A stretch of DNA of 64,000 nucleotides, from contig NZ_CP026115.2 of assembly GCF_009883635.2 (NCBI RefSeq), positions 1,178,001 through 1,242,000 of the forward strand. Reading direction: 5' to 3'. Shown here piece by piece: positions 1 to 64,000 of this stretch. The notes below the pieces were generated by a model. The model did not search any database and had not been told where the DNA came from. It saw nothing but the letters and a program-made list of their open reading frames with translations. The translations under genes were made by a program, and so were the position numbers. Source of the stretch: Pseudomonas putida. Lineage in GTDB: Bacteria; Pseudomonadota; Gammaproteobacteria; Pseudomonadales; Pseudomonadaceae. Numbering within the stretch: the first letter of the stretch is position 1; every line of letters starts with the position of its first letter.

Positions 1-1124
1 TCCGAGAGAATCTTTACACTTCCGCGCTGCAAGTCCTGTGCCGCCACCTTGAAGTTGGTGAAACCCTGCTGGCGATGGATCATCACCAGGGTCTTTTCGT
101 CCGCCGACAGTTTCGGGTTGGCGTTGTAGTTACCCACGAATGTCACACGCTCGGCACCACCACCACTGACCGACTGCTTGTAGATCTGCGGCTTGCCGCC
201 ACGGTCAGAGGTGAAGTACAGGGTGTTGCCATCCTTGCCCCAGAACGGTTCGGTGTTGATGCCCGGGCCTGCAGTAACGCGGCTGATCTGGCGCGAAGCC
301 ACGTTCATCACGTAGATGTCCGGGTTGCCGTCCTTGGACAGCACGAACGCCAGGCGCGAACCATCAGGCGACCAGGCTGGCGCGCCGTTCAGGCCTTCGA
401 AGTTGGTCACCTGCTCGCGGCGACCGGTATCGATGTTCTGGACGAAGATACGCGGGCGCTTCTGCTCGAACGAAACATAGGCGATACGCTTGCCATCCGG
501 CGCGAAGCGTGGCGACAGGATCGGCTCACGCGACTGCAACAGGGTCACCGCACGGGCACCGTCGTAGTCCGAGCGCTGCAGGGTGTAGCGAGTGTTGTTG
601 GTGGAGAAGCGCTCGGCCGTCACGTACAGCATGCGGGTAGAGAACGCACCCTTGATGCCGGTGAGCTTCTCGAACGACTGGTCGGCAATGTAGTGCGCCA
701 TGTCGCGCAGCTGATCGGTGCTGCCCGCTACGCTACCGGTCAGCACTTGCTGCTCGGTGGCGACGTTGAACAGCGCGTACTGCACCTGCAGGCGACCGCC
801 TGAAGGCACGATGCTGCCAACCATCACGTACTGGGCACCCAGCGCTTTCCAGTCACGGAAGATGACTTCGCTGGCCTGGGTAGGCTGGCTGATCATGTTC
901 TGACGCGGAATCGGCGAGTAGTAGCCCGAATTGCGCAGGTCGTTGCCGATGATATCGGCCATGTCTTCTGGCAGCACACTGCCACCCTGCAGACCGAACG
1001 GCACTACCGCGATGGGCGTGGCCCGATCGCTGCCGCTGGTGACCAGGATGTTCTTTTCCTCTGCCATGGCCATGCCGGCCACGCAGCAGAGCATGACCAG
1101 CATTCCTCGAAGGAGTTTAATCAC
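1..1124 (-). CDS. tolB: Tol-Pal system protein TolB (partial, C-terminus outside window)
   Basis: Periplasmic beta-propeller of the Tol-Pal system, which links the inner-membrane TolQRA complex to Pal during outer-membrane constriction at division. About 374 codons are visible; the end of the propeller lies beyond the left edge. The N-terminus is a signal peptide ending in a Met-Ala-Met-Ala-type cleavage region, followed by the TolB N-terminal domain and WD40-like blades with repeated SPDG/KDG turns (for example the [13 protein letters not shown] blade). I start it at GTG 1124, which overlaps the tolA stop (GTGA) and follows a GAGG ribosome site about 10 nt upstream. The overlap implies translational coupling with tolA. 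Identification is firm. Confidence 0.97.
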
Positions 1125-2197
1125 AACGCTAGATCCTCAGGAGTAAATGTCATCTTGAACGAACGATAACGATTGAAATCGCTCGGCTTCATACCCTGCA
1201 TCTCGGTCAAACGACCGATATTCTTCACTGCCGCCACCGCCGAACTGTCGAACGGACCATCGCCACTGGACTTGATCACGCTGACACCGGTGACGGTGCC
1301 GTCCGGCAACATGTTGACCTGCAGGGTCACCGTCATGCCCTTACGCGCGGAAGGCGGACGTGCCCAGCCCTCGGCCGCGCGCATGCGGATCAGGTCGTCG
1401 AAGTCGCCGGCCACCTGGTCACCTTGCTCGTCAGCCAGGGCCTGCTGCCGCTCGGTGGTGTCGGACAACAGCTCGGCCAAGGCCTGGGCTTTCTTGTCTT
1501 CCGCCGACTTGCGGGCCGCTTCCTGTGCCTTCTTCTTCTGAGCATCTGCAGCGGCCTTTTTCTTGGCCTCTTCAGCTGCCTTCTTCTTCGCATCCTCAGC
1601 CGCCGCTTTCTTCTTGGCGTCCTCGGCTGCTTTCTTCTTCGCGTCCTCGGCGGCCTGCTTCTTGGCCTCCTCGGCTGCTTTTTTCTTGGCTTCTTCCTCG
1701 GCCTGCTTCTTCGCCTCTTCCTCGGCCTTCTTCTTGGCGATGTCGGCCTGTTGCTTCTCGGCGGCCTTCTTCGCCTCTTCGGCCTTCTTGGACTCGGCGG
1801 CTTTCTTCGCTTCGGCAGCTTTCGCAGCTTCCTCGGCCTTCTTGGCTTCGGCGGCTTCGCGTGCTTCTTCAGCCTTTTGAGCGGCGTCGGCTTTCTTTTG
1901 TTCCGCGGCCTTGATGGCCTCCTGCTCGACCTTCTTCTGCTCCAGCTGCTCGACTTCGGTCTGGCGCGAGGCGGTTTTCTTCGCTTCCCCGGCAATCTTC
2001 TGATTGGTCTGGGTAGTCGCCTGGCTCTTGGACTTGAGCTGATACAAGGTAGCCTGAACGATCGGCTTGGAAGGCGGCAGTTCAGGCGTCATGGCAAAGC
2101 TGACGAACAGCAGGGCGAACACCAGCACATGCAGGCCGATGGCCCAGACACTGGGCCAGAAGTAGCTTTCCGAGGCGGATGGCTCTCGCTGTTGCAT
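1121..2197 (-). CDS. tolA: Cell envelope integrity protein TolA
   Basis: Energy-transducing stalk of the Tol system, anchored in the inner membrane and contacting TolB/Pal. The 358-residue product has a transmembrane helix near residues 17-36, a long Lys/Ala/Glu-rich helical domain (about residues 60-245) built of [15 protein letters not shown] repeats, and a globular C-terminal TolA domain III (about 255-358) with the conserved [12 protein letters not shown] region. The repeats make other frames look open, and those are shadows. The ATG overlaps the tolR stop by one base. It lies third in tolQ-tolR-tolA-tolB. Confidence 0.97.
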
Positions 2198-2649
2198 CAG
2201 GGCGCCTCGGTAATCAGGCCAACGTTACCGACACCGGCCTTCTGCAACCCGCCCATGGCGCCCATGACGGCGCCGTAGTCGACAGCCTTGTCGCCACGAA
2301 TGAAGACCTGGGTCTGCTTGCCCTGGTCGCGACCGGCGGCAATGATCTTGGTCACTGCGCTGGTCATGTCCGGCAAGGTCATGGCCTTGTCCATCTGCTT
2401 GTCGGTGTCGACTTCGCTGCCGAGGTTCCAGTAGTAGGTCTTGTCGGCCTTGATGGAGATGGTGAGGATCTGGACGTTGTTGTCCTGCGGCAAGGCTTCG
2501 CTGGAAACCTTGGGCAGGTCGACCTTCACGCCCTGGTTGAGCATGGGCGCCGTCACCATGAAGATGACCAGCAGCACCAGCATCACGTCGATGTAGGGCA
2601 CCACGTTCATCTCGGCGACGGGCTTGCGTTTGTGGCGAACTCGGGCCAT
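2197..2649 (-). CDS. tolR: Tol system protein TolR
   Basis: ExbD/TolR-family inner-membrane protein that works with TolQ to convert proton-motive force into TolA movement. It has 150 residues: a short basic cytoplasmic tail, one transmembrane helix (about residues 18-38) containing the conserved proton-path Asp in the YIDVMLVLLVIFM segment, and a periplasmic domain. Length and motif are normal for the family. It lies 14 bp after tolQ and overlaps tolA by one base, so it is part of one operon. Confidence 0.97.
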   Translation of the reverse strand: MARVRHKRKPVAEMNVVPYIDVMLVLLVIFMVTAPMLNQGVKVDLPKVSSEALPQDNNVQILTISIKADKTYYWNLGSEVDTDKQMDKAMTLPDMTSAVTKIIAAGRDQGKQTQVFIRGDKAVDYGAVMGAMGGLQKAGVGNVGLITEAP

Positions 2650-2663
2650 GGGCTTCTACCTGA

Positions 2664-3359
2664 TTACTCTTCGCTGGTGTGCACTTTGCGGTGCAGGATC
2701 GCCTGGAACTCGTCGGCGAAGGTGTAGTAACGGCCGATCAGCACTTCGCTGCGCGCCGCGAAACGGTTGTAGGCGATGACCGCTGGAATGGCCGCGAACA
2801 GGCCGATGGCAGTGGCGACCAGCGCTTCGGCGATACCCGGGGCCACGGTGGCCAGGGTGGCCTGCTGGGCACTGGCCAGGCCGCGGAACGAGTTCATGAT
2901 GCCCCACACGGTACCGAACAGGCCGATGTACGGGCTGGTCGAACCCACGGTGGCGAGGAACGGCAGGCTCTGCTCGAGCTTTTCTTCTTCACGGGAGATG
3001 GCCACGCGCATGGCACGCGCCACGCCTTCCATGACCGCATCCGGGTCAACGCCCTGCTGCTGGCGCAGGCGCGAGAACTCCTTGAAGCCGGCACGGAAGA
3101 CCTGCTCCACACCGGAATCCGGGTCCGGGTTGCTGCCTGCCTGACGATACAGCTTGGACAGGTCGATACCCGACCAGAAGCGCTCCTCGAAGGCATCCAG
3201 CGCACGACGACCGGCGCGCAGCATGGTGCTGCGCTGGAAGATCATGATCCATGAGGTGACCGAGGCGGCCACCAGGGTCAGCATTACCAGCTGTACCACC
3301 ACGCTGGCATTGCTGACCAGACTCCACATGGAGGTATGGTCGACGACGTTAGCTTCCAC
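2664..3359 (-). CDS. tolQ: Tol system proton channel subunit TolQ
   Basis: MotA/TolQ/ExbB-family protein of 231 residues forming the proton channel with TolR. Three hydrophobic segments are visible (about residues 16-36, 137-157 and 170-195). The conserved region with GLFGTVWGIMNSF precedes the second helix, and a long cytoplasmic loop lies between helices 1 and 2. Translation starts at GTG 3359, preceded by AGGAG seven bases upstream. The gene starts two bases after the ybgC stop, which ties ybgC to the tol operon as in many Gram-negatives. Confidence 0.97.
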   Translation of the reverse strand: MEANVVDHTSMWSLVSNASVVVQLVMLTLVAASVTSWIMIFQRSTMLRAGRRALDAFEERFWSGIDLSKLYRQAGSNPDPDSGVEQVFRAGFKEFSRLRQQQGVDPDAVMEGVARAMRVAISREEEKLEQSLPFLATVGSTSPYIGLFGTVWGIMNSFRGLASAQQATLATVAPGIAEALVATAIGLFAAIPAVIAYNRFAARSEVLIGRYYTFADEFQAILHRKVHTSEE

Positions 3360-3361
3360 GC

Positions 3362-3814
3362 TTATTCTCCTGCGTTCGATTGATTACCCGAGCCGTCCGC
3401 CACAAAGGCGTCGCGCAGCTCCGGGGGTATGGCTCGGGGTTTGAAAGTGTCGGCGCGCACGGCGGCCACCAGGAACTGCCCTTCGCAGAGCAGCGTTTCA
3501 TCTTTTTCCCGCCAGACCTGCTGCACGAAGCGCAGGCTGGCGCGATTGAGTTCAAGTACTTGCGCTGTGACCCTGAGCTCGTCGTCCAGGCGTGCCGGCG
3601 CGTGATAGCGGGCTTCGCTGGAATGAACCACGAACAGCAGGTTGTCCTCGGCCAACTGCGCCTGGGAAAAACCCAGATGCCGCAGGCGCTCGGTGCGCGC
3701 GCGCTCCATGAATTTCAGGTAATTGACGTAATACACCACGCCACCGGCATCGGTATCCTCGTAATAGACGCGACAACGGTGTGCGAACGGTTCCAGGCCA
3801 TTTTGCGCGCGCAT
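3362..3814 (-). CDS. ybgC: Tol-Pal-associated acyl-CoA thioesterase YbgC
   Basis: Hot-dog fold thioesterase of 150 residues acting on acyl-CoA or acyl-ACP; in E. coli it is the first gene of the tol-pal operon and is linked to phospholipid metabolism. The family signature [17 protein letters not shown] carries the catalytic Asp. A short N-terminal extension (about 10 residues) precedes the core. It is first in the tol cluster here, with two bases before tolQ. Confidence 0.95.
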
Positions 3815-3939
3815 ACTCTAGTGCTTACTCCTCAGCTTGCCAATCCGCTGCGGCAACTGTTTTTTCTTCATTAATGTCGAATTGCCAGCGCGCCATCGGC
3901 ATGCCAGCGGTAGGACCACGAAAAGCCGGTTTTGATCTG

Positions 3940-4986
3940 TCATTCATCGCCTGGCTCGGAAAATTCACCTGCGCCTCCCAGGCTGCCAGGCACATTCAAG
4001 CCAAAGTGCAGGTAGGCGTGCCGGGTGACCACACGGCCGCGCGGCGTGCGCATGATGTAACCCTGCTGGATCAGGTAGGGCTCAAGCACATCCTCGATGG
4101 TGTGGCGCTCCTCGCTGATGGCTGCCGCCAGGTTGTCCACGCCCACCGGGCCACCGTCGAACTTTTCGATCATGGTCAGCAGCAGGCGGCGGTCGGAATG
4201 GTCGAAACCGCGCTCGTCGACGTCCAGCAGGTTCAGCGCCATGTCGGCCACGGCCTTGGTGATCTGGCCCTTGCCGCGCACCTCGGCATAGTCGCGCACG
4301 CGGCGCAGCAGGCGGTTGGCAATACGTGGCGTGCCGCGGGCGCGCCGGGCGATCTCGTAGGCGCCGTGGTCCTCGATGGCCAGGCCAAGAATGCTGGCCG
4401 AGCGGCTGACGATGGTCGCCAGGTCCTTGTCGCTGTAGAACTCCAGGCGCTGGACGATACCGAAGCGGTCACGCAACGGGTTGGTGAGCATGCCTGCGCG
4501 AGTGGTGGCGCCAACCAGGGTAAACGGTGGCAGGTCGAGCTTGATCGACCGGGCCGCAGGGCCTTCGCCAATCATGATGTCGAGCTGGAAGTCCTCCATC
4601 GCCGGATACAGCACTTCCTCGACCACCGGTGACAGGCGGTGAATTTCATCGATGAACAGCACATCGTGCGGCTCGAGGTTGGTCAGCATCGCCGCAAGGT
4701 CGCCCGGCCGTTCGAGGATCGGGCCCGAGGTGCTCTTGACCGACACGCCCATCTCCTGGGCGATGATATTGGCCAGGGTGGTCTTGCCCAGCCCGGGAGG
4801 ACCGAAGATCAGCGTGTGATCGAGCGACTCGCCGCGCCCGCGTGCCGCCTGGATGAACAGCGCCATCTGCTCGCGCACTACCGGCTGGCCGATGTACTCG
4901 TCCAGGCGCAGCGGGCGGATCGCACGGTCCTGAACCTCTTCTCGGTCGCGGCCACTGGCGGCAATCAGGCGGTCGGCTTCGATCAC
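3940..4986 (-). CDS. ruvB: Holliday junction branch migration ATPase RuvB
   Basis: AAA+ motor that drives branch migration with RuvA. It has 348 residues, a normal length. Visible motifs are Walker [10 protein letters not shown] (about 63-71), Walker [10 protein letters not shown], the sensor region GATTRAGML with the Arg finger zone, and a C-terminal winged-helix domain with [11 protein letters not shown]. The ATG overlaps the ruvA stop by four bases, giving the usual ruvC-ruvA-ruvB order. I did not find a convincing LexA box directly upstream of ruvA or ruvC. Confidence 0.98.
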
Positions 4987-5600
4987 TTGGTAATCATCCC
5001 TTTAAGGCTGCGACGAATGAGTTCTTCGCTGCTCAGGCCGGCCTTGTCCTTGATCGCTGCGATAGCCTTGCTCGCTTCCTGCGGCTTGTAGCCCAAGGAC
5101 ACCAGGGCGCTGACCGCGTCGGCCTCGGCAGACGACTCGCTGGCCACCGGCAGCGGGCCATCGGAGACCAGGGTGAACATGGCCGGAGAGGTTTCCCAGG
5201 CCTTGAAGCGATCCTTCAGCTCGACCAGCAGGCGCTCGGCGGTTTTCTTGCCGACACCGGGCACGCGCACCAGCACCGAGGCGTCCTGGGCCTGCACGCA
5301 GCGCACCAGTTCGTCCACTTCCAGGCCGGACATCAGCGCCAGTGCCAGCTTGGGGCCCACACCATTCAGGCGGATCAGTTCGCGGAACAGCTCGCGCTCG
5401 CGCTTTTCAGCAAAACCGTAGAGCAGGTGGGCGTCTTCACGCACCACCAGATGGGTATGCACGGTCACCGGCTCGCCAACCTTGGGCAGGCGATACAGCG
5501 TAGTCATCGGCACTTCCAGCTCGTAGCCCACGCCATTGACATCGATAATCAGGTGCGGCGGCTGTTTTTCCGCCAGGGTGCCGCGCAAACGTCCAATCAC
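4983..5600 (-). CDS. ruvA: Holliday junction DNA-binding protein RuvA
   Basis: Tetrameric junction-binding subunit that loads RuvB. It has 205 residues: an OB-fold N-terminal domain (MIGRLRGTL start), two helix-hairpin-helix motifs (around [13 protein letters not shown] and [13 protein letters not shown]) and a C-terminal RuvB-binding domain after an acidic/Ser-rich linker. It overlaps ruvB by four bases and lies 109 bp downstream of ruvC. That gap contains a GGGTGAA/TTCACCC hairpin without an obvious U-tract. Confidence 0.97.
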
Positions 5601-5709
5601 GTTCCGATCCTTTCTCTCGGGGAGCCGGTCGAAGACCGCTCAACCCTATCAGCAAATGCACCGGGTGAACGTTTCACCCGAACAAAATGTGTATCAGCGC
5701 ATGAAGCGC

Positions 5710-6234
5710 TTAAAGACGCAAGCGCCCACCGCGTCGCCGCGCCGTGGCCAGGCCGTGGGGCACCAGGCTGGAACGGGTGTGGGCATGGCACAGGGCGATG
5801 GCCAGGGCGTCCGAGGCATCGATCTGCGGCTTCTGGGTCAGCTTGAGCAGGTGCATCACCATCAGCATCACCTGCTCTTTATTCGCCCCGCCGCTGCCGG
5901 CGACGGCCTGCTTGACCTGGCTGGCGCTGTATTCGGCGATTTCCAGGCCGGCTTCAGCGGCAGCAACGATGGCCGCACCGCGAGCCTGGCCCAGCTTGAG
6001 CGCAGAATCGGCGTTGCGCGCCATGAACACCCGCTCGATGCCCATGGTCACCGGACCGTGCTGGGCGATGATCTCGCTGACACCGCGAAAAACAATCTGC
6101 AACCGCTCAGGCAACTCGCCGCTGCCCGTGCGGATACAGCCCGACGCCACGTACTCGCAACCACGGGCGGTCTGGCGGACCACACCGTAGCCGGTGATGC
6201 GCGAGCCGGGGTCGATACCAAGAATCAGAGTCAT
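5710..6234 (-). CDS. ruvC: Crossover junction endodeoxyribonuclease RuvC
   Basis: Dimeric resolvase that cuts Holliday junctions. With the start at ATG 6234 the product is 174 residues and begins with the conserved [10 protein letters not shown] strand carrying the first catalytic Asp. The [10 protein letters not shown] segment carries the catalytic Glu, and [14 protein letters not shown] near the C-terminus carries the last acidic pair. An upstream in-frame extension to 6288 exists, but it reads through REP-like sequence and is not family-like. It lies upstream of ruvA in the same direction. Confidence 0.97.
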
Positions 6235-6260
6235 AGCGCCTGCATGTTCAAAATGTACCG

Positions 6261-6353
6261 GCCTATTCGCGAGCAAGCCCGCTCCCACAGAGACCGCACC
6301 AAACCCGAGCCTGATGCAATACCGGTGGGAGCGGGCTTGCCCGCGAATAGGCC
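6261..6353. repeat. Inverted pair of P. putida-type REP elements
   Basis: Two copies of a GC-rich 29-30-nt motif face each other: 6261-6290 (begins GCCTATTCGCGAGCAAGCCC) and 6325-6353 (GTGGGAGCGGGCTTGCCCGC and on). They can pair into a long stem with a loop of about 34 nt. The sequence matches the well-known REP family of P. putida. It lies between yebC and ruvC on the minus strand and may stabilise the yebC transcript or act as a boundary. Confidence 0.85.
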
Positions 6354-6374
6354 TTCAAAGCCAACGGAAGAACC

Positions 6375-7121
6375 TTAGCCGAGTTTTTCCATGATCTCGT
6401 CGGAGATCTGCGCATTGGAGTAGACGTTCTGCACGTCGTCCAGGTCTTCGAGCATGTCGATCAGCTTGAGCACCTTCTCGGCGCCCTCCTGGTCCAGTTC
6501 GGCGCTGGTGGTCGGCTGCATGACGATTTCCGCGTCGGCGGCCTTGAAGCCCGCCTCTTCCAGCGCGTTACGCACGGCGTAGAAGCTGTTGAACGAGGTG
6601 AACACCTCGAACGAACCATCGTCGTTGGCCACCACGTCGTCGGCATCTGCCTCCATCGCGGCTTCCATCAGGGCATCTTCATCGATGCCCGGGGCGAAGC
6701 TGATCTGGCCCTTGCGCTCGAACAGATAGGCCACCGAGCCGTCGGTACCGAGGTTGCCGCCACACTTGGTGAAGGCATGGCGCACGGCGGCGGCAGTCCG
6801 GTTGCGGTTGTCGGTCATGGCCTCGACCATGATCGCCACGCCACCCGGGCCATAGCCTTCGTAGCTGAGTTCTTCGACGTTGTCGCTTTCGTTGGTGCCA
6901 GCACCACGGGCCACGGCGCGATCGATGATGTCACGGCTCATGTTGGCGCCCAGGGCCTTGTCCAGCGCCAGACGCAGGCGCGGGTTGGAGCCTGGGTCGG
7001 CACCACCCTGCTTGGCAGCGACGGTCAGCTCACGGATCCACTTGGTAAAGACCTTGCCTCTCTTGGCATCCTGGCGCTCTTTGCGGTGCTTGATGTTCGC
7101 CCACTTGGAATGACCAGCCAT
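6375..7121 (-). CDS. yebC: YebC/PmpR-family transcriptional regulator
   Basis: TACO1/YebC-family protein of 248 residues, beginning [13 protein letters not shown] as is typical of the family. The P. aeruginosa orthologue (PmpR) represses quinolone-signal genes; other members have been linked to translation of proline-rich motifs. The three-domain architecture and the acidic [15 protein letters not shown] region are intact. It lies between aspS and ruvC, as in other pseudomonads, and is separated from aspS by 109 bp containing a hairpin. Confidence 0.95.
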
Positions 7122-7151
7122 AACGACTCCGAATCCTTGAAACAGAAACAG

Positions 7152-7173
7152 GTTCCGCCCCGAAGGGCGGAAC
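7152..7173 (-). terminator. Hairpin between aspS and yebC
   Basis: GTTCCGCCC (7152-7160) pairs perfectly with GGGCGGAAC (7165-7173) around a four-base loop. On the minus strand it is followed by a moderately T-rich stretch (CTGTTTCTGTTTC). It could partly terminate the aspS transcript before yebC. The weak U-tract makes read-through likely. Confidence 0.5.
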
Positions 7174-7230
7174 GTGGGAATACTGCGCCGAAGCGCCGGG
7201 GCGCACCCGCCGGGATGCGCCCGGGGCCGA

Positions 7231-9006
7231 TTACTCGACCTTGGTCTGCTCGCGCAGACGGATGTGCAGCTCGCGCAGGGCCTTGGCGTCGACCATGCCA
7301 GGGGCCTGGGTCATGACGCACGCGGCGCTCTGGGTTTTCGGGAAGGCGATCACTTCGCGGATCGACTGAGCGCCGGTCATCAGCATGACCAGGCGGTCCA
7401 GGCCGAAGGCCAGGCCACCGTGAGGCGGTGCACCGAACTTCAGGGCGTCGAGCAGGAAGCCGAACTTCTCTTCCTGTTCTTCTGCCTCGATACCCAGCAG
7501 GCGGAATACCGCTTGCTGCATCTCCTTGCGGTGGATACGGATCGAACCGCCACCCAGCTCGGTACCGTTCAGGACCATGTCGTAGGCACGGGACAGCGCG
7601 GTGGCCGGGTTGGCCTCGAGCTCTTCCGGGGTGCACTTCGGCGCGGTGAACGGGTGGTGCAGCGCGGTGAAGCTGCCGTCTTCGTTCTCTTCGAACATCG
7701 GGAAGTCGACGACCCACATCGGCGCCCACTCGCAGGTCAGCAGCTCGAAGTCGTGACCCAGACGGATACGCAGCGCGCCCAGGGCCTCGCTGACGACCTT
7801 GAACTTGTCGGCACCGAAGAACACGATGTCACCGTCGACAGCACCAACGCGGTCGAGGATGTTGTTGAGGTTGGCCTCAGGGATGTTCTTGACGATCGGC
7901 GACTGCAGGCCTTCGACGCCTTTGGCGCGCTCGTTGACCTTGATGTAGGCCAGGCCCTTGGCACCGTAGATGCCGACGAACTTGGTGTACTCGTCGATCT
8001 TGCTGCGCGGCATGCTGGCGCCGCCTGGCAGGCGCAGGGCGGTGACGCGGCACTTCGGATCGTTGGCCGGGCCGGCGAATACCTTGAAGTCGACATCCTT
8101 CAGTTGGTCGGCAACGTCGACCAGTTCCAGCGGGATACGCAGGTCAGGCTTGTCGGAACCGTAGCGGCGCATGGCCTCTTCGAAGGTCATGTGCGGGAAT
8201 TCGCCGAATTCCAGGTCCAGCACTTCCTTGAACAGCTTGCGAATCATGCTCTCGGTGAGGCCCATGATCTCGGCTTCGTCGAGGAAGCTGGTCTCGATGT
8301 CGATCTGGGTGAATTCCGGCTGGCGGTCAGCACGCAGGTCTTCGTCGCGGAAGCACTTGGCGATCTGGTAGTAGCGATCGAAACCGGCAACCATCAGCAA
8401 CTGCTTGAACAGCTGAGGCGACTGCGGCAAGGCGAAGAAGCTGCCCGCGTGGGTACGGCTCGGCACCAGGTAGTCACGCGCGCCTTCTGGAGTGGCACGG
8501 GTGAGGATCGGGGTTTCGACGTCGAGGAAGCCGTTTTCATCGAGGAAACGACGAATGCTGCTGGTGATGCGCGAACGCAGGCGCAGCTTGTCGGCCATTT
8601 CTGGGCGACGCAGGTCGATGAAGCGGTAGCGCAGGCGGGTTTCCTCGCCGACGTCGGAGTACTCGTTCAGCGGGAACGGTGGGGTTTCCGCTTCGTTCAG
8701 TACGTTCAGCTGATAGCCGAGGATCTCGATGGCACCGGACGCCATGTTGGCGTTCACTGCGCCGTCCGGGCGCTTGCGCACCTTGCCGGTGATCTGCACG
8801 ACGTACTCGCTGCGCACGCGGTCAGCGGCGGCGAAGGTTTCGGCGCGATCCGGGTCGAACACGACCTGGGCCATGCCTTCGCGGTCACGGATGTCGAGGA
8901 AGATCACCCCGCCGTGGTCGCGGCGACGATGGACCCAGCCGCAAAGGGTGACTTCCTGGCCGTCCAGGCTCTCGTTCAGTTGGCCGCAATAATGGCTGCG
9001 CATCAT
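7231..9006 (-). CDS. aspS: Aspartyl-tRNA synthetase, probably non-discriminating type
   Basis: Class II synthetase of 591 residues that charges tRNA-Asp. An N-terminal OB-fold anticodon domain (about 1-110) precedes the catalytic core with [18 protein letters not shown] (motif 2) and [12 protein letters not shown] (motif 3), and the bacterial GAD insertion lies between. The sequence is very close to P. aeruginosa AspRS, which also charges tRNA-Asn. His31 and Gly82, which I recall as the positions tied to that relaxed specificity, are both present. This suggests the Asp-tRNA-Asn/GatCAB route is used; that last step is inference. Confidence 0.97.
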
Positions 9007-9100
9007 GATGGTGGTTTCGCTTCTCGTGATTCGTGTATTCGTTGGAGGCCTTGGCCGCCCGGAGGGCTAATACTGCAAGACCCGGCTACTGCAATTCAAC

Positions 9101-9322
9101 TCAGTCGGCCTTGTCGCCGCCTGCCAGGTTCTTTTTCGCCCCGGTCTTGAAGTCGGTTTCGTACCAGCCATTGCCACTCAGGCGAAAACCGGGGACCGAC
9201 AACAGTTTCTTCAATGCCGGCGCCTGACAGGCCGGGCAGTCGGTCAGCGGCACGGCGCTGATCTTTTGCAGCGCCTCCATCCGGTGATCGCAGGAAGCAC
9301 ATTGATAGTCATAAAGGGGCAT
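9101..9322 (-). CDS. FmdB-family zinc-ribbon protein
   Basis: Small protein of 73 residues with two CxxC pairs (CASC near residue 8 and CPAC near residue 33), the hallmark of the FmdB/regulatory zinc-ribbon family. The start MPLYDYQC is characteristic. The C-terminal half holds GNGWYETDFK and is basic. Function in the family is unsettled. It lies 94 bp upstream of aspS in the same direction and is commonly found there in pseudomonads. Confidence 0.9.
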   Translation of the reverse strand: MPLYDYQCASCDHRMEALQKISAVPLTDCPACQAPALKKLLSVPGFRLSGNGWYETDFKTGAKKNLAGGDKAD

Positions 9323-9414
9323 GAACGTCTCTCGTCAACCACAACGCTGGCTGCCGGGGCAGCAAAAAGCGGGATTATATATGGTTAACCGACACTGCGC
9401 AGCCCGCCGGGCGA

Positions 9415-9741
9415 TCAGCGTGCACTCGGCGGATCGCGCAACCAGGCGACGCAGATCACCCGGATCAGCCCGCTGAAGTTGCGCACCCCGCCCTGACGCA
9501 AGTGCACTTCGCGATCGACATAGGACAGCACGGCACTGACCGAGCACTGGTTCGCTGCAGCGATCTGCTCGAGGATACCCCAATACACCGCCTCCAGGCG
9601 CAGGCAGGTGGAAAAACCATTCAACCGCACCGAACGCGAGACAGGCTGAGTCTGCAACATGTCGAAATCGTTCTTGAACGGGTCGATGCACTGCTTGCCA
9701 GGCCAGTGCCCTACCCTCACCGCACGCTTGATTGCTTGCAT
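9415..9741 (-). CDS. Ribbon-helix-helix domain protein
   Basis: Hypothetical of 108 residues. Residues about 38-80 (SVRLNGFSTCLRLEAVYW and the following helix) resemble the RHH_4 ribbon-helix-helix family, a small DNA-binding fold whose members are often annotated only by domain. The start at 9741 has AGGAAG seven bases upstream. It stands alone, with a terminator-like hairpin upstream (9835-9863). The target is unknown. Confidence 0.7.
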   Translation of the reverse strand: MQAIKRAVRVGHWPGKQCIDPFKNDFDMLQTQPVSRSVRLNGFSTCLRLEAVYWGILEQIAAANQCSVSAVLSYVDREVHLRQGGVRNFSGLIRVICVAWLRDPPSAR

Positions 9742-9834
9742 CGCGCCACTTCCTCAGTTCATTCAACTGGGGCTCAATGAAGCGCGGAGCGAGGTCTCCA
9801 AAGCAGCGGCAAAGCCTTCCCGCACAAACGAAGA

Positions 9835-9863
9835 GGCCCGACTGAAGCGGATTCAGCCGGGCC
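9835..9863 (-). terminator. Intrinsic terminator downstream of the dps-like gene
   Basis: GGCCCGACTGAA (9835-9846) pairs with TTCAGCCGGGCC (9852-9863) with one G-U pair and a five-base loop. On the minus strand it is followed by TCTTCGTTTG. It lies about 30 bp after the Dps-like stop codon. Confidence 0.7.
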
Positions 9864-9891
9864 CGCGGATAAGCCCTACAGACTTAACCGA

Positions 9892-10365
9892 TTACTTACC
9901 GTCCAGCAGCACCCGCAGCATCCAGGCCGTCTTTTCGTGCACCTGCATGCGCTGGGTCAGCAGATCAGCGGTCGGCTCATCGCTGACCTTTTCCACCACC
10001 GGGAAAATGCTGCGGGCAGTACGCACCACGGCCTCTTGCCCCTGCACCAGCTGGCGGATCATCTCGTCTGCAGGCGGAACACCCTCTTCCTCCTTGATCG
10101 AGGAGTGTCGCGCATAGAAGGCATACGAGCCTGGAGCCGGGAAGCCCAGCGCACGTATCCGCTCGGCGATCGAGTCAACCGCCAGCGCCAGTTCGTTGTA
10201 TTGCTCCTCGAACATCAGGTGCAGGGTGCGGAACGACGGACCGGTGACGTTCCAGTGGAAGTTGTGGGTTTTCAGATACAGCACGTAGGTATCCGACAAC
10301 AGGCGGGAAAGCCCTTCGACGATGGACTTGCGATCTTCTTCACTGATACCGATATCGATTGCCAT
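9892..10365 (-). CDS. Dps-like ferritin (DNA starvation/iron-storage mini-ferritin)
   Basis: Four-helix mini-ferritin of 157 residues. Conserved ferroxidase-site residues of the Dps family are visible in [12 protein letters not shown] (His) and in the [20 protein letters not shown] segment (Asp/Glu). Dps proteins oxidise Fe(II) with peroxide and protect DNA. I start it at ATG 10365, preceded by AAGGGGAA; the upstream in-frame extension has no family similarity. The P. aeruginosa homologue sits at the same place near aspS. Confidence 0.92.
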
Positions 10366-10630
10366 GAAGTTCCCCTTTCCATAAGGCTTGATGATCAAGC
10401 GGGCCCGACACACTGTATCAATACTTGGCGCAATCTGCCCATGACACAGGGCAAGCCATCGGCACCTGCCGGCTGCGGTTTGAGAAGCCCCCGTCTTTGC
10501 TGTTAAATAGGCACTGTGCCACCCGTGCGGACTGTCATTGCCGGGTGCATAGGCTGGCCTCCACGTGTTCGCGCTTTACACCTCATGCGCACCGTGCCGC
10601 CAGCTCTTCCTGTGATCGGCCTTATCAACT

Positions 10631-11236
10631 GTGAGCCAACCCATGTTCAAGATCGTCCATCTGGTGACGGGCGTTGCGGCTTTGCTGCTATCGCTCATGC
10701 CCAGCCTCAAACCCGACGCAACACCCTTCCTGCAGCAACCCGACGCGGTCTATCTGACCCTGCTCGGCCTGCTCAACCTGCTGCTGGCCCCGGTCGTGCC
10801 GCTGTATTACCGCGGCGCACGGCAACAACTGCAATACCTGGCCTGCGCCCTGCTCGTGGTAGCCGTGGTCCTGCAGACCCTGACCTTGCTGGCGCGCCCG
10901 GAAATGGGCAACCTGGCGGCGCTGGTCTGCGCCGCACTGGCCGTCGCCCTGCACCTGTTAGCTGGCTTCGCCCGCAGCGGCAAGAAGGCCCGCGCCAGCC
11001 AAGGTGCGCCACTGGAGGCCGGCAAGCGTGATACCGGCACCGTGAAGTGGTTCAACACCTCCAAGGGCTTCGGTTTCATTTCCCGCGATTCGGGCGATGA
11101 CATCTTTGTCCACTTCCGCGCGATCCGCGGCGAGGGCCACCGCATCCTGGTCGAAGGCCAGCGCGTGGAGTTCTCGGTGATGCACCGCGACAAAGGCCTG
11201 CAGGCCGAAGACGTGGTCGCGGTGAACCGCCGCTGA
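10631..11236 (+). CDS. Membrane protein with C-terminal cold-shock domain
   Basis: The N-terminal part (about residues 1-115) has three to four hydrophobic helices. After a basic linker, residues about 132-201 form a cold-shock domain with the RNP-1-like KGFGFISRD motif and the RNP-2-like DIFVHF motif. Cold-shock domains bind single-stranded nucleic acid, so this would hold an RNA-binding module at the inner membrane. The start is uncertain: GTG 10631 or ATG 10643, neither with a strong ribosome site. The substrate is unknown. Confidence 0.85.
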
Positions 11237-11275
11237 CCCTGCGCCGCCCTGGGGCAAGCCCAGGGCGGCGACTTG

Positions 11276-11482
11276 TCAGTAATGAGGTGGCGGCGCCTCT
11301 TCCCCTTCACTGCCGTACTGTCCGACCATCTCTTCATAACGCTTGATCAGCTCGGCCACCTGCAGTTGCAGGCGTTCGATGACCCGCCCCTGCTCGACCA
11401 CCACATCATTCAGCGCCTGGATCGTGTCGTCCTGGAACGCCTGACGGGTTTCCAGCTCGATGATGCGCAACTCCGCCGACAT
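11276..11482 (-). CDS. slyX: SlyX family protein
   Basis: Coiled-coil protein of 68 residues when started at ATG 11482 ([18 protein letters not shown]), ending in the typical PPHY tail. SlyX is widespread in gammaproteobacteria and its function is unknown. It lies directly after the HIT gene, whose stop is at 11484, so the two are probably co-transcribed. Confidence 0.9.
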
Positions 11483-11483
11483 G

Positions 11484-11903
11484 TCAGACCTCCTGGTAAT
11501 CATGGGTCAGCAGCGCACGCAGACGCTGACGAATGGCTTGTACCTGCTCCGGCGCATACCCGACGGCCGGCACCTTGCCCCAGACCGGCGCAGGCCAGGC
11601 TGCATCGCCGTGACGGCGGACGATGACATGCATGTGCATCTGGCTGACCACGTTACCCAGGGTGGCAACGTTCATCTTGTCAGCCGCGAACTCGCGCTTG
11701 AGCGCTTCGGCGAGGTAAGTGGTTTCTTTCCACAGCTGCGCCTGGTCTTCCTGGCTCAGGTCGAACAGTTCGCTCACACCTGCACGCTTGGGCACCAGGA
11801 TGAACCACGGGTAGTTGGCATCCTTGCTGAGCAGCAGACGGCACAGCGGAAAGTCACCCAGCACCAGGGAGTCCTGCTGCAAACGCGAATCCATATCAAA
11901 CAC
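11484..11903 (-). CDS. HIT-family nucleotide-binding protein
   Basis: Histidine-triad hydrolase/transferase of 139 residues. The signature [10 protein letters not shown] (His-x-His-x-x) is present near residue 94, with the expected [15 protein letters not shown] strand earlier. I choose GTG 11903 because GGAG lies seven bases before it; ATG 11894 is the alternative. The longer reading to 11984 has no family similarity. It likely acts on dinucleotide or AMP-linked substrates, which cannot be told from sequence. Confidence 0.88.
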
Positions 11904-12642
11904 GATCAATCTCCAACAATAACCATATGCGCCAAGGATACTCTGCTTCGCCCGCGCCAGCATGCGCCAGACGCGCGCCTGCACGCTTTAAGCTCATGAA
12001 TCTCCACGACTTGCACAACGGCGGTAACACAGCGCTACTTTTCGCACCAAAATGAGGCCGCAAAAGTGTGCGGCACTACGCTTCTACCCACACCAATGAC
12101 TCAGGATCAACAGTTGTCGGTAACACATTGACTTTTATGGCAGCTTTTTCTTTTAGCCCGCCCATTAAAGCTGGCACACCATCAGACAACTCTCACCCCG
12201 TGTTTTCGGCAGTTTCCGACCTTTGGCAGCGGGCATTGTGAAAATTTCATGAACCGTTGTTAATTTTGAGCACGCTTGTTGCATTCTCTTCACGCCAAGT
12301 CGGCACGACACCTGCATTGACCGGGTGACGCGACAAATAACAACAGCGAGATTGGGTACACCAGGGAGTTTCCCCAGCCAGAATCTGTAGTTACAGAATC
12401 GTTACGGCGAAGGAACAGCGCTGGCGTTGTACGACCCGGTTAATCGGGACGTGATTTGCGACATGGAAATACCTGAAAGCGACATGACAATAAAGTTCCC
12501 GAAAGGATGTTTTTTGCCATATCGCCAACAACAGTCAGCGTGCTATACATTTCCGCCGACATAACAAGAAAGAGCTGCTCCATATAACTAAAACACTTGG
12601 ACGCAGCGGTACTCTTCCTAAAAACCAAAGGAGCAAATCACG
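11904..12642. other. Long intergenic region upstream of the porin gene
   Basis: About 740 bp without a convincing gene and clearly more AT-rich than the flanking genes. It holds an extended -10 element at 12541-12550 (TGCTATACAT), about 95 bp before the porin start and without a good -35, plus a small CCCG/CGGG hairpin near 12428-12445. The long leader suggests complex regulation of the porin. No RNA gene could be recognised. Confidence 0.5.
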
Positions 12643-13911
12643 ATGCGCGTGATGAAGTGGAGCATGATCGCCCTGGCCGTTGCGGCAGGGACCTCGCAGA
12701 TGGCAGTGGCCTCTTCCCAGGACGAGTCCAAGGGTTTCCTCGAAGACAGCAAGCTGAACGTCAAGACTCGCATGCTGTACTTCAGCCGCGACTTTCGTAA
12801 CAACGAGCCAGGCACCCAGAGCCGCGTTGAAGAAACCGGCCTCGGCTTCCTCGGCACTTACGAGTCGGGCTTCACCCAGGGCGTGGTCGGCGTCGGCATC
12901 GATGCCATCGGCATGCTCGGCGTGAAACTGGACAGCGGCAAAGGGCGTCACAGCACAGGCCAGTTCCCGACTGCCAGCGACGGCCGTGCGCAGGACGAGT
13001 TCTCCGAAGGCGGCGGCGCGGTCAAACTGCGCATCTCCGACACCGTGCTGAAAGTCGGCGACCAGTTCACCGCCCTGCCAGTGTTCGCAACCGATGACAG
13101 CCGCCTGCTGCCAGAAGTCGCCCAGGGCGCGCTGATCACCAGCAACGAAATCAAGGGCCTGACCCTGAACGCCGGTCGCTTCACCGCACTGAACGCCCAG
13201 TCCCAGACCTTCCATGACAGCCTGCACCTGAAAGAAGCAGACGTTATCGGTGGCACTTACGCCTTCACCGACAACCTGTCTACCAGCCTGTACTACTCCA
13301 AGGTCGAAGACTTCTGGCGCAAGTACTACGCCAACGTAAACTGGGCGCTGCCGCTTTCCGACAAGCAGGGCCTGGTGTTCGACTTCAACATCTATGACAC
13401 CAAGAGCGATGGCTCGGCCGAATACCTCGCCTACGATGGCGACAAGCTGGACAACCGCGCGTTCAGCCTGTCTGGTGCGTACAACATCGGCGCCCATACC
13501 TTTACCCTGGCCTATCAAAAAGTCACCGGCGACGGCGACTATGGCTACGGCGTCGACGGTGGCGGCACCATCTTCCTGGCCAACTCCGTGGCCCGCTCCG
13601 ACTTCAACGCCGAAGACGAGAAATCCTGGCAGGCTCGCTACGACCTGAACTTCGCCGAATTCGGCGTGCCAGGCCTCACCTTCATGACCCGTTATGTACG
13701 CGGTACCGGCGCCAATGTCACGGGCACCGACAACGGCAAGGAATGGGAACGCGACGTGGACATCAAGTACGTGCTGCAGGAAGGTCCAGCCAAAGACCTG
13801 AGCTTCCGCGTCCGTCAGGCCACCTACCGCTCAGCCGATGGCGTTTACTACGGTTCGAGCTCGATCGACGAACTGCGCCTGATCGTCGAGTACCCGCTGA
13901 GCATCCTGTAA
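12643..13911 (+). CDS. OprD-family outer-membrane porin
   Basis: Substrate-specific porin of 422 residues. It has a signal peptide ending ...SQMAVAS, then alternating beta strands through to a C-terminal strand ending in hydrophobic residues (VEYPLSIL). The early SKLNVKTRMLYFSRDF region and the RYDLNFAEFGVPGLTFMTRYVRG segment are typical of OprD/OprE porins for basic amino acids, peptides or aromatic acids. The specific substrate cannot be set from sequence. AGGAG lies 10 bases before ATG 12643, and a strong terminator follows. Confidence 0.92.
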   Translation: MRVMKWSMIALAVAAGTSQMAVASSQDESKGFLEDSKLNVKTRMLYFSRDFRNNEPGTQSRVEETGLGFLGTYESGFTQGVVGVGIDAIGMLGVKLDSGKGRHSTGQFPTASDGRAQDEFSEGGGAVKLRISDTVLKVGDQFTALPVFATDDSRLLPEVAQGALITSNEIKGLTLNAGRFTALNAQSQTFHDSLHLKEADVIGGTYAFTDNLSTSLYYSKVEDFWRKYYANVNWALPLSDKQGLVFDFNIYDTKSDGSAEYLAYDGDKLDNRAFSLSGAYNIGAHTFTLAYQKVTGDGDYGYGVDGGGTIFLANSVARSDFNAEDEKSWQARYDLNFAEFGVPGLTFMTRYVRGTGANVTGTDNGKEWERDVDIKYVLQEGPAKDLSFRVRQATYRSADGVYYGSSSIDELRLIVEYPLSIL

Positions 13912-13937
13912 GCCTGGCTTATAGTGCCCTGCACCTG

Positions 13938-13969
13938 AAAAAGCCCGGCACACTTGCCGGGCTTTTTCT
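13938..13969 (+). terminator. Intrinsic terminator after the porin gene
   Basis: AAAAGCCCGGCA pairs with TGCCGGGCTTTTT around a four-base loop, ending in a T-run. It lies 27 bp after the porin stop. Confidence 0.9.
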
Positions 13970-14071
13970 TGGCTGACAACGGCCACGCCCTGGGGCATTC
14001 TGTACGCCTTCGTTTCGCCCCCGTACAATGCGGGGCTATTTCAACGTCTTAGGCAATCGACACGGCTAACC

Positions 14072-15787
14072 ATGCGCACCAGTCAATATTTGCTCGCCAC
14101 CCAGAAAGAAACCCCTGCCGACGCAGTGGTCATCAGCCATCAGCTCATGCTGCGTGCCGGCATGATCCGCAAACTGGCCTCCGGCCTGTACACCTGGCTG
14201 CCGATGGGCCTGCGGGTGATGCGCAAGGTCGAAAACGTTGTGCGCGAGGAAATGAACGCCGCCGGCGCCCTGGAAGTGCTGATGCCCAGCATCCAGCCTG
14301 CCGAGCTGTGGCAGGAATCCGGCCGCTGGGAACAGTACGGCCCTGAGCTGCTGCGCCTGAAAGACCGCCACCAGCGTGATTTCTGCGTCGGCCCGACCCA
14401 CGAAGAAGTGATCACTGACCTGGCCCGCAACGAGCTGTCCAGCTATAAACAGCTGCCACTCAACATGTACCAGATCCAGACCAAATTCCGTGACGAGATT
14501 CGCCCACGCTTCGGCCTGATGCGCGGCCGCGAATTCATCATGAAGGACGCCTACTCCTTCCATGCCGACCAGGCTTCCCTGCAGGAAACCTACGACCGCA
14601 TGCACCAGGCGTACACCAATGTCTTTACCCGCCTGGGCCTGGACTTCCGCCCAGTGCAGGCCGACACCGGCTCCATCGGTGGCAGCTACTCCCACGAATT
14701 CCACGTCCTGGCCGAGTCGGGCGAAGACGACGTGATCTTCAGCGACAGCTCCGACTACGCCGCCAACATCGAGAAGGCCGAAGCCATCCCGCGTGAGACC
14801 GTGCGCCCTGCTCCTACCGAGGAACTGCGCCTGGTCGACACCCCGGAAGCCAAGACCATCGCCCAACTGGTGGAAAACCACGGCCTGGCAATCGAAAAGA
14901 CCGTCAAGACCCTGATCGTGCGCGGCGCCGAAGAAGGCAAGCTGATCGCCCTGATCGTCCGTGGCGACCACGAGCTCAATGAAATCAAGGCCGCCAAGCT
15001 GGAACAGGTTGCCGACCCGCTGGTCATGGCCACCGACGCCGAACTGCGCGAGGCCATTGGTGCCGGTGCCGGTTCGCTCGGCCCGCTGAACCTGCCACTG
15101 GAAATCGTGATCGACCGCTCGGTCGCCCTGATGAGCGACTTCGGCATCGGCGCCAACATCGACGACAAGCACTACTTCGGCGTGAACTGGGAACGTGACC
15201 TGCCCGTTCCACAGGTTGCCGACCTGCGCAATGTCGTCGAAGGCGACCCAAGCCCGGATGGCCAGGGCACCCTGGTGATCAAGCGCGGCATCGAAGTCGG
15301 CCATATCTTCCAGCTCGGTACCAAATACAGCGAGGCACTCAAGTGCCAGGTCCTGGGTGAGAACGGCAAGCCGGTCATCCTGTCCATGGGCTGCTACGGC
15401 ATTGGTGTATCCCGCGTGGTCGCCGCCGCCATCGAGCAGAGCTACGACGACAAGGGCATCATCTGGAACGACGCCCTGGCACCGTTCCAGATCGCCCTGG
15501 TACCGCTGCGTTACGAAACCGAGGTAGTCCGCGAGGCGACCGACAAGCTGTACGCCGAATTGACCGCAGCCGGCTACGAGGTGCTGCTGGACGACCGCGA
15601 CAAGAAGACCAGCCCCGGCATCAAGTTCGCCGACATGGAGCTGATCGGCATTCCACACCGCATCGTCGTCAGCGACCGCGGCCTGGCCGACGGCAACCTG
15701 GAGTATAAGCACCGCACCGAGTCGGAAGCCCAACAGCTGCCGCTCAATGAAGTGCTGACCTTCCTGCAGGCCCGCGTTCGCCGCTGA
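14072..15787 (+). CDS. proS: Prolyl-tRNA synthetase
   Basis: Class IIa synthetase of 571 residues of the bacterial form, charging tRNA-Pro. The catalytic core has [21 protein letters not shown]; residues about 225-390 form the inserted editing domain that hydrolyses Ala-tRNA-Pro; the [14 protein letters not shown] segment is motif 3; an anticodon-binding domain ends the protein. The length is normal. The lipoprotein gene follows 20 bp later. Confidence 0.98.
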
Positions 15788-15807
15788 TAATCAATGCACG
15801 AGTAATC

Positions 15808-16761
15808 ATGTCCAAGCGAAGTACCTATACCCTGGGGGGCGCCGCACTGTGCGGCGCCCTGTTCGCCAGCGGTTGCGCCAACCAGATGTCCCAGCGCAGC
15901 GATCATGAGGAGCGTGTCGAGCGAAAGCTGCTCGAACATACCCTGCAGATCGATGTCGGCGAGCCGAAGGTGATGGAGCTTCCGCAACGGCGTGTGCGCA
16001 TCCATGAGCAGAAGCGTTTCGAGGTCATCGAATACGAGGTCACTCGCCGCTACGACCGCTACACCCCTTACCAACCGTGGCGGGAGATCTACGAGATCCC
16101 GCTCGGCGCGGTAGCCGTGGTGGCTGGGATTGGCGCCAACGTGGTCAACGTGTTCGCCCTCGGCAACCTGCCGCAGAGCATGACCCACGACTGGCTCAGC
16201 TACGGCGTGGACGGCCTCAACCCGTTCATGAACACGCCGTCCAATGGCCGCGCCCAGCAGAACCTGGCGGGCATCAGCGAAGTGCAGAAGGACAAGCGCG
16301 AAGAGTTCACCAGCGTGCCCTGGAGCGAACGGCTGGTCGAGGTCAAGGCGGGCAAGATGACCCACGAACTGACCACCGACAGGAACGGCGTGCTACGCCT
16401 GAACCTGCTGGACAGCCCGTTTTCGGAACAGCACCTGAACCACGTCGGCACCTTGCACCTGCAGGTGGTCGATGAGGACAACGCGATCCGTGGCGATGCC
16501 AGCCTGCTGGTCAGCGCCACCTTGCGCAACAAGCTGCGCGAGGCTCATGAGCTGATCTTCGATGACCTCGAGGATGACGATGTCGGCCAGTGGGTACACC
16601 GGGTCAAGCGCTTGTCCGAGCTGGGCCTGGAAGAGGAAGCCAGCGAAATGGAGCAAAGCCTGATCGAGCTGACACGCAACGATCCGGAGCTGCAGCAGGA
16701 ATTCCTCTCTGCACTGACCAAGGCCACTGGCCGGTTGGTCGCTGATCCCGGCGTGCAGTAA
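15808..16761 (+). CDS. Putative lipoprotein of unknown function
   Basis: Conserved Pseudomonas protein of 317 residues. The N-terminal signal ends in a lipobox LFASGC near residues 18-23, so it should be lipidated. A charged segment follows, then a hydrophobic patch around residues 100-120 (LGAVAVVAGIGANVVNVFAL) that may touch a membrane, and an acidic C-terminal helical region. I do not recognise a functional domain. It probably shares the proS transcript and ends at a bidirectional terminator. Confidence 0.8.
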   Translation: MSKRSTYTLGGAALCGALFASGCANQMSQRSDHEERVERKLLEHTLQIDVGEPKVMELPQRRVRIHEQKRFEVIEYEVTRRYDRYTPYQPWREIYEIPLGAVAVVAGIGANVVNVFALGNLPQSMTHDWLSYGVDGLNPFMNTPSNGRAQQNLAGISEVQKDKREEFTSVPWSERLVEVKAGKMTHELTTDRNGVLRLNLLDSPFSEQHLNHVGTLHLQVVDEDNAIRGDASLLVSATLRNKLREAHELIFDDLEDDDVGQWVHRVKRLSELGLEEEASEMEQSLIELTRNDPELQQEFLSALTKATGRLVADPGVQ

Positions 16762-16770
16762 CTATAAAGA

Positions 16771-16792
16771 AGGGGCCGTTTTTACGGCCCCT
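16771..16792. terminator. Hairpin terminator between convergent genes
   Basis: AGGGGCCGT (16771-16779) pairs with ACGGCCCCT (16784-16792) around TTTT. It lies between the lipoprotein stop and the dinB stop, and could serve both strands. Confidence 0.8.
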
Positions 16793-16794
16793 CC

Positions 16795-17859
16795 TTAATT
16801 GCCTGAGAACAGCTCCAACTGCTCATGCGCCCCGCGCAAATCCCTCAGCCTCACCCCCACCCCCAGCAAGCGCACCGGCTTGCCACCCCGGGCGAACGCC
16901 TGGCGCAGCAACTGACGGTAGCTTTCCAGGTCCCTGCCCGCCCCCGCTTGCTCCATGGTGGTCTGGCTGAAGTCATGGAACTTGACCTTGACAAAAGGCT
17001 TGTCGGGCCGGTAACTGCTGTCCATCCGGGCAATCCGCTCATTAAGGCTTTCGAGCAATTCAGGCAACCGTTCGAGGCAACTGGCCAAATCCGGCAGGTC
17101 GTTGTCATAGGTGTTTTCCACGCTGACCGACTGCCTGCGACTATCGTTGTGAACCGCACGCTCATCGATTCCGCGCGCCAATCCCCAGAGCCGCTCGCCA
17201 AAACTGCCGAATTCACGCGCCAACGCCAGCCGCGACCACTCACGCAAGTCAAGACAGGTGTCGATCCCCAGGCGGTTCAACTTGTCCGCAGTCACCTTGC
17301 CCACACCATGCAGCTTGGCCACCGGCAAGGCAGCAACGAAGGCCTCGACCTGCTCCGGGGTAATCACGAAGATTCCATTGGGCTTACGCCAGTCGCTGGC
17401 GATCTTGGCCAGAAACTTGTTCGGGGCCACCCCTGCAGATACCGTGATATGCAGGGTACGGGCGACCCGTCGGCGAATGTCCTCGGCGATTCGCGTAGCA
17501 CTGCCGGCATACCACTGGCTTTCACTGACATCCAGGTACGCCTCATCCAGTGACAACGGCTCGATCAAATCGGTGTAGTCACGAAAAATGGCGTGAATCT
17601 CGCGCGAAGCTTCCCGGTAAGCCTCAAAGCGCGGCTTGACGATTTCCAGGTCCGGGCAAAGCTTGAGGGCATGCCGGGACGACATGGCTGAACGCACGCC
17701 ATAGGCACGTGCTTCATAATTGCAGGTGGCGATTACCCCGCGCCGGTCAGGGGAACCACCGACAGCCATGGGGCGACCGGCCAGGCGCGGGTCGTCACGC
17801 ATCTCGATGGCAGCGTAAAAACAATCGCAGTCGATGTGGATGATCTTGCGCAAAGACAT
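16795..17859 (-). CDS. dinB: DNA polymerase IV
   Basis: Y-family translesion polymerase of 354 residues. With the start at ATG 17859 it opens with RKIIHIDCDCFYAAIEMRDD, carrying the first catalytic Asp; the SLDEAYLDV motif supplies the other acidic pair. Thumb and little-finger domains follow. The in-frame extension to 18027 crosses the promoter and is not coding. A LexA box lies 14 bp upstream of the start. Confidence 0.97.
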   Translation of the reverse strand: MSLRKIIHIDCDCFYAAIEMRDDPRLAGRPMAVGGSPDRRGVIATCNYEARAYGVRSAMSSRHALKLCPDLEIVKPRFEAYREASREIHAIFRDYTDLIEPLSLDEAYLDVSESQWYAGSATRIAEDIRRRVARTLHITVSAGVAPNKFLAKIASDWRKPNGIFVITPEQVEAFVAALPVAKLHGVGKVTADKLNRLGIDTCLDLREWSRLALAREFGSFGERLWGLARGIDERAVHNDSRRQSVSVENTYDNDLPDLASCLERLPELLESLNERIARMDSSYRPDKPFVKVKFHDFSQTTMEQAGAGRDLESYRQLLRQAFARGGKPVRLLGVGVRLRDLRGAHEQLELFSGN

Positions 17860-17872
17860 TGATGACGGGCAC

Positions 17873-17892
17873 CACTGTAAATTCATACAGAT
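17873..17892 (-). promoter_or_regulatory. LexA (SOS) box upstream of dinB
   Basis: CTG (17875-17877), ten bases, then CAG (17888-17890) within CACTGTAAATTCATACAGAT matches the gammaproteobacterial CTG-N10-CAG LexA operator with an AT-rich core. Its position immediately before dinB fits SOS control. Confidence 0.85.
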
Positions 17893-18020
17893 AGTAGCGC
17901 ATGCCGCTGACACTGAGACAGACTGCGTCGATAATCGGCTTGCAAGCCCCGTGGCGCCTGAGCCGCAGCCAGGCATTGACGCTAAGGGATTGAACGAAAA
18001 AGGGTTTTCTACGATATCGC

Positions 18021-18048
18021 TTGACATGGTCAGGGAAATCCGTAGAAT
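18021..18048 (+). promoter_or_regulatory. Promoter of initiator tRNA copy 1
   Basis: Consensus -35 TTGACA (18021-18026) and -10 TAGAAT (18043-18048) are separated by 16 bases. The tRNA starts 14 bases after the -10. Confidence 0.85.
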
Positions 18049-18061
18049 TCGATCTCACAGG

Positions 18062-18138
<77 letters not shown>

Positions 18139-18146
18139 GATTCGAG

Positions 18147-18182
18147 AAAAGGCCACTGTTAACGCAGTGGCCTTTTTCTTTT
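18147..18182 (+). terminator. Terminator of tRNA copy 1
   Basis: GGCCACTG (18151-18158) pairs with CAGTGGCC (18165-18172), followed by a T-rich run. Confidence 0.9.
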
Positions 18183-18233
18183 GCCTCGATTTTAATCAGC
18201 GAAAGAAAAATCAAAGAAATCAACAAGTAAAGC

Positions 18234-18261
18234 TTGACACTCAGTGCTTAAGCTGTAGAAT
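18234..18261 (+). promoter_or_regulatory. Promoter of initiator tRNA copy 2
   Basis: TTGACA (18234-18239), 16 bases, then TAGAAT (18256-18261). Confidence 0.85.
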
Positions 18262-18274
18262 TCGATCCCACAGG

Positions 18275-18351
<77 letters not shown>

Positions 18352-18359
18352 GATTCGAG

Positions 18360-18394
18360 AAAAGGCCACTGTTAACGCAGTGGCCTTTTTCTTT
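18360..18394 (+). terminator. Terminator of tRNA copy 2
   Basis: Same hairpin as copy 1: GGCCACTG (18364-18371) with CAGTGGCC (18378-18385), then a T-run. Confidence 0.9.
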
Positions 18395-18444
18395 GCCTGA
18401 AATTCAACACTTGAATTAATTGCTCGCCATTGTGCAGTTAGTTC

Positions 18445-18472
18445 TTGACTTGGCCGTCCGAATCTATAGAAT
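18445..18472 (+). promoter_or_regulatory. Promoter of initiator tRNA copy 3
   Basis: TTGACT (18445-18450), 16 bases, then TAGAAT (18467-18472). The surrounding sequence differs from copies 1 and 2. Confidence 0.8.
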
Positions 18473-18484
18473 GCGCACCTCTGA

Positions 18485-18561
<77 letters not shown>

Positions 18562-18571
18562 TATTCGTCAG

Positions 18572-18610
18572 AACAAACCCCGCCTGTGTAACAGCAGCGC
18601 GGGGTTTGTT
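18572..18610 (+). terminator. Terminator of tRNA copy 3
   Basis: AACAAACCCCGC (18572-18583) pairs with GCGGGGTTTGTT (18599-18610). Confidence 0.8.
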
Positions 18611-18810
18611 GCATTTCGTCGCCTGATAACCCCCTTGTACTTCACCCAAACCCGCTCGTTTGAGGTGTCGTCATGAGCATGAACTATCTTTAACACTGCC
18701 GGACGACTGAAAGTAACGTTGCCCGGAGTAATATCTGGATACGTTTACCAAAGGGACTTTCACTTGGCCGCAGCTCTTCCCCTCCTCGCGCAACACGCAC
18801 GAGGCATCTC

Positions 18811-21453
18811 ATGACATCGCACACCCCCGAACCCCAGGTGCCACTCGCCTCGGCACTGCCGACTGCTGCCCAGCGCCTGCCTTGGCTGGAACGAATGAGC
18901 CGTTACCGTCAGCCGATTGGCCTGGCCGTGACCTTGCTGCTGTTTGCCATGGCGCTGATCGCTTGTCGGCATCTGTTGAGCGAACTGGACATCTACGCCC
19001 TGCACGATGCCATGCTCGACGTCCCGGCAAAGTCGTTGATCGGTGCCCTGCTGGCGACAGTGGCAGGGTTCGTGATACTGCTGGGCTACGAGTGGTCGGC
19101 CAGCCGTTACGCGGCCGTCAAGCTGCCCCCGCGAACCTTGGTGATGGGCGGTTTCAGCGCTTTTGCCATTGGTAACGCGATCGGTCTGTCGATGCTCTCG
19201 GGCGGCTCCGTGCGTTACCGCTTGTATGCACGCCAGGGCCTCGGTGCCGCCGAAGTAGCACGCATGACCGTGTTTGCCAGCCTGTCCCTGGGGTGCGCAC
19301 TGCCACCACTGGCGGCGCTGGCCACCTTGAGCAACCTGCCGGCAGCGGCAACCGCCCTGCGCTTGCCTTCGACATTGCTGGCCGTCATCGCCATCGCCGT
19401 CCTGGCCATCACTGCCTTGCTGGTGATCGGGCTGTATCGCCGTCGCCTGCCGGAACAGCCGCTGGCCGACAACCTGCTGGTCCAACTGGGCCGTCGCACC
19501 CTGCGCCTGCCCGGTGGCCGCCTGGCGGCCCTGCAGTTGCTGATCACCGCGCTGGACGTGGCCGCTGCAGCCACCGTGCTCTACCTGCTGCTGCCGGAGG
19601 CGCCTCCTTTCGGTGCCTTCGTGCTGGTCTACCTGCTGGCCCTGGCTGCTGGTGTGCTCAGCCACGTACCGGGTGGCGTCGGGGTATTCGAAGCGATCCT
19701 GCTGGCCGCCTTCGCCGACCAGCTTGGCGCCGCGCCACTGGCCGCCGCCCTGCTCCTGTACCGGCTGATCTACGTGGTGCTGCCGCTGCTGCTGGCCTGC
19801 GTGCTGCTGCTGGCCAACGAAGCACGCCGCCTGCTGTTCGCCCAGCAAGCGATCAAGGCGGCCTCGGGGCTCGGCGCACCGATCCTGGCAATTCTGGTGT
19901 TCCTGTCGGGCGTGGTGCTGCTGTTCTCCGGCGCCACCCCGGAAATCGACACGCGCCTGGAGCACATGGGCTTCCTCGTGCCACACCGATTGATCGATGC
20001 CTCGCACTTCGGCGCCAGCCTGATCGGCGTGCTCTGCCTGCTGCTGGCCCAGGGCCTGCGCCGGCGCCTTTCGGCAGCCTGGCTGCTGACCACTGTGTTG
20101 CTGCTGGTCGGCGCACTGCTGTCGATCCTCAAAGGCTTCGACTGGGAAGAAGCCAGTCTGCTGACCCTGACCGCTGCCCTGCTGGCCGTTTTCCGCCGCT
20201 CGTTCTACCGGCCGAGCCGGCTGCTCGAACTGCCGTTTTCACCGGTGTACCTGGTGGCCAGCGCCTGCGTGGTCGGCGCTTCGGTGTGGCTGCTGCTGTT
20301 TGCCTATCAGGACGTACCTTATACCCACAAGCTGTGGTGGCAGTTCACCCTCGATGCGGACGCGCCGCGCGGCCTGCGCGCCGCCTTGGGCAGCGCGGTG
20401 CTGCTGGTGATCGTCGCCTTGACCTGGCTGCTGCGCACCGCCCGTCCGGTCATTCACCTGCCTGACGACGTCGAGCTGCAGCGCGCCAACCGCATCCTGC
20501 TGGCCTCCGACCAGCCCGACGGTGGCCTGGCATTGACCGGCGACAAGGCATTGCTGTTCCACCCCAGCGACAATGCCTTCCTCATGTATGCCCGCCGCGG
20601 CCGCAGCCTGGTGGCGTTGTATGACCCGATCGGCCCGGCCCAGGAACGCGCCGAGATGATCTGGCAGTTCCGTGACCTGTGCGACCTGCACCACGCCCGC
20701 CCGGTGTTCTACCAAGTGCGCGCGGAAAACCTGCCGTTCTACATGGACATCGGCCTGACTGCCCTGAAGCTGGGCGAGGAAGCGCGGGTCGACCTGCGCC
20801 GCTTCGACCTCGAGGCCAAGGGCAAGGAAATGAAGGACCTGCGCTATACCTGGAACCGCGGTGGCCGGGATGGCCTGAGCCTGGAGATCCACGAACCTGG
20901 CCAGGCGCCGTTGGCCGAGCTCAAGGAGATCTCCGACGCCTGGCTGGGCGGCAAGAACGTACGTGAAAAAGGCTTCTCGCTGGGGCGCTTCAGCCCTGAG
21001 TATCTGCAGCACTTCCGTATCGCCCTGATTCGTTTCCAGGGCCGGCCGGTGGCCTTCGCCAACCTGCTGGAAACCCACAGCAACGAACTGGCCAGCCTCG
21101 ACCTGATGCGCGCGCACCCCGAAGCGCCGAAGCTGACCATGGAATTCATGATGATCGGCTTGATCCTGCATTACAAAAGCCATGACTACGGCCGCTTCAG
21201 CCTGGGCATGGTCCCGCTTTCCGGCCTGCAGCCACGCCGCGGCGCACCCTTGACCCAACGCCTGGGCTCGATGGTGTTCCGACGTGGCGAGCAGCTCTAC
21301 AACTTCCAGGGCCTGCGGCGCTTCAAGGACAAGTTCCAGCCGGACTGGGAACCTCGTTACATGGCCGTCCCGGCCGGGCTCGACCCGCTGGTGGCACTGG
21401 CCGATACTGCCGCCCTGATTGCCGGCGGCCTGACTGGATTGGTGAAACGTTGA
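18811..21453 (+). CDS. mprF: Aminoacyl-phosphatidylglycerol synthase/flippase MprF
   Basis: Bifunctional membrane protein of 880 residues. The N-terminal part (about 1-545) has many transmembrane helices forming the flippase domain. The C-terminal cytosolic part (about 555-870) is the DUF2156 synthase domain, which transfers an amino acid from tRNA to phosphatidylglycerol. The P. aeruginosa orthologue, PA0920, is of the same length and makes alanyl-PG, so alanyl rather than lysyl transfer is the best guess. A GAGG site lies shortly before ATG 18811. It is coupled to the VirJ-like gene. Confidence 0.93.
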   Translation: MTSHTPEPQVPLASALPTAAQRLPWLERMSRYRQPIGLAVTLLLFAMALIACRHLLSELDIYALHDAMLDVPAKSLIGALLATVAGFVILLGYEWSASRYAAVKLPPRTLVMGGFSAFAIGNAIGLSMLSGGSVRYRLYARQGLGAAEVARMTVFASLSLGCALPPLAALATLSNLPAAATALRLPSTLLAVIAIAVLAITALLVIGLYRRRLPEQPLADNLLVQLGRRTLRLPGGRLAALQLLITALDVAAAATVLYLLLPEAPPFGAFVLVYLLALAAGVLSHVPGGVGVFEAILLAAFADQLGAAPLAAALLLYRLIYVVLPLLLACVLLLANEARRLLFAQQAIKAASGLGAPILAILVFLSGVVLLFSGATPEIDTRLEHMGFLVPHRLIDASHFGASLIGVLCLLLAQGLRRRLSAAWLLTTVLLLVGALLSILKGFDWEEASLLTLTAALLAVFRRSFYRPSRLLELPFSPVYLVASACVVGASVWLLLFAYQDVPYTHKLWWQFTLDADAPRGLRAALGSAVLLVIVALTWLLRTARPVIHLPDDVELQRANRILLASDQPDGGLALTGDKALLFHPSDNAFLMYARRGRSLVALYDPIGPAQERAEMIWQFRDLCDLHHARPVFYQVRAENLPFYMDIGLTALKLGEEARVDLRRFDLEAKGKEMKDLRYTWNRGGRDGLSLEIHEPGQAPLAELKEISDAWLGGKNVREKGFSLGRFSPEYLQHFRIALIRFQGRPVAFANLLETHSNELASLDLMRAHPEAPKLTMEFMMIGLILHYKSHDYGRFSLGMVPLSGLQPRRGAPLTQRLGSMVFRRGEQLYNFQGLRRFKDKFQPDWEPRYMAVPAGLDPLVALADTAALIAGGLTGLVKR

Positions 21454-22745
21454 TGATCCGACGCTATTGGCTGTACGTACTGATTCCCCTGCTGCTGGCC
21501 GCCCTGGCCGGCGCCGCGGGCTTTTGGCTGTGGGCCCGCCCTGCCCCCGAGGCACGGCTGGAGCAGCTGACCCTGAATGACACCAGCATCATCCGCGTCA
21601 CCCCGGGCGTGCACGCCAAGGCCCGGGTCGCCATCGGCGTGCCCCAGGACCAGGCCCTGACCGACAAGCAGCTGCTGGACCTGAGCCAGGCTGGCGAGGC
21701 GCAGCTGGTCCAGGTGATCCTGCCGCCGAACGACTGCACCAAGCAGCAACAGGCCATGGATCAGGCGCTGACCCAGCTTTCCGACAAACCGACCCTGGTC
21801 GCCGGCATCGGCCCTGGCGCAGCTCAGGCATGGCGCTGGCTGGCCACCCAGAGTGACGACAAGGCACGGGCCATTTCTGTCGACTTCACCCTGGAACAAC
21901 CAGGTTGCAAGGTCGAGCTGCCGAAGTCGGCCGCCCACGGCCACTGGAACGTCGCCTGGAACGACAACCCGGACGACGCCAGTGCTGCCTTCGTGCGCGA
22001 CCAAGCCAATGCCGAGACCAGCATCAGCGACTATGACATCCACTTGCCACAGGTGCTCAAGGCCCAGCTGACCCAGGCCCTGGTTGGCCGCGACGGCAAC
22101 GCCCTGGCCATTCCGGTGGTAGAAGTCCCGGCCGGGCAGACCACCGACACCGTCACCCTGTTCCTGTCCGGTGACGGCGGCTGGCGCGACCTGGACCGCG
22201 ACGTGGCCGGTGAAATGGCCAAGCTCGGCTACCCGGTGGTCGGTATCGACACCCTGCGCTACTACTGGCAGCACAAGACCCCGGAGCAAAGCGCCGCCGA
22301 CCTGTCGGAACTGATGCAGCACTACCGTCAGAAGTGGGGCACCAAGCGTTTCGTGCTGACCGGCTATTCGTTCGGCGCCGACGTGCTGCCGGCCATCTAC
22401 AACCGCCTGCCGGCTGAAGACCAGCAGCGTATCGACGCGGTCGTGCTGCTGGCGTTCGCCCGTAGCGGCAGCTTCGAGATCGAGGTTGAGGGCTGGCTGG
22501 GCAAGGAGGGCCAGGAAGCGCCTACCGGGCCGGAAATGGCCAGGCTACCGGCGTCCAAGGTGGTCTGCGTGTACGGTATCGAAGAGACCGACGAGAGCGG
22601 CTGCACCGACAAGACTGCAGTGGGCGAACGCATGAAGCTGCCAGGCGGCCACCACTTCGACGAGAACTACCCGGCGCTGGCCAAGCGCCTGATCGACGAG
22701 ATCGAGACCCGCCAGGGCAAGTCCAGCGTCGCTGCACAGAACTGA
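21453..22745 (+). CDS. VirJ/AcvB-like periplasmic hydrolase (probable aminoacyl-PG hydrolase)
   Basis: Product of 430 residues with an N-terminal signal/anchor helix (about 5-27). The C-terminal half is an alpha/beta-hydrolase VirJ domain with LFLSGDGGWRDLD (oxyanion region) and the nucleophile elbow GYSFGAD. In P. aeruginosa the neighbour of the alanyl-PG synthase (PA0919) hydrolyses alanyl-PG, so the pair would set and reset lipid charge. I start at ATG 21453, which overlaps the mprF stop by one base; a TTG at 21450 is also in frame. Confidence 0.88.
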   Translation: MIRRYWLYVLIPLLLAALAGAAGFWLWARPAPEARLEQLTLNDTSIIRVTPGVHAKARVAIGVPQDQALTDKQLLDLSQAGEAQLVQVILPPNDCTKQQQAMDQALTQLSDKPTLVAGIGPGAAQAWRWLATQSDDKARAISVDFTLEQPGCKVELPKSAAHGHWNVAWNDNPDDASAAFVRDQANAETSISDYDIHLPQVLKAQLTQALVGRDGNALAIPVVEVPAGQTTDTVTLFLSGDGGWRDLDRDVAGEMAKLGYPVVGIDTLRYYWQHKTPEQSAADLSELMQHYRQKWGTKRFVLTGYSFGADVLPAIYNRLPAEDQQRIDAVVLLAFARSGSFEIEVEGWLGKEGQEAPTGPEMARLPASKVVCVYGIEETDESGCTDKTAVGERMKLPGGHHFDENYPALAKRLIDEIETRQGKSSVAAQN

Positions 22746-22752
22746 AAATGAC

Positions 22753-22773
22753 TGGGGCCGCTTTGCGGCCCCA
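22753..22773. terminator. Hairpin between convergent virJ-like and kup genes
   Basis: GGGGCCGC (22754-22761) pairs with GCGGCCCC (22765-22772) around TTT. T-runs are short on both strands, so efficiency is uncertain. Confidence 0.6.
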
Positions 22774-22778
22774 ATAAC

Positions 22779-24689
22779 TCAGATCTCGACCTGAGTCCCC
22801 AGCTCGATCACTCTGTTCAACGGCAGGTTGAAGAAGCGCAAGTTACCGTTGGCATTCTTCAGCAGGAACGCGAACAGGTTCCCCCGCCAGCGCGACATCC
22901 CCTCCAGACGCGACGCAATCACCGTTTCCCGGCTGAGGAAGTAGGTGGTACGCATCGGGCTGAAATCCAGTTCGTCCAGGTGACACAGCCTCAATGCCGC
23001 TGGCACGTCCGGCTCATCCATGAAGCCAAAGTGCAGCAACACGCGGAAGAAACCATCACCGTAGGCCTCGACCTCGAAACGCTCCTGCTCCGGCACCCGA
23101 GGGCGGTCTTCACTGACCACCGTCAACAGCACCACCTGGCTGTGCAGCACCTGGTTATGCAACATGTTGTGCAGCAGCGCATGAGGCACCGCATCTGCCC
23201 GCGCCGTCAGAAACACCGCTGTGCCTTCGACTCGATGTGGCGGCTGCACGCGGATGCTGCTGATGAACACCGGCAGTGGAAGCCCGCCTTCATCGATACG
23301 CTCCACCAGGATCTGCTTGCCGCGCTTCCAGGTGCTCATCAGCAGGTACAGCACGCCGCCTGCCAGCACCGGGAAGGCACCGCCCTGGACGATCTTCGGC
23401 ACGTTGGCAGCGAAGAACAGCCCATCGACGAAGAGGAAGCCGACCAGAATCGGCACCGCCAGCACCGGTGGCCATTTCCACAACAGCAGCATCACCGCCG
23501 ACACCAGGATGGTGGTCATCAGCATCGTCCCGGTCACGGCCACACCGTAAGCCGCCGCCAGGGCGCCGGAGGACTCGAAGCCGATCACCAGCAGCACCAC
23601 GCCGACCATCAATGTCCAGTTCACCGCCCCGATGTAGATCTGTCCCTGCTCGTCGCTGGAAGTATGCTGGATCTGCATGCGCGGGATATAGCCCAGCTGG
23701 ATGGCCTGGCGGGTCAGGGAAAAGGCACCGGAAATCACCGCCTGCGAGGCGATGACCGTGGCCATGGTCGCCAGCCCGACCATTGGCAACAGCGCCCAGC
23801 CTGGCGCCAGCAGGTAGAACGGGTTGCGAGCGGCTTCAGGGTTCTGCAGCAATATCGCGCCCTGGCCGAAGTAATTGAGCACCAGTGCCGGCAGCACCAG
23901 GGCGAACCAGGCGCGGGCGATGGGTTTGCGCCCGAAGTGGCCCATGTCGGCATACAGCGCCTCGGCACCGGTCAGCGCCAGCACCACCGCGCCGAGCACG
24001 GCCACGCCGATGCCGGGGTGTACGACGAAGAAATTCACTGCCCAGCCAGGGTTGAACGCCTTGAGCACTTCCGGGCTCTGGGAAATGCCATGCGCGCCCA
24101 GCGCGGCGAGCGCGAGGAACCAGACCACCATGATCGGGCCGAACAGCTTGCCGATCTTGTCGGTGCCGTGCTTCTGCACCAGAAACAAGGCCACCAGCAC
24201 CACCAGCGAAATGGGTACCACCCAGTGGTCGATACCGTCAAAGGCCAGGCCCATGCCCTCTACGGCGGATAACACCGACACCGCAGGGGTGATCATGCTG
24301 TCGCCATAGAACAGCGAGGCGCCGATCAGGCCGCAGACGACCATCAGCGAACGCAGGCGCGGGTAAGCCGCGGTGGCCCGCCGCGCCAGCGCGGTCAATG
24401 CCATGGTACCGCCCTCGCCCTGGTTGTCGGCGCGCAGGATGAACATCACGTACTTGAACGACACCACCCACAGCAGTGACCAAAGGATCAGCGAGAGGAT
24501 CCCCAGCACGCCATCATGGTTGGCCGGCACCCCGTAACCGCCGGTAAAGACCTCTTTGAGGGTATACAAGGGGCTGGTACCGATATCGCCATACACCACC
24601 CCGACCGCTGCCACGAGCAGGCCCAACGACCGTGTCGCCCCCTGCTTCCCCGCGTGCCCGCCTTCGGCGTGACTGCTTGCCTGAACCAT
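22779..24689 (-). CDS. kup: Low-affinity potassium uptake protein Kup
   Basis: KUP/HAK-family potassium/proton symporter of 636 residues. The conserved [19 protein letters not shown] motif lies at the start of helix 1. About 12 transmembrane helices follow, then a cytosolic C-terminal domain. I choose ATG 24689 because GGGAG lies eight bases upstream; the longer frame to 24779 crosses the 34-bp repeat region. It is divergent from the toxin-antitoxin/rimO side. Confidence 0.95.
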
Positions 24690-24776
24690 CGAACACTCCC
24701 GCAGATGGCCTTGAAGGCCGGTAGAATTCACGCCTGCGTCAGGGGCATGCATAAACCCCGGCACAATGGCGCGAAG

Positions 24777-24810
24777 CATAGCGCAGCGTTCGTCGCTTTT
24801 CTGCTGGTCA
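24777..24810. repeat. 34-bp direct repeat, left copy
   Basis: Identical in all 34 bases to 25572-25605, in the same orientation (begins CATAGCGCAGCGTTCG, ends CTGCTGGTCA). The two copies bracket the toxin-antitoxin genes. Flanking bases on both sides differ, so the repeat ends are sharp. Confidence 0.95.
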
Positions 24811-24844
24811 CGCTCCCGACTCAGGCAAACATAACCGGTAAGCG

Positions 24845-25171
24845 CTAGAGGTCCAGGGACTGCACCGGAATGCCCAGCGCAGCCGCAATCTTCTCGCGAG
24901 TGGCCTTGCGCGGCCGCTCGGCTGCCTCCTGCTGAGCATAGGCCGACTGCGAGATACCCAGGCGCTGGGCAACTTCAGACTGGGTCAGGTCCAGATGTCT
25001 GCGCCAAGCAGCTATGGCGGTCATGCCCTCCTTTACCATGTAGCCAACGACCTCGTTGGGCACCAGGTCGTGCTGGGGGCGGTTGGCAATGTAATCGGCA
25101 TACGGCAACACCACGAAGGCGGGGCGACCGTCGGCGCCGTGGATGATCTGTACGTTAGTAGGTGTGCTCAT
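24845..25171 (-). CDS. HTH antitoxin with YefM/Phd-like N-terminus
   Basis: Product of 108 residues from ATG 25171. Residues about 3-30 ([22 protein letters not shown]) resemble the beta-strand start of Phd/YefM antitoxins. Residues about 50-105 are an XRE helix-turn-helix ([21 protein letters not shown]). It overlaps the upstream toxin gene by 17 bases, the usual toxin-antitoxin coupling, here in toxin-first order. It should neutralise the toxin and autoregulate the pair. Confidence 0.88.
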
Positions 25172-25415
25172 CGCGTTTCCTGACCTCCTCGATATTGACG
25201 ATTTTAACGCTGCCATCCCAGTCGAAAAGGATGCGGTAATTGCCGACCCTCAGTCGGTAGCCAAATTGGTGATTGGCCAATGCCTTGACACTCTGAACGT
25301 CCGGCATACCGGCCAGTGCCTGGGCGGCATCGTAGATCTTCGGCTGATCGAGCTTGTTGATTTTCCTGAGTTGCTTCACTGCTTTGCGTGACCAGTTGAT
25401 CGTATTCATATCCAC
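25155..25415 (-). CDS. RelE/ParE-family toxin
   Basis: Small basic protein of 86 residues with the RelE/ParE fold signatures: an N-terminal helix pair (NWSRKAVKQLRKINKLDQPKI) and C-terminal strands FGYRLRVGNYRILFDW carrying Arg/Tyr residues used by RelE-like mRNA interferases. Start at ATG 25415 or 25409. It lies upstream of and overlaps the HTH antitoxin. Whether it cuts mRNA or targets gyrase cannot be told from sequence. Confidence 0.88.
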   Translation of the reverse strand: MDMNTINWSRKAVKQLRKINKLDQPKIYDAAQALAGMPDVQSVKALANHQFGYRLRVGNYRILFDWDGSVKIVNIEEVRKRDEHTY

Positions 25416-25571
25416 GCCGTTCTTATAAGCAAACTATAAGTCTTGAATAAGTTCAAGAGTAGGTATTTCAAGCGAGGAAAAGGGTGACGAGTGGGCACAC
25501 TCCACTCAAGGGGAACCATTGCCGAGCTGTGTTTCCGGGTTTTGCCATGCACACGCCGCTGCCGCTATCGC

Positions 25572-25605
25572 CATAGCGCAGCGTTCGTCGCTTTTCTGCT
25601 GGTCA
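25572..25605. repeat. 34-bp direct repeat, right copy
   Basis: Exact copy of 24777-24810, 795 bp away. Its last six bases (TGGTCA, 25600-25605) look like the -35 element of the rimO promoter. Confidence 0.95.
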
Positions 25606-25628
25606 AGCGACCGTGCGCTCGATAGAAT
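25600..25628 (+). promoter_or_regulatory. Probable rimO promoter
   Basis: TGGTCA (25600-25605), 17 bases, then TAGAAT (25623-25628). The -35 lies inside the 34-bp repeat. At the left repeat copy the same -35 is not followed by a recognisable -10. Confidence 0.55.
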
Positions 25629-25719
25629 TGCGCACTTTTTGATCAGAGGCGCCGAAAGCGCCCGTCAAGATCGCCCCCGTCTTCGGCTGGGCGAACTGCA
25701 TTCAATACCGAGGTTAGTC

Positions 25720-27051
25720 ATGTCCACCACTCCCGCCACCCCCAAGGTTGGTTTCGTCAGCCTGGGTTGCCCCAAGGCCCTGGTCGATTCCGAGCGCATC
25801 CTGACCCAGCTGCGCATGGAAGGCTATGAAGTCGTGCCCACCTACGAGGACGCCGATGTAGTGGTGGTCAACACCTGCGGCTTCATCGACAGCGCCAAGG
25901 CCGAGTCGCTCGAAGTCATCGGTGAAGCGATCAAGGAAAACGGCAAGGTCATCGTCACCGGCTGCATGGGTGTCGACGAAGGCAATATCCGTGACGTGCA
26001 CCCGAGCGTGCTGTCGGTGACCGGCCCGCAGCAGTACGAGCAGGTGGTCAATGCCGTTCACGAAGTGGTGCCGCCACGCCAGGATCACAACCCGTTGATC
26101 GACCTGGTGCCGCCTCAGGGCGTCAAGCTGACCCCGCGCCACTACGCTTACCTGAAGATTTCCGAAGGCTGCAACCACAGCTGCAGCTTCTGCATCATCC
26201 CGTCGATGCGTGGCAAGCTGGTCAGCCGCCCGGTCGGTGAAGTGCTGAGCGAGGCCGAGCGCCTGGTCAAGGCCGGCGTCAAGGAGATCCTGGTGATTTC
26301 CCAGGACACCAGCGCCTATGGCGTCGATGTCAAATACAAGACCGACTTCTGGAATGGCCGCCCGGTCAAGACCCGCATGCTCGAACTGTGCGAAGCGCTG
26401 AGCAGCCTGGGTGCCTGGGTGCGCCTGCACTACGTCTACCCGTACCCGAACGTCGACGACGTGATCCCGCTGATGGCCGCCGGCAAGATCCTGCCGTACC
26501 TGGACATCCCGTTCCAGCACGCCAGCCCCAAGGTACTCAAGTCGATGAAGCGCCCAGCCTTCGAAGACCGTACCCTGGCACGCATCAAGAACTGGCGCGA
26601 GCAATGCCCCGAGCTGGTGATCCGCTCGACCTTCATCGTCGGCTTCCCTGGCGAGACCGAAGAAGACTTCCAGTACCTGCTGGACTGGCTCACCGAAGCC
26701 CAGCTCGACCGCGTCGGCTGCTTCCAGTACTCGCCAGTCGAAGGTGCCCCGGCCAATGACCTGGGCCTGGAAGAAGTACCGGATGACGTCAAGCAGGACC
26801 GTTGGGACCGCTTCATGGCGCACCAGCAGGCCATCAGCGCCGCCCGCCTGCAAATGCGCATCGGCAAGGAAATCGAAGTGCTGATCGACGAAGTCGAGGA
26901 GCAGGGTTCGGTTGGCCGCAGCTTCTTCGATGCCCCGGAAATCGACGGCAGCGTGTTCATCGACGGTAACCACGGCTTCAAGCCGGGCGACAAAGTGCGT
27001 TGCCGCGTGGTGGATGCCGACGAATACGACATGTGGGCCGAGCCCGTTTAA
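25720..27051 (+). CDS. rimO: Ribosomal protein S12 methylthiotransferase RimO
   Basis: Radical-SAM methylthiotransferase of 443 residues that modifies the conserved Asp of ribosomal protein S12. The N-terminal UPF0004 domain opens with [17 protein letters not shown]; the radical-SAM cluster motif is CNHSCSFC (Cys-x3-Cys-x2-Cys) near residue 150; a TRAM domain ends the protein. I start at ATG 25720, which gives the usual family N-terminus. A strong terminator follows. Confidence 0.97.
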
Positions 27052-27066
27052 GGCAGCCTGCGCATG

Positions 27067-27121
27067 AAAAAGCCCCTGCCGGGTATTCCCAATGTGGAAA
27101 TACCCGGCAGGGGCTTTTTTT
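27067..27121. terminator. Strong bidirectional terminator after rimO
   Basis: A long stem pairs AAAAGCCCCTGCCGGGTATT (from 27068) with AATACCCGGCAGGGGCTTTT, flanked by A- and T-runs. It lies between rimO and the convergent beta-barrel gene and suits both strands. Confidence 0.93.
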
Positions 27122-27130
27122 CGTCAGAAG

Positions 27131-27880
27131 TCAGAAGGTGTGAAAAACCATCATTCCAGCTTCTGCATCGGGGCTGGCATCGGAAAAACCCTTGACTGCA
27201 TACAGTTGAATCTTCCATTCCCGGTTGAGCTTGTGGGTCAGGAACAGGGTCAGCTCCTGGATCTCCGAGCCTGTCGAAACAACTTTTTGCCGCCAGTCGT
27301 ACGAGGCGCCCGCCGAGGTGCCCTGCGCCACAGGAATGGCAAAACCCAGGCTGGTAAAGATCGGATCCCTGAAATTGCTGTCGGGCGGGTCGCCGAACTT
27401 CTTCCAGCCCAGGGTTGCGAAGCCGGTCACCGGGCCGAATGCCTGGGCGATATCGACCTGGCCGGTATAGTCGTACTCGCCGGTGCCCAGGCACTCTTTT
27501 TCATCTGCAGTGGGGAATTTGACCTTGCCGATGAGGTCCAGCATCAGGCCGCCGTCACTGCCGTCGAGCAGTGCATAATCGGCGCTGGCAACCGTATCAC
27601 CCAGCCCGCTCTCCACCGCATGGCATCCACCGGGCAAGGGGTCACCATTGGGGCCTACTTCAGGGTTGGTGATGCGCAGCCAGGGCACAGTGACTTTGTA
27701 GGTCATGGGGCCGGTTTCGTACTTGCCGACCACAGGGACGTACCAGATTTCCGAGGTGGTACCCGTGCCATAGTCGCCACTCGAATAGTCCATGCCAATG
27801 GAGGCGCTAAAAGTATCGGCCTGGACCGACGCACCGGTACAGGACAGCAAGCAGGCGAAAAGAGGGAGCGTGGGTCTCAT
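27131..27880 (-). CDS. Exported outer-membrane beta-barrel-like protein
   Basis: Product of 249 residues from ATG 27880 (GAGG five bases upstream). A signal peptide ends near residue 22 (...ASVQAD). The rest is rich in alternating strands (SASIGMDYSSGDYG, YKVTVPWLRI, GWKKFGD) and ends in a Phe after MMVFHT, which fits a 12-strand transporter-like barrel of the phenol-degradation MetA/transporter type. One Cys pair (GGCH, KECLG) may form a disulphide. It is the last of four minus-strand genes. Function unknown. Confidence 0.75.
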   Translation of the reverse strand: MRPTLPLFACLLSCTGASVQADTFSASIGMDYSSGDYGTGTTSEIWYVPVVGKYETGPMTYKVTVPWLRITNPEVGPNGDPLPGGCHAVESGLGDTVASADYALLDGSDGGLMLDLIGKVKFPTADEKECLGTGEYDYTGQVDIAQAFGPVTGFATLGWKKFGDPPDSNFRDPIFTSLGFAIPVAQGTSAGASYDWRQKVVSTGSEIQELTLFLTHKLNREWKIQLYAVKGFSDASPDAEAGMMVFHTF

Positions 27881-27933
27881 CTGCACCTCGGGTTCCGTCG
27901 GGAAGTGTGATCGGGCTTACCCAGCCTAGTTGC

Positions 27934-29577
27934 CTAACGCCCGGACCGCTCCGGATGCTCTACTTTTTCGACCTTCTCGACTTTTTCTATCGTTTCGGGC
28001 TTTTCGACTCTCTCTACTTTTTCAACTTTTTCCACTTTCTCGACTTTTTCAGGCTTTTCGACCTTTTCGACCTTTTCCACCTTCTCGACTTTCTCAGGCC
28101 TTTCGACCTTTTCGACTTTTTCCACCTTCTCGACTTTCTCAGGCCTTTCGACCTTTTCGACTTTCTCCACCCTCTCGACTTTCTCGGGTTTTTCGACTTT
28201 CTCTACTTTCTCGACCCTTTCCACCTTCTCGACTTTCTCGGGCTCAACTTTCTCAACATGCTCGACCTTCTCCACACGATCGGAACTGCCACTGTTGCTG
28301 GTCTCGCGTTGCTCCACGCTGTCGACATGCCCTGACTTTCCTGACCTGTCTTCACTTTTAACGCTGTCATGGCCACTGGAGTCGCTGATCGAACTCCGTT
28401 CACTGTGATCGTCACTGTCTTCGCTGCGGCTGCTAGAGGTCCCACGCTCACTCTGGCCACTGTTGCTCGAGCTGCCCGAGCCGCTGGTACCGTGCTCGCT
28501 GTTAAGCCCGGAATGCCCTTTGTCCGCACGGTCGCCTCGGTCATCATCGAACTCGATGCGGGAAGCCCGTAGCTCGTGCGTGGCACTGAATACCCCGCTT
28601 ACCCGCACCCGTTGATCAAGCGCAATGGCAGAAGGCTGCTTGCCGACGATCACGGCATCCTGCCCCAGCGTCACGTTGATGCCGCCGACTACCAGCTGTC
28701 GCGCCTGGGTGCGCTGCACCAGCCCCTCGATCACCGCAGTCTGCACCCTGCCAGCAAACGGCAGGCTCGGGTCAGCGCGGGTTTGCGCGACTTCCAGCTG
28801 GCTCCCGGTCCATTGGCCGCGCACCAGCATTTCCCGCGCCGGCGCCACGCGGGTCCCGAGCTTCAGCCCCTGCAGGCTGCCGGGGCGATCGACAGTACCG
28901 ATGGCACTGGCCTCCCTGAGCTCTGGCGCCCGCTCGATACGGCTAGCCACCACTTCACCTGCCGCATCGCGCAGGCCGCTGACCCTGACCGGCTCGCCCG
29001 GGCGCAACCCTTCCGCCACACGCGCCCCGGCGGCAAGGCGCACAGGTTGACCCATGACCCGCAGTGGCCCCGAAGCATTCGGCAGTGCCGTCAGCGGCCC
29101 CTCGTAAACGTTGAGAATCGCGATGCGCCCGGCTTGCAGGCCGCGCTGCGTGCCATAGGCCTCCACCGCGACAACCTGGCCGATCGCCAGATGAGCGCTG
29201 CTGGCAGGGGCACCGTTTTCACTCACCGGTACATCCTTGCCGTAGTGCACTTCCTGGCCATTGACGCAGATCGAAGCGAACCCAGTGATGGTGCCGACAA
29301 TCCCCGTGCCCCCGGTACCGCCTGGGCGTTGGATCGGCGCCCCCGTGCCACCCACCCCGCCGTTGTCATTGCGCACGCCGGTTCCGCCAACACCGCCGGT
29401 TCTGGCGCCTGTACCACCGGTGCCCCCCGGGAACTGCATGCCCGCAGCCCCAGCCATACCCACTTCATCACGGCTGACACAAACCGGTGCTGCAACCACC
29501 TCGGCAGGCGCCACCAGGCTCAGCCCGAAACCCAGGGCGAGTGCGACGAGGCTGATGCAGCGCGCGAGGGGGGTCAT
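27934..29577 (-). CDS. DUF5666-type exported protein with long VEK repeat tail
   Basis: Product of 547 residues. A signal peptide (about 1-30) precedes a Gly-Thr-Gly repeat region (about 50-95, GGTGGTG and VGGTGV blocks). Several OB-like DUF5666 units follow (about 100-345, with repeats such as GLRPGEPVRVSGL and LDQRVRVSGVF). A Ser/Asp/Gly-rich linker (about 345-435) leads to a C-terminal tail of VEK, PEK and VER repeats (about 435-547), strongly charged and probably a long helix. ATGA overlap couples it to the DUF6502 gene. Function unknown; the layout suggests an envelope or surface protein. Confidence 0.75.
   Translation of the reverse strand: MTPLARCISLVALALGFGLSLVAPAEVVAAPVCVSRDEVGMAGAAGMQFPGGTGGTGARTGGVGGTGVRNDNGGVGGTGAPIQRPGGTGGTGIVGTITGFASICVNGQEVHYGKDVPVSENGAPASSAHLAIGQVVAVEAYGTQRGLQAGRIAILNVYEGPLTALPNASGPLRVMGQPVRLAAGARVAEGLRPGEPVRVSGLRDAAGEVVASRIERAPELREASAIGTVDRPGSLQGLKLGTRVAPAREMLVRGQWTGSQLEVAQTRADPSLPFAGRVQTAVIEGLVQRTQARQLVVGGINVTLGQDAVIVGKQPSAIALDQRVRVSGVFSATHELRASRIEFDDDRGDRADKGHSGLNSEHGTSGSGSSSNSGQSERGTSSSRSEDSDDHSERSSISDSSGHDSVKSEDRSGKSGHVDSVEQRETSNSGSSDRVEKVEHVEKVEPEKVEKVERVEKVEKVEKPEKVERVEKVEKVERPEKVEKVEKVEKVERPEKVEKVEKVEKVEKPEKVEKVEKVEKVERVEKPETIEKVEKVEKVEHPERSGR
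27953..28281 (-). repeat. VEK-repeat coding minisatellite
   Basis: On the plus strand this stretch is a run of TCGAC/TTTTTC units in 9- and 12-base steps, coding VEK/PEK/VER on the minus strand. About 35 tripeptide units are visible. Length variation between strains is expected. Confidence 0.8.
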
Positions 29578-30419
29578 GATTCGGCTGTCTTCGACGAATC
29601 GGGGTCGGTGGCTTCAGTGTAGAAATACAGCCCCACGGTAATGCGCTGGCGTTCCTCGTGGCTTGGCACGTCGGTGTTTTCCAGCTCGGCGGCCAACCGG
29701 CTGAATGCCAGCAAGGTTTGCATGCCATCCTTGGAGACCGCTTCACGCAGCGTGCCGACGCTGGCCGAAGTCAGGGCATCGTAGTGCACGCTGCGTTCGA
29801 AAAACGGCACGCCTTCGCCAGTGAGGTTGTGCACCGCTGCGCAGGCGTGGTCATGCAGGTTGTGGCCAAAATACGCGGCTTTCTCTTCGAAGCCCTTCTG
29901 CGGCACGAATGCCTGGGCTTCGAGGTGAACGCAATCCTGATCATCAAGGCGAACGATACCCAGGCGCAGCCACTCATCCAGCACCACCCGCCCGCGGATG
30001 TCCGTGCTGATCTTCGCCACCAGGGCATCGAAAGAACAATCGCCGCCAACGCTGGCGAGCCGTGGCAGCGCCAACGCCTGCCCGGCCTCGGAGCAGAACG
30101 GCAGGCTAGTGGTCCATACATTCACCAGTTGCGCACCTAAGGTGATGTTTTCCGGCAGCTCAGCGTCAGCCGCGTCGTTTTCACTTCGCAGCCGTCGGAC
30201 ATCCTTGCGATGCACGCCGGTAAGCAGGCTGATGCGGCTGTCTGTCGGCACCTTGTCGTCCAGGCGAAACTCGCGATGAGCCACGTCGACGAAGACTTCC
30301 TTGAGCACGTCGGTGAACATCGTGTAGGTCACCCCTTTGCGCAGCATCAGGCGTATCAGGGGGCGCATGACCCTGCGCAGTGCGCTCAACATGGACGGGG
30401 GGATAGAGGGCGATTGCAT
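29574..30419 (-). CDS. DUF6502 family protein
   Basis: Product of 281 residues from ATG 30419, which has AAGGA nine bases upstream (ATG 30428 is in frame but too close to that site). The N-terminal 75 residues (MLSALRRVMRPLIRLML then VTYTMFTDVLKEVFVDVA and SLLTGVHRKDVRRLR) look like a winged or helix-turn-helix DNA-binding head, which would make it a regulator. The rest has no motif I can name. It is coupled by ATGA to the DUF5666 gene, so it may control or assist that gene. Confidence 0.7.
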   Translation of the reverse strand: MQSPSIPPSMLSALRRVMRPLIRLMLRKGVTYTMFTDVLKEVFVDVAHREFRLDDKVPTDSRISLLTGVHRKDVRRLRSENDAADAELPENITLGAQLVNVWTTSLPFCSEAGQALALPRLASVGGDCSFDALVAKISTDIRGRVVLDEWLRLGIVRLDDQDCVHLEAQAFVPQKGFEEKAAYFGHNLHDHACAAVHNLTGEGVPFFERSVHYDALTSASVGTLREAVSKDGMQTLLAFSRLAAELENTDVPSHEERQRITVGLYFYTEATDPDSSKTAES

Positions 30420-30611
30420 GGAGCGCATTCCTTGACAGTTGAACCCAGCATACGACGCGGGAAAAGATCCCGCACGAACTGTAACTACTTCCCAAAAAGA
30501 ATGAGAAAAAGCTGTCGGCGCTCACTGCAAACGCGTGATAGGGCTGCATCGCCCGAGACCCGCTCATACAAAACCCGTCCCCTGGGTCTTGTACGGGCTG
30601 TTCACTAGCAA

Positions 30612-31313
30612 TCAGCTTCTGCTGTTGTCATCGCCGACTTCACCGGCGGCATGAGCGCCGCGGTCATCACCCTGTTCGCGACCCACATGGTTGCCATTAT
30701 CGTCGCCAGGTTCACTACCAACGTGATTGCCATGATCGTCGCCAGGCTCACCGCCAACATGATTGCCATGATCGTCACCGGGCTCACCGCCAACATGATT
30801 GCCATGATCTTCACCGGGCTCACCGCCAACGTGATTGCCATGATCATCACCCGCTTCAGCATGGTTGCTGCTGCGACCGGAGTTTGAACTGCCATCGTGG
30901 CCCTGGCCTGCTTCACCATGGCCGCTGCCACTGTTGCCAGCATGGCCGCCGCTGCCGCTGCCACTACCGCCGTGGCCGCCACCGCTGCCGCTGCCGTGGC
31001 CACCACCGCCACCGCCGCCACTTCCGCCGCCACCGCCGTGGCCACCACCGCCACCGCCGCCACTTCCGCCGCCACCGCCGTGGCCACCACCGCCACCGCC
31101 GCCACTTCCGCCGCCACCGCCGTGGCCACCACCACCACCGCCACCGCCACCGCCACCGCCGCCACCGTGTCCGCCACCACCACCGCCGCCATCCTTGGCA
31201 TAGGCACTGGAGCCATGAGAAATCGAATCTGGAACCAAAACGATGGCCGTCGACAGCACGCCTGCAACGGCAACCGCCAGTAGAGCCTTTTTGAACAGCA
31301 TGTGGATTTGCAT
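30612..31313 (-). CDS. Exported glycine/histidine-rich repeat protein
   Basis: Product of 233 residues from ATG 31313 (GGAG seven bases upstream). A signal peptide (about residues 1-39, FKKALLAVAVAGVLSTA, ending SAYAKD) precedes a Gly-rich region with His every 14 residues. A Ser/Gly linker follows, then six copies of a 12-residue DHGNHVGGEPGD-like unit. The C-terminus is acidic. Regular His/Asp spacing suggests metal binding or self-assembly, but that is inference. Another frame (30605-31348) is also open because of the repeats; only this frame has a signal peptide and ribosome site. Confidence 0.75.
   Translation of the reverse strand: MQIHMLFKKALLAVAVAGVLSTAIVLVPDSISHGSSAYAKDGGGGGGGHGGGGGGGGGGGGGGHGGGGGSGGGGGGGHGGGGGSGGGGGGGHGGGGGSGGGGGGGHGSGSGGGHGGSGSGSGGHAGNSGSGHGEAGQGHDGSSNSGRSSNHAEAGDDHGNHVGGEPGEDHGNHVGGEPGDDHGNHVGGEPGDDHGNHVGSEPGDDNGNHVGREQGDDRGAHAAGEVGDDNSRS
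30630..30845 (-). repeat. Six tandem 36-bp units in the Gly-rich gene
   Basis: Each unit codes a 12-residue DHGNHVGGEPGD-type repeat. The first four are close copies and the last two (DNGNHVGREQGD, DRGAHAAGEVGD) are diverged. Confidence 0.85.
30999..31124 (-). repeat. Three tandem 42-bp units in the Gly-rich gene
   Basis: Each unit codes His, five Gly, Ser, seven Gly. The three copies are nearly identical in DNA. Confidence 0.85.
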
Positions 31314-31509
31314 TTTCCGTCTCCAGGTCTTCGCCATGAGAACGCCAAATCAAGCCGGGAATCTGTTGTAAGTTCTTTCTTTTAAGCGTGGGAATTTTTC
31401 CCACGCACAATTAATAGACCTCTGCGCCCCAGGCTTCAAGCCACGCGCGGAGAAGCCGACCAGTGGTTGGCCTGCTATGTTTGCCCTATCGCCTTGGAGG
31501 AACACCGGC

Positions 31510-31965
31510 ATGCATTCGGTTCTGACGCTGCACACCCCGCGCTACAGCGACTACAGCGATCTGGTGCAGATCTGGGAAGACTCGGTACGCGCGACCCATG
31601 ACTTCCTTCCCGAGGCCTACATCCTTCTGCTGCGCGACCAGGTACTGCGCCGCTACCTCGACGCAGTGATGCTGATCTGCTGCAAGGATCGCCAGCGCAT
31701 CTGCGGCTTTGCCGGAGTCGCCAACGGCTGTGTGCACATGCTGTTCGTCGCACCGGACTACCGCGGCAAGGGTGTTGGCAGGCGCCTGCTGCGTTATGCG
31801 ATAGACGAATTGAATGCCGAACGCCTGGACGTCAACGAACAGAATCCGCAAGCCCTGGGCTTCTACTTGCACGAAGGCTTCGAAGTGGTCGGCCGCTCGG
31901 AAAAGGATGGTTTGGGGCAGCCCTATCCCCTTCTGCACATGAGGCTGATTCCTACAGCGTCTTAG
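31510..31965 (+). CDS. GNAT-family N-acetyltransferase
   Basis: Acetyltransferase of 151 residues, similar in length and layout to YjaB. The acetyl-CoA pyrophosphate loop is visible as VAPDYRGKGVGRRLL, and the C-terminal ALGFYLHEGFEVVGRSE segment is typical of the fold. Start at ATG 31510 with GGAGG nine bases upstream. It stands alone; the substrate is unknown. Confidence 0.88.
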   Translation: MHSVLTLHTPRYSDYSDLVQIWEDSVRATHDFLPEAYILLLRDQVLRRYLDAVMLICCKDRQRICGFAGVANGCVHMLFVAPDYRGKGVGRRLLRYAIDELNAERLDVNEQNPQALGFYLHEGFEVVGRSEKDGLGQPYPLLHMRLIPTAS

Positions 31966-32084
31966 GGCGGCGTCCGAATATGCCGTAGTCTGCGTCCAAA
32001 ACGGTGCATTTGACACAGATTCCCATCATCAACCGCGCACAGGCAGGTACAATGTCGGTCTTTCCCTGCCTTGCGAATTGCCCC

Positions 32085-32795
32085 ATGTCCGAACCCGTCC
32101 GCCTGTCCAAACGCCTCATCGAGCAGCTTGGTTGCTCCCGCCGCGAGGCCGAGCTGTACATCGAAGGAGGCTGGGTCACGGTCGATGGCGTGGTGGTCGA
32201 GCAGCCCCAGTTCAAAGTCGACGAGCAGCGCGTCGAACTGCTGCCGGGAGCACGCGCCGAGGCATTGGACCCCGTGACCCTGCTGATGCACCAAGCGGCC
32301 GGTGTCGACAGCGAATCCGCCCGCGCCAGCATCAACATGGGCAACCTCAGCGAGGCCCACCGCGAAGGCGTACGGCCCCTGCACGGGCACTTTGCCCGCC
32401 TGACCTGCCTGGCGCCGCTGGAACGTGGCGCCACCGGCCTGCAGGTGTTCACCCAGGACTGGCGCGTCACCCGCAAGATCGACGCCGACCTGCGCCGCAT
32501 GGAGCAGGAATACATCATCGAAGTGCGCGGTGAGACCACGCCTCAGGCCCTGGAGCGCCTGGCGCGCGGTGCGACGCGTAATGACCGGGAGCTGCCCAAG
32601 GCCAAGGCCAGCTGGCAGAACGAGACCCACTTACGCCTGGTCGTGAAAAACCCGCAACCCGGGCAGATCAGCGAGCTGTGTGCCTACCTGCGCCTGGAAG
32701 TGCTGGGCATGCGCCGCATTCGCCTGGGCGGTGTATCGATGGGCAAGCTGCCCGTGGGACAGTGGCGTTACCTGGCAGCCACCGAACGTTTCTAA
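32085..32795 (+). CDS. RsuA/RluF-type RNA pseudouridine synthase homologue with altered active site
   Basis: Product of 236 residues. An N-terminal S4 RNA-binding domain (about 3-60, VRLSKRLIEQLGCSRREAELYIEGG) precedes an RsuA-type catalytic domain. The family motif Arg-Leu-Asp-x-x-(T/S)-x-Gly-Leu reads Pro-Leu-Glu-Arg-Gly-Ala-Thr-Gly-Leu here, so the catalytic Asp aligns with Glu. The LGMRRIRLGGVSMG segment near the C-terminus is well conserved. Start at ATG 32085, since upstream sequence is not family-like. It may be a weak or inactive enzyme or an RNA-binding protein. Confidence 0.85.
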   Translation: MSEPVRLSKRLIEQLGCSRREAELYIEGGWVTVDGVVVEQPQFKVDEQRVELLPGARAEALDPVTLLMHQAAGVDSESARASINMGNLSEAHREGVRPLHGHFARLTCLAPLERGATGLQVFTQDWRVTRKIDADLRRMEQEYIIEVRGETTPQALERLARGATRNDRELPKAKASWQNETHLRLVVKNPQPGQISELCAYLRLEVLGMRRIRLGGVSMGKLPVGQWRYLAATERF

Positions 32796-32842
32796 GCAAT
32801 ACGCCACGCCCCGGCGTGGCTACTGAACAGGATTTTGCAGCA

Positions 32843-33304
32843 ATGAACCACAACGATGTCCTGCGCAGCCTGCGCTACATGCTCAAGGTGAACGACGCCA
32901 AGATGGCCGAAATCATCGCGCTATCCGGCCTCGAAGTTAACCCGATCGTGCTCGCCACCTACTTGAAGAAGGAAGACGAAGCCGGTTTCGTGCGTTGCCC
33001 GGAGCGGGTCATGGCGCACTTCCTTGACGGCCTGGTGATCCATCGCCGTGGCAAGGACGACAGCCGCCCACCACAGCCGGTCGAGCTGCCGGTGACCAAC
33101 AACACCATCCTGAAAAAATTGCGGGTGGCTTTCGAGCTCAAGGAAGAGGACCTGCACACCATCCTCAAGACGGTCAATTTCCCGGTGTCCAAGCCTGAAC
33201 TCAGCGCGCTGTTCCGCAAGGTCGGGCATGACAACTATCGCCCGTGTGGCGACCAGCTGCTGCGCAATTTCCTCAAGGGCCTGACCCTGCGCGTGCGCGG
33301 CTGA
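32843..33304 (+). CDS. DUF1456 (YehS-like) family protein
   Basis: Product of 153 residues with two tandem copies of the DUF1456 unit (HNDVLRSLRYMLKVNDAKM at the start and TNNTILKKLRVAFELKEED in the middle). Function in the family is unknown. Start at ATG 32843. It lies 47 bp after the pseudouridine synthase homologue and six bases before trmO, so the three are probably one transcript. Confidence 0.88.
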   Translation: MNHNDVLRSLRYMLKVNDAKMAEIIALSGLEVNPIVLATYLKKEDEAGFVRCPERVMAHFLDGLVIHRRGKDDSRPPQPVELPVTNNTILKKLRVAFELKEEDLHTILKTVNFPVSKPELSALFRKVGHDNYRPCGDQLLRNFLKGLTLRVRG

Positions 33305-33310
33305 TTGGCC

Positions 33311-34006
33311 ATGCAGCATACGGTTGCACCGGTCGGCATCGTCCGCTCCTGCTTCAAGGAGAAGTTTGCCATCCCGCGCCAGCCGCAGCTGGCGCCAGCT
33401 GCCCGCGGGGTGCTGGAACTGCTGCCGCCGTTCGATCAGGGCGATGCGGTGGCAGGGCTGGAGCAAGTCAGCCATGTCTGGTTGCTGTTCCTGTTCCACC
33501 AGGCGCTGGAAGACAAACCGCGCCTGAAAGTGCGCCCGCCACGGCTGGGCGGCAACAAGAGCATGGGTGTGTTCGCCACCCGCGCCACCCATCGCCCCAA
33601 CGGCATCGGCCAATCGGTGGTACGCCTGGAGGGCGTGGAGCCAGGGCGCCTGCTGCTGTCCGGGATCGACCTGCTGGACGGTACGCCAGTACTGGACATC
33701 AAACCCTATGTCCCCTACGCCGACAGCGTTGCCGGGGCAAGCAACCTGATGGCCAGTGATGCGCCGGTGGCGATTGCCGTTGGCTGGAGCGACACTGCCC
33801 TGCCCCAGGCCCACGCGCATGGGTTGCGCATTGGCGAGCCGCTGGTGGAACTGATCGAGCAATGCCTGGCGCAGGACCCGCGTCCGGCCTATCAGGTGCC
33901 ACCGCCGGAACGGGTGTACGGGGTAAAGTTCTGGGATGTTGAGGTCCGCTGGCATTACCCGCAACCGGATCAGATCCAGGTGCTGGAAGTCGTGCGGGAA
34001 GGCTGA
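33311..34006 (+). CDS. trmO: tRNA (N6-threonylcarbamoyladenosine37-N6)-methyltransferase TrmO
   Basis: UPF0066/TsaA-family enzyme of 231 residues that methylates t6A37 in a tRNA-Thr. The N-terminal VGIVRSCFKEKFAIPRQP strand, the NKSMGVFATRATHRPNGIGQS motif and the DIKPYVPYAD motif are characteristic. I choose ATG 33311; a TTG at 33305 is in frame. A terminator follows. Confidence 0.93.
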   Translation: MQHTVAPVGIVRSCFKEKFAIPRQPQLAPAARGVLELLPPFDQGDAVAGLEQVSHVWLLFLFHQALEDKPRLKVRPPRLGGNKSMGVFATRATHRPNGIGQSVVRLEGVEPGRLLLSGIDLLDGTPVLDIKPYVPYADSVAGASNLMASDAPVAIAVGWSDTALPQAHAHGLRIGEPLVELIEQCLAQDPRPAYQVPPPERVYGVKFWDVEVRWHYPQPDQIQVLEVVREG

Positions 34007-34027
34007 AAATCAGCACCTTGCAGGCAT

Positions 34028-34058
34028 AAAAAAACGCAGACCCGGGTCTGCGTTTTTT
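34028..34058. terminator. Bidirectional terminator between trmO and fpr
   Basis: AAAAAACGCAGACC pairs with GGTCTGCGTTTTTT almost without a loop. A-run on one side and T-run on the other suit both convergent genes. Confidence 0.9.
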
Positions 34059-34074
34059 CGTTGCTGCGTTCGTC

Positions 34075-34854
34075 TTATTTCTCGACGAAGGCACGCTCGA
34101 TCAGGTAGTCACCCGGCTCGCGCATGCGCGGGGAGACCTTCAGGCCGAAGCTGTCGAGCACTTCGCTGGTCTCGTCGAGCATGCTCGGGCTGCCGCAGAT
34201 CATCGCGCGGTCGTCTTCTGGGTTGATCGGTGGCAGGCCGATATCGGCGAACAGCTTGCCGCTGCGCATCAGGTCGGTCAGACGGCCCTGGTTCTCGAAC
34301 GGCTCGCGGGTCACGGTCGGGTAGTAGATCAGCTTGTCACGGACCGACTCACCGAAGAACTCGTTCTGCGGCAGGTGCTCGGTGATGAACTCGCGGTAGG
34401 CCACTTCGTTGACGTAACGCACACCGTGAACCAGGATCACTTTTTCAAAGCGCTCGTAGGTTTCCGGGTCCTGGATGACGCTCATGAACGGCGCCAGGCC
34501 GGTGCCGGTGCTCAGCAGGTACAGGTGCTTGCCCGGTTTCAGGTCGTCGAGGACAAGGGTACCGGTTGGCTTCTTGCTGATGATGATCTCGTCGCCTTCC
34601 TTCAGGTGCTGCAGCTGCGAGGTCAGCGGGCCATCCGGGACCTTGATGCTGAAGAACTCCAGGTGCTCTTCCCAGTTCGGCGAAGCGATGGAATAGGCGC
34701 GCATGAGCGGACGGCCGCTTTCCTGCTGCAGGCCGATCATCACGAACTGACCGTTCTCGAAGCGCAGGCCCGGGTCGCGGGTGCACTTGAAGCTGAACAG
34801 GGTGTCGTTCCAGTGGTGCACACTGAGGACACGTTCGTGGTTCATGTTGCTCAT
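34075..34854 (-). CDS. fpr: Ferredoxin/flavodoxin-NADP(+) reductase
   Basis: FAD-dependent reductase of 259 residues that passes electrons between NADPH and ferredoxin or flavodoxin. FAD-binding motif RAYSIASPNWEEHLEFFSIKV and NADP-binding STGTGLAPFMSVIQD are visible, with the C-terminal MREPGDYLIERAFVEK tail. AGGAG precedes ATG 34854. It is divergent from a LysR gene; in P. putida this pair is fpr with its oxidative-stress activator FinR. Confidence 0.96.
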   Translation of the reverse strand: MSNMNHERVLSVHHWNDTLFSFKCTRDPGLRFENGQFVMIGLQQESGRPLMRAYSIASPNWEEHLEFFSIKVPDGPLTSQLQHLKEGDEIIISKKPTGTLVLDDLKPGKHLYLLSTGTGLAPFMSVIQDPETYERFEKVILVHGVRYVNEVAYREFITEHLPQNEFFGESVRDKLIYYPTVTREPFENQGRLTDLMRSGKLFADIGLPPINPEDDRAMICGSPSMLDETSEVLDSFGLKVSPRMREPGDYLIERAFVEK

Positions 34855-34971
34855 CGATGGGGCTCCTGAAGAAAACGCAGCGCGCAAGACGCACAGTTGC
34901 GCGATAGTTTAGGGGCAGCGAGAATATCTGTTAACTGAATTATCAAGATATGTGTTATCGGTTATATAGAT

Positions 34972-35898
34972 ATGCGATTTACACTTCGTCAGCTCCAGGT
35001 ATTCGTCGCCGTGGCCCAGCACCAGAGTGTGTCGCGGGCTGCCAGCGTGCTCGCGCTTTCACAGTCGGCGGCGAGCACTTCCATTACCGAACTTGAGCGG
35101 CAATCGAGCTGCCAGCTGTTCGACCGCGCCGGCAAGCGCCTGGCGCTCAATGCCCTGGGCCATCAGTTGCTGCCCCAGGCCGTCGCCCTGCTCGACCAGG
35201 CCAAGGAAATCGAAGACCTGCTCAACGGCAAGTCCGGCTTCGGTTCGCTGGCGGTCGGCGCCACGCTGACCATCGGCAACTACCTGGCCACCCTGCTGAT
35301 CGGCAGCTTCATGCAGGTACACCCGGAGAGCCAGGTCAAGCTGCATGTGCAGAACACTGCGCATATCGTGCACCAGGTTGCGCAATACGAAATTGATCTG
35401 GGTCTGATCGAAGGTGACTGCAACCACCCGGATCTGGAGGTGCAGCCGTGGGTCGAGGACGAGCTGGTGGTGTTCTGCGCACCGCAACATCCATTGGCCA
35501 AGGCCGGACGCGCCGATGTCGAAGCTTTGTCGCAGGAGGCCTGGATCTTGCGCGAACAGGGTTCTGGCACACGCCTGACCTTCGACCAGGCCATGCGCCA
35601 TCACCGCACCAGCCTGAACATCCGCCTGGAGCTGGAACATACCGAGGCGATCAAGCGTGCCGTGGAGTCGGGCCTGGGTATCGGCTGTATTTCCCGCCTG
35701 GCCCTGCGCGATGCCTTCCGCCGCGGCAGCCTGGTGCCGGTGGAGACGCCGGAGCTGGACCTGATGCGCCAGTTCTACTTCATCTGGCACAAGCAGAAAT
35801 ACCAGACCTCGGCGATGCGTGAATTCCTGGAGCTGTGCCGCAACTTCACTGCGGGCTTTACCCGCAGTGACGAGATCGTCTTGCCGCCGATCGCTTAA
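34972..35898 (+). CDS. finR: LysR-type regulator FinR
   Basis: LysR-family regulator of 308 residues: N-terminal winged helix (FTLRQLQVFVAVAQHQSVSRAASVLALSQSAAS) and a two-lobed effector domain. It lies divergently 117 bp from fpr, and in P. putida the regulator at this position (FinR) is needed for induction of fpr by superoxide. The shared AT-rich spacer should hold its binding site. No clear ribosome site precedes ATG 34972. Confidence 0.9.
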   Translation: MRFTLRQLQVFVAVAQHQSVSRAASVLALSQSAASTSITELERQSSCQLFDRAGKRLALNALGHQLLPQAVALLDQAKEIEDLLNGKSGFGSLAVGATLTIGNYLATLLIGSFMQVHPESQVKLHVQNTAHIVHQVAQYEIDLGLIEGDCNHPDLEVQPWVEDELVVFCAPQHPLAKAGRADVEALSQEAWILREQGSGTRLTFDQAMRHHRTSLNIRLELEHTEAIKRAVESGLGIGCISRLALRDAFRRGSLVPVETPELDLMRQFYFIWHKQKYQTSAMREFLELCRNFTAGFTRSDEIVLPPIA

Positions 35899-36260
35899 AT
35901 CAGAATCACACCCCACACCAGCGCAACCATGCTCAACGCCACCAGCTGCGCGGCGCTGCCCATGTCCTTGGCGTTCTTCGACAACGGGTGGCGCTCCAGC
36001 GAGATGCGGTCGATGGCGGCTTCCACTGCCGAGTTGAACAGCTCGACGATCAGGCCGAGCAGGCACACGGCGATCATGATCGCCCGCTCGGCACGACTGA
36101 CCGGTAGCCAGAAGGCGATCGGGATCAGCAGCACGTTGAGCAGTACCAGCTGGCGGAAGGCGGCCTCGCCCTTGAAGGCGGCGCGCAGGCCGTCCAGCGA
36201 ATAGCCGGCGGCGTTGAAGATGCGTTTCAGGCCGGTCTGGCCCTTGAATGGCGATGTCAT
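35895..36260 (-). CDS. dgkA: Diacylglycerol kinase
   Basis: Small trimeric membrane kinase of 121 residues that recycles diacylglycerol to phosphatidic acid. Three transmembrane helices are visible, with the catalytic VELFNSAVEAAIDRI motif at about residue 73. Start at ATG 36260. Its stop overlaps the finR stop region (convergent, four bases). Confidence 0.95.
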   Translation of the reverse strand: MTSPFKGQTGLKRIFNAAGYSLDGLRAAFKGEAAFRQLVLLNVLLIPIAFWLPVSRAERAIMIAVCLLGLIVELFNSAVEAAIDRISLERHPLSKNAKDMGSAAQLVALSMVALVWGVILI

Positions 36261-36333
36261 GTGAGTCACTTCACAACAGAAAGGCCAGCAGACTAGTGCG
36301 GCACGGGTCAAAAAAGCGTGAATCCAGGGGTTG

Positions 36334-36984
36334 TCAGCTGCTGGCAACCGATTCAAGTTGTTGCAGCAACAGCGCCGCCTGGGTGCGGGTGCGCACGCCC
36401 AGCTTGCGGAAGATGGCGGTTACATGGGCCTTGATGGTCGCTTCCGACACACTCAGTTCATAGGCGATCTGTTTGTTCAGCAAACCTTCGCAGACCATGG
36501 TCAGCACGCGGAACTGCTGTGGGGTGAGGCTGGCCAGGCCTTCGCTGGCGGCCTTGGCCTCGGCCGAGACATCGACCTTCTCGAAGGCTTGCGGTGGCCA
36601 CCAGACATCGCCATCGAGCACTTTTCTCACGGCATCCTGAATGACTTCAAGGCCGCTGGACTTCGGAATGAAGCCGCTGGCACCGAACTCGCGGGACTTG
36701 ACCACCACGGCGGCCTCTTCCTGCGCCGAGACCATAACCACCGGAATCTGCGGGTACTGGCCGCGCAGCAGGACCAGCCCGGAGAAGCCATAGGCTCCCG
36801 GCATGTTCAGGTCCAGCAGGACCAGGTCCCAGTCGGCTTTTTCGCTCAGGCGGGTTTCCAGTTCGGCGATGCTCGCCACTTCAACCAGGCGCACATCGGC
36901 GCCCAGGCCGAGGGTAACGGCCTGGCGCAGAGCGCTACGAAACAGCGGGTGGTCATCGGCTATCAGGATTTCGTATGTGGCCAT
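36334..36984 (-). CDS. LuxR/NarL-family response regulator (ErdR-like)
   Basis: Product of 216 residues. A receiver domain has the acidic pair in IADDHP and the phosphoacceptor in LVLLDLNMPG. The C-terminal helix-turn-helix of the LuxR type is LTPQQFRVLTMVCEGLLNKQIAYELSVSEATIKAHV. The P. aeruginosa gene next to dgkA (PA3604, ErdR) regulates ethanol oxidation, so this may be its orthologue. No sensor kinase is adjacent. Start at ATG 36984. Confidence 0.88.
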   Translation of the reverse strand: MATYEILIADDHPLFRSALRQAVTLGLGADVRLVEVASIAELETRLSEKADWDLVLLDLNMPGAYGFSGLVLLRGQYPQIPVVMVSAQEEAAVVVKSREFGASGFIPKSSGLEVIQDAVRKVLDGDVWWPPQAFEKVDVSAEAKAASEGLASLTPQQFRVLTMVCEGLLNKQIAYELSVSEATIKAHVTAIFRKLGVRTRTQAALLLQQLESVASS

Positions 36985-37163
36985 CGATCTATGGATCCTG
37001 TTCTGTGCCAGGCGCATGCGGGGTAGTGAAGCGCCTGGCGGGGAATCGGCGCCAAGGATGCCGAGCACGGCTGGAGGTGGTCAAGCCAACTACCCTGCCG
37101 CCTCGCCCACCCTGGCTGCCAGCCCCGTCATTATGAACCAAAGTGAGACTTATGCCCCTTGGA

Positions 37164-37874
37164 CTATAGGAAGGTATGCAAACGCTGGTGGGTGTCATCC
37201 TGATCATCCAGCGGCAGGCGACGCTTGCCACTGAGGTAATGCAGGCTGAACACGTCAAGGTAAGCATCCAGCGCCTCGGACGCCTGGTTGTCACCCGCCA
37301 GGTCCAGGCACATGGCAGCGACTTCGGCGGTGCAGAAATGATCGTCGCGCTTGGACCGGCGCAGGCGATAGCGCGACATCTGCTCGGCTTGCAGGCTCAG
37401 CACCGGGAAGCGATCGAGATACGGGCTCTTGCGGAACATCTTGCGGGCTTCGGTCCAGGTGGCATCGAGCAGGATGAACAACGGGCGCTTGCCGGGTTCG
37501 CGCACGACCTCGCTGACCACCCGCTCCTGGGCGACGAATTCGCCGGGGAAAACTATGTAGGGTTGCCACTGCGGGTCGTCGAGCAACGCCAGCAGGCCTT
37601 CGTCCACCGAGGTGCGCAGCCAGCCAAAAGCGCTTGTGTCTTCGATCAGGTCGGCGATCAGCCAGCCAGTATTGGTCGGCTTCAATGGCTCGGTGTCATG
37701 CATGATCAGGCACACGCCGGAATCGGCCTGCACCTTGGGCTTCCACGCACACAGGCAATGGGTGGCGATCACCCGGCAATCGGGGCAACGCTCGGCGCGT
37801 GAACCACGGGCAATAAAAGGCTTGATGCTGCGTGCCAGGCGCTCGGCACGCAGGCGTGCTACCGCGTGGCTCAT
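37164..37874 (-). CDS. tapT: tRNA-uridine aminocarboxypropyltransferase (DTW domain)
   Basis: DTW-domain enzyme of 236 residues. A CPDC...HCLC metal-binding pair lies near residues 30-42, and the DATWTEARKM motif (Asp-x-Trp) is the family signature. E. coli TapT/YfiP makes acp3U47 in tRNA, and this is the likely role. Start at ATG 37874. Confidence 0.88.
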   Translation of the reverse strand: MSHAVARLRAERLARSIKPFIARGSRAERCPDCRVIATHCLCAWKPKVQADSGVCLIMHDTEPLKPTNTGWLIADLIEDTSAFGWLRTSVDEGLLALLDDPQWQPYIVFPGEFVAQERVVSEVVREPGKRPLFILLDATWTEARKMFRKSPYLDRFPVLSLQAEQMSRYRLRRSKRDDHFCTAEVAAMCLDLAGDNQASEALDAYLDVFSLHYLSGKRRLPLDDQDDTHQRLHTFL

Positions 37875-38098
37875 GCTGGCAAGCCTGTGGACGGGTTGTG
37901 ACTGGACACTGCAAAGACTCGGAAGGTGCAAAACGCCAGTCTACCAGAGCAGGCGCCATTTGGCCGTGCAGCACAAGCAACCGGTCCCTTATAATCGGCG
38001 CAATTGGCCACCATGAATTGCCTGCGCTGCAGCGGGTTTCATGGAACGCCCGCCGCCGGCGCATGTCAAAGCGCCAGTCATCGAACCAGGAGAGATTC

Positions 38099-38518
38099 AT
38101 GCTGCGTCTTATCGTCCCGACCCTGAGCCTGCTGCTCACCCTGCCACTGGCAGCCCAGGCTGCCTCCAAGCAGGAGTTCGAGCTCAACAAGCTGCTGCAG
38201 AAGGTCGCCACGGAAAGCAGTGTCGGCACCCCTCGCGCCATCAACGAAGACATTCTCGATCAGGGCTACACCGTTGAAGGCAAGGCGCTGGTCAACCACC
38301 TCAGCGTCCGTGCCGAGCATGCCGCACGCATGCAACAAAATCCGGCCCAAGTCCGCAGCCAGTTGGGCGACAGCGTGTGCCGCAACAGTGGTTTCCGTAA
38401 CCTCATGTCCAAAGGTGCGGTGATGGTCTATCGCTTCACCGTCTACAAGACCAACCAGCCGGTCATGGACCAGGCCTTCGATGCTGCCAGCTGCACCGCT
38501 GGCAATAAGAAGAACTGA
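38099..38518 (+). CDS. Exported quorum-sensing-regulated virulence factor family protein (PA3611-like)
   Basis: Product of 139 residues with a signal peptide (LRLIVPTLSLLLTLPLAAQAA, cleaved near 21). The mature helical domain (FELNKLLQKVATESSVGTPRAINEDILDQGYTVEGK) closely resembles my memory of the P. aeruginosa PA3611 family. Two Cys residues (SVCRN, ASCTA) may pair. AGGAG lies eight bases before ATG 38099. Biochemical function is unknown and the name reflects regulation in another species. Confidence 0.78.
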   Translation: MLRLIVPTLSLLLTLPLAAQAASKQEFELNKLLQKVATESSVGTPRAINEDILDQGYTVEGKALVNHLSVRAEHAARMQQNPAQVRSQLGDSVCRNSGFRNLMSKGAVMVYRFTVYKTNQPVMDQAFDAASCTAGNKKN

Positions 38519-38722
38519 CTAGGTAACCCGCTCTCCCTCGGCGCGCCGCGGCTCTTCGTCGGCGCGCATATCTGCCAGCAGTGCCTGCAGGTAGCGTGAC
38601 TGGCACTCAAGCGTTGCAAGCCTGCGACGACACTCTGTTTCCAGGCTCACATGGTGATCCTGGGCTGCATGTTCCAGCTGCTGGTAGAGCTGCCGGTCTA
38701 CCTCGATGACCAAGCGATGCAT
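38519..38722 (-). CDS. Small RHH-like protein
   Basis: Product of 67 residues from ATG 38722, which has a perfect AGGAGG seven bases upstream. The first 35 residues (HRLVIEVDRQLYQQLEHAAQ then a charged helix) look like a ribbon-helix-helix DNA-binding head (strand then helix), and the rest is helical and charged. It abuts the stop of the convergent exported-protein gene with no gap. The longer frame to 38956 has no support. Confidence 0.6.
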   Translation of the reverse strand: MHRLVIEVDRQLYQQLEHAAQDHHVSLETECRRRLATLECQSRYLQALLADMRADEEPRRAEGERVT

Positions 38723-39023
38723 ACCGCCACCTCCTGCATCGACACGTTTCGCTTCTCCAGTTAACCAAACCCTCGCCGGAGCTGGTCGCAGGCCGACGAG
38801 TGGCCACTGTGTTCGCGCCAGCACGATCAGCCGCAACGGTCTAGATTGATAGCGAAGGCCCGAAAAACAACCAGCTGGACTGCCCCCCTGTCCACGGTCT
38901 TGAAGGGCTACTGCAATGCTCGGGATGCACACTCGAGTCACGGCAGCCAGCGACACACGTAGTGTCGCGGCCGGACCACAGCATGGGCCCGGTCAGAGGT
39001 TTTGCTGCAGAAGGAGACGTTGA
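38723..39023. other. Intergenic region upstream of the LOG-family gene
   Basis: About 300 bp with no gene I can support. It must hold the divergent promoters of the small RHH-like gene and the LOG-family gene. I see no clear motif apart from the ribosome sites at each end. Confidence 0.5.
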
Positions 39024-40142
39024 ATGCCTTACCAATCGAATGAACACTTGTTCAATCACTTCAGGGACCACGGCATCGACCTGAGCAAGATCGACCAGCA
39101 ACTGCAACTGGTCGCGCCGGACAGCCCCAACCTGCCGCTATATCGCGACATGATGCTCACGGTCTTGCGCATGGCCCACGACGACAGCGACCGCTGGAGC
39201 GCCAAGATCACCTTGCAGGCCTTGCGCGAACTGGACCACTCGTTCCGCATGCTCCAGCGCTACCGGGGGCGACGCAAGGTCACCGTGTTCGGCTCGGCAC
39301 GCACCCCCGTGGAACACCCGATGTACGCCCTGGCCCGTGAGCTGGGGGCGACCCTCGCCCGCTCCGAACTGATGGTCATTACCGGCGCTGGCGGCGGCAT
39401 CATGGCGGCGGCCCACGAAGGCGCTGGCAGTGACCATAGCCTGGGTTTCAACATCACCCTCCCCTTTGAGCAGCATGCCAATGCCACGGTGGATGGCACC
39501 GACAAGCTGCTGCCGTTCCACTTCTTCTTCATTCGCAAGCTGTTCTTCGTCAAGGAAGCCGATGCACTGGTGCTCTGCCCCGGCGGCTTTGGCACCCTGG
39601 ATGAAGCACTTGAAGTGTTGACGCTGATCCAGACCGGCAAGAGCCCACTGGTACCGGTGGTACTGCTGGACTCACCGGGTGGCACGTTCTGGCGCGACTG
39701 CCTGGCGTTCATCAGCCGCCAGCTCGAAGAAAACCGCTACATCCTGCCCAGTGACTTGAAGCTGCTGCGCCTGGTGCACAGCGCCGATGAGGCCGTCGAG
39801 GAAATCAACCAGTTCTACAGCAACTACCACTCCAGCCGCTGGCTGAAGAACCAGTTCGTGATCCGCATGCACCATCGGCTCAGCGAGGCCGCACTGCATG
39901 ACATTCAGGAGGGGTTTGCCGACTTGCGCCTGAGTGGCCGGTATCACCAACACGCCGACAGCGGTGCCGAACACGAAGTGGGCAACTTCAGCCATCTGAC
40001 GCGGCTGACGTTTGCCTTCAATGGTCGTGACCAGGGGCGACTGCGGGAACTGGTCGATTTCATCAACGTGCCGGAAAACTGGGCCAAGCCGGAGCCAATG
40101 CATACTACCCAGCGGGCTCGGGAGGCGTTGAAGGTCAGCTGA
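39024..40142 (+). CDS. LOG-family nucleotide phosphoribohydrolase-like protein
   Basis: Product of 372 residues. The central Rossmann domain (about 85-265) has the TVFGSAR strand, GAGGGIMAAAHEGA and the family motif PGGFGTLDE. These proteins cleave nucleoside 5'-monophosphates to base and ribose phosphate. N- and C-terminal extensions are longer than in plant-type LOG enzymes and closer to the bacterial PpnN/YgdH-like type. It has its own start with AGGAG upstream and ends at a palindrome. Confidence 0.85.
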   Translation: MPYQSNEHLFNHFRDHGIDLSKIDQQLQLVAPDSPNLPLYRDMMLTVLRMAHDDSDRWSAKITLQALRELDHSFRMLQRYRGRRKVTVFGSARTPVEHPMYALARELGATLARSELMVITGAGGGIMAAAHEGAGSDHSLGFNITLPFEQHANATVDGTDKLLPFHFFFIRKLFFVKEADALVLCPGGFGTLDEALEVLTLIQTGKSPLVPVVLLDSPGGTFWRDCLAFISRQLEENRYILPSDLKLLRLVHSADEAVEEINQFYSNYHSSRWLKNQFVIRMHHRLSEAALHDIQEGFADLRLSGRYHQHADSGAEHEVGNFSHLTRLTFAFNGRDQGRLRELVDFINVPENWAKPEPMHTTQRAREALKVS

Positions 40143-40163
40143 AGGGTAATTTTCGTGATAAAG

Positions 40164-40205
40164 CAAATGGCCTCATCGCTGGCACGCCAGCGATGAGGCC
40201 ATTTG
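40164..40205. terminator. 42-bp near-perfect palindrome between LOG-family gene and recX
   Basis: Arms of 20 bases (40164-40183 and 40186-40205) pair perfectly around a two-base centre. The arm begins CAAATGGCCTCATCGC. It lies between convergent genes and probably terminates or stabilises both, although T-runs are short. Confidence 0.7.
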
Positions 40206-40206
40206 A

Positions 40207-40677
40207 CTAGTAATCATCCAGATCCCGGCCGCTGAGCAACCTACCGATCATGTCCATGGGGAAACCGCGATAGGCAAGAAACCGGGTTTGCTGGGCGCGA
40301 CTTCGAGGGTCCTGGGGGCGAAGCCCTGCGAACTTGCGCTGCCAGGTATCTTGCAGCAGCGCTGCCCAATCCACTTCGCTGTCACGCAGGGCCTGCTCGA
40401 TATCACTTCGATTCAGCCCGCGCTGGCCAAGCTCCTCGCGAATACGCGCAGGACCATAGCCGGAGCCAGAACGGTATCGGATGAAACTCTCGAGATAACG
40501 GGCTTCGCTAAGCAGCCCTTCTTCAGCAAGCCGATCGAGCGCTGGCTCAATCAGTTCATCCGGGGCACCGCGCTGACGCAACTTGCGCGTCAGCTCGACG
40601 CGACCATGCTCGCGGCGCGCGAGCAGGTCCATGGCTGTCCGCCTGACGGCGACGGGGGTGTCGAGTACGGCGGACAT
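40207..40677 (-). CDS. recX: Regulatory protein RecX
   Basis: RecA modulator of 156 residues made of three-helix repeats ([27 protein letters not shown] first). I choose ATG 40677; a TTG at 40692 overlapping the recA stop is in frame. It lies directly after recA and is normally read from the same SOS-controlled transcript. Confidence 0.95.
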
Positions 40678-40688
40678 ACCAGCTGCTA

Positions 40689-41756
40689 TCAATAACCGGC
40701 GTCGGCGTCAGCCATGTCGTCGGCATCAGCTTCAGCGGCAGCAGCCTTGCCAGCTTCGGCAACAGCACCGGCCTTGAGCAGCTTCTCGCGAATCTGCTTC
40801 TCGATCTCGGCACCAATGGCCGGGTTCTCTGCCAGGTACTTGGCCGCGTTGGCCTTGCCCTGACCGATCTTGTTGCCTTGGTAGGCGTACCAGGCACCGG
40901 ACTTCTCTACCAGGCCTTGAGAAACACCCAGGTCGATGATTTCGCCGTTGCGGTAGATACCCTTGCCGTAAAGGATCTGGAACTCAGCCTGACGGAACGG
41001 AGGCGAGACCTTGTTCTTGACGATCTTGACGCGGGTTTCGCTGCCGACCACTTCGTCGCCTTCCTTGACCGCGCCAGTACGGCGGATGTCCAGGCGCACC
41101 GAGGCGTAGAACTTCAGGGCATTACCACCGGTGGTGGTTTCCGGGCTACCGAACATCACGCCGATCTTCATGCGGATCTGGTTGATGAAGATGACCAGGC
41201 AGTTGGCGTTCTTGATGTTACCGGTGATCTTGCGCAGCGCCTGGGACATCAGACGGGCCTGCAGGCCAACGTGCATGTCGCCCATTTCGCCTTCGATCTC
41301 GGCCTTCGGCACCAGCGCAGCCACGGAGTCGACGATGATCACGTCAACAGCGTTGGAGCGCACCAGCATGTCGGTGATTTCCAGGGCCTGTTCGCCGGTG
41401 TCCGGCTGCGAGACCAGCAGATCGTCGACGTTGACGCCCAGCTTGCCGGCGTATTCAGGGTCGAGGGCGTGTTCGGCGTCGACGAAGGCGCACGTTGCAC
41501 CGTTCTTCTGAGCTTCGGCGATGACCGACAGGGTCAGCGTGGTTTTACCCGAGGATTCCGGGCCGTAGATTTCGACGATACGGCCTTTTGGCAGACCGCC
41601 GATGCCGAGCGCGATGTCCAGGCCCAGGGAGCCAGTGGATATGGCCGGGATGCCCTGGCGCTCGTGGTCGCCCATGCGCATGACCGCGCCTTTGCCGAAT
41701 TGGCGTTCGATTTGACCCAGGGCCGCAGCCAAGGCGCGCTTCTTGTTGTCGTCCAT
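40689..41756 (-). CDS. recA: Recombinase RecA
   Basis: DNA strand-exchange ATPase and LexA co-protease of 355 residues. Walker [10 protein letters not shown], Walker B region [11 protein letters not shown], loop L1/L2 segments and an acidic C-terminal tail ([10 protein letters not shown]) are all present. GAGG lies before ATG 41756. A LexA box is 42 bp upstream. The P. putida neighbours recX and pncC flank it. Confidence 0.99.
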
Positions 41757-41796
41757 TGAAATCCTCACGTGTTCGACTTGGCCCTGACGGCCGGAA

Positions 41797-41818
41797 TACC
41801 TGTATAAGTAGCCAGTAT
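41797..41818 (-). promoter_or_regulatory. LexA (SOS) box upstream of recA
   Basis: CTG (41800-41802), ten bases, then CAG (41813-41815) in TACCTGTATAAGTAGCCAGT, matching CTG-N10-CAG. It sits about 42 bp upstream of the recA start. Confidence 0.85.
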
Positions 41819-41859
41819 TATTCCACAGGCAAGCGCGCGAGCAAACCCCTGTTGTCGAT

Positions 41860-42342
41860 TTACTCGGCACCAAGCTGTAACAAGCCGTCTAACGCGGCGA
41901 TCACCGTTTGTCGGCGCACGGCTTCGCGGTCACCGTCGAAGTGCCGGCGTTCGCTGGTTACCTGCTCGCCATCGGCCCAGGCCAGCCAAACGGTCCCCAC
42001 CGGCTTTGCCGGCGAACCACCGTCGGGCCCGGCCACGCCACTGACGGCCACGGCAAAGCGTGCACCGCTGGCGGCCTGGGCGCCACGGGCCATGGCCTCC
42101 ACCACCTCCTGGCTAACCGCGCCAACCTCGGCGAACAGCGCCTCGGGCACGTTCAGCTGACGGGTTTTCTGGGCATTGGAATAGGTTACGTAACCCGCCT
42201 CGAACCAGGCCGAGCTGCCGGGCACCCGGGTGATGGCCTCGGCGATACCACCGCCAGTGCAGGATTCGGCGGTGGTCACTTGCGCGCTGAAACGGCGCAG
42301 GTGTTCGCCAAGGCGGGTGGCGAGAACGGTGATCGGGTCCAT
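41860..42342 (-). CDS. pncC: Nicotinamide-nucleotide amidase (CinA C-terminal domain)
   Basis: CinA-C family amidase of 160 residues that converts NMN to nicotinic acid mononucleotide. [22 protein letters not shown] with the nucleophile Ser/Thr motif and [10 protein letters not shown] are present. Start ATG 42342 has AAGGAG six bases upstream. It is the classic right-hand neighbour of Pseudomonas tailocin insertions. Confidence 0.95.
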
Positions 42343-42400
42343 GACAAGCTCCTTCAAGATTGCGCATTACCCTACCACCCTGACACCGCCAGACAAGGGA

Positions 42401-42880
42401 TCAAGGCCGCAAGGCGCGCACATAATCCTGACAAGCCCGCAACGCCATCAACCCCCGGTCCCCTTCATCGGTGATGGCGATAATTCGTCGAGCATGCGCC
42501 GGCTCAAGTCCGGCGCGTACGGTTGCATGATCCACGCCGCCGGTGCCGGAGGCGGCAGGCACTGCGTTACAGACGGCGCCCCGCTCGACCAGGACCGACA
42601 AGCGCAGATCGGCAGTAGCAAGGCGATCACGCAGGCGGGCCTGAGACTGTTGCGCATCAGCAAGTTCCTTGAAATGACGGGTTTCACTTTCATCCAGGCG
42701 CTGCTCAAGTGCTTGGCGCTGACCGCGCTCGGCGAGCAGCCGGGCAGCCTCGGCATCGGCCTGGGCTTGCGCCTGCTGCGCCAGTTGCCGCCCATAGCGC
42801 CAGCCCTGAACCTGCCAGGCCAGCGCGGCGGACAGCAACAGCAGCAGTGCGCCAAGGCCCAGTTGCAAGCGGCTCAACAC
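42401..42880 (-). CDS. Inner-membrane spanin (Rz-like)
   Basis: Product of 159 residues: one N-terminal transmembrane helix (LGLGALLLLLSAALAWQV), then a long coiled coil rich in Gln, Ala, Arg and Glu. This fits the i-spanin that links to Rz1 for the last step of lysis. It starts at GTG 42880 or TTG 42877, overlapping the endolysin stop. It is the last gene of the cluster and contains Rz1 in another frame. Confidence 0.82.
   Translation of the reverse strand: MLSRLQLGLGALLLLLSAALAWQVQGWRYGRQLAQQAQAQADAEAARLLAERGQRQALEQRLDESETRHFKELADAQQSQARLRDRLATADLRLSVLVERGAVCNAVPAASGTGGVDHATVRAGLEPAHARRIIAITDEGDRGLMALRACQDYVRALRP
42448..42657 (-). CDS. Outer-membrane spanin lipoprotein (Rz1-like), nested in Rz
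   Basis: Product of 69 residues from ATG 42657 (AAGGA eight bases upstream), wholly inside the Rz gene in another frame. A signal sequence (RPACVIALLLPICAC) ends in a lipobox Ile-Cys-Ala-Cys. The mature part is short and proline-rich (LPPPAPAAW), as in Rz1 proteins. Confidence 0.75.
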   Translation of the reverse strand: MRNSLRPACVIALLLPICACRSWSSGAPSVTQCLPPPAPAAWIMQPYAPDLSRRMLDELSPSPMKGTGG

Positions 42881-43422
42881 AACACCTCGCGCGCCCGCGC
42901 CCAGAGCTTGAGACGATCTTCCAGCCCGTTGAGCCCACCATTGATATGACGCGTGATGCGGTTGAACTCACCGCGGTCAGCCAGGGCATTGAGCCCACGC
43001 GAATGCCAGAACCACGCCGCCGACTCGCAGGCCCAACGCGGCTGTTCGAGCAACTGCGGTTGCGCCAGCAGGCGCTCGTCGCCGAACAGCGCACGGCTGC
43101 AGGCCTGATAGTTGTTGCGCCCGGTGACCTGGATCAGGCCGCGCCCGCAGTACAACTGACCATCGCCATCGGCCTGCGGCGTGTTGCCCAGGCGCAAGGC
43201 CAGGCTGCCGGTGTCATAGCGCGCCAGGTAGCGGTCGTTGCCCAGCTCCTTCACATAGCGGAACTGGCCGGACTCATGGCCGACCTGGGCAATGAACGCC
43301 GCCACACGCTTGGGGTTGTCGATTTCCCAGCGCGGCAGGGTAACGTTCAGTGCCGAAAGAAAAACGCCCGCAACAGGGCGGGAGTTCGGCAAAATCTGTA
43401 GCAATTGCGTTTCAGTGAGCAT
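42874..43422 (-). CDS. Endolysin, glycoside hydrolase family 19
   Basis: Product of 182 residues related to family-19 chitinases and phage lysozymes. The catalytic Glu is in AQVGHESGQF, and GRGLIQVTGRNNY is the conserved substrate-binding motif. Start ATG 43422 has GGGAG eight bases upstream; GTG 43431 is in frame. No signal peptide is seen, so release depends on the holin. Confidence 0.9.
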   Translation of the reverse strand: MLTETQLLQILPNSRPVAGVFLSALNVTLPRWEIDNPKRVAAFIAQVGHESGQFRYVKELGNDRYLARYDTGSLALRLGNTPQADGDGQLYCGRGLIQVTGRNNYQACSRALFGDERLLAQPQLLEQPRWACESAAWFWHSRGLNALADRGEFNRITRHINGGLNGLEDRLKLWARAREVLC

Positions 43423-43449
43423 GTCTGTCACTCCTTCCCTGTATCGTCC

Positions 43450-44484
43450 TCAAGCCTTGATCGCGGCCTGACGGCGGGGCGCTGCGCCCTTGGCCTGGAC
43501 CTTGCCCGTCTTGCCGCCATTGCCCTGCACCGTGGTGCGCCAGCCCGAGCCGGTGAACACCTGCTCCACCGAGTCGATCTGGTATTGCCCGTCAAGGCCA
43601 TCGACAAAACCTTGCAGGTCGATGCTGCGCTCGGCGAACAGGTCGGTGCGCCCTGGCAGGTCGAGGCGCACATGGGCGGTGCTGCGGTTGAAGCTGGCCA
43701 GCCGCGCCTTGGCCGCCTGCTCGGCGGCGGTGCGGTTGGGGTACAGGTGACGGTCGGTGTGCACCGGCCGCTGGCCGTCCGCAGCGCCGTCATTGGCCAG
43801 CTCGACCGTCAACAACTCACCGCTGGCACTATCCTGGTGACGGGTACGCACCGCCTTGCGCGCGGATTTGTCGTCCAGGCGGAAATACCACTGGCTCACG
43901 TCGCTACGGGCAATAGCGACCACGCCCAGGGGTTTGCCGCTGGCGCTCTGCCCGCCTTGGCGCGGCAGCACCAGCAGTTGGCCGTTGGCGAGCTTGGCGG
44001 TGCTGTCGTACTGCAGGGCCAGGCGGGTGATGAAGTTGAAATCCGATTCGTTGTACTGATCGACCCTCGGCACCTGGGTGAGCACCGGGCAGATCGCCTG
44101 CCAGCCATTGCGTGCGCCGATTTCGGCGACGATGCGCTGCAGCGGCACGGCCTCCCAGCTGCCGCTGCGGATTGTCCGGCCCTTGCCGCGCAGGTCGCTG
44201 GCCTTGCCACGGATCACCAGGGTGTCGGGCGGGCCGGACAATTCGATCTCATCAACGGTGTATCGCCCCAGCCGGGTCAACGGCTGGCCGGCATACCCCA
44301 GATGCACCTCGATCAGCGCACCGCGCGCGGGCAGCGCCAAGGCGCCGTCACGGGCGTCGATGCGCAGTTCGAAGTCGTCCGACTCCATGCCCGGCTTGTC
44401 GGTGGTGCGCAGCAGCAACAGCCGGTCGTTGATCAGCGCAGTGATGTCCTTGCCGTCGGCCTGAATGCGAAATTGCGGTTGCAT
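43450..44484 (-). CDS. Baseplate hub protein D (P2 gpD-like late control protein)
   Basis: Product of 344 residues. P2 gpD-like proteins form the central hub of the contractile baseplate. The family layout is clear, with DITALINDRLLLLRTTD at the start and the YNESDFNFITRLALQYD segment in the middle. It follows gene X and precedes the endolysin, as in R-pyocins. Confidence 0.9.
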   Translation of the reverse strand: MQPQFRIQADGKDITALINDRLLLLRTTDKPGMESDDFELRIDARDGALALPARGALIEVHLGYAGQPLTRLGRYTVDEIELSGPPDTLVIRGKASDLRGKGRTIRSGSWEAVPLQRIVAEIGARNGWQAICPVLTQVPRVDQYNESDFNFITRLALQYDSTAKLANGQLLVLPRQGGQSASGKPLGVVAIARSDVSQWYFRLDDKSARKAVRTRHQDSASGELLTVELANDGAADGQRPVHTDRHLYPNRTAAEQAAKARLASFNRSTAHVRLDLPGRTDLFAERSIDLQGFVDGLDGQYQIDSVEQVFTGSGWRTTVQGNGGKTGKVQAKGAAPRRQAAIKA

Positions 44485-44488
44485 GGCA

Positions 44489-44695
44489 TCAGTCCCACAG
44501 CTGCACGACGTTGGCCTGCGCCAGCGCCAACATCGGCAAACGAATCATCACCCCGCTGCGAAACGGCTGGGCCTCGTCGGCCAGCCCCTGGTTGGCTTGC
44601 AGCACCGCCTCGACACTGCCGTCGAGGTGCCCGTAATAATGGTGGCAGAGGGTGTCGAGCACATCGCCCTCAGACGTTTTGCAGGTCTTGTCCAT
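44489..44695 (-). CDS. Tail protein X (LysM-like)
   Basis: Product of 68 residues, P2 gpX family, a LysM-like small baseplate protein (SEGDVLDTLCHHYYGH and QPFRSGVMIRLP). Start at ATG 44695 overlaps the U gene end by 26 bases. Confidence 0.88.
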   Translation of the reverse strand: MDKTCKTSEGDVLDTLCHHYYGHLDGSVEAVLQANQGLADEAQPFRSGVMIRLPMLALAQANVVQLWD

Positions 44696-45515
44696 AGCTG
44701 ACGAACTCCAGTGAGAAGCCTTGTTTGCGGGGAATGCCACCGGCCAGCAAGGCGCCCTGGTCTTCCTCGATGCTGGTCAGGCACCAGGTACCGAGCACTT
44801 CGCCGTAACCGGTGGTCAGCGACAGCGGCAGCAGCTGGCGGCCAATGCCGCGCAGGGCCTGCAACTGCCCGAGGCCACCTTTGAAACCGGGGAATATCGC
44901 GCCGTGGATGCTGATGGTTTCTTCACCCAGGCTGACGGCCTGCTGGGCGTTTTCCCGGCTCAGGCGCTCCTGCCCCGCCCAGCGAAAACGCGTCTGCCGG
45001 CGCAACTGGTCGAAGGCGGCGGTGTCGAGGTTGAAGTAGTAAGGCGCGGCGTTGGCTTTCAAGGGCTGCAGCACCAGCAGGTGCGGGAACGGCTTGATCG
45101 CCTCGGCCGCCGGCGTGGCCTCGGGTGCGAAGCCGAAAGTCGACAGCACGCCCTTGGCCACCGCCTTCACATCGCCGATCACCCGGCGGATGGCCGCGCC
45201 GGCCTTGCCCAGGTGCTCGGCAAAGGCATCGACCTGGTCACGCACCTTGCGTACCACCGCCAGGGTCTGGTCGTACTTGGCGATCACCTTGTCGACGCGC
45301 TGCTTGGCCGAGTCGATGGCGCGCATCGTGCGTTGCAGGCGCTTACCGATTTCCTTGCCGATCCATGGCAGGGCTTCGAGTTCGGCGGCCGCCTCCTTGG
45401 CGTGGCCGACCGCCTGCTGCATCGGGTCGAGCATGGCGTCGGCACGCCGACGCCCCTCCTCGCCCGCCTTGACCAGTGCATGCAAGCCGCCTTGCAACTG
45501 TTCCAGGTAGGTCAT
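44670..45515 (-). CDS. Tail protein U with long N-terminal extension
   Basis: Product of 281 residues. The C-terminal 140 residues match the P2 gpU tail-completion type (LLVLQPLKANAAPYYFNLDT onward, ending FSLEFVSYGQD). The N-terminal 135 residues are helical and coiled-coil-like, so the protein is about twice the usual U length, as in R-pyocin versions. GAGGAGG precedes ATG 45515. Confidence 0.82.
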   Translation of the reverse strand: MTYLEQLQGGLHALVKAGEEGRRRADAMLDPMQQAVGHAKEAAAELEALPWIGKEIGKRLQRTMRAIDSAKQRVDKVIAKYDQTLAVVRKVRDQVDAFAEHLGKAGAAIRRVIGDVKAVAKGVLSTFGFAPEATPAAEAIKPFPHLLVLQPLKANAAPYYFNLDTAAFDQLRRQTRFRWAGQERLSRENAQQAVSLGEETISIHGAIFPGFKGGLGQLQALRGIGRQLLPLSLTTGYGEVLGTWCLTSIEEDQGALLAGGIPRKQGFSLEFVSYGQDLQNV

Positions 45516-45524
45516 GGGTCCTCC

Positions 45525-47267
45525 TCAGGGTTGGGGTTGATCGGCCATCTGCACTGAACGCGCCTGACGCATCAGGTCTTCGAGCATGCGCCGGGCGATG
45601 GCTTCCAGTTGTTGCAGGGTGGTCGGGTCGTCGAGGCTGTTGTTGAAGGTCACCGGCATGTTGGCGGTGAAGGTGAATTGCTGGTTGATGGTGGGTGACA
45701 CCGTAGCCGGTGACTGCTGTGTGGAGGTCGCAGGTGACCCAGCGCTCTCCTGAGTAGGGGCTGCCTGGGCGGGAGAGTTCACAGCGTCTGGCCTTGCGCC
45801 TGGCGCATCGTTACCGGTGACGGAGGCCACGGTTTTGCCGAGCCAGCCGCCTGCGAATTCACCCGCCATACCGCCGAATATCCCACCGCCCAGACTACCC
45901 AGCGCACCACCGACGGCGGCACCGATCACGGTCCCTATGCCTGGCACCACCGAGCCGATCATGGCGCCGGCTGCAGCACCACCCAGCCACCCAGCCGAAG
46001 ATCCCGCCAAGGTGCCGCCCAATCCGCCGACGGTCTGGCCATAACCTTCCAGTTTTTCTGCAGGCGTGGCATCACTCTGGTAGGTGTCGAGCACCTGCGA
46101 TGAGGTGTCCAGCACCGCAGCCACCGGAACGCGTTTGAAGAATTTCCCAACCGACGACAGCTGCTTTCCTGCACTGCTCAGAGAAAAGGCCAGTGCAACC
46201 TGGGATTCAGATTGACCCTCGGTCAACGAAGACGCCTCGCTGCCAGAAGCCGCGGGGTCTTCATCTTCCGTGAGCAGGTTGAACAACCCACCACCGGCCC
46301 TGTCTCCCACAGCCTCGCCAATCAGGCCGCCAGCTTCGGCCCAGCGCTTTTGTGCGGCCTCGTCCTGCTTTTTCTCTTCAGCCTCTTGCACTGCCTGCTG
46401 CTTGGCGGCTTCTCGCTGTTCCTTGGCGTTGGCTTTGCGTTGGCTTTTTCTTGTGCGTCGGGGTTTAACCGCAGCCGCACTTTTACCCGTGCCGATGGCC
46501 TTGCCGAGCGCTTTACCTTTGCCTCTGAAAAGCATGGCTCCCATAGCACCCAGCGCACGGCCACCGAGGTCGCCGAGCGCAGCGCCGGTGCCGCGTGCCA
46601 TTTCTTCACCATCCTCGCCAGTGATCACGGCCTTGGCGACCTTGGCCAAAGCCTGGGCACGGTTTTCCCGCCACTCCGTCAAGCCACGTTCGCGTATCGC
46701 TCGCTGTTTTTCCGGCGACTGTTTGCGGTAGGCGCGAACGTATGCTGTTCCAAGTCCCAGAGCACCGAGGCCTCCGGCGGTTATTGCAAGGCCTTTGCCA
46801 AGGGTAAGCGAGGCGCCACCAGCATCCGGTTTGGGCTCCTGTGCAGGTGCTTTCACCTTGCCCGCTGCGGGGGCTACCTGCCCTTGCAAGACAGCGTGCC
46901 ATTGCTGAAAGACATTGACCGTCATCTGGCCAGGCAACGGCTTCAACCGCGCCAACCCGGCAATCACCCGGTCCAGCATCAGGTAATGCTGACGCAAACG
47001 CTCGACGGCCTCGATCTCATCGCCCAGCCGGGCGATCTGATCGTCATGTTGCTGTTGCTGGTCCAGCGCCAGCTGGCGTTCGACCTGGCGTACCTTGCCG
47101 AGCTCCAACCCCAGGCGGATTACCTCGCCGATGAGCCGGCGGAGCCGGGTGCCACCGGCCTGCCTGCGCAGGCGTTCGACATCCCGGCGCAGCAGGTCGA
47201 TGGCCTGCCCCAAGGGGTTGATGACGGTGACGCCGAGCCCGAGGGTGAACACCTGTGTGTTCGCCAT
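45525..47267 (-). CDS. Tail tape measure protein
   Basis: Product of 580 residues that sets tail length. The N-terminal 130 residues are coiled coil. Hydrophobic segments lie near 160 and in a long Gly/Ala-rich region (about 425-490). Lys/Arg/Ala-rich helices lie between. AAGGAGG precedes ATG 47267. It follows the chaperone E/E' as in all contractile tails. Confidence 0.9.
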   Translation of the reverse strand: MANTQVFTLGLGVTVINPLGQAIDLLRRDVERLRRQAGGTRLRRLIGEVIRLGLELGKVRQVERQLALDQQQQHDDQIARLGDEIEAVERLRQHYLMLDRVIAGLARLKPLPGQMTVNVFQQWHAVLQGQVAPAAGKVKAPAQEPKPDAGGASLTLGKGLAITAGGLGALGLGTAYVRAYRKQSPEKQRAIRERGLTEWRENRAQALAKVAKAVITGEDGEEMARGTGAALGDLGGRALGAMGAMLFRGKGKALGKAIGTGKSAAAVKPRRTRKSQRKANAKEQREAAKQQAVQEAEEKKQDEAAQKRWAEAGGLIGEAVGDRAGGGLFNLLTEDEDPAASGSEASSLTEGQSESQVALAFSLSSAGKQLSSVGKFFKRVPVAAVLDTSSQVLDTYQSDATPAEKLEGYGQTVGGLGGTLAGSSAGWLGGAAAGAMIGSVVPGIGTVIGAAVGGALGSLGGGIFGGMAGEFAGGWLGKTVASVTGNDAPGARPDAVNSPAQAAPTQESAGSPATSTQQSPATVSPTINQQFTFTANMPVTFNNSLDDPTTLQQLEAIARRMLEDLMRQARSVQMADQPQP

Positions 47268-47280
47268 AGGTTCCTCCTTG

Positions 47281-47394
47281 TCACGGTGCGAGCCACCAGA
47301 CCATGTCGCCATACGACATGGTCATGATTTCGCTCGCGGAAAAGTTCAGCTCCTTGGCCAGCCGCCTGGCGGCGGCCTTCTGCCGGGCCGGGTC
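47281..47394 (-). CDS. Tail assembly chaperone E' extension, reached by +1 frameshift
   Basis: A 37-residue reading frame (starts DPARQKAAARRL, ends YGDMVWWLAP) with no start codon of its own. It begins exactly where E stops and ends 13 bases before the tape-measure start. E ends in CTT-TGA-C (47392-47398); moving forward one base at CTT reads GAC next and enters this frame. CTT-TGA-C is the same heptamer as the prfB (RF2) +1 site. Tail chaperone pairs made by frameshift are standard in phages. Confidence 0.7.
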   Translation of the reverse strand, partial: DPARQKAAARRLAKELNFSASEIMTMSYGDMVWWLAP

Positions 47395-47695
47395 AAAGTT
47401 CGTCGTCCTGCACCAGGCGAAAATAGCCGCTTTGCAAGCGGCTATAGTCCTTCAGGGCAAGGCCTTCAAGGTCCTTGATGCCGACCTCGGCCAGCGACGC
47501 GAACAGGTTCAGCTCGCGCTGCTCGTCGTCGACGCCGCCACCGGCCTGGGCATTGCGGATATCGCGCACGGTCGGTGCGCGCAGCGACAGGCTGTCGACC
47601 TGCACGCCATTGGCTTCGCTGGGGCGCGACAGGCGTACGCTGACGCGGTCGGCACTCAGGGTCAGCCACTGTGGCTGCTTTTTCGCTTGAGCCAT
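47393..47695 (-). CDS. Tail assembly chaperone E
   Basis: Product of 100 residues (AQAKKQPQWLTLSADRVSVRLSRP onward), of the P2 gpE-like tail assembly chaperone type, placed between the tube and tape-measure genes. It ends in the shift site described for E'. Start at ATG 47695. Confidence 0.85.
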   Translation of the reverse strand: MAQAKKQPQWLTLSADRVSVRLSRPSEANGVQVDSLSLRAPTVRDIRNAQAGGGVDDEQRELNLFASLAEVGIKDLEGLALKDYSRLQSGYFRLVQDDEL

Positions 47696-47705
47696 GGTCG
47701 CCCCC

Positions 47706-48215
47706 TTACAAGCCGAGCGCGGCGCGCTGGGCCGCCAGCTGATCAACGCCATCGATCACGCGCTTCATGCCCAGCGCGTCGATCTCGTAGAGCAGGCGGC
47801 CATCGACTTCCAGCTTGTAGTAGCTCAGGCCGACGCTGTGCTTGATCTCGGCCTTGTCGCCGGATTTCCAGTCGCCCATGTCGATTTCCTTCAGAGTGCC
47901 GCGCAGGGTCACCACCACCGGGGTGATTTTGCCCTTGAGGCCCTTGAAGGCGCCGCGGAAGGTACCGTTGAAGCCGCTGCCATCGGCCAGGCCGAAGAAT
48001 TTCAGCGCTTCACGGCGCACGCCGGTGGTGGTGAAGGCCGCTTCCTGTTTCTCCATGCCCAGGTCCATCTCGACCGGCATGTCCATGCCGCCGGGGCGGT
48101 GCTCTTCCATCTTCAGGGTGAGTTTGGGCAGGGTCAGGTTGGGTACATCACCCTGGAAGCTGACACCATCGACGAACAGGTTCAGGTTGGCCAGGGTTTC
48201 GGGAATCATTGCCAT
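47706..48215 (-). CDS. Major tail tube protein (FII-like)
   Basis: Product of 169 residues of the P2 FII family (AMIPETLANLNLFVDGVSF start, LKFFGLADGSGFNG, VVVTLRG and ALGMKRVIDGVD). It forms the inner tube. It lies 13 bp after the sheath gene. Confidence 0.93.
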   Translation of the reverse strand: MAMIPETLANLNLFVDGVSFQGDVPNLTLPKLTLKMEEHRPGGMDMPVEMDLGMEKQEAAFTTTGVRREALKFFGLADGSGFNGTFRGAFKGLKGKITPVVVTLRGTLKEIDMGDWKSGDKAEIKHSVGLSYYKLEVDGRLLYEIDALGMKRVIDGVDQLAAQRAALGL

Positions 48216-48228
48216 GTAAGTGTGCTCC

Positions 48229-49395
48229 TTAAGCAGCGGAATCGAGGACTTCGGTCAGCCACTGGTTAGTGACTTCAACGCGGAAATTGGGGTTTTCGGC
48301 AGGCGGCACGTCGGTGAAGCGGATGTTCCAGTACACCTTGCCCTGCTCAAGCGCGCTGGCGGTGTTCAGCTCCGGGTCGGCGAAGACCTCGAAGTTGATG
48401 ATCGCGCCCTGGTTCTTCAGGTCGCGCATGAAGGCCTGCAGGCCCTCGGTGACGTCCTTGACGTAGGTGGCGGTGATGGCGCGGTCGACGGCCCATTTGT
48501 GGCCGTAGAGGATCGCGTCCATGACGATGTCCATGGTCCGCACACGGGTGACGAAGGCCCATTTCGGGTCGCTGGACAGGGTGCGGTTGCCCCACAGGCG
48601 GAAGCCGTCGTCGCGGATGATGGTGGCGATGTTGGCGTTGTTCAGCAGGTTGGCGCGGCAGCTGTCGTCGCCATCGAGGAACTCCACCGGGCGGGTGGTG
48701 CCGGTGATGCCGACGAACTCCTTGTTCGACGGCGAGGCCCAGAAGCCGTATTCGCTGTCGGTCCAGGCGAACAGGCCGGCGACCCAGGCCGAGCCCGGCG
48801 CATCGACGGTGGCTTCCTCGCCGCTGTCGAAATACTGCACGCCCGGGTCGACCAGGAAGGCGCGCTTGGCGCCGAAGTTTTTCGCGTAGTCGATGGCCGC
48901 CTCGTCTGTGGTGTTCGGGCCGTCGATGATGGCGATAGCGCGCAGCTTGTCGGCCAGGGCCACCAGTGCAGTGCCGACCGCCTGGGAGGCGCTGTGGCGC
49001 GGGGCTGCCAGCAGGCGTGGCTGGGCGTTGAAACGGCTCTTGCCGTCGAGCAGCGCCTGCAGGCCGGTGCGCTTGCCGTCGGCTTGAACGCTGCCGATGA
49101 TCGCGGCGGTCTGCTCGGCGGCATCGTCCAGCTTGGCCACGCCACAGGCGACGATGACTGCCTTGGCACGGGTAAAGATGGCGCGGCAGGCCTTGGTGAT
49201 CGCCGCGTTCTCGCCGAAGGCGGCGACGGCTTCACGTTCGCTGGTGATCAGTACCAGGTCGTTGGCCTTGGCGGTGGCGCCAGCACCTTCGGTGAAGGTG
49301 TCAATGAGGCCGATGATCGAGGAAGAAGGCAGCGCGATGCTGCGTGCGCCGGTGTCAACGTTTGTGACGGTGACGCCGTGGAAGAATCCGCTCAT
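48229..49395 (-). CDS. Tail sheath protein (FI-like)
   Basis: Product of 388 residues of the contractile sheath family (SGFFHGVTVTNVDTGARSIA start, AWVAGLFAWTDSEYGFWASPSN, RRMR-equivalent TRVRTMDIVMDAILYGHKWAVDR). Start ATG 49395 with GGAG upstream; the longer frame is not family-like. Two hairpins separate it from the fibre chaperone gene. Confidence 0.95.
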   Translation of the reverse strand: MSGFFHGVTVTNVDTGARSIALPSSSIIGLIDTFTEGAGATAKANDLVLITSEREAVAAFGENAAITKACRAIFTRAKAVIVACGVAKLDDAAEQTAAIIGSVQADGKRTGLQALLDGKSRFNAQPRLLAAPRHSASQAVGTALVALADKLRAIAIIDGPNTTDEAAIDYAKNFGAKRAFLVDPGVQYFDSGEEATVDAPGSAWVAGLFAWTDSEYGFWASPSNKEFVGITGTTRPVEFLDGDDSCRANLLNNANIATIIRDDGFRLWGNRTLSSDPKWAFVTRVRTMDIVMDAILYGHKWAVDRAITATYVKDVTEGLQAFMRDLKNQGAIINFEVFADPELNTASALEQGKVYWNIRFTDVPPAENPNFRVEVTNQWLTEVLDSAA

Positions 49396-49413
49396 AAAAT
49401 CTCCAGATACAAG

Positions 49414-49478
49414 AAGCCCCGTCACACGGGGCCAAAGTGATACAGCAGAAAAGAAAACGCCCCGGCAGTGCGGGGCGT
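49414..49478 (-). terminator. Two hairpins between fibre chaperone and sheath genes
   Basis: The first in transcript order is ACGCCCCG (49457-49464) with CGGGGCGT (49471-49478), followed on the minus strand by TTTTCTTTT, a good terminator. The second, near 49414-49430, is a CCCCG/CGGGG stem close to the sheath ribosome site, with a weak tail. Confidence 0.8.
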
Positions 49479-50065
49479 CAGGGGAGTAAGTGATCGTCTT
49501 CAGGGCTCGGCGGCCATTCGACGTCGGTTGGGAAACCGGTTTGTTGCTCGATGCGTCCGAGCTCGATCCGATAGGTTTTCCAGGCCTGCAGCTGCGAAAG
49601 CTCCGATTCGGTGGCTCGATCCAGGTCGATGGCATCCTGCAGCGGCGCAATGCGCATACTGGCGAGCACCAGGCGTTCGTCGCGCTGGATCAAGGCTTCC
49701 TGGCGCAGGCCCAACTGCTGAGCCGCGCTATCGAGTACCCAAGCCTGCCCGTCCCAGTGGTGATAAGGCCCTGGGCGAGGCTCATGAGCCAGCCCGACGG
49801 GCAAGGGCCCGAGCTGCAAGAAGAGCAGCGGTTCGCCGGTGACCGTGCTGAATAACTCGCCGCGGTGGTCCTCGACCAGTTCCCATGCGCTCTGGTCGCC
49901 ATTGCGGACGACCGCATAGCCTTTTTCTGCCTGCGGAGGGGCATCAAGATACGCGCGGGCCGGCACCAGCCAGTTGCCCAGCACGACCGGGTCAGGGTCG
50001 GCAGTACCGGTCCCGCAGAATTGCCAGTTGAAAGGGTCCGCGTGGTAGATCGTTGGGGCGTCCAT
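49478..50065 (-). CDS. Tail fibre assembly chaperone
   Basis: Product of 195 residues of the phage tail-fibre assembly type. The GYAVVRNGDQSAWELVEDHRG segment is typical; the C-terminal part is helical (RATESELSQLQAWKTYRIELGRI). Start ATG 50065 with GAGG upstream. It follows the fibre gene, which is its partner. Confidence 0.87.
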   Translation of the reverse strand: MDAPTIYHADPFNWQFCGTGTADPDPVVLGNWLVPARAYLDAPPQAEKGYAVVRNGDQSAWELVEDHRGELFSTVTGEPLLFLQLGPLPVGLAHEPRPGPYHHWDGQAWVLDSAAQQLGLRQEALIQRDERLVLASMRIAPLQDAIDLDRATESELSQLQAWKTYRIELGRIEQQTGFPTDVEWPPSPEDDHLLP

Positions 50066-50075
50066 GGTGGCCTCG

Positions 50076-52325
50076 TCAGTACTTGATATAGGCAATCAAC
50101 GCAACGTTGCGTGGTCGCGACTCGCTGCCACCGCTGGCAAGCACGGTGGCGGCATGGGTGTGATCGCCGGCAGTCCATGCCGTCGCGCTGATGTCGTGAG
50201 TGTGCTGGCCGGCTGCATAGGTCTGCGCCGTGTCGCCGTTCTGCAGGTTTGCAGTAGTGAAGTTCGGTGAGCCGCCACCGACGTTGTTGTTCTGCGCACG
50301 TGGAGCACCGTGGGTGTGCTGGCCGGCTGCCGCAGCCGTGCCGCTGACCGAGTGAACATGCGCCCCCGCCGTGGCAATGGTTGCAGCATGGGTATGGCTC
50401 GCGTTCTGGTGATCCTGCCACGACCCGAGCGTGCGATTGAGGTCCGCGCCTCGGCCTTCATCCAGCGCACGGATGAAATCGCCTCGAAGGTCCGGCACGT
50501 TGAAGGTGGTTGTACCGTTGCCCACCCCGTAGGTGGTTCCGATGGCAGCGAACAGCCCCGGGTATTCGGCCCGGCTGACTGCCGCGCCATTTGCCTTGAG
50601 ATAACCACGTGGCACTGCAGCACAGGCGAAGAAAGTCACCTCTCCTGGAGGCACCCCCTCCAGCGTACTCCAGTCGCTCCAGACACCCGCAACGGCCGTA
50701 CGGCTCCATTCGTTACCGCCGACGACAATCATCTTCTGCACACCGTGATTCGACGCATTGCCCCACACCTGCAGATAGCCAGCCGTGGCTTTTGGAGGTA
50801 GATGCGTGCACCCCGTACCGACGTAATACAAACCACCTTCGTAGACGGTATTGAGATCCTTGTTCAAAAGGTCCGGCATATCGGCGGTGCCAATCCCGTA
50901 TTGCGCCAGGGTACTGCGAACGAAAGCGGTGTTTGCCAACTGAGTACTGCCAGTGCCGAGTGCCGCCGTAGGAGCAGTCGGCACACCTGCGAAGGCCGGG
51001 CTACCGAGTGGTGCGAACTCGACAGGTGCGCGCCAGCTGCCGTCGTTGTTGCTTGATCGCAAGAACAACCGATCGGTGTAGGGGATATTGGCCATCTCGA
51101 ACCCTCGGTTGTTCGAGTAGGTAAGGCGCTGCACAAAGGCGTAAGTTGGATAGGGCGACGTGGCTGTCGGATAGTAGTAGTTGCCAGAAGGCTGTGAGTT
51201 CAACTCTTCGGCAGTGGCCGGGATGGTACCGGTAAAGGCAGTCCCAAGACCGAACGCCCCCAAGGAGTCGCGCAAATGCTTGGTATTCACCAGTCCAAGG
51301 CTATTGTCCGAAAGGGGTAATGTCGGGCACTGTGGCAAACCGGTGAAAACAGGGCTGGCCAAGGGTGCCTTGAGGGCCAATGCACTGTCGACAGCAGCCT
51401 TGGTGTACACGTCGGTGAGGCCGTAGCCCGCCACCGTGGTCGGATTGCTGGCTGCCGTTACGCGCCCATACTTGTCGACCGTCACGCTACGATAGGTGCC
51501 TGCCGCTACACCACTGCGGCCAAACGCCATTTCGAATGCCAGCCCCGATACGCCCAGGCTGATGAGCGGGTCGGTGACCAGTTGCCAGGCGCTATCACCA
51601 TTGGTCGTGCCCTTCTCGACCAGTACCAGCAAACCCGGCGTAACCTTGGCGCTGGTGTCGGCATCCGAGGCGCGAGTCCAGTCACCGCTACCGGCGACGT
51701 ACAGGCCATTGTCCTTGGCCGCCGTCTGGTTCTTCACCAGGACCCGGTTGCCGGCCAGCAATGTCACGCCGTCCACCGCCTGCAAGCCGCTCAACGCAAT
51801 GTTTGCCGTGGTTGCCACAACCACCGAATGCTTGAAGTCCTGGCGAGCCAGCTCTTCAGTCACCCATTCGCGAGTGGCCAGGACCACTGCCGGGTCGATT
51901 TTCAACTGCACGTTACTGGTACTGGAGACCACCAGGTTCATGCGTACGACCTGAGTGCGACCCGAGCCTTGGCTGAGCAGTGGTTTGTAGGTAGGCGCAC
52001 AATTGGCCACTGCGATCAGGTCACCATCGGCGTCGTAGAGCCCGATTTCCCGGATCCACTTGCCTCCGACATCCGCCGGGATGACCTGCTCGGCAACGAT
52101 GATCGAAGTATCTTTGTCATCGACCTTCAATTGATTGAGCGGTGCCCTGCGCCATTCGCTGATCAACGCTTTCTGCGAGGCATTCGGGCTCGGGTCGGAG
52201 CCGTTGGCGTCGCCGACACCCATCTGGGTGATTTTCCAGGCAATGCCCAAGGCATCGGCATTGGCCTGTTTCGCCGCGCCCACATTGGTGAGGATGGCGT
52301 AGAACTGAGAAGTCTGGTCAACCAT
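50076..52325 (-). CDS. Tail fibre (receptor-binding) protein
   Basis: Product of 749 residues. The N-terminal 170 residues match the P2/DUF3751 baseplate-attachment domain (FYAILTNVGAAKQANA, VGDANGSDP). A phage fibre repeat with LQAVDGVTLLAGNRVLVKNQ follows. The C-terminal part holds a tail-collar domain (YLKANGAAVSRAEYPGLFAAIG, FNVPDLRGDFIRALDEGRG) and a His-rich QHTH-repeat tip. This protein sets target strains. Start ATG 52325 overlaps gene I. Confidence 0.92.
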   Translation of the reverse strand: MVDQTSQFYAILTNVGAAKQANADALGIAWKITQMGVGDANGSDPSPNASQKALISEWRRAPLNQLKVDDKDTSIIVAEQVIPADVGGKWIREIGLYDADGDLIAVANCAPTYKPLLSQGSGRTQVVRMNLVVSSTSNVQLKIDPAVVLATREWVTEELARQDFKHSVVVATTANIALSGLQAVDGVTLLAGNRVLVKNQTAAKDNGLYVAGSGDWTRASDADTSAKVTPGLLVLVEKGTTNGDSAWQLVTDPLISLGVSGLAFEMAFGRSGVAAGTYRSVTVDKYGRVTAASNPTTVAGYGLTDVYTKAAVDSALALKAPLASPVFTGLPQCPTLPLSDNSLGLVNTKHLRDSLGAFGLGTAFTGTIPATAEELNSQPSGNYYYPTATSPYPTYAFVQRLTYSNNRGFEMANIPYTDRLFLRSSNNDGSWRAPVEFAPLGSPAFAGVPTAPTAALGTGSTQLANTAFVRSTLAQYGIGTADMPDLLNKDLNTVYEGGLYYVGTGCTHLPPKATAGYLQVWGNASNHGVQKMIVVGGNEWSRTAVAGVWSDWSTLEGVPPGEVTFFACAAVPRGYLKANGAAVSRAEYPGLFAAIGTTYGVGNGTTTFNVPDLRGDFIRALDEGRGADLNRTLGSWQDHQNASHTHAATIATAGAHVHSVSGTAAAAGQHTHGAPRAQNNNVGGGSPNFTTANLQNGDTAQTYAAGQHTHDISATAWTAGDHTHAATVLASGGSESRPRNVALIAYIKY

Positions 52326-52926
52326 GTGCAATGTCCAAGGTATCGATTGTATGTTCGCGGCCACCCCGACCTACGACGCCAATGACCTCGATGTCACGTG
52401 GCGTCAGCGGGTAGATGTCCAGTTCGTCGCCGTCCTGGATCGCGCAGCCGACATGAATGGCACCTCGGCTTTCAAGGCTGATCACCAGGCCGGTCAGGTG
52501 GCGGCTGACTGGCCGGGCGTCATCGATCAGCGATGACAGTTCCTTGTAGGTGCTTTCGCTGATTCCCGCATCAGAAACGCCGATCTTCAGTGCGAAGGTG
52601 CCCGCCAGCGCGGGCGGCGTGGCTTGCCACCACTCCTGTACCTCGATCAGGTAGCCGAACGGCTCGACCACCCGCCTGAGCGCACCGAGGGTGCCTTTGT
52701 GGGCGTGGACGAAGAACGCCGAGCGGATCACCGAGCGCTTGATCTCGTCGCTCCAGCTGTCTTCCCAGCGGTCTACCGACCAGGCCCAGGCCAGGTGATA
52801 AAGCAGGTGCCCGGGGCAGCTGTCCGGGCTGTAGAGCAGGCGCAGGCTGACCTTCAGGTCCTCATCGGCCGCCACTTCGATGGCCCGCTCCAGCGCTGTG
52901 CGGTTGAGCGGCAACAGGGTCTGCAT
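52318..52926 (-). CDS. Tail protein I
   Basis: P2 gpI-family baseplate protein of 202 residues (LLPLNRTALERAIEVA, LYHLAWAWSVDRWEDSWSDEIKR). ATG 52926 has GGGG eight bases upstream; GTG 52935 is in frame and overlaps J. It links the baseplate wedge to the fibre. Confidence 0.9.
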   Translation of the reverse strand: MQTLLPLNRTALERAIEVAADEDLKVSLRLLYSPDSCPGHLLYHLAWAWSVDRWEDSWSDEIKRSVIRSAFFVHAHKGTLGALRRVVEPFGYLIEVQEWWQATPPALAGTFALKIGVSDAGISESTYKELSSLIDDARPVSRHLTGLVISLESRGAIHVGCAIQDGDELDIYPLTPRDIEVIGVVGRGGREHTIDTLDIAHG

Positions 52927-52927
52927 G

Positions 52928-53808
52928 TCAGCCACCCCGCTTGAGCGTGAAGCCCGTGCACCAGGCGGCCTGGGATTTGCTCGGGCGGATATCGGCCCAG
53001 CCGTTCAACTCCACCCGGCTGATACCGTCGATATGCAGCAGGGCATCGATGCCTGAGCGGGCCACTTCCACGCCCAAGCGCCTTCTCGGGTTGATCCCGG
53101 CTTCGAGACGGCGCTGGCACTCGGCAAGGATCGCCTCGTACTCAGGACCACTGTCAGCCAGGTACAGCACGGCATCGATGTGATACGGCAACACCTCGGC
53201 ACTGCGCACATTGACCCGGTCGGCGACGGGCCGAACGTCATCGTCATTGAGGTAGGCCGCCACCTGCGCCAGCAGCTCTGCGCTGGCCACGCCATTGCCC
53301 TCCAGGCTCAGCACGGTGACATCCACCACGGCCGGCGACGGGCTTTCGGCGGTGGCGTCAGCCACCTGCCCCGAAGCGTTGCGGGCATGCAGGATGTAGC
53401 TGTTGCGTGGGCCTGCGGTGGTCAGGCCTTCGTAGACCAGTTGCACCCGCTCGCGCAGGGCATCGTCCGACTCAGCAAGGCCTCGACGGGCGGGACGCTG
53501 GCCAGGTCCTCGGCCTGGATCACCAGGCGCTGCAGGCTGACGTTGGCCGCCAGCTGGTCCAGGTCACTGCCCTGGGCGTAGGCCAACAGTAACGCCTTGG
53601 CGGCGTCGTTGATGCGGGCCCGGTTGAGCAGCTTGCGGTAGGCGCCGACCTCAAGCAGCTTGGTGACCGGATCGCTCTCCAGGTTGGCGGTCCAGTCGTT
53701 GCCCAGGTATTCGCGGAAGGTGTCCAGATCGGCCTGGTAGAGGGTTTCGAAGTCGAGGTCTTCCAGCAGCTGTGGTGCTGGCAGTTTCGACAGGTCGACC
53801 TGGCTCAT
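52928..53808 (-). pseudogene. Baseplate assembly protein J, split by a one-base frameshift
   Basis: P2 gpJ-like. The first frame (ATG 53808, SQVDLSKLPAPQLLEDLDFETLY) reads to about codon 112 and then leaves the family sequence. The second frame (about 53471 down to the stop at 52928) carries the rest (LVYEGLTTAGPRNSYILHARN to FTLKRGG). Reading one extra G after CTG at about 53473 joins them into a 293-residue protein with ...EALLESDDALRERVQL, the normal length. Either the gene is broken or one base was lost in sequencing. Confidence 0.85.
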
Positions 53809-54131
53809 ACGCTCACCTCCACCATGGCTTCGTCGCCCAGGTAGCGGCCACTCAAGGCCAGGCTGACCTGACCGTCGAGCACGGCGACGACCTTGACCCG
53901 CTCCAGTTGCAAACGTGGCTCCCAACGGCCCAGTGCGCGGGCCACTTCGGCCTGCACAGCACTCTTCCAGCCCTCATTGACCGGCAGGTCGACGAAGCGC
54001 CGCAACTGGCTGCCGTATTCCGGACGCATGCGCCGGCTGCCCAGCGGCGTGGAGAGGATGTCCTCGATGGACTGGCGCAAATGATCGATGCCGGCCAGCG
54101 GCTGGCCGCTGCGGCGGTCCATGCCGATCAT
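53805..54131 (-). CDS. Baseplate assembly protein W (gp25-like)
   Basis: Product of 108 residues of the GpW/gp25 family (IDHLRQSIEDILSTPLGSRRMRPEYGSQL). Overlaps J by four bases (ATGA). Its own ATG overlaps the stop of a 10-codon mini-ORF. Confidence 0.92.
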   Translation of the reverse strand: MIGMDRRSGQPLAGIDHLRQSIEDILSTPLGSRRMRPEYGSQLRRFVDLPVNEGWKSAVQAEVARALGRWEPRLQLERVKVVAVLDGQVSLALSGRYLGDEAMVEVSV

Positions 54132-54160
54132 GGTGCACCGCCCTGCTCATGGGTATGCAT
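54128..54160 (-). other. Ten-codon mini-ORF coupled to gene W
   Basis: ATG 54160 is preceded by AGGAG and codes MHTHEQGGAP; its TGA overlaps the W start as ATGA. Gene W itself has no good ribosome site, so W may depend on reinitiation after this leader. Confidence 0.5.
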
Positions 54161-54177
54161 GGCATTCTCCTGATATG

Positions 54178-54200
54178 AAAAAGCCCGCATGGGCGGGCTT
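54178..54200 (-). terminator. Intrinsic terminator between V and W
   Basis: AAGCCCGC (54181-54188) pairs with GCGGGCTT (54193-54200) around four bases, with a T-run on the minus strand. It lies inside the tail operon. Confidence 0.8.
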
Positions 54201-54203
54201 GAT

Positions 54204-54764
54204 TCAGTGTTTGTGATTGGCCGTGTTGCCGGCGGTATCGATGATCCGCCCACCGCCGTTGATGTCGCCGCTGACCTGCAGTGGGCCGTCGACCGTGACC
54301 TTGCCAGTGAGGTTGATCGCCGCCGCTTGCAGGCTGATCAGCGCCTCGCTGACCTGCACGGTGCTGGCGCCGACCTTGATGGTCGCGCTGCCGCCAGGCA
54401 GCTCGATGTCGTAGTGGCTGGCCTGCCAGTCGTAGCTGAGCGAACCACCGTCGGCGAAACGCCAGACTTCGACATGCTCGCGGGTGTCCGGCGCGCTGCC
54501 GGCATTGCCATACAGCCCGGGCAGGAAGGTGCCCTGGGCCGGCTCGCCGCTGGGGCTGAGCAGCACGCCCTGCTCGCCCAGGCCGGGGGCTCGCCAGTGC
54601 CGCGCCTGGCCAGCAGCCTGGGCGTGCCAGCGCAGCCAGGCGCTGGTCCAGCCGCTACCGTCTGACACCCGCACCCGGGCGGCGGCAAGGTCCACCGCCA
54701 CCACCCGGCAGGGAATGACCAGGCACGCCAGCATGCGGTCATGCATGGCGTTGACGTAGCTCAT
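54204..54764 (-). CDS. Baseplate spike protein V
   Basis: P2 gpV-family product of 186 residues: an OB-fold N-terminal domain (VVAVDLAAARVRVSDG, LGEQGVLLSPSGEPAQG) and a beta-helix C-terminal spike ending NTANHKH, whose His residues bind the tip metal in related spikes. It overlaps the preceding gene by four bases. Confidence 0.92.
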   Translation of the reverse strand: MSYVNAMHDRMLACLVIPCRVVAVDLAAARVRVSDGSGWTSAWLRWHAQAAGQARHWRAPGLGEQGVLLSPSGEPAQGTFLPGLYGNAGSAPDTREHVEVWRFADGGSLSYDWQASHYDIELPGGSATIKVGASTVQVSEALISLQAAAINLTGKVTVDGPLQVSGDINGGGRIIDTAGNTANHKH

Positions 54765-55258
54765 GACAGGTCCTCGGGGGCGATGTACTGCGCCTCATTA
54801 CCCAAGCCGATATCGGGGGCGAATCCCAGCATCAGCCTACCGGGTGGCTGGTCCGGCCAGTTCCAGCGCGCCTCGCCAAGTAGTACCGGCTGATCCCAAC
54901 GCACGGTCCAGGCGCTGCCCTCGAACTGCGCCTGCACGTTGCGGCTGGCCTCGACGAAGTCCAGTGCCCAATGCTGCTGACGCAGCAGGTCCATCAGTTG
55001 TGCGGCAAGCAAGCTGCCCTGCAACCGCGCTTCGGGGTTGGCGCTGTCGGCGGTGATGTCCGCCTCGAAGGTGGCAATCAACACCGAGCGGCCATCGCGC
55101 GGTGCTGCATCTGCCGTCATTTGCACGATGCCATGGCGCAGTGCCGGTCGTTCCGGGGCATTTCCTACAGCGGTATAGGCATCGACCGATGCCAGTTCCG
55201 GCATTGCCTCACGAATGGTTGCGGTCACAGCCGCATGCAAAGTGGCCAGTTCGCTCAT
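54761..55258 (-). CDS. Tailocin protein of unknown function (PA0615-like position)
   Basis: Product of 165 residues between holin and V, the place held by PA0615 in the P. aeruginosa R-pyocin. It starts SELATLHAAVTATIREAMPEL and contains strand-rich sequence; no motif recognised. Possibly a tail terminator or completion-type protein, but this is a guess. A GGAGAATA site precedes ATG 55258. Confidence 0.75.
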   Translation of the reverse strand: MSELATLHAAVTATIREAMPELASVDAYTAVGNAPERPALRHGIVQMTADAAPRDGRSVLIATFEADITADSANPEARLQGSLLAAQLMDLLRQQHWALDFVEASRNVQAQFEGSAWTVRWDQPVLLGEARWNWPDQPPGRLMLGFAPDIGLGNEAQYIAPEDLS

Positions 55259-55269
55259 GCATATTCTCC

Positions 55270-55608
55270 TTATCGCTCGTCGGCCTGGGTGCTGTCGCGC
55301 AAGCCCAGGCGCCGGATCGCCCAGCGTTCGTAAAGGCGCATGGCGACATCGGCGCCGCCAACCGCGGTCATGCAGCCCAATGCACTGGCCGCCCAGATCG
55401 ACAGGCCACCGGCATACAGCAGCATCACCGTCGACACGCCGCAGACCATGCAGGCCCCGGAGCGCAGCGCCAGCCGTCGCAGCAGCGACCAGCCCGTGGC
55501 ACCGGCTTTGTCAGCCCGCCACATCTCGCCGCTCAGGCCGCCCAGCAATGCCAGGACGATCACCAGCCAGAGCGGCATCTCCAGCAACGCTTGTTGCTCG
55601 TTCGTCAC
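55270..55608 (-). CDS. Holin
   Basis: Product of 112 residues from GTG 55608 (AGGAG eight bases upstream). Three hydrophobic helices are visible (LWLVIVLALLGGLSG, SGACMVCGVSTVMLLYAG, IWAASALGCMTAVGG) and the tail is charged. It should open the inner membrane for the endolysin. First gene of the tail operon. Confidence 0.85.
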   Translation of the reverse strand: MTNEQQALLEMPLWLVIVLALLGGLSGEMWRADKAGATGWSLLRRLALRSGACMVCGVSTVMLLYAGGLSIWAASALGCMTAVGGADVAMRLYERWAIRRLGLRDSTQADER

Positions 55609-55928
55609 TGTCCTGTCTCCTGTGTAATGCCTGTTGGCGGGGCCAACAGGCGGGTTGTGGGTACTCTGCATATTTCAAAAGCCTCCGCATTCCAAAAAGC
55701 CCGGCTCGCCAGGCTCTTCAGTAATGCGTTGTCGAACTGCCGGCCACGACTGGTGACGCCGCGCGGTTCCGCTTCAAATTGGTGACTCCGACCGCGGCCG
55801 CCTGCCCGCCGGATAACTGTTCGTGGTGCTTTACGCTGCACACCCGGGCCAGTTGCCAACCCTCTGGACAGTTGAGGCCTGTCCATCGCTGCCTGTGTAA
55901 CAACCGGTTTCTGTCCGGCTTGAGACAC

Positions 55929-56014
55929 AGGCTATGCATTCATGCATATGCAGTCAATGCATTTCTTCAAATTTCCATGCATTGGATTTTGCTTAAATGC
56001 ATGCAGGCCATGCA
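55929..56014 (-). promoter_or_regulatory. ATGCAT-rich operator and presumed tailocin promoter
   Basis: Five ATGCAT palindromes begin at 55934, 55942, 55957, 55977 and 55997, plus three ATGCA half-copies (55948, 56001, 56010). The last three palindromes are exactly 20 bp apart. On the minus strand TTGACT (55952-55957) and a weak -10 TAGCCT (55929-55934) are 17 bp apart, within the motif cluster. This looks like the repressor operator. Confidence 0.6.
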
Positions 56015-56045
56015 CGGCCTGACGTGTAGGGATTTTCTGCAGACG

Positions 56046-56070
56046 AAAAAAAACCCGCCGAAGCGGGTTT
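56046..56070 (-). terminator. Terminator of the repressor gene
   Basis: AAACCCGC (56051-56058) pairs with GCGGGTTT (56063-56070), with a long T-run on the minus strand. Confidence 0.9.
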
Positions 56071-56086
56071 CTTGGGAGCGGGCTAG

Positions 56087-56824
56087 TCAGCGAGCGTACA
56101 TGCCCCACCAGAACACATGCCCAAGCAGGCTGATCTGCTCGTCCTGCATCTGCTGGAAGCTGTAGTCCTCGTCGGGGTGTTCATCGCGGTTGAAACTGCG
56201 CAGGCGGATGCCAGTAGGCAGGCGATAGACCTGCTTCACCCGCAGCTGGCCGTTATGGTTGATGGCGTAGAGGTCGCCATCGATGATGTCGCCGATCGAG
56301 CATTTGCCGGTGTTCACGCCAACCGTCGCACCATCGCGCAGCACCGGCAGCATGCTATTGCCACGCACGGTCACGCACTTGGCCTGGTCGAACTGCACGC
56401 CATTGTGGCGCAAGCTGCGCTTACCGAAACGCAGCCGCGCCCGCTCGCTCTCTTCGATGACGAATCTTCCTGATCCTGCTGCCAATTCGACCTCGCGAAG
56501 GAAAGGTACCGACACCTCGTCATCCTCGACGGGGGTTTCATCGTCCCACAGGCTGATGTCGCTGAGGTCCGCATGACCATGGGCCGGCAACGCGGTTTCG
56601 CGCGACTCGCCAAGCTCGGCACGGCCGCGCAACTGCTCGGTGCTCACACCGAAATAGTCGGCGATCTTCGACACGTGCTTGTCGGAAGGGTCGACGATCT
56701 TGCCGCCGAGAATCCGCGACAAGGTGGATTGAGGGACACCCGTGCGCCGGTACAGCTCCGTCGGGGACAGGCCGTGGCGGTCGAGCAGTTCTCTGAGGAC
56801 GGTGGCTACGTTGCGTTTTTGCAT
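56087..56824 (-). CDS. S24/LexA-like repressor of the tailocin (PrtR/CI-like)
   Basis: Product of 245 residues from ATG 56824. An N-terminal HTH (VATVLRELLDRHGLSPTELYRRTGVPQSTLSRILGG) is followed by a linker with an Ala-Gly cleavage site (ELAAGSG) and an S24 peptidase domain with the Ser nucleophile in VRGNSMLP and the Lys in RVKQV. RecA-driven self-cleavage would switch on the tailocin. No ribosome site is seen; a promoter places the start codon at about +2. Confidence 0.9.
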   Translation of the reverse strand: MQKRNVATVLRELLDRHGLSPTELYRRTGVPQSTLSRILGGKIVDPSDKHVSKIADYFGVSTEQLRGRAELGESRETALPAHGHADLSDISLWDDETPVEDDEVSVPFLREVELAAGSGRFVIEESERARLRFGKRSLRHNGVQFDQAKCVTVRGNSMLPVLRDGATVGVNTGKCSIGDIIDGDLYAINHNGQLRVKQVYRLPTGIRLRSFNRDEHPDEDYSFQQMQDEQISLLGHVFWWGMYAR

Positions 56825-56860
56825 AGCGTGCATAATGCAGGCATGCGCCGGCAAATGCAA
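56820..56860 (-). promoter_or_regulatory. Repressor promoter with TGCAT motifs
   Basis: On the minus strand TTGCAT (56855-56860), 17 bases, then CATTAT (56832-56837). Transcription would begin at about 56825, next to the ATG, giving a leaderless mRNA. TGCAT/ATGCA motifs at 56820, 56829, 56835 and 56855 match those of the operon promoter. Confidence 0.55.
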
Positions 56861-56973
56861 TGCGCCTGGCTGCGCGCGCATGCCCCATGGCCCGCGCCTG
56901 CATCTGGTTGAAAAAGCCTGTACCATTGCCGGTTTCACAATCGCCAACCAGATCACCCGCTGTAAGGCCCTGA

Positions 56974-59547
56974 ATGTCTGATCTTTCCGCACACACACCA
57001 ATGATGCAGCAGTACTGGAAGCTGAAAAACCAGCACCCGGACCAGCTGATGTTCTACCGCATGGGCGACTTCTACGAAATCTTCTACGAAGATGCGAAGA
57101 AAGCCGCGAAACTGCTGGACATCACCCTGACCGCGCGCGGTCAGTCGGCCGGCCAGTCGATCCCCATGTGCGGGATTCCGTTCCATTCGCTGGAAGGCTA
57201 CCTGGCCAAGCTGGTCAAGCTTGGCGAGTCGGTGGTGATCTGCGAGCAGATCGGCGACCCGGCCACCAGCAAGGGCCCGGTGGAGCGCCAGGTGGTGCGC
57301 ATCATCACTCCCGGCACAGTCAGTGACGAGGCCCTGCTCGACGAACGCCGCGACAACCTGATCGCCGCCCTGCTCGGCGACGAACGCCTGTTCGGCCTGG
57401 CGGTGCTGGACATCACCAGCGGCAACTTCAGCGTGCAGGAGATCAAAGGCTGGGAAAACCTGCTGGCCGAGCTCGAGCGCCTGAACCCGGTAGAGCTGCT
57501 GATCCCCGACGACTGGCCACGCGACCTGCCCGCCGAGAAACGCCCGGGAGCCCGTCGCCGCGCGCCGTGGGACTTCGACCGCGATTCGGCACGCAAGGCC
57601 CTGTGCCAGCAGTTCGCGACCAAGGACCTCAAGGGTTTTGGCTGTGACAAGCTGACCCTGGCCATCGGCGCCGCCGGCTGCCTGCTGACCTACGCCAAGG
57701 AAACCCAGCGCACGGCCCTGCCGCACCTGCGCAGCCTGCGCCACGAGCGCCTGGACGACACGGTGATCCTCGACGGCGCCAGCCGCCGCAACCTGGAACT
57801 GGACGTCAACCTGGCCGGTGGCCGCGACAACACCCTGCAATCGGTGATCGACCGTTGCCAGACCGCCATGGCCAGCCGCCTGTTGACTCGTTGGCTGAAC
57901 CGCCCGCTGCGCGACCTCAAGGTGCTGCAGGCACGCCAAGACTCGATCCGCTGCCTGCTCGACGGCTACCGCTTCGAAAAGCTGCAGCCGCAGCTCAAGG
58001 AAATCGGCGATATCGAGCGGATCCTCGCCCGTATCGGCCTGCGCAATGCCCGCCCGCGTGACCTGGCGCGCCTGCGCGACGCCCTCGGCGCCCTGCCCGA
58101 GCTGCAGAACGCCATGAGCGAGCTGGAAGCGCCGCACCTGGCACGCCTGGCCGCCATTACCGGTACCTACCCCGAGCTGGCCAGCCTGCTGGAACGCGCG
58201 ATCATCGACAACCCGCCAGCGGTCATCCGCGACGGCGGCGTGCTCAAGGCCGGCTACGACAGCGAGCTGGACGAACTGCTGGCGATCAGTGAGAACGCCG
58301 GCCAGTTCCTCATCGACCTGGAAACCCGCGAGAAGGCCCGCACGGGCCTGGCCAACCTCAAGGTCGGCTACAACCGCGTGCACGGCTACTTCATCGAGCT
58401 GCCGACCAAGCAGGCCGAGCAGGCACCGGGCGACTATATCCGCCGCCAGACCCTCAAGGGCGCCGAGCGTTTCATCACGCCCGAGCTCAAGGCCTTCGAG
58501 GACAAGGCGCTGTCGGCCAAGAGCCGCGCCCTGGCGCGCGAGAAGATGCTCTACGACGCGCTGCTGGAAACCCTCATCAGCCACCTGGCACCCCTGCAGG
58601 ACAGCGCCGCCGCGCTGGCCGAGATCGACGTGCTGAGCAACCTTGCCGAGCGTGCGCTGAACCTCGACCTGAACTGCCCGCGCTTCACCGACGAGCCGTG
58701 CCTGCGCATCGAGCAGGGCCGCCACCCGGTGGTCGAGCAGGTGCTGACCACGCCGTTCGTGGCCAACGACCTGGGCCTGGACAACAGCACGCGCATGCTG
58801 ATCATCACCGGCCCGAACATGGGCGGTAAGTCGACCTACATGCGCCAGACCGCCCTGATCGTGCTGATGGCGCACATCGGCAGCTTCGTTCCCGCAGCCA
58901 GCTGCGAGCTGTCGCTGGTCGACCGCATCTTCACCCGCATCGGCTCCAGCGACGACCTGGCCGGCGGGCGTTCGACCTTCATGGTCGAGATGAGCGAAAC
59001 CGCCAACATCCTGCACAACGCGACCGACCGCAGCCTGGTGCTGATGGACGAAGTCGGCCGCGGCACCAGTACCTTCGACGGCCTGTCGCTGGCCTGGGCC
59101 GCCGCCGAGCGCCTGGCCGAGCTGCGTGCCTACACCCTGTTTGCCACCCACTACTTCGAGCTGACCGTGCTGCCGGAGAGTGAACCGCTGGTGGCCAACG
59201 TGCACCTGAACGCCACCGAGCACAATGAGCGTATCGTCTTCCTGCACCACGTGCTGCCTGGCCCTGCCAGCCAGAGCTATGGCCTGGCCGTGGCGCAGCT
59301 GGCGGGCGTGCCGGCGCCAGTGATCCTGCGCGCACGCGAGCACCTGGGCCGGCTGGAAACCACTAGCCTGCCCCATGAGGCACCGGTGACCAAGAAGGCC
59401 AAGGACGAGCCGCAAGTCCCACACCAGAGCGACCTGTTCGCCAGCCTGCCACACCCGGCCATCGAGAAGCTGGGCAAGCTGGACCTGGATGACATGACCC
59501 CGCGTCAAGCTATCGAAATGCTATATCAACTAAAGAACCTGTTATAA
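56974..59547 (+). CDS. mutS: DNA mismatch repair protein MutS
   Basis: Mismatch-recognition ATPase of 857 residues. The mismatch-binding Phe-x-Glu lies in [14 protein letters not shown]; Walker A is [13 protein letters not shown], Walker [11 protein letters not shown] with the helix following, and a C-terminal HTH ends the protein. It is divergent from the tailocin repressor with about 150 bp between starts. Confidence 0.98.
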
Positions 59548-59687
59548 CGGCGCCCACTACAAGCTGGTAGAATCCGCCGCGGTTTGCTGGTGCTGCAGGT
59601 TATTAGCCTGGCCTGCAGCCACATGCCTGTAAACCGCGCGGCCCTGAGAGGAGGGGCCGCCGCCGTCGCCTGAGGAGAGAACTAGAA

Positions 59688-60011
59688 ATGACCTTCGTCG
59701 TCACCGACAACTGCATCAAATGCAAATACACCGACTGCGTGGAAGTCTGTCCGGTGGACTGCTTCTACGAAGGCCCGAACTTCCTGGTGATTCACCCGGA
59801 CGAGTGCATCGACTGTGCACTGTGCGAGCCTGAATGCCCGGCCCAGGCGATCTTCTCGGAAGACGAGATCCCTGCTGGCATGGAAAACTTCATCGAGCTC
59901 AACGCCGAGCTGGCGGAAATCTGGCCGAACATCACCGAGCGCAAGGACGCCTTGCCTGACGCTGAGGAGTGGGACGGCAAGACCGGCAAGATCGCCGACT
60001 TGGAGCGCTAA
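59688..60011 (+). CDS. fdxA: 7Fe ferredoxin FdxA
   Basis: Ferredoxin of 107 residues with one 3Fe-4S and one 4Fe-4S cluster: [17 protein letters not shown] and [12 protein letters not shown] supply the Cys ligands. The C-terminal extension is typical of the Azotobacter-type family. GAGGAGAG lies before ATG 59688. A terminator follows; it converges on rsmZ. Confidence 0.97.
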
Positions 60012-60025
60012 GCGCCCAAACGCGA

Positions 60026-60052
60026 AAAAGGCCCGCAACGGGCCTTTTTTCA
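60026..60052 (+). terminator. Terminator of fdxA
   Basis: GGCCCG and CGGGCC pair around CAA, followed by TTTTTT. Confidence 0.92.
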
Positions 60053-60064
60053 TTTTCTGCGGGC

Positions 60065-60198
60065 AAAAAAAGGGGCGGTTTGACCCGCCCACATTTTTTT
60101 CCGTAGTCCCTGCTTGTCCCAAACATCATCCTGATGAAATCGCTTCTTGCGATGTCCTTGGCCTTCTCCCTGAAAGCCTGTGCATGTCCGTGTGCACA
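60065..60198 (-). ncRNA. rsmZ: Regulatory RNA RsmZ
   Basis: About 134 nt on the minus strand between fdxA and rpoS, the conserved rsmZ position. It opens with a TGTGCA/TGCACA hairpin bearing GGA in its loop, carries seven GGA motifs in all, shares the CATCGC...GCGAT hairpin and CATCAGGATGATG with known RsmZ, and ends in GGGCGG/CCGCCC plus a T-run. It binds RsmA/CsrA proteins and relieves translational repression under GacS/GacA control. Confidence 0.88.
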
Positions 60199-60204
60199 GT
60201 TCGA

Positions 60205-60232
60205 ATACTAGCGAGTTCCCTGAGGCAGGCAA
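60205..60232 (-). promoter_or_regulatory. rsmZ core promoter
   Basis: TTGCCT (60227-60232), 16 bases, then TAGTAT (60205-60210) on the minus strand; predicted start at about 60198. Confidence 0.7.
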
Positions 60233-60370
60233 CTGCGAGATCTCTCAGGATGTTACTGGGGACACATTTCCACATAGCCAAAAAACGCATCAATTTCAGC
60301 TAGTTAAGAAAAATCAGGCTCTCAAAACGACTTTGATTTACTGGTAGTTACACAGATGGCTTACACAAAG

Positions 60371-60388
60371 AGTAAGCAAAGGCTTACA
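60371..60388 (-). promoter_or_regulatory. GacA upstream activating site of rsmZ
   Basis: TGTAAGCCTTTGCTTACT on the minus strand fits the GacA site TGTAAG-N6-CTTACA in 11 of 12 fixed bases. It lies about 180 bp upstream of the predicted rsmZ start, the usual distance. A further TGTAAG-like half-site lies near 60355-60365. Confidence 0.85.
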
Positions 60389-60440
60389 CGCCGTGCATCA
60401 GGGGTAGCGCCGTACACATTGCCAGGCTCGGGTTTCCCGC

Positions 60441-60483
60441 CTGTACCGGCCTCTTCGCGGGACAAGCGATGAGGCCGGTACAG
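60441..60483. repeat. Inverted repeat upstream of rsmZ / downstream of rpoS
   Basis: CTGTACCGGCCTC (60441-60453) pairs perfectly with GAGGCCGGTACAG (60471-60483) with a 17-base loop. Resembles a REP-type element. Confidence 0.8.
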
Positions 60484-60504
60484 GATTACCAAAACCCCAG
60501 AAAC

Positions 60505-60530
60505 AAAAACGCCCCGAGATCATCGGGGCG
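60505..60530 (-). terminator. Terminator of rpoS
   Basis: GCCCCGA (60511-60517) pairs with TCGGGGC (60523-60529); a T-rich run follows on the minus strand. Confidence 0.9.
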
Positions 60531-60553
60531 CTTCAGATACCGTGAAGCCTGGC

Positions 60554-61561
60554 TTACTGGAATAGCGACTCGCTGGATAGCCCGTTCTTCTCAAGGATCT
60601 CGCGCAGGCGCTTGAGCCCCTCTACCTGGATCTGCCGCACGCGCTCGCGGGTCAGGCCGATCTCCAGGCCAACATCTTCCAGGGTGCTACTCTCATGCCC
60701 ACGCAGGCCGAAGCGGCGAACCACGACCTCACGCTGCTTGTCGGTCAGCTCACCCAGCCACTGGTCAATGCTCTGCGACAGGTCATCGTCCTGCAGCAGT
60801 TCGCACGGATCGGTCGGGCGGTCATCGGTCAGGGTGTCGAGCAGGGTCTTGTCCGAGTCCGGGCCGAGCGACACGTCAACGGAAGACACGCGCTCGTTCA
60901 GGCCCAGCATGCGCTTGACCTCGGCGACCGGTTTCTCCAGCAGGGTAGCGATTTCTTCAGGCGACGGCTCGTGGTCGAGCTTCTGGGTCAGTTCCCTTGC
61001 CGCGCGCAGGTAGACGTTAAGCTCCTTGACCACGTGGATCGGCAAGCGAATGGTGCGGGTCTGGTTCATGATCGCCCGCTCGATAGTCTGGCGGATCCAC
61101 CAGGTCGCATAGGTCGAGAAGCGGAAGCCGCGCTCCGGGTCGAATTTCTCCACCGCGCGGATCAACCCCAGGTTGCCCTCCTCGATCAGGTCGAGTAGCG
61201 ACAGGCCACGGTTGACGTAACGACGGGCAATTTTCACAACCAGGCGCAGGTTGCTTTCGATCATGCGTTTGCGGCCGGCAGGGTCACCCTTTTGCGACAG
61301 GCGCGCAAAATGGACTTCCTCTTCCGGCGAGAGCAGAGGCGAGAATCCGATCTCGTTTAGATACAGCTGGGTGGCATCGAGCGCCCGGCTGTAATCTATG
61401 TACTTGTGTTGCTTGAGCGAAGAGCCCGACTTCGCTCTGGTCCGAACCGACGGTACAGCAGGTTCGTCTGACACCACATCCGTTTCCAAAACGATGCCCG
61501 TCTCCATGAGGAGGACGTCATCGTCGATGTCAAACTCCGGCGCTTCTTTACTGAGAGCCAT
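60554..61561 (-). CDS. rpoS: Stationary-phase sigma factor RpoS
   Basis: Sigma-38 of 335 residues: region 1.2 ([21 protein letters not shown]), region 2 with [36 protein letters not shown], region 3 and region 4 ([27 protein letters not shown]). Start ATG 61561. The main promoter in Pseudomonas lies inside upstream nlpD. Confidence 0.98.
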
Positions 61562-61670
61562 TGTTATAGTCCTTTGCTGAGTTCGAACTCAGACTCTTGC
61601 GGCGCCTGTCTCCCTGGCAACGCAGGAGCCTGTCCCCTCTACATCCAAGGAACAGGCCGGGGTACAACGA

Positions 61671-62528
61671 TCAACGGCGTGGCAGGAACTGGAGCGGATC
61701 GACGGGCTTACCTTGGCGGCGAATCTCGAAATGCAGCTTCACCCGATCTGTGCCCGTGGACCCCATTTCAGCAATCGACTGCCCTGCCTTGACCTGCTGC
61801 CCCTCCCGAACCAACAGCCTGCGGTTGTGACCGTAGGCACTGACGTAGGTGTCGCTGTGCTTGATGATGATCAGTTCGCCGTAGCCCCGCAAGCCACTCC
61901 CGGCGTAGACCACCGCACCATCAGACGCAGCAAAAACAGGCTGTCCCAAATCACCGGCGATATCAATGCCTTTATTCAAACTACCGTTTGAAGCAAATTT
62001 TCCAATGAGCACGCCATTGGCCGGCCACGTCCAGTTCCCCACCGCACGCTCTGCGGCGGGCACCGTGGTAACCACCGGAGCAGGCGTGGCGGGCGTTGTT
62101 GGCGCCGTTTTTCCGCCGTTTTCAGCGGGGGTGATAGGTGTTCCGGCAGGGCGACGAATGACCGTTGTCCGGCTCGACGAGGACGGGTTGGAGACCACGG
62201 TACTACTGCCGGTGGAGCCACTGCTGAAACGGATGGCCTGGCCCGGTCGGATGGTGTACGGGGCGGCAATGCCGTTGCGCGCTGCCAGCTCCTTGTAGTC
62301 CCAACCATAGCGGAACGCGATGGAGAACAGCGTGTCGCCAGGCTTGACGACGTACTGCCCCGAAGTCACTGCCGGGCGCTTGGGCGCAGCAGTGTTTCGA
62401 TCGACCACGCGCGCACCGCTGGAGCTCGTGCTGGAGCAACCTGTCAGCAAGGTGCCCATGGCCAGTGCAATCAGCAGAAGCTTGAAAGCCGACCGATCCT
62501 TGCGCTGCCGAATGACTGTGTGCCCCAC
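61671..62528 (-). CDS. nlpD: Murein hydrolase activator NlpD
   Basis: Outer-membrane lipoprotein of 285 residues. Lipobox LLTGC near residue 30, LysM domain (YVVKPGDTLFSIAFRYGWDYKELAARNGI), Pro/Thr linker and a LytM/M23 domain that lacks key metal ligands (NKGIDIAG in place of His-x3-Asp), as expected of an amidase activator. I choose GTG 62528 because AGGGGAG lies five bases upstream; ATG 62543 is in frame. Confidence 0.93.
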   Translation of the reverse strand: MGHTVIRQRKDRSAFKLLLIALAMGTLLTGCSSTSSSGARVVDRNTAAPKRPAVTSGQYVVKPGDTLFSIAFRYGWDYKELAARNGIAAPYTIRPGQAIRFSSGSTGSSTVVSNPSSSSRTTVIRRPAGTPITPAENGGKTAPTTPATPAPVVTTVPAAERAVGNWTWPANGVLIGKFASNGSLNKGIDIAGDLGQPVFAASDGAVVYAGSGLRGYGELIIIKHSDTYVSAYGHNRRLLVREGQQVKAGQSIAEMGSTGTDRVKLHFEIRRQGKPVDPLQFLPRR

Positions 62529-62688
62529 CCGCGCTCCCCTCATGGTGCCGAAAATCGATAAGACGATAAGAAATGCAATATTGTTGCAATTATAACCAAG
62601 CCAGGTGGCAATGGCAGGGCCCAGGCCCCGCCAGATAGACAGGGCCGCGCCACAAGAATTCGTTGCTGCTGCAAATATTCCTGGCGGC

Positions 62689-64000
<1,312 letters not shown>

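Follow-up and report, generated by a model that had tools for sequence, protein, structure and literature searches.

The window, that is, the whole 64,000-nt stretch of Pseudomonas putida DNA analyzed here, contains a tailocin cluster flanked by recA and mutS, one on either side. The cluster, on the minus strand, is composed of a tail tube gene (47709..48215; PF04985, E=2.8e-58), gene E (47396..47695; PF10109, E=1.4e-20; phrog_166, E=2e-22), the E' frame, a tape-measure protein gene (45528..47267; phrog_794, E=1.4e-17, with the ORF scanned from 47312), and then homologues of GpU and GpD; a tail-fibre gene also belongs to the cluster. The tube gene product matched the R2-pyocin tube chains in PDB entries 3j9q and 6pyt (E=2.8e-71 and 4.5e-71, respectively). 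Gene E starts with the ATG at 47695, ends with the TGA at 47395-47393, and has a zero-frame product of 100 aa. This gene, which codes for a tail assembly chaperone of the E/41/14 family, is located between the tube and tape-measure genes (PF10109, PF04985, and phrog_794). As read by eye, the tape-measure gene following E' probably starts with the ATG at 47267 after an AGGAGG.

The last codons of E read GAC GAC GAA CTT TGA C. It had been proposed earlier that E ends exactly at the heptamer CTT TGA C and that the ribosome slips there; the letters are indeed CTTTGAC (47392..47398, minus strand), with the TGA preceded by CTT. An open +1 frame spans 47451 to 47284; it overlaps E by 19 codons and runs on for 37 codons past the stop of E until its own TGA (47281..47283). 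It has no ATG, GTG, or TTG until ATG codons near its end, and the same holds for the near-identical locus L001. The coordinates and the 37-codon length had been read correctly in the original prediction. Because the overlap between E and E' spans 19 codons, a shift is possible well before the stop of E. A putative +1 slip site, TTT_C (47419..47422, minus strand), with CGC as the A-site codon, is located inside this overlap, nine codons before the stop of E, and the +1 frame after a slip at this site would give an E' coding region of 45 codons (47284..47418; AWCRTTNFDPARQK...VWWLAP). A perfect 10-bp hairpin lies immediately 5' of TTT (47423..47445) in the fold of L001, the letters of which are identical to the window here.

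Relatives of E were gathered across GTDB genomes and IMG/VR contigs, from phage records, and from a Pseudomonas-wide sample. The 531 loci with E included 4 in which E was truncated, 15 without an E' match (3 of them from a contig end), 7 with E' in the -1 frame, and 165 duplicates, many of which were one locus under different ids; the remaining 340 distinct loci had E' in +1. From these, 65 representatives were taken at less than 80% identity, and other analyses used 53 or 48 representatives or 244 distinct loci. In the genus search, E was found in 98 of 298 Pseudomonas genomes. The Pseudomonas-wide set of 110 consisted of 30 loci and 80 further places, with a single stretch taken wherever two matches shared one ORF, and three weak matches (G275, G534, and G410:C1:5092) were excluded from it. 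In the class-level sample, 4 of 274 genomes had E, the genome of the window included. The four loci of the other three genomes gave no E' match in one model search and one weak match (0.1) in another, and two of these four loci carry a GGT TTT TTC run of the -1 kind.

The E' frame was conserved in length and in sequence. In a genome scan, exactly 37 +1 codons followed the stop of E in 68 of 69 loci (67 titled Pseudomonas, one Pantoea, and one Paucimonas). Where the E stop lies 27 nt past TTT (48 representatives), the pN/pS of the portion of E' beyond the stop of E was 0.41 in the +1 frame, compared to 1.31 and 1.26 in the other two frames. On these comparisons, the E' open frame is more than chance and is a real coding frame under purifying selection. 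The HMM built from +1-type E' also detected E' in all seven phages with E' in -1 (i-E 1.2e-6 to 1.8e-3). The E' of the window received no credible label from Pfam or PHROG, and the E' of the R2-pyocin cluster weakly matched phrog_8286 (E=0.0049) and phrog_10636 (E=0.0055). P2 E' matched phrog_10636 as well (2.2e-5). Among the best 120 of 456 protein matches to the fused query, there was no in-frame E-E' fusion protein covering E'; these matches were E proteins of about 100 aa or proteins of 199-223 aa matching the E part.

An in-frame TTT followed by a pyrimidine was found in E in 340 of 340 distinct +1 loci (330 TTT_C and 10 TTT_T), with the E stop located 18-69 nt downstream of TTT. The distance from TTT_Y to the WW motif of E' was 41 codons in 302 loci and 40 codons in 35, and three loci were without WW. 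As the loci were anchored on TTT_Y, the invariance of the TTT column arises partly by construction, and the actual test lies in the finding that none of the loci lacks TTT_Y and in the fixed distance to WW. The loci are also related, so they are not independent trials. The Pseudomonas-wide set gave a similar picture: +1 E' was present in 104 of 110 loci and accompanied by TTT_Y in all 104, by NTT_TRA in 80, and by CTT_TGA_C in 23, while no E' was found in the six loci with the weakest matches (L531-L536).

The shift window, defined as the stretch from the last upstream +1 stop to the E stop, was common to all loci over about -12 to +18 nt around the Phe codon. In this shared window, strict +1 re-pairing was offered by TTT_Y in 340 of 340 loci and by one other codon in a single locus; however, 107 of the 340 loci have another strictly re-pairing codon in their own, longer window. 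TTT was the only invariant codon over columns -20 to +6 among the 65 representatives. The slip codon was TTT in 65 of 65, compared to 23 TTT and 44 TTC at the other Phe codons of their E bodies, and Phe usage elsewhere was 1673 TTT versus 6009 TTC in the flanking genes and 137 versus 201 at the other Phe codons of 244 E ORFs. Conservation of E', of its frame, and of TTT_Y was thus established by comparison, and from it we infer the occurrence of the shift, at whatever level. Very probably, some ribosomes skip +1 and produce a second, longer protein from the E gene. With good confidence, we place the skip at the conserved UUU-C nine codons before the stop, where tRNA-Phe would move from UUU to UUC, so that the 100-aa E would be accompanied by an E-E' fusion of 137 aa.

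We further investigated synonymous sites around the slip codon in 53 representatives. Identity in the +1 frame was above that of synonymous shuffles at codons 0, +1, +2, +3, +5, and +6 (z 5.3, 9.3, 5.6, 15.9, 10.2, and 10.6, respectively) and not above it at codons +4 and +7, the +1 residues from TTT onward being F-A/V-W-C..T-T. In the E frame, pS was 0.544 over the 8 codons preceding TTT and dropped to 0.343 over the 8 codons following it. In support of a slip near TTT, the upstream +1 frame has a stop at codon -11 in 33 of the 53 representatives. However, the upstream codons -19, -18, -12, -9, and -7 to -4 were also above shuffles (z 3.4 to 11). The +1 pN/pS in the E/E' overlap (1.17) does not show dual coding, since it was no lower than that upstream (1.11). 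Within these limits, the constraint on synonymous sites agrees with a slip at TTT_Y.

The A-site codons were CGC, CGT, CTG, TTG, and rarely CGA, with Arg CGC, CGT, or CGA in 303 of 340 loci. Most of these codons are common ones and no conserved stimulatory RNA structure was found, so neither would explain a rise of the slip above background; this counts against the TTT_Y reading. An RNA structure was considered as a stimulator and rejected, as RNAalifold found no consensus structure in seven windows across the 53 representatives, and the 10-bp hairpin before TTT in the window and L001 was not common to the family. The E-site codon was TAT in 47 of 60 representatives with Tyr, compared to 31% of the Tyr codons of flanking genes and 9 of the 19 Tyr codons within the E bodies. 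This TAT excess falls on the codon before the slip codon (47423-47425 in the window), at a base beyond any +1 coding constraint. Separately, in one E relative (L203:1501-1788), the slip codon reads TTC rather than TTT and no E' match follows; this single case fits a loss of the slip site together with a loss of E'.

Considering the end of E, an addition to the TTT_Y slip is that two +1 sites act in series, with UUU_Y used everywhere and NTT_TRA adding fusion where it is present; both fusions would be of equal length and differ in about eight residues. We regard this as rather improbable. Of the 340 distinct loci, 282 retain both motifs, and the highest codon-choice bias of all columns was at codon +8, the stop site (3.18 bits, 53 representatives). 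NTT_TRA is strongly conserved where present, as a second slip site predicts, and it lies outside the shared window. However, when Phe-Asp or Phe-Asn in E' is written as TTT GAY or TTT AAY, NTT TGA or NTT TAA appears in the E frame, and the TTT letters at the stop are therefore also explained by the E' codons plus the E stop. Among the 282 NTT_TRA sites, the stop was TAA in 94 and the P-site codon was GTT in 83, and GTT_TAG was found in three more loci. Upon scanning the 14 nt upstream of the 282 sites for five SD-like tetramers, we found none in 181, one with a 7-nt spacer in 94, and two, with spacers of 5 and 4 nt, in 7. TAA, P-site GTT, and the missing SD would make a weak slip site, and they are accounted for if the letters are set by the E' codons without slippage. 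The likeliest reading is that CTT_TGA_C mostly reflects the overlapping Phe-Asp/Asn codons of E' together with the need of E for a stop, and that any contribution as a second slip site would be minor.

The original prediction had placed the whole shift at CTT_TGA_C, in the manner of prfB: ribosomes would pause at the stop, tRNA-Leu would move from CUU to UUU, E' would start at Asp, and the event would depend on release factor 2. This now appears very improbable. Besides being present here, CTTTGAC occurs in 82 of the 340 distinct loci, and NTT_TRA occurs in 282; among the 65 representatives, the numbers were 14 and 46, respectively. CTT makes up only 7.6% of the Leu codons of flanking genes, yet it occurs at this place in 32 of 53 representatives, and stop-associated +1 sites (CCC_UGA) have been described in Listeria phage tail-shaft genes (PMC5009743). 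However, 58 of the 340 loci, including the R2-pyocin cluster, have a conserved +1 E' without NTT_TRA, and CTT_TGA_C is absent from 258, whereas TTT_Y is absent from none. In some loci, E stops at +18 or +21 nt, before the CTT_TGA place (e.g., GAC TAA and GAA TAA), and other loci have CTT CAA, CCT TAC, or further sense codons here, so that E reads through and ends only at +42 to +69; TTT_Y and E' are kept in every case. Sixteen loci end with CTG TAA T and five with CTG TAA C, where re-pairing would be poor.

The hallmarks of true prfB sites also argue against a shift at CTT_TGA_C alone. According to PMC12421855, TGA is found in 98.6% of prfB sites, the next C is highly conserved, and AGGGGG lies 3 nt upstream. 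The prfB of this genome has that layout, with a G-run (CGGGGGTATCTTTGAC) ending 3 nt before CTT. E resembles prfB in the heptamer at its end, but the E family has no SD-like element conserved 3 nt before CTT, its stops include TAA as well as TGA, no SD of the scanned kinds was present at 181 of the 282 sites, and the motif is missing in many homologues. None of the hallmarks (SD 3 nt upstream, TGA, and C) is conserved in the family. The AGGA upstream of CTT in the window ends 7 nt before it rather than about nine as first described, although it is, as described, farther away than in prfB. Conservation of CTTTGAC among related clusters, which had been suggested as a check, extended to only the 82 loci above, and, to the extent that sequence shows it, homologous clusters use a different slip site to join E and E', an outcome named in advance as speaking against the CTT_TGA_C shift. 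The proposed link of tail assembly to release factor 2 is unsupported because CTT_TGA_C is unsupported as the site.

It is scarcely credible that E' has a start codon of its own or is translated by ribosomes that reinitiate after E: although 133 of 244 distinct loci have at least one ATG, GTG, or TTG in +1 ahead of the E' core, these lie at scattered places, the other 111 loci have none, and neither does the window. Hardly more plausible is that E' is an untranslated relic or that it is reached by a -2 shift or transcriptional slippage: the pN/pS of 0.41 is seen in +1 only and the length is kept, re-pairing at TAT_TTT after a -2 shift would put Phe-tRNA on AUU, and the T-run before C has only 3-4 bases.

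Among known systems, the tail protein shifts on record in PMC5009743 are -1, -2, and +1, and those of tail chaperones are -1, -2, and, in one archaeal virus, very likely +1. The locus resembles P2 E/E+E' in the order tube-E-E'-tape measure, in an E' overlapping the end of E without its own ribosome site, in a slip a few codons before the end of E, and in a short common E' pattern, S-E-x3-M-S, noticed by eye. In contrast, P2 shifts -1 at T6G (PMC3931495), whereas the family of the window has E' in +1 and UUU_Y as the probable site; E' was in +1 in the 340 distinct loci rather than in -1 after a T6G-like heptamer, and only seven phages had it in -1. Sequence models of E and of +1-type E' did not find P2 E or P2 E', so a relationship to P2 itself is based on gene order and the family description. 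Phage Mu is similar in having a tail chaperone shift that reaches the +1 frame, but it slips -2 (PMC5009743). A programmed +1 shift in the tail chaperone, unlike the -1 of P2 and the -2 of Mu, was the core of the original prediction, and the comparison supports it well. The archaeal virus HSTV-2 is also similar in its tail chaperone shift, very likely +1 (PMC5009743).

Closer relatives with E' in -1 are phages Mica, Mano, Murka, KA2-1, ep3, Persinger, and MQ-4, in which E was found by tblastn and E' by HMM. In the alignment, a Phe codon (TTT or TTC) of these phages lies some two codons away from the TTT of the window, but their E' is in -1, at A_AAT_TTT, G_GGT_TTY, and similar sites by our own reading. 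The frameshift product is annotated in Mica and Mano. The letters around the Phe TTT or TTC vary among the -1 loci (L070, L071, L073-L075, L077, and L078, together with L076, the E' of which was unmatched by the model) and include GCA AAT TTT A, CTG GGT TTT C, GGC CGT TTT A, ATC AGT TTT T, and CTG GGT TTC A. One chaperone family thus has a -1 branch and a +1 branch, with slip sites about two codons apart in the alignment; since both are in one family, the switch between -1 and +1 is open to study, and the -1 relatives form a ready comparison set for how the chaperone changed its shift direction.

The R2-pyocin cluster was represented by L072, a P. aeruginosa record, the tube of which matches the R2-pyocin protein PA0623 in PDB without a difference over 167 aa, so that the statement on TTT_Y reaches this cluster. 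L072 has no stop at the CTT_TGA place but retains TAC TTT CGC, and its E' is laid out in the same way. In the public record (L072:1501-1845), E is annotated as a hypothetical protein and E' is unannotated. More tentatively, Pseudomonas contractile tailocins, including R2 pyocin, may use a bare UUU_Y as a natural programmed +1 site that is tuned by a UAU-rich E-site codon rather than by an SD, a stop, or an RNA structure.

Slippage of this type has precedents. In influenza A PA-X, +1 slippage by tRNA-Phe on UUU_C is documented (UCC_UUU_CGU; PMC3498833), with UUU in the P site, then C, and an Arg CGN codon in the A site as in most loci here; no stimulatory structure is known there (PMC5009743). 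Lacking a conserved SD, stop, or structure, the UUU_Y motif resembles that of PA-X, which differs in involving eukaryotic ribosomes and an unrelated gene, while the E-site codon of the family of the window is mostly UAU. In Salmonella mutants with too little tRNA-Gln, peptide sequencing also revealed a +1 slip on UUU-CAA (PMC3617221). According to PMC10885494, the program PRFect seeks +1 sites with three or four equal bases and a commoner codon in the new A site; TTT_Y would fit its equal-bases criterion. Our literature search, with most subscription journals beyond reach, found no report of a UUU_C programmed site for bacteria, phage, or tailocin and no report of a frameshift in the R-pyocin chaperone.

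In the mechanism that we propose for the TTT_Y slip, tRNA-Phe on UUU in the P site would re-pair one base forward on UUC, which would offer stronger pairing than UUU, as argued for PA-X (PMC3498833). Translation would then run on in +1 through E', and unshifted ribosomes would terminate at the downstream CTT_TGA_C. For lambda, PMC5009743 describes a chaperone model in which both forms bind the tape measure and the extension binds the tube protein. By analogy with lambda G/GT and P2 E/E+E', we infer for the function of E' that both chaperone forms would bind the tape-measure protein and that the extension would recruit tube subunits. In the more tentative reading of a bare UUU_Y site tuned by its E-site codon, the E-E' level, and hence tail assembly, would respond to tRNA-Phe charging or anticodon-loop modification and not to release factor 2. 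A hidden 137-aa protein would also be added to the annotation of tailocins, the best 120 of 456 database proteins covering only the E part.

Further, E is duplicated in tandem in some Pseudomonas loci, where a single frame of about 199 aa holds both chaperone copies. In two such loci (L065:3001-3597 and L068:3001-3570), the second chaperone copy carries TTT_C and leads into E', and open frames of about 200 aa were also seen among the protein matches and the genus-search matches.
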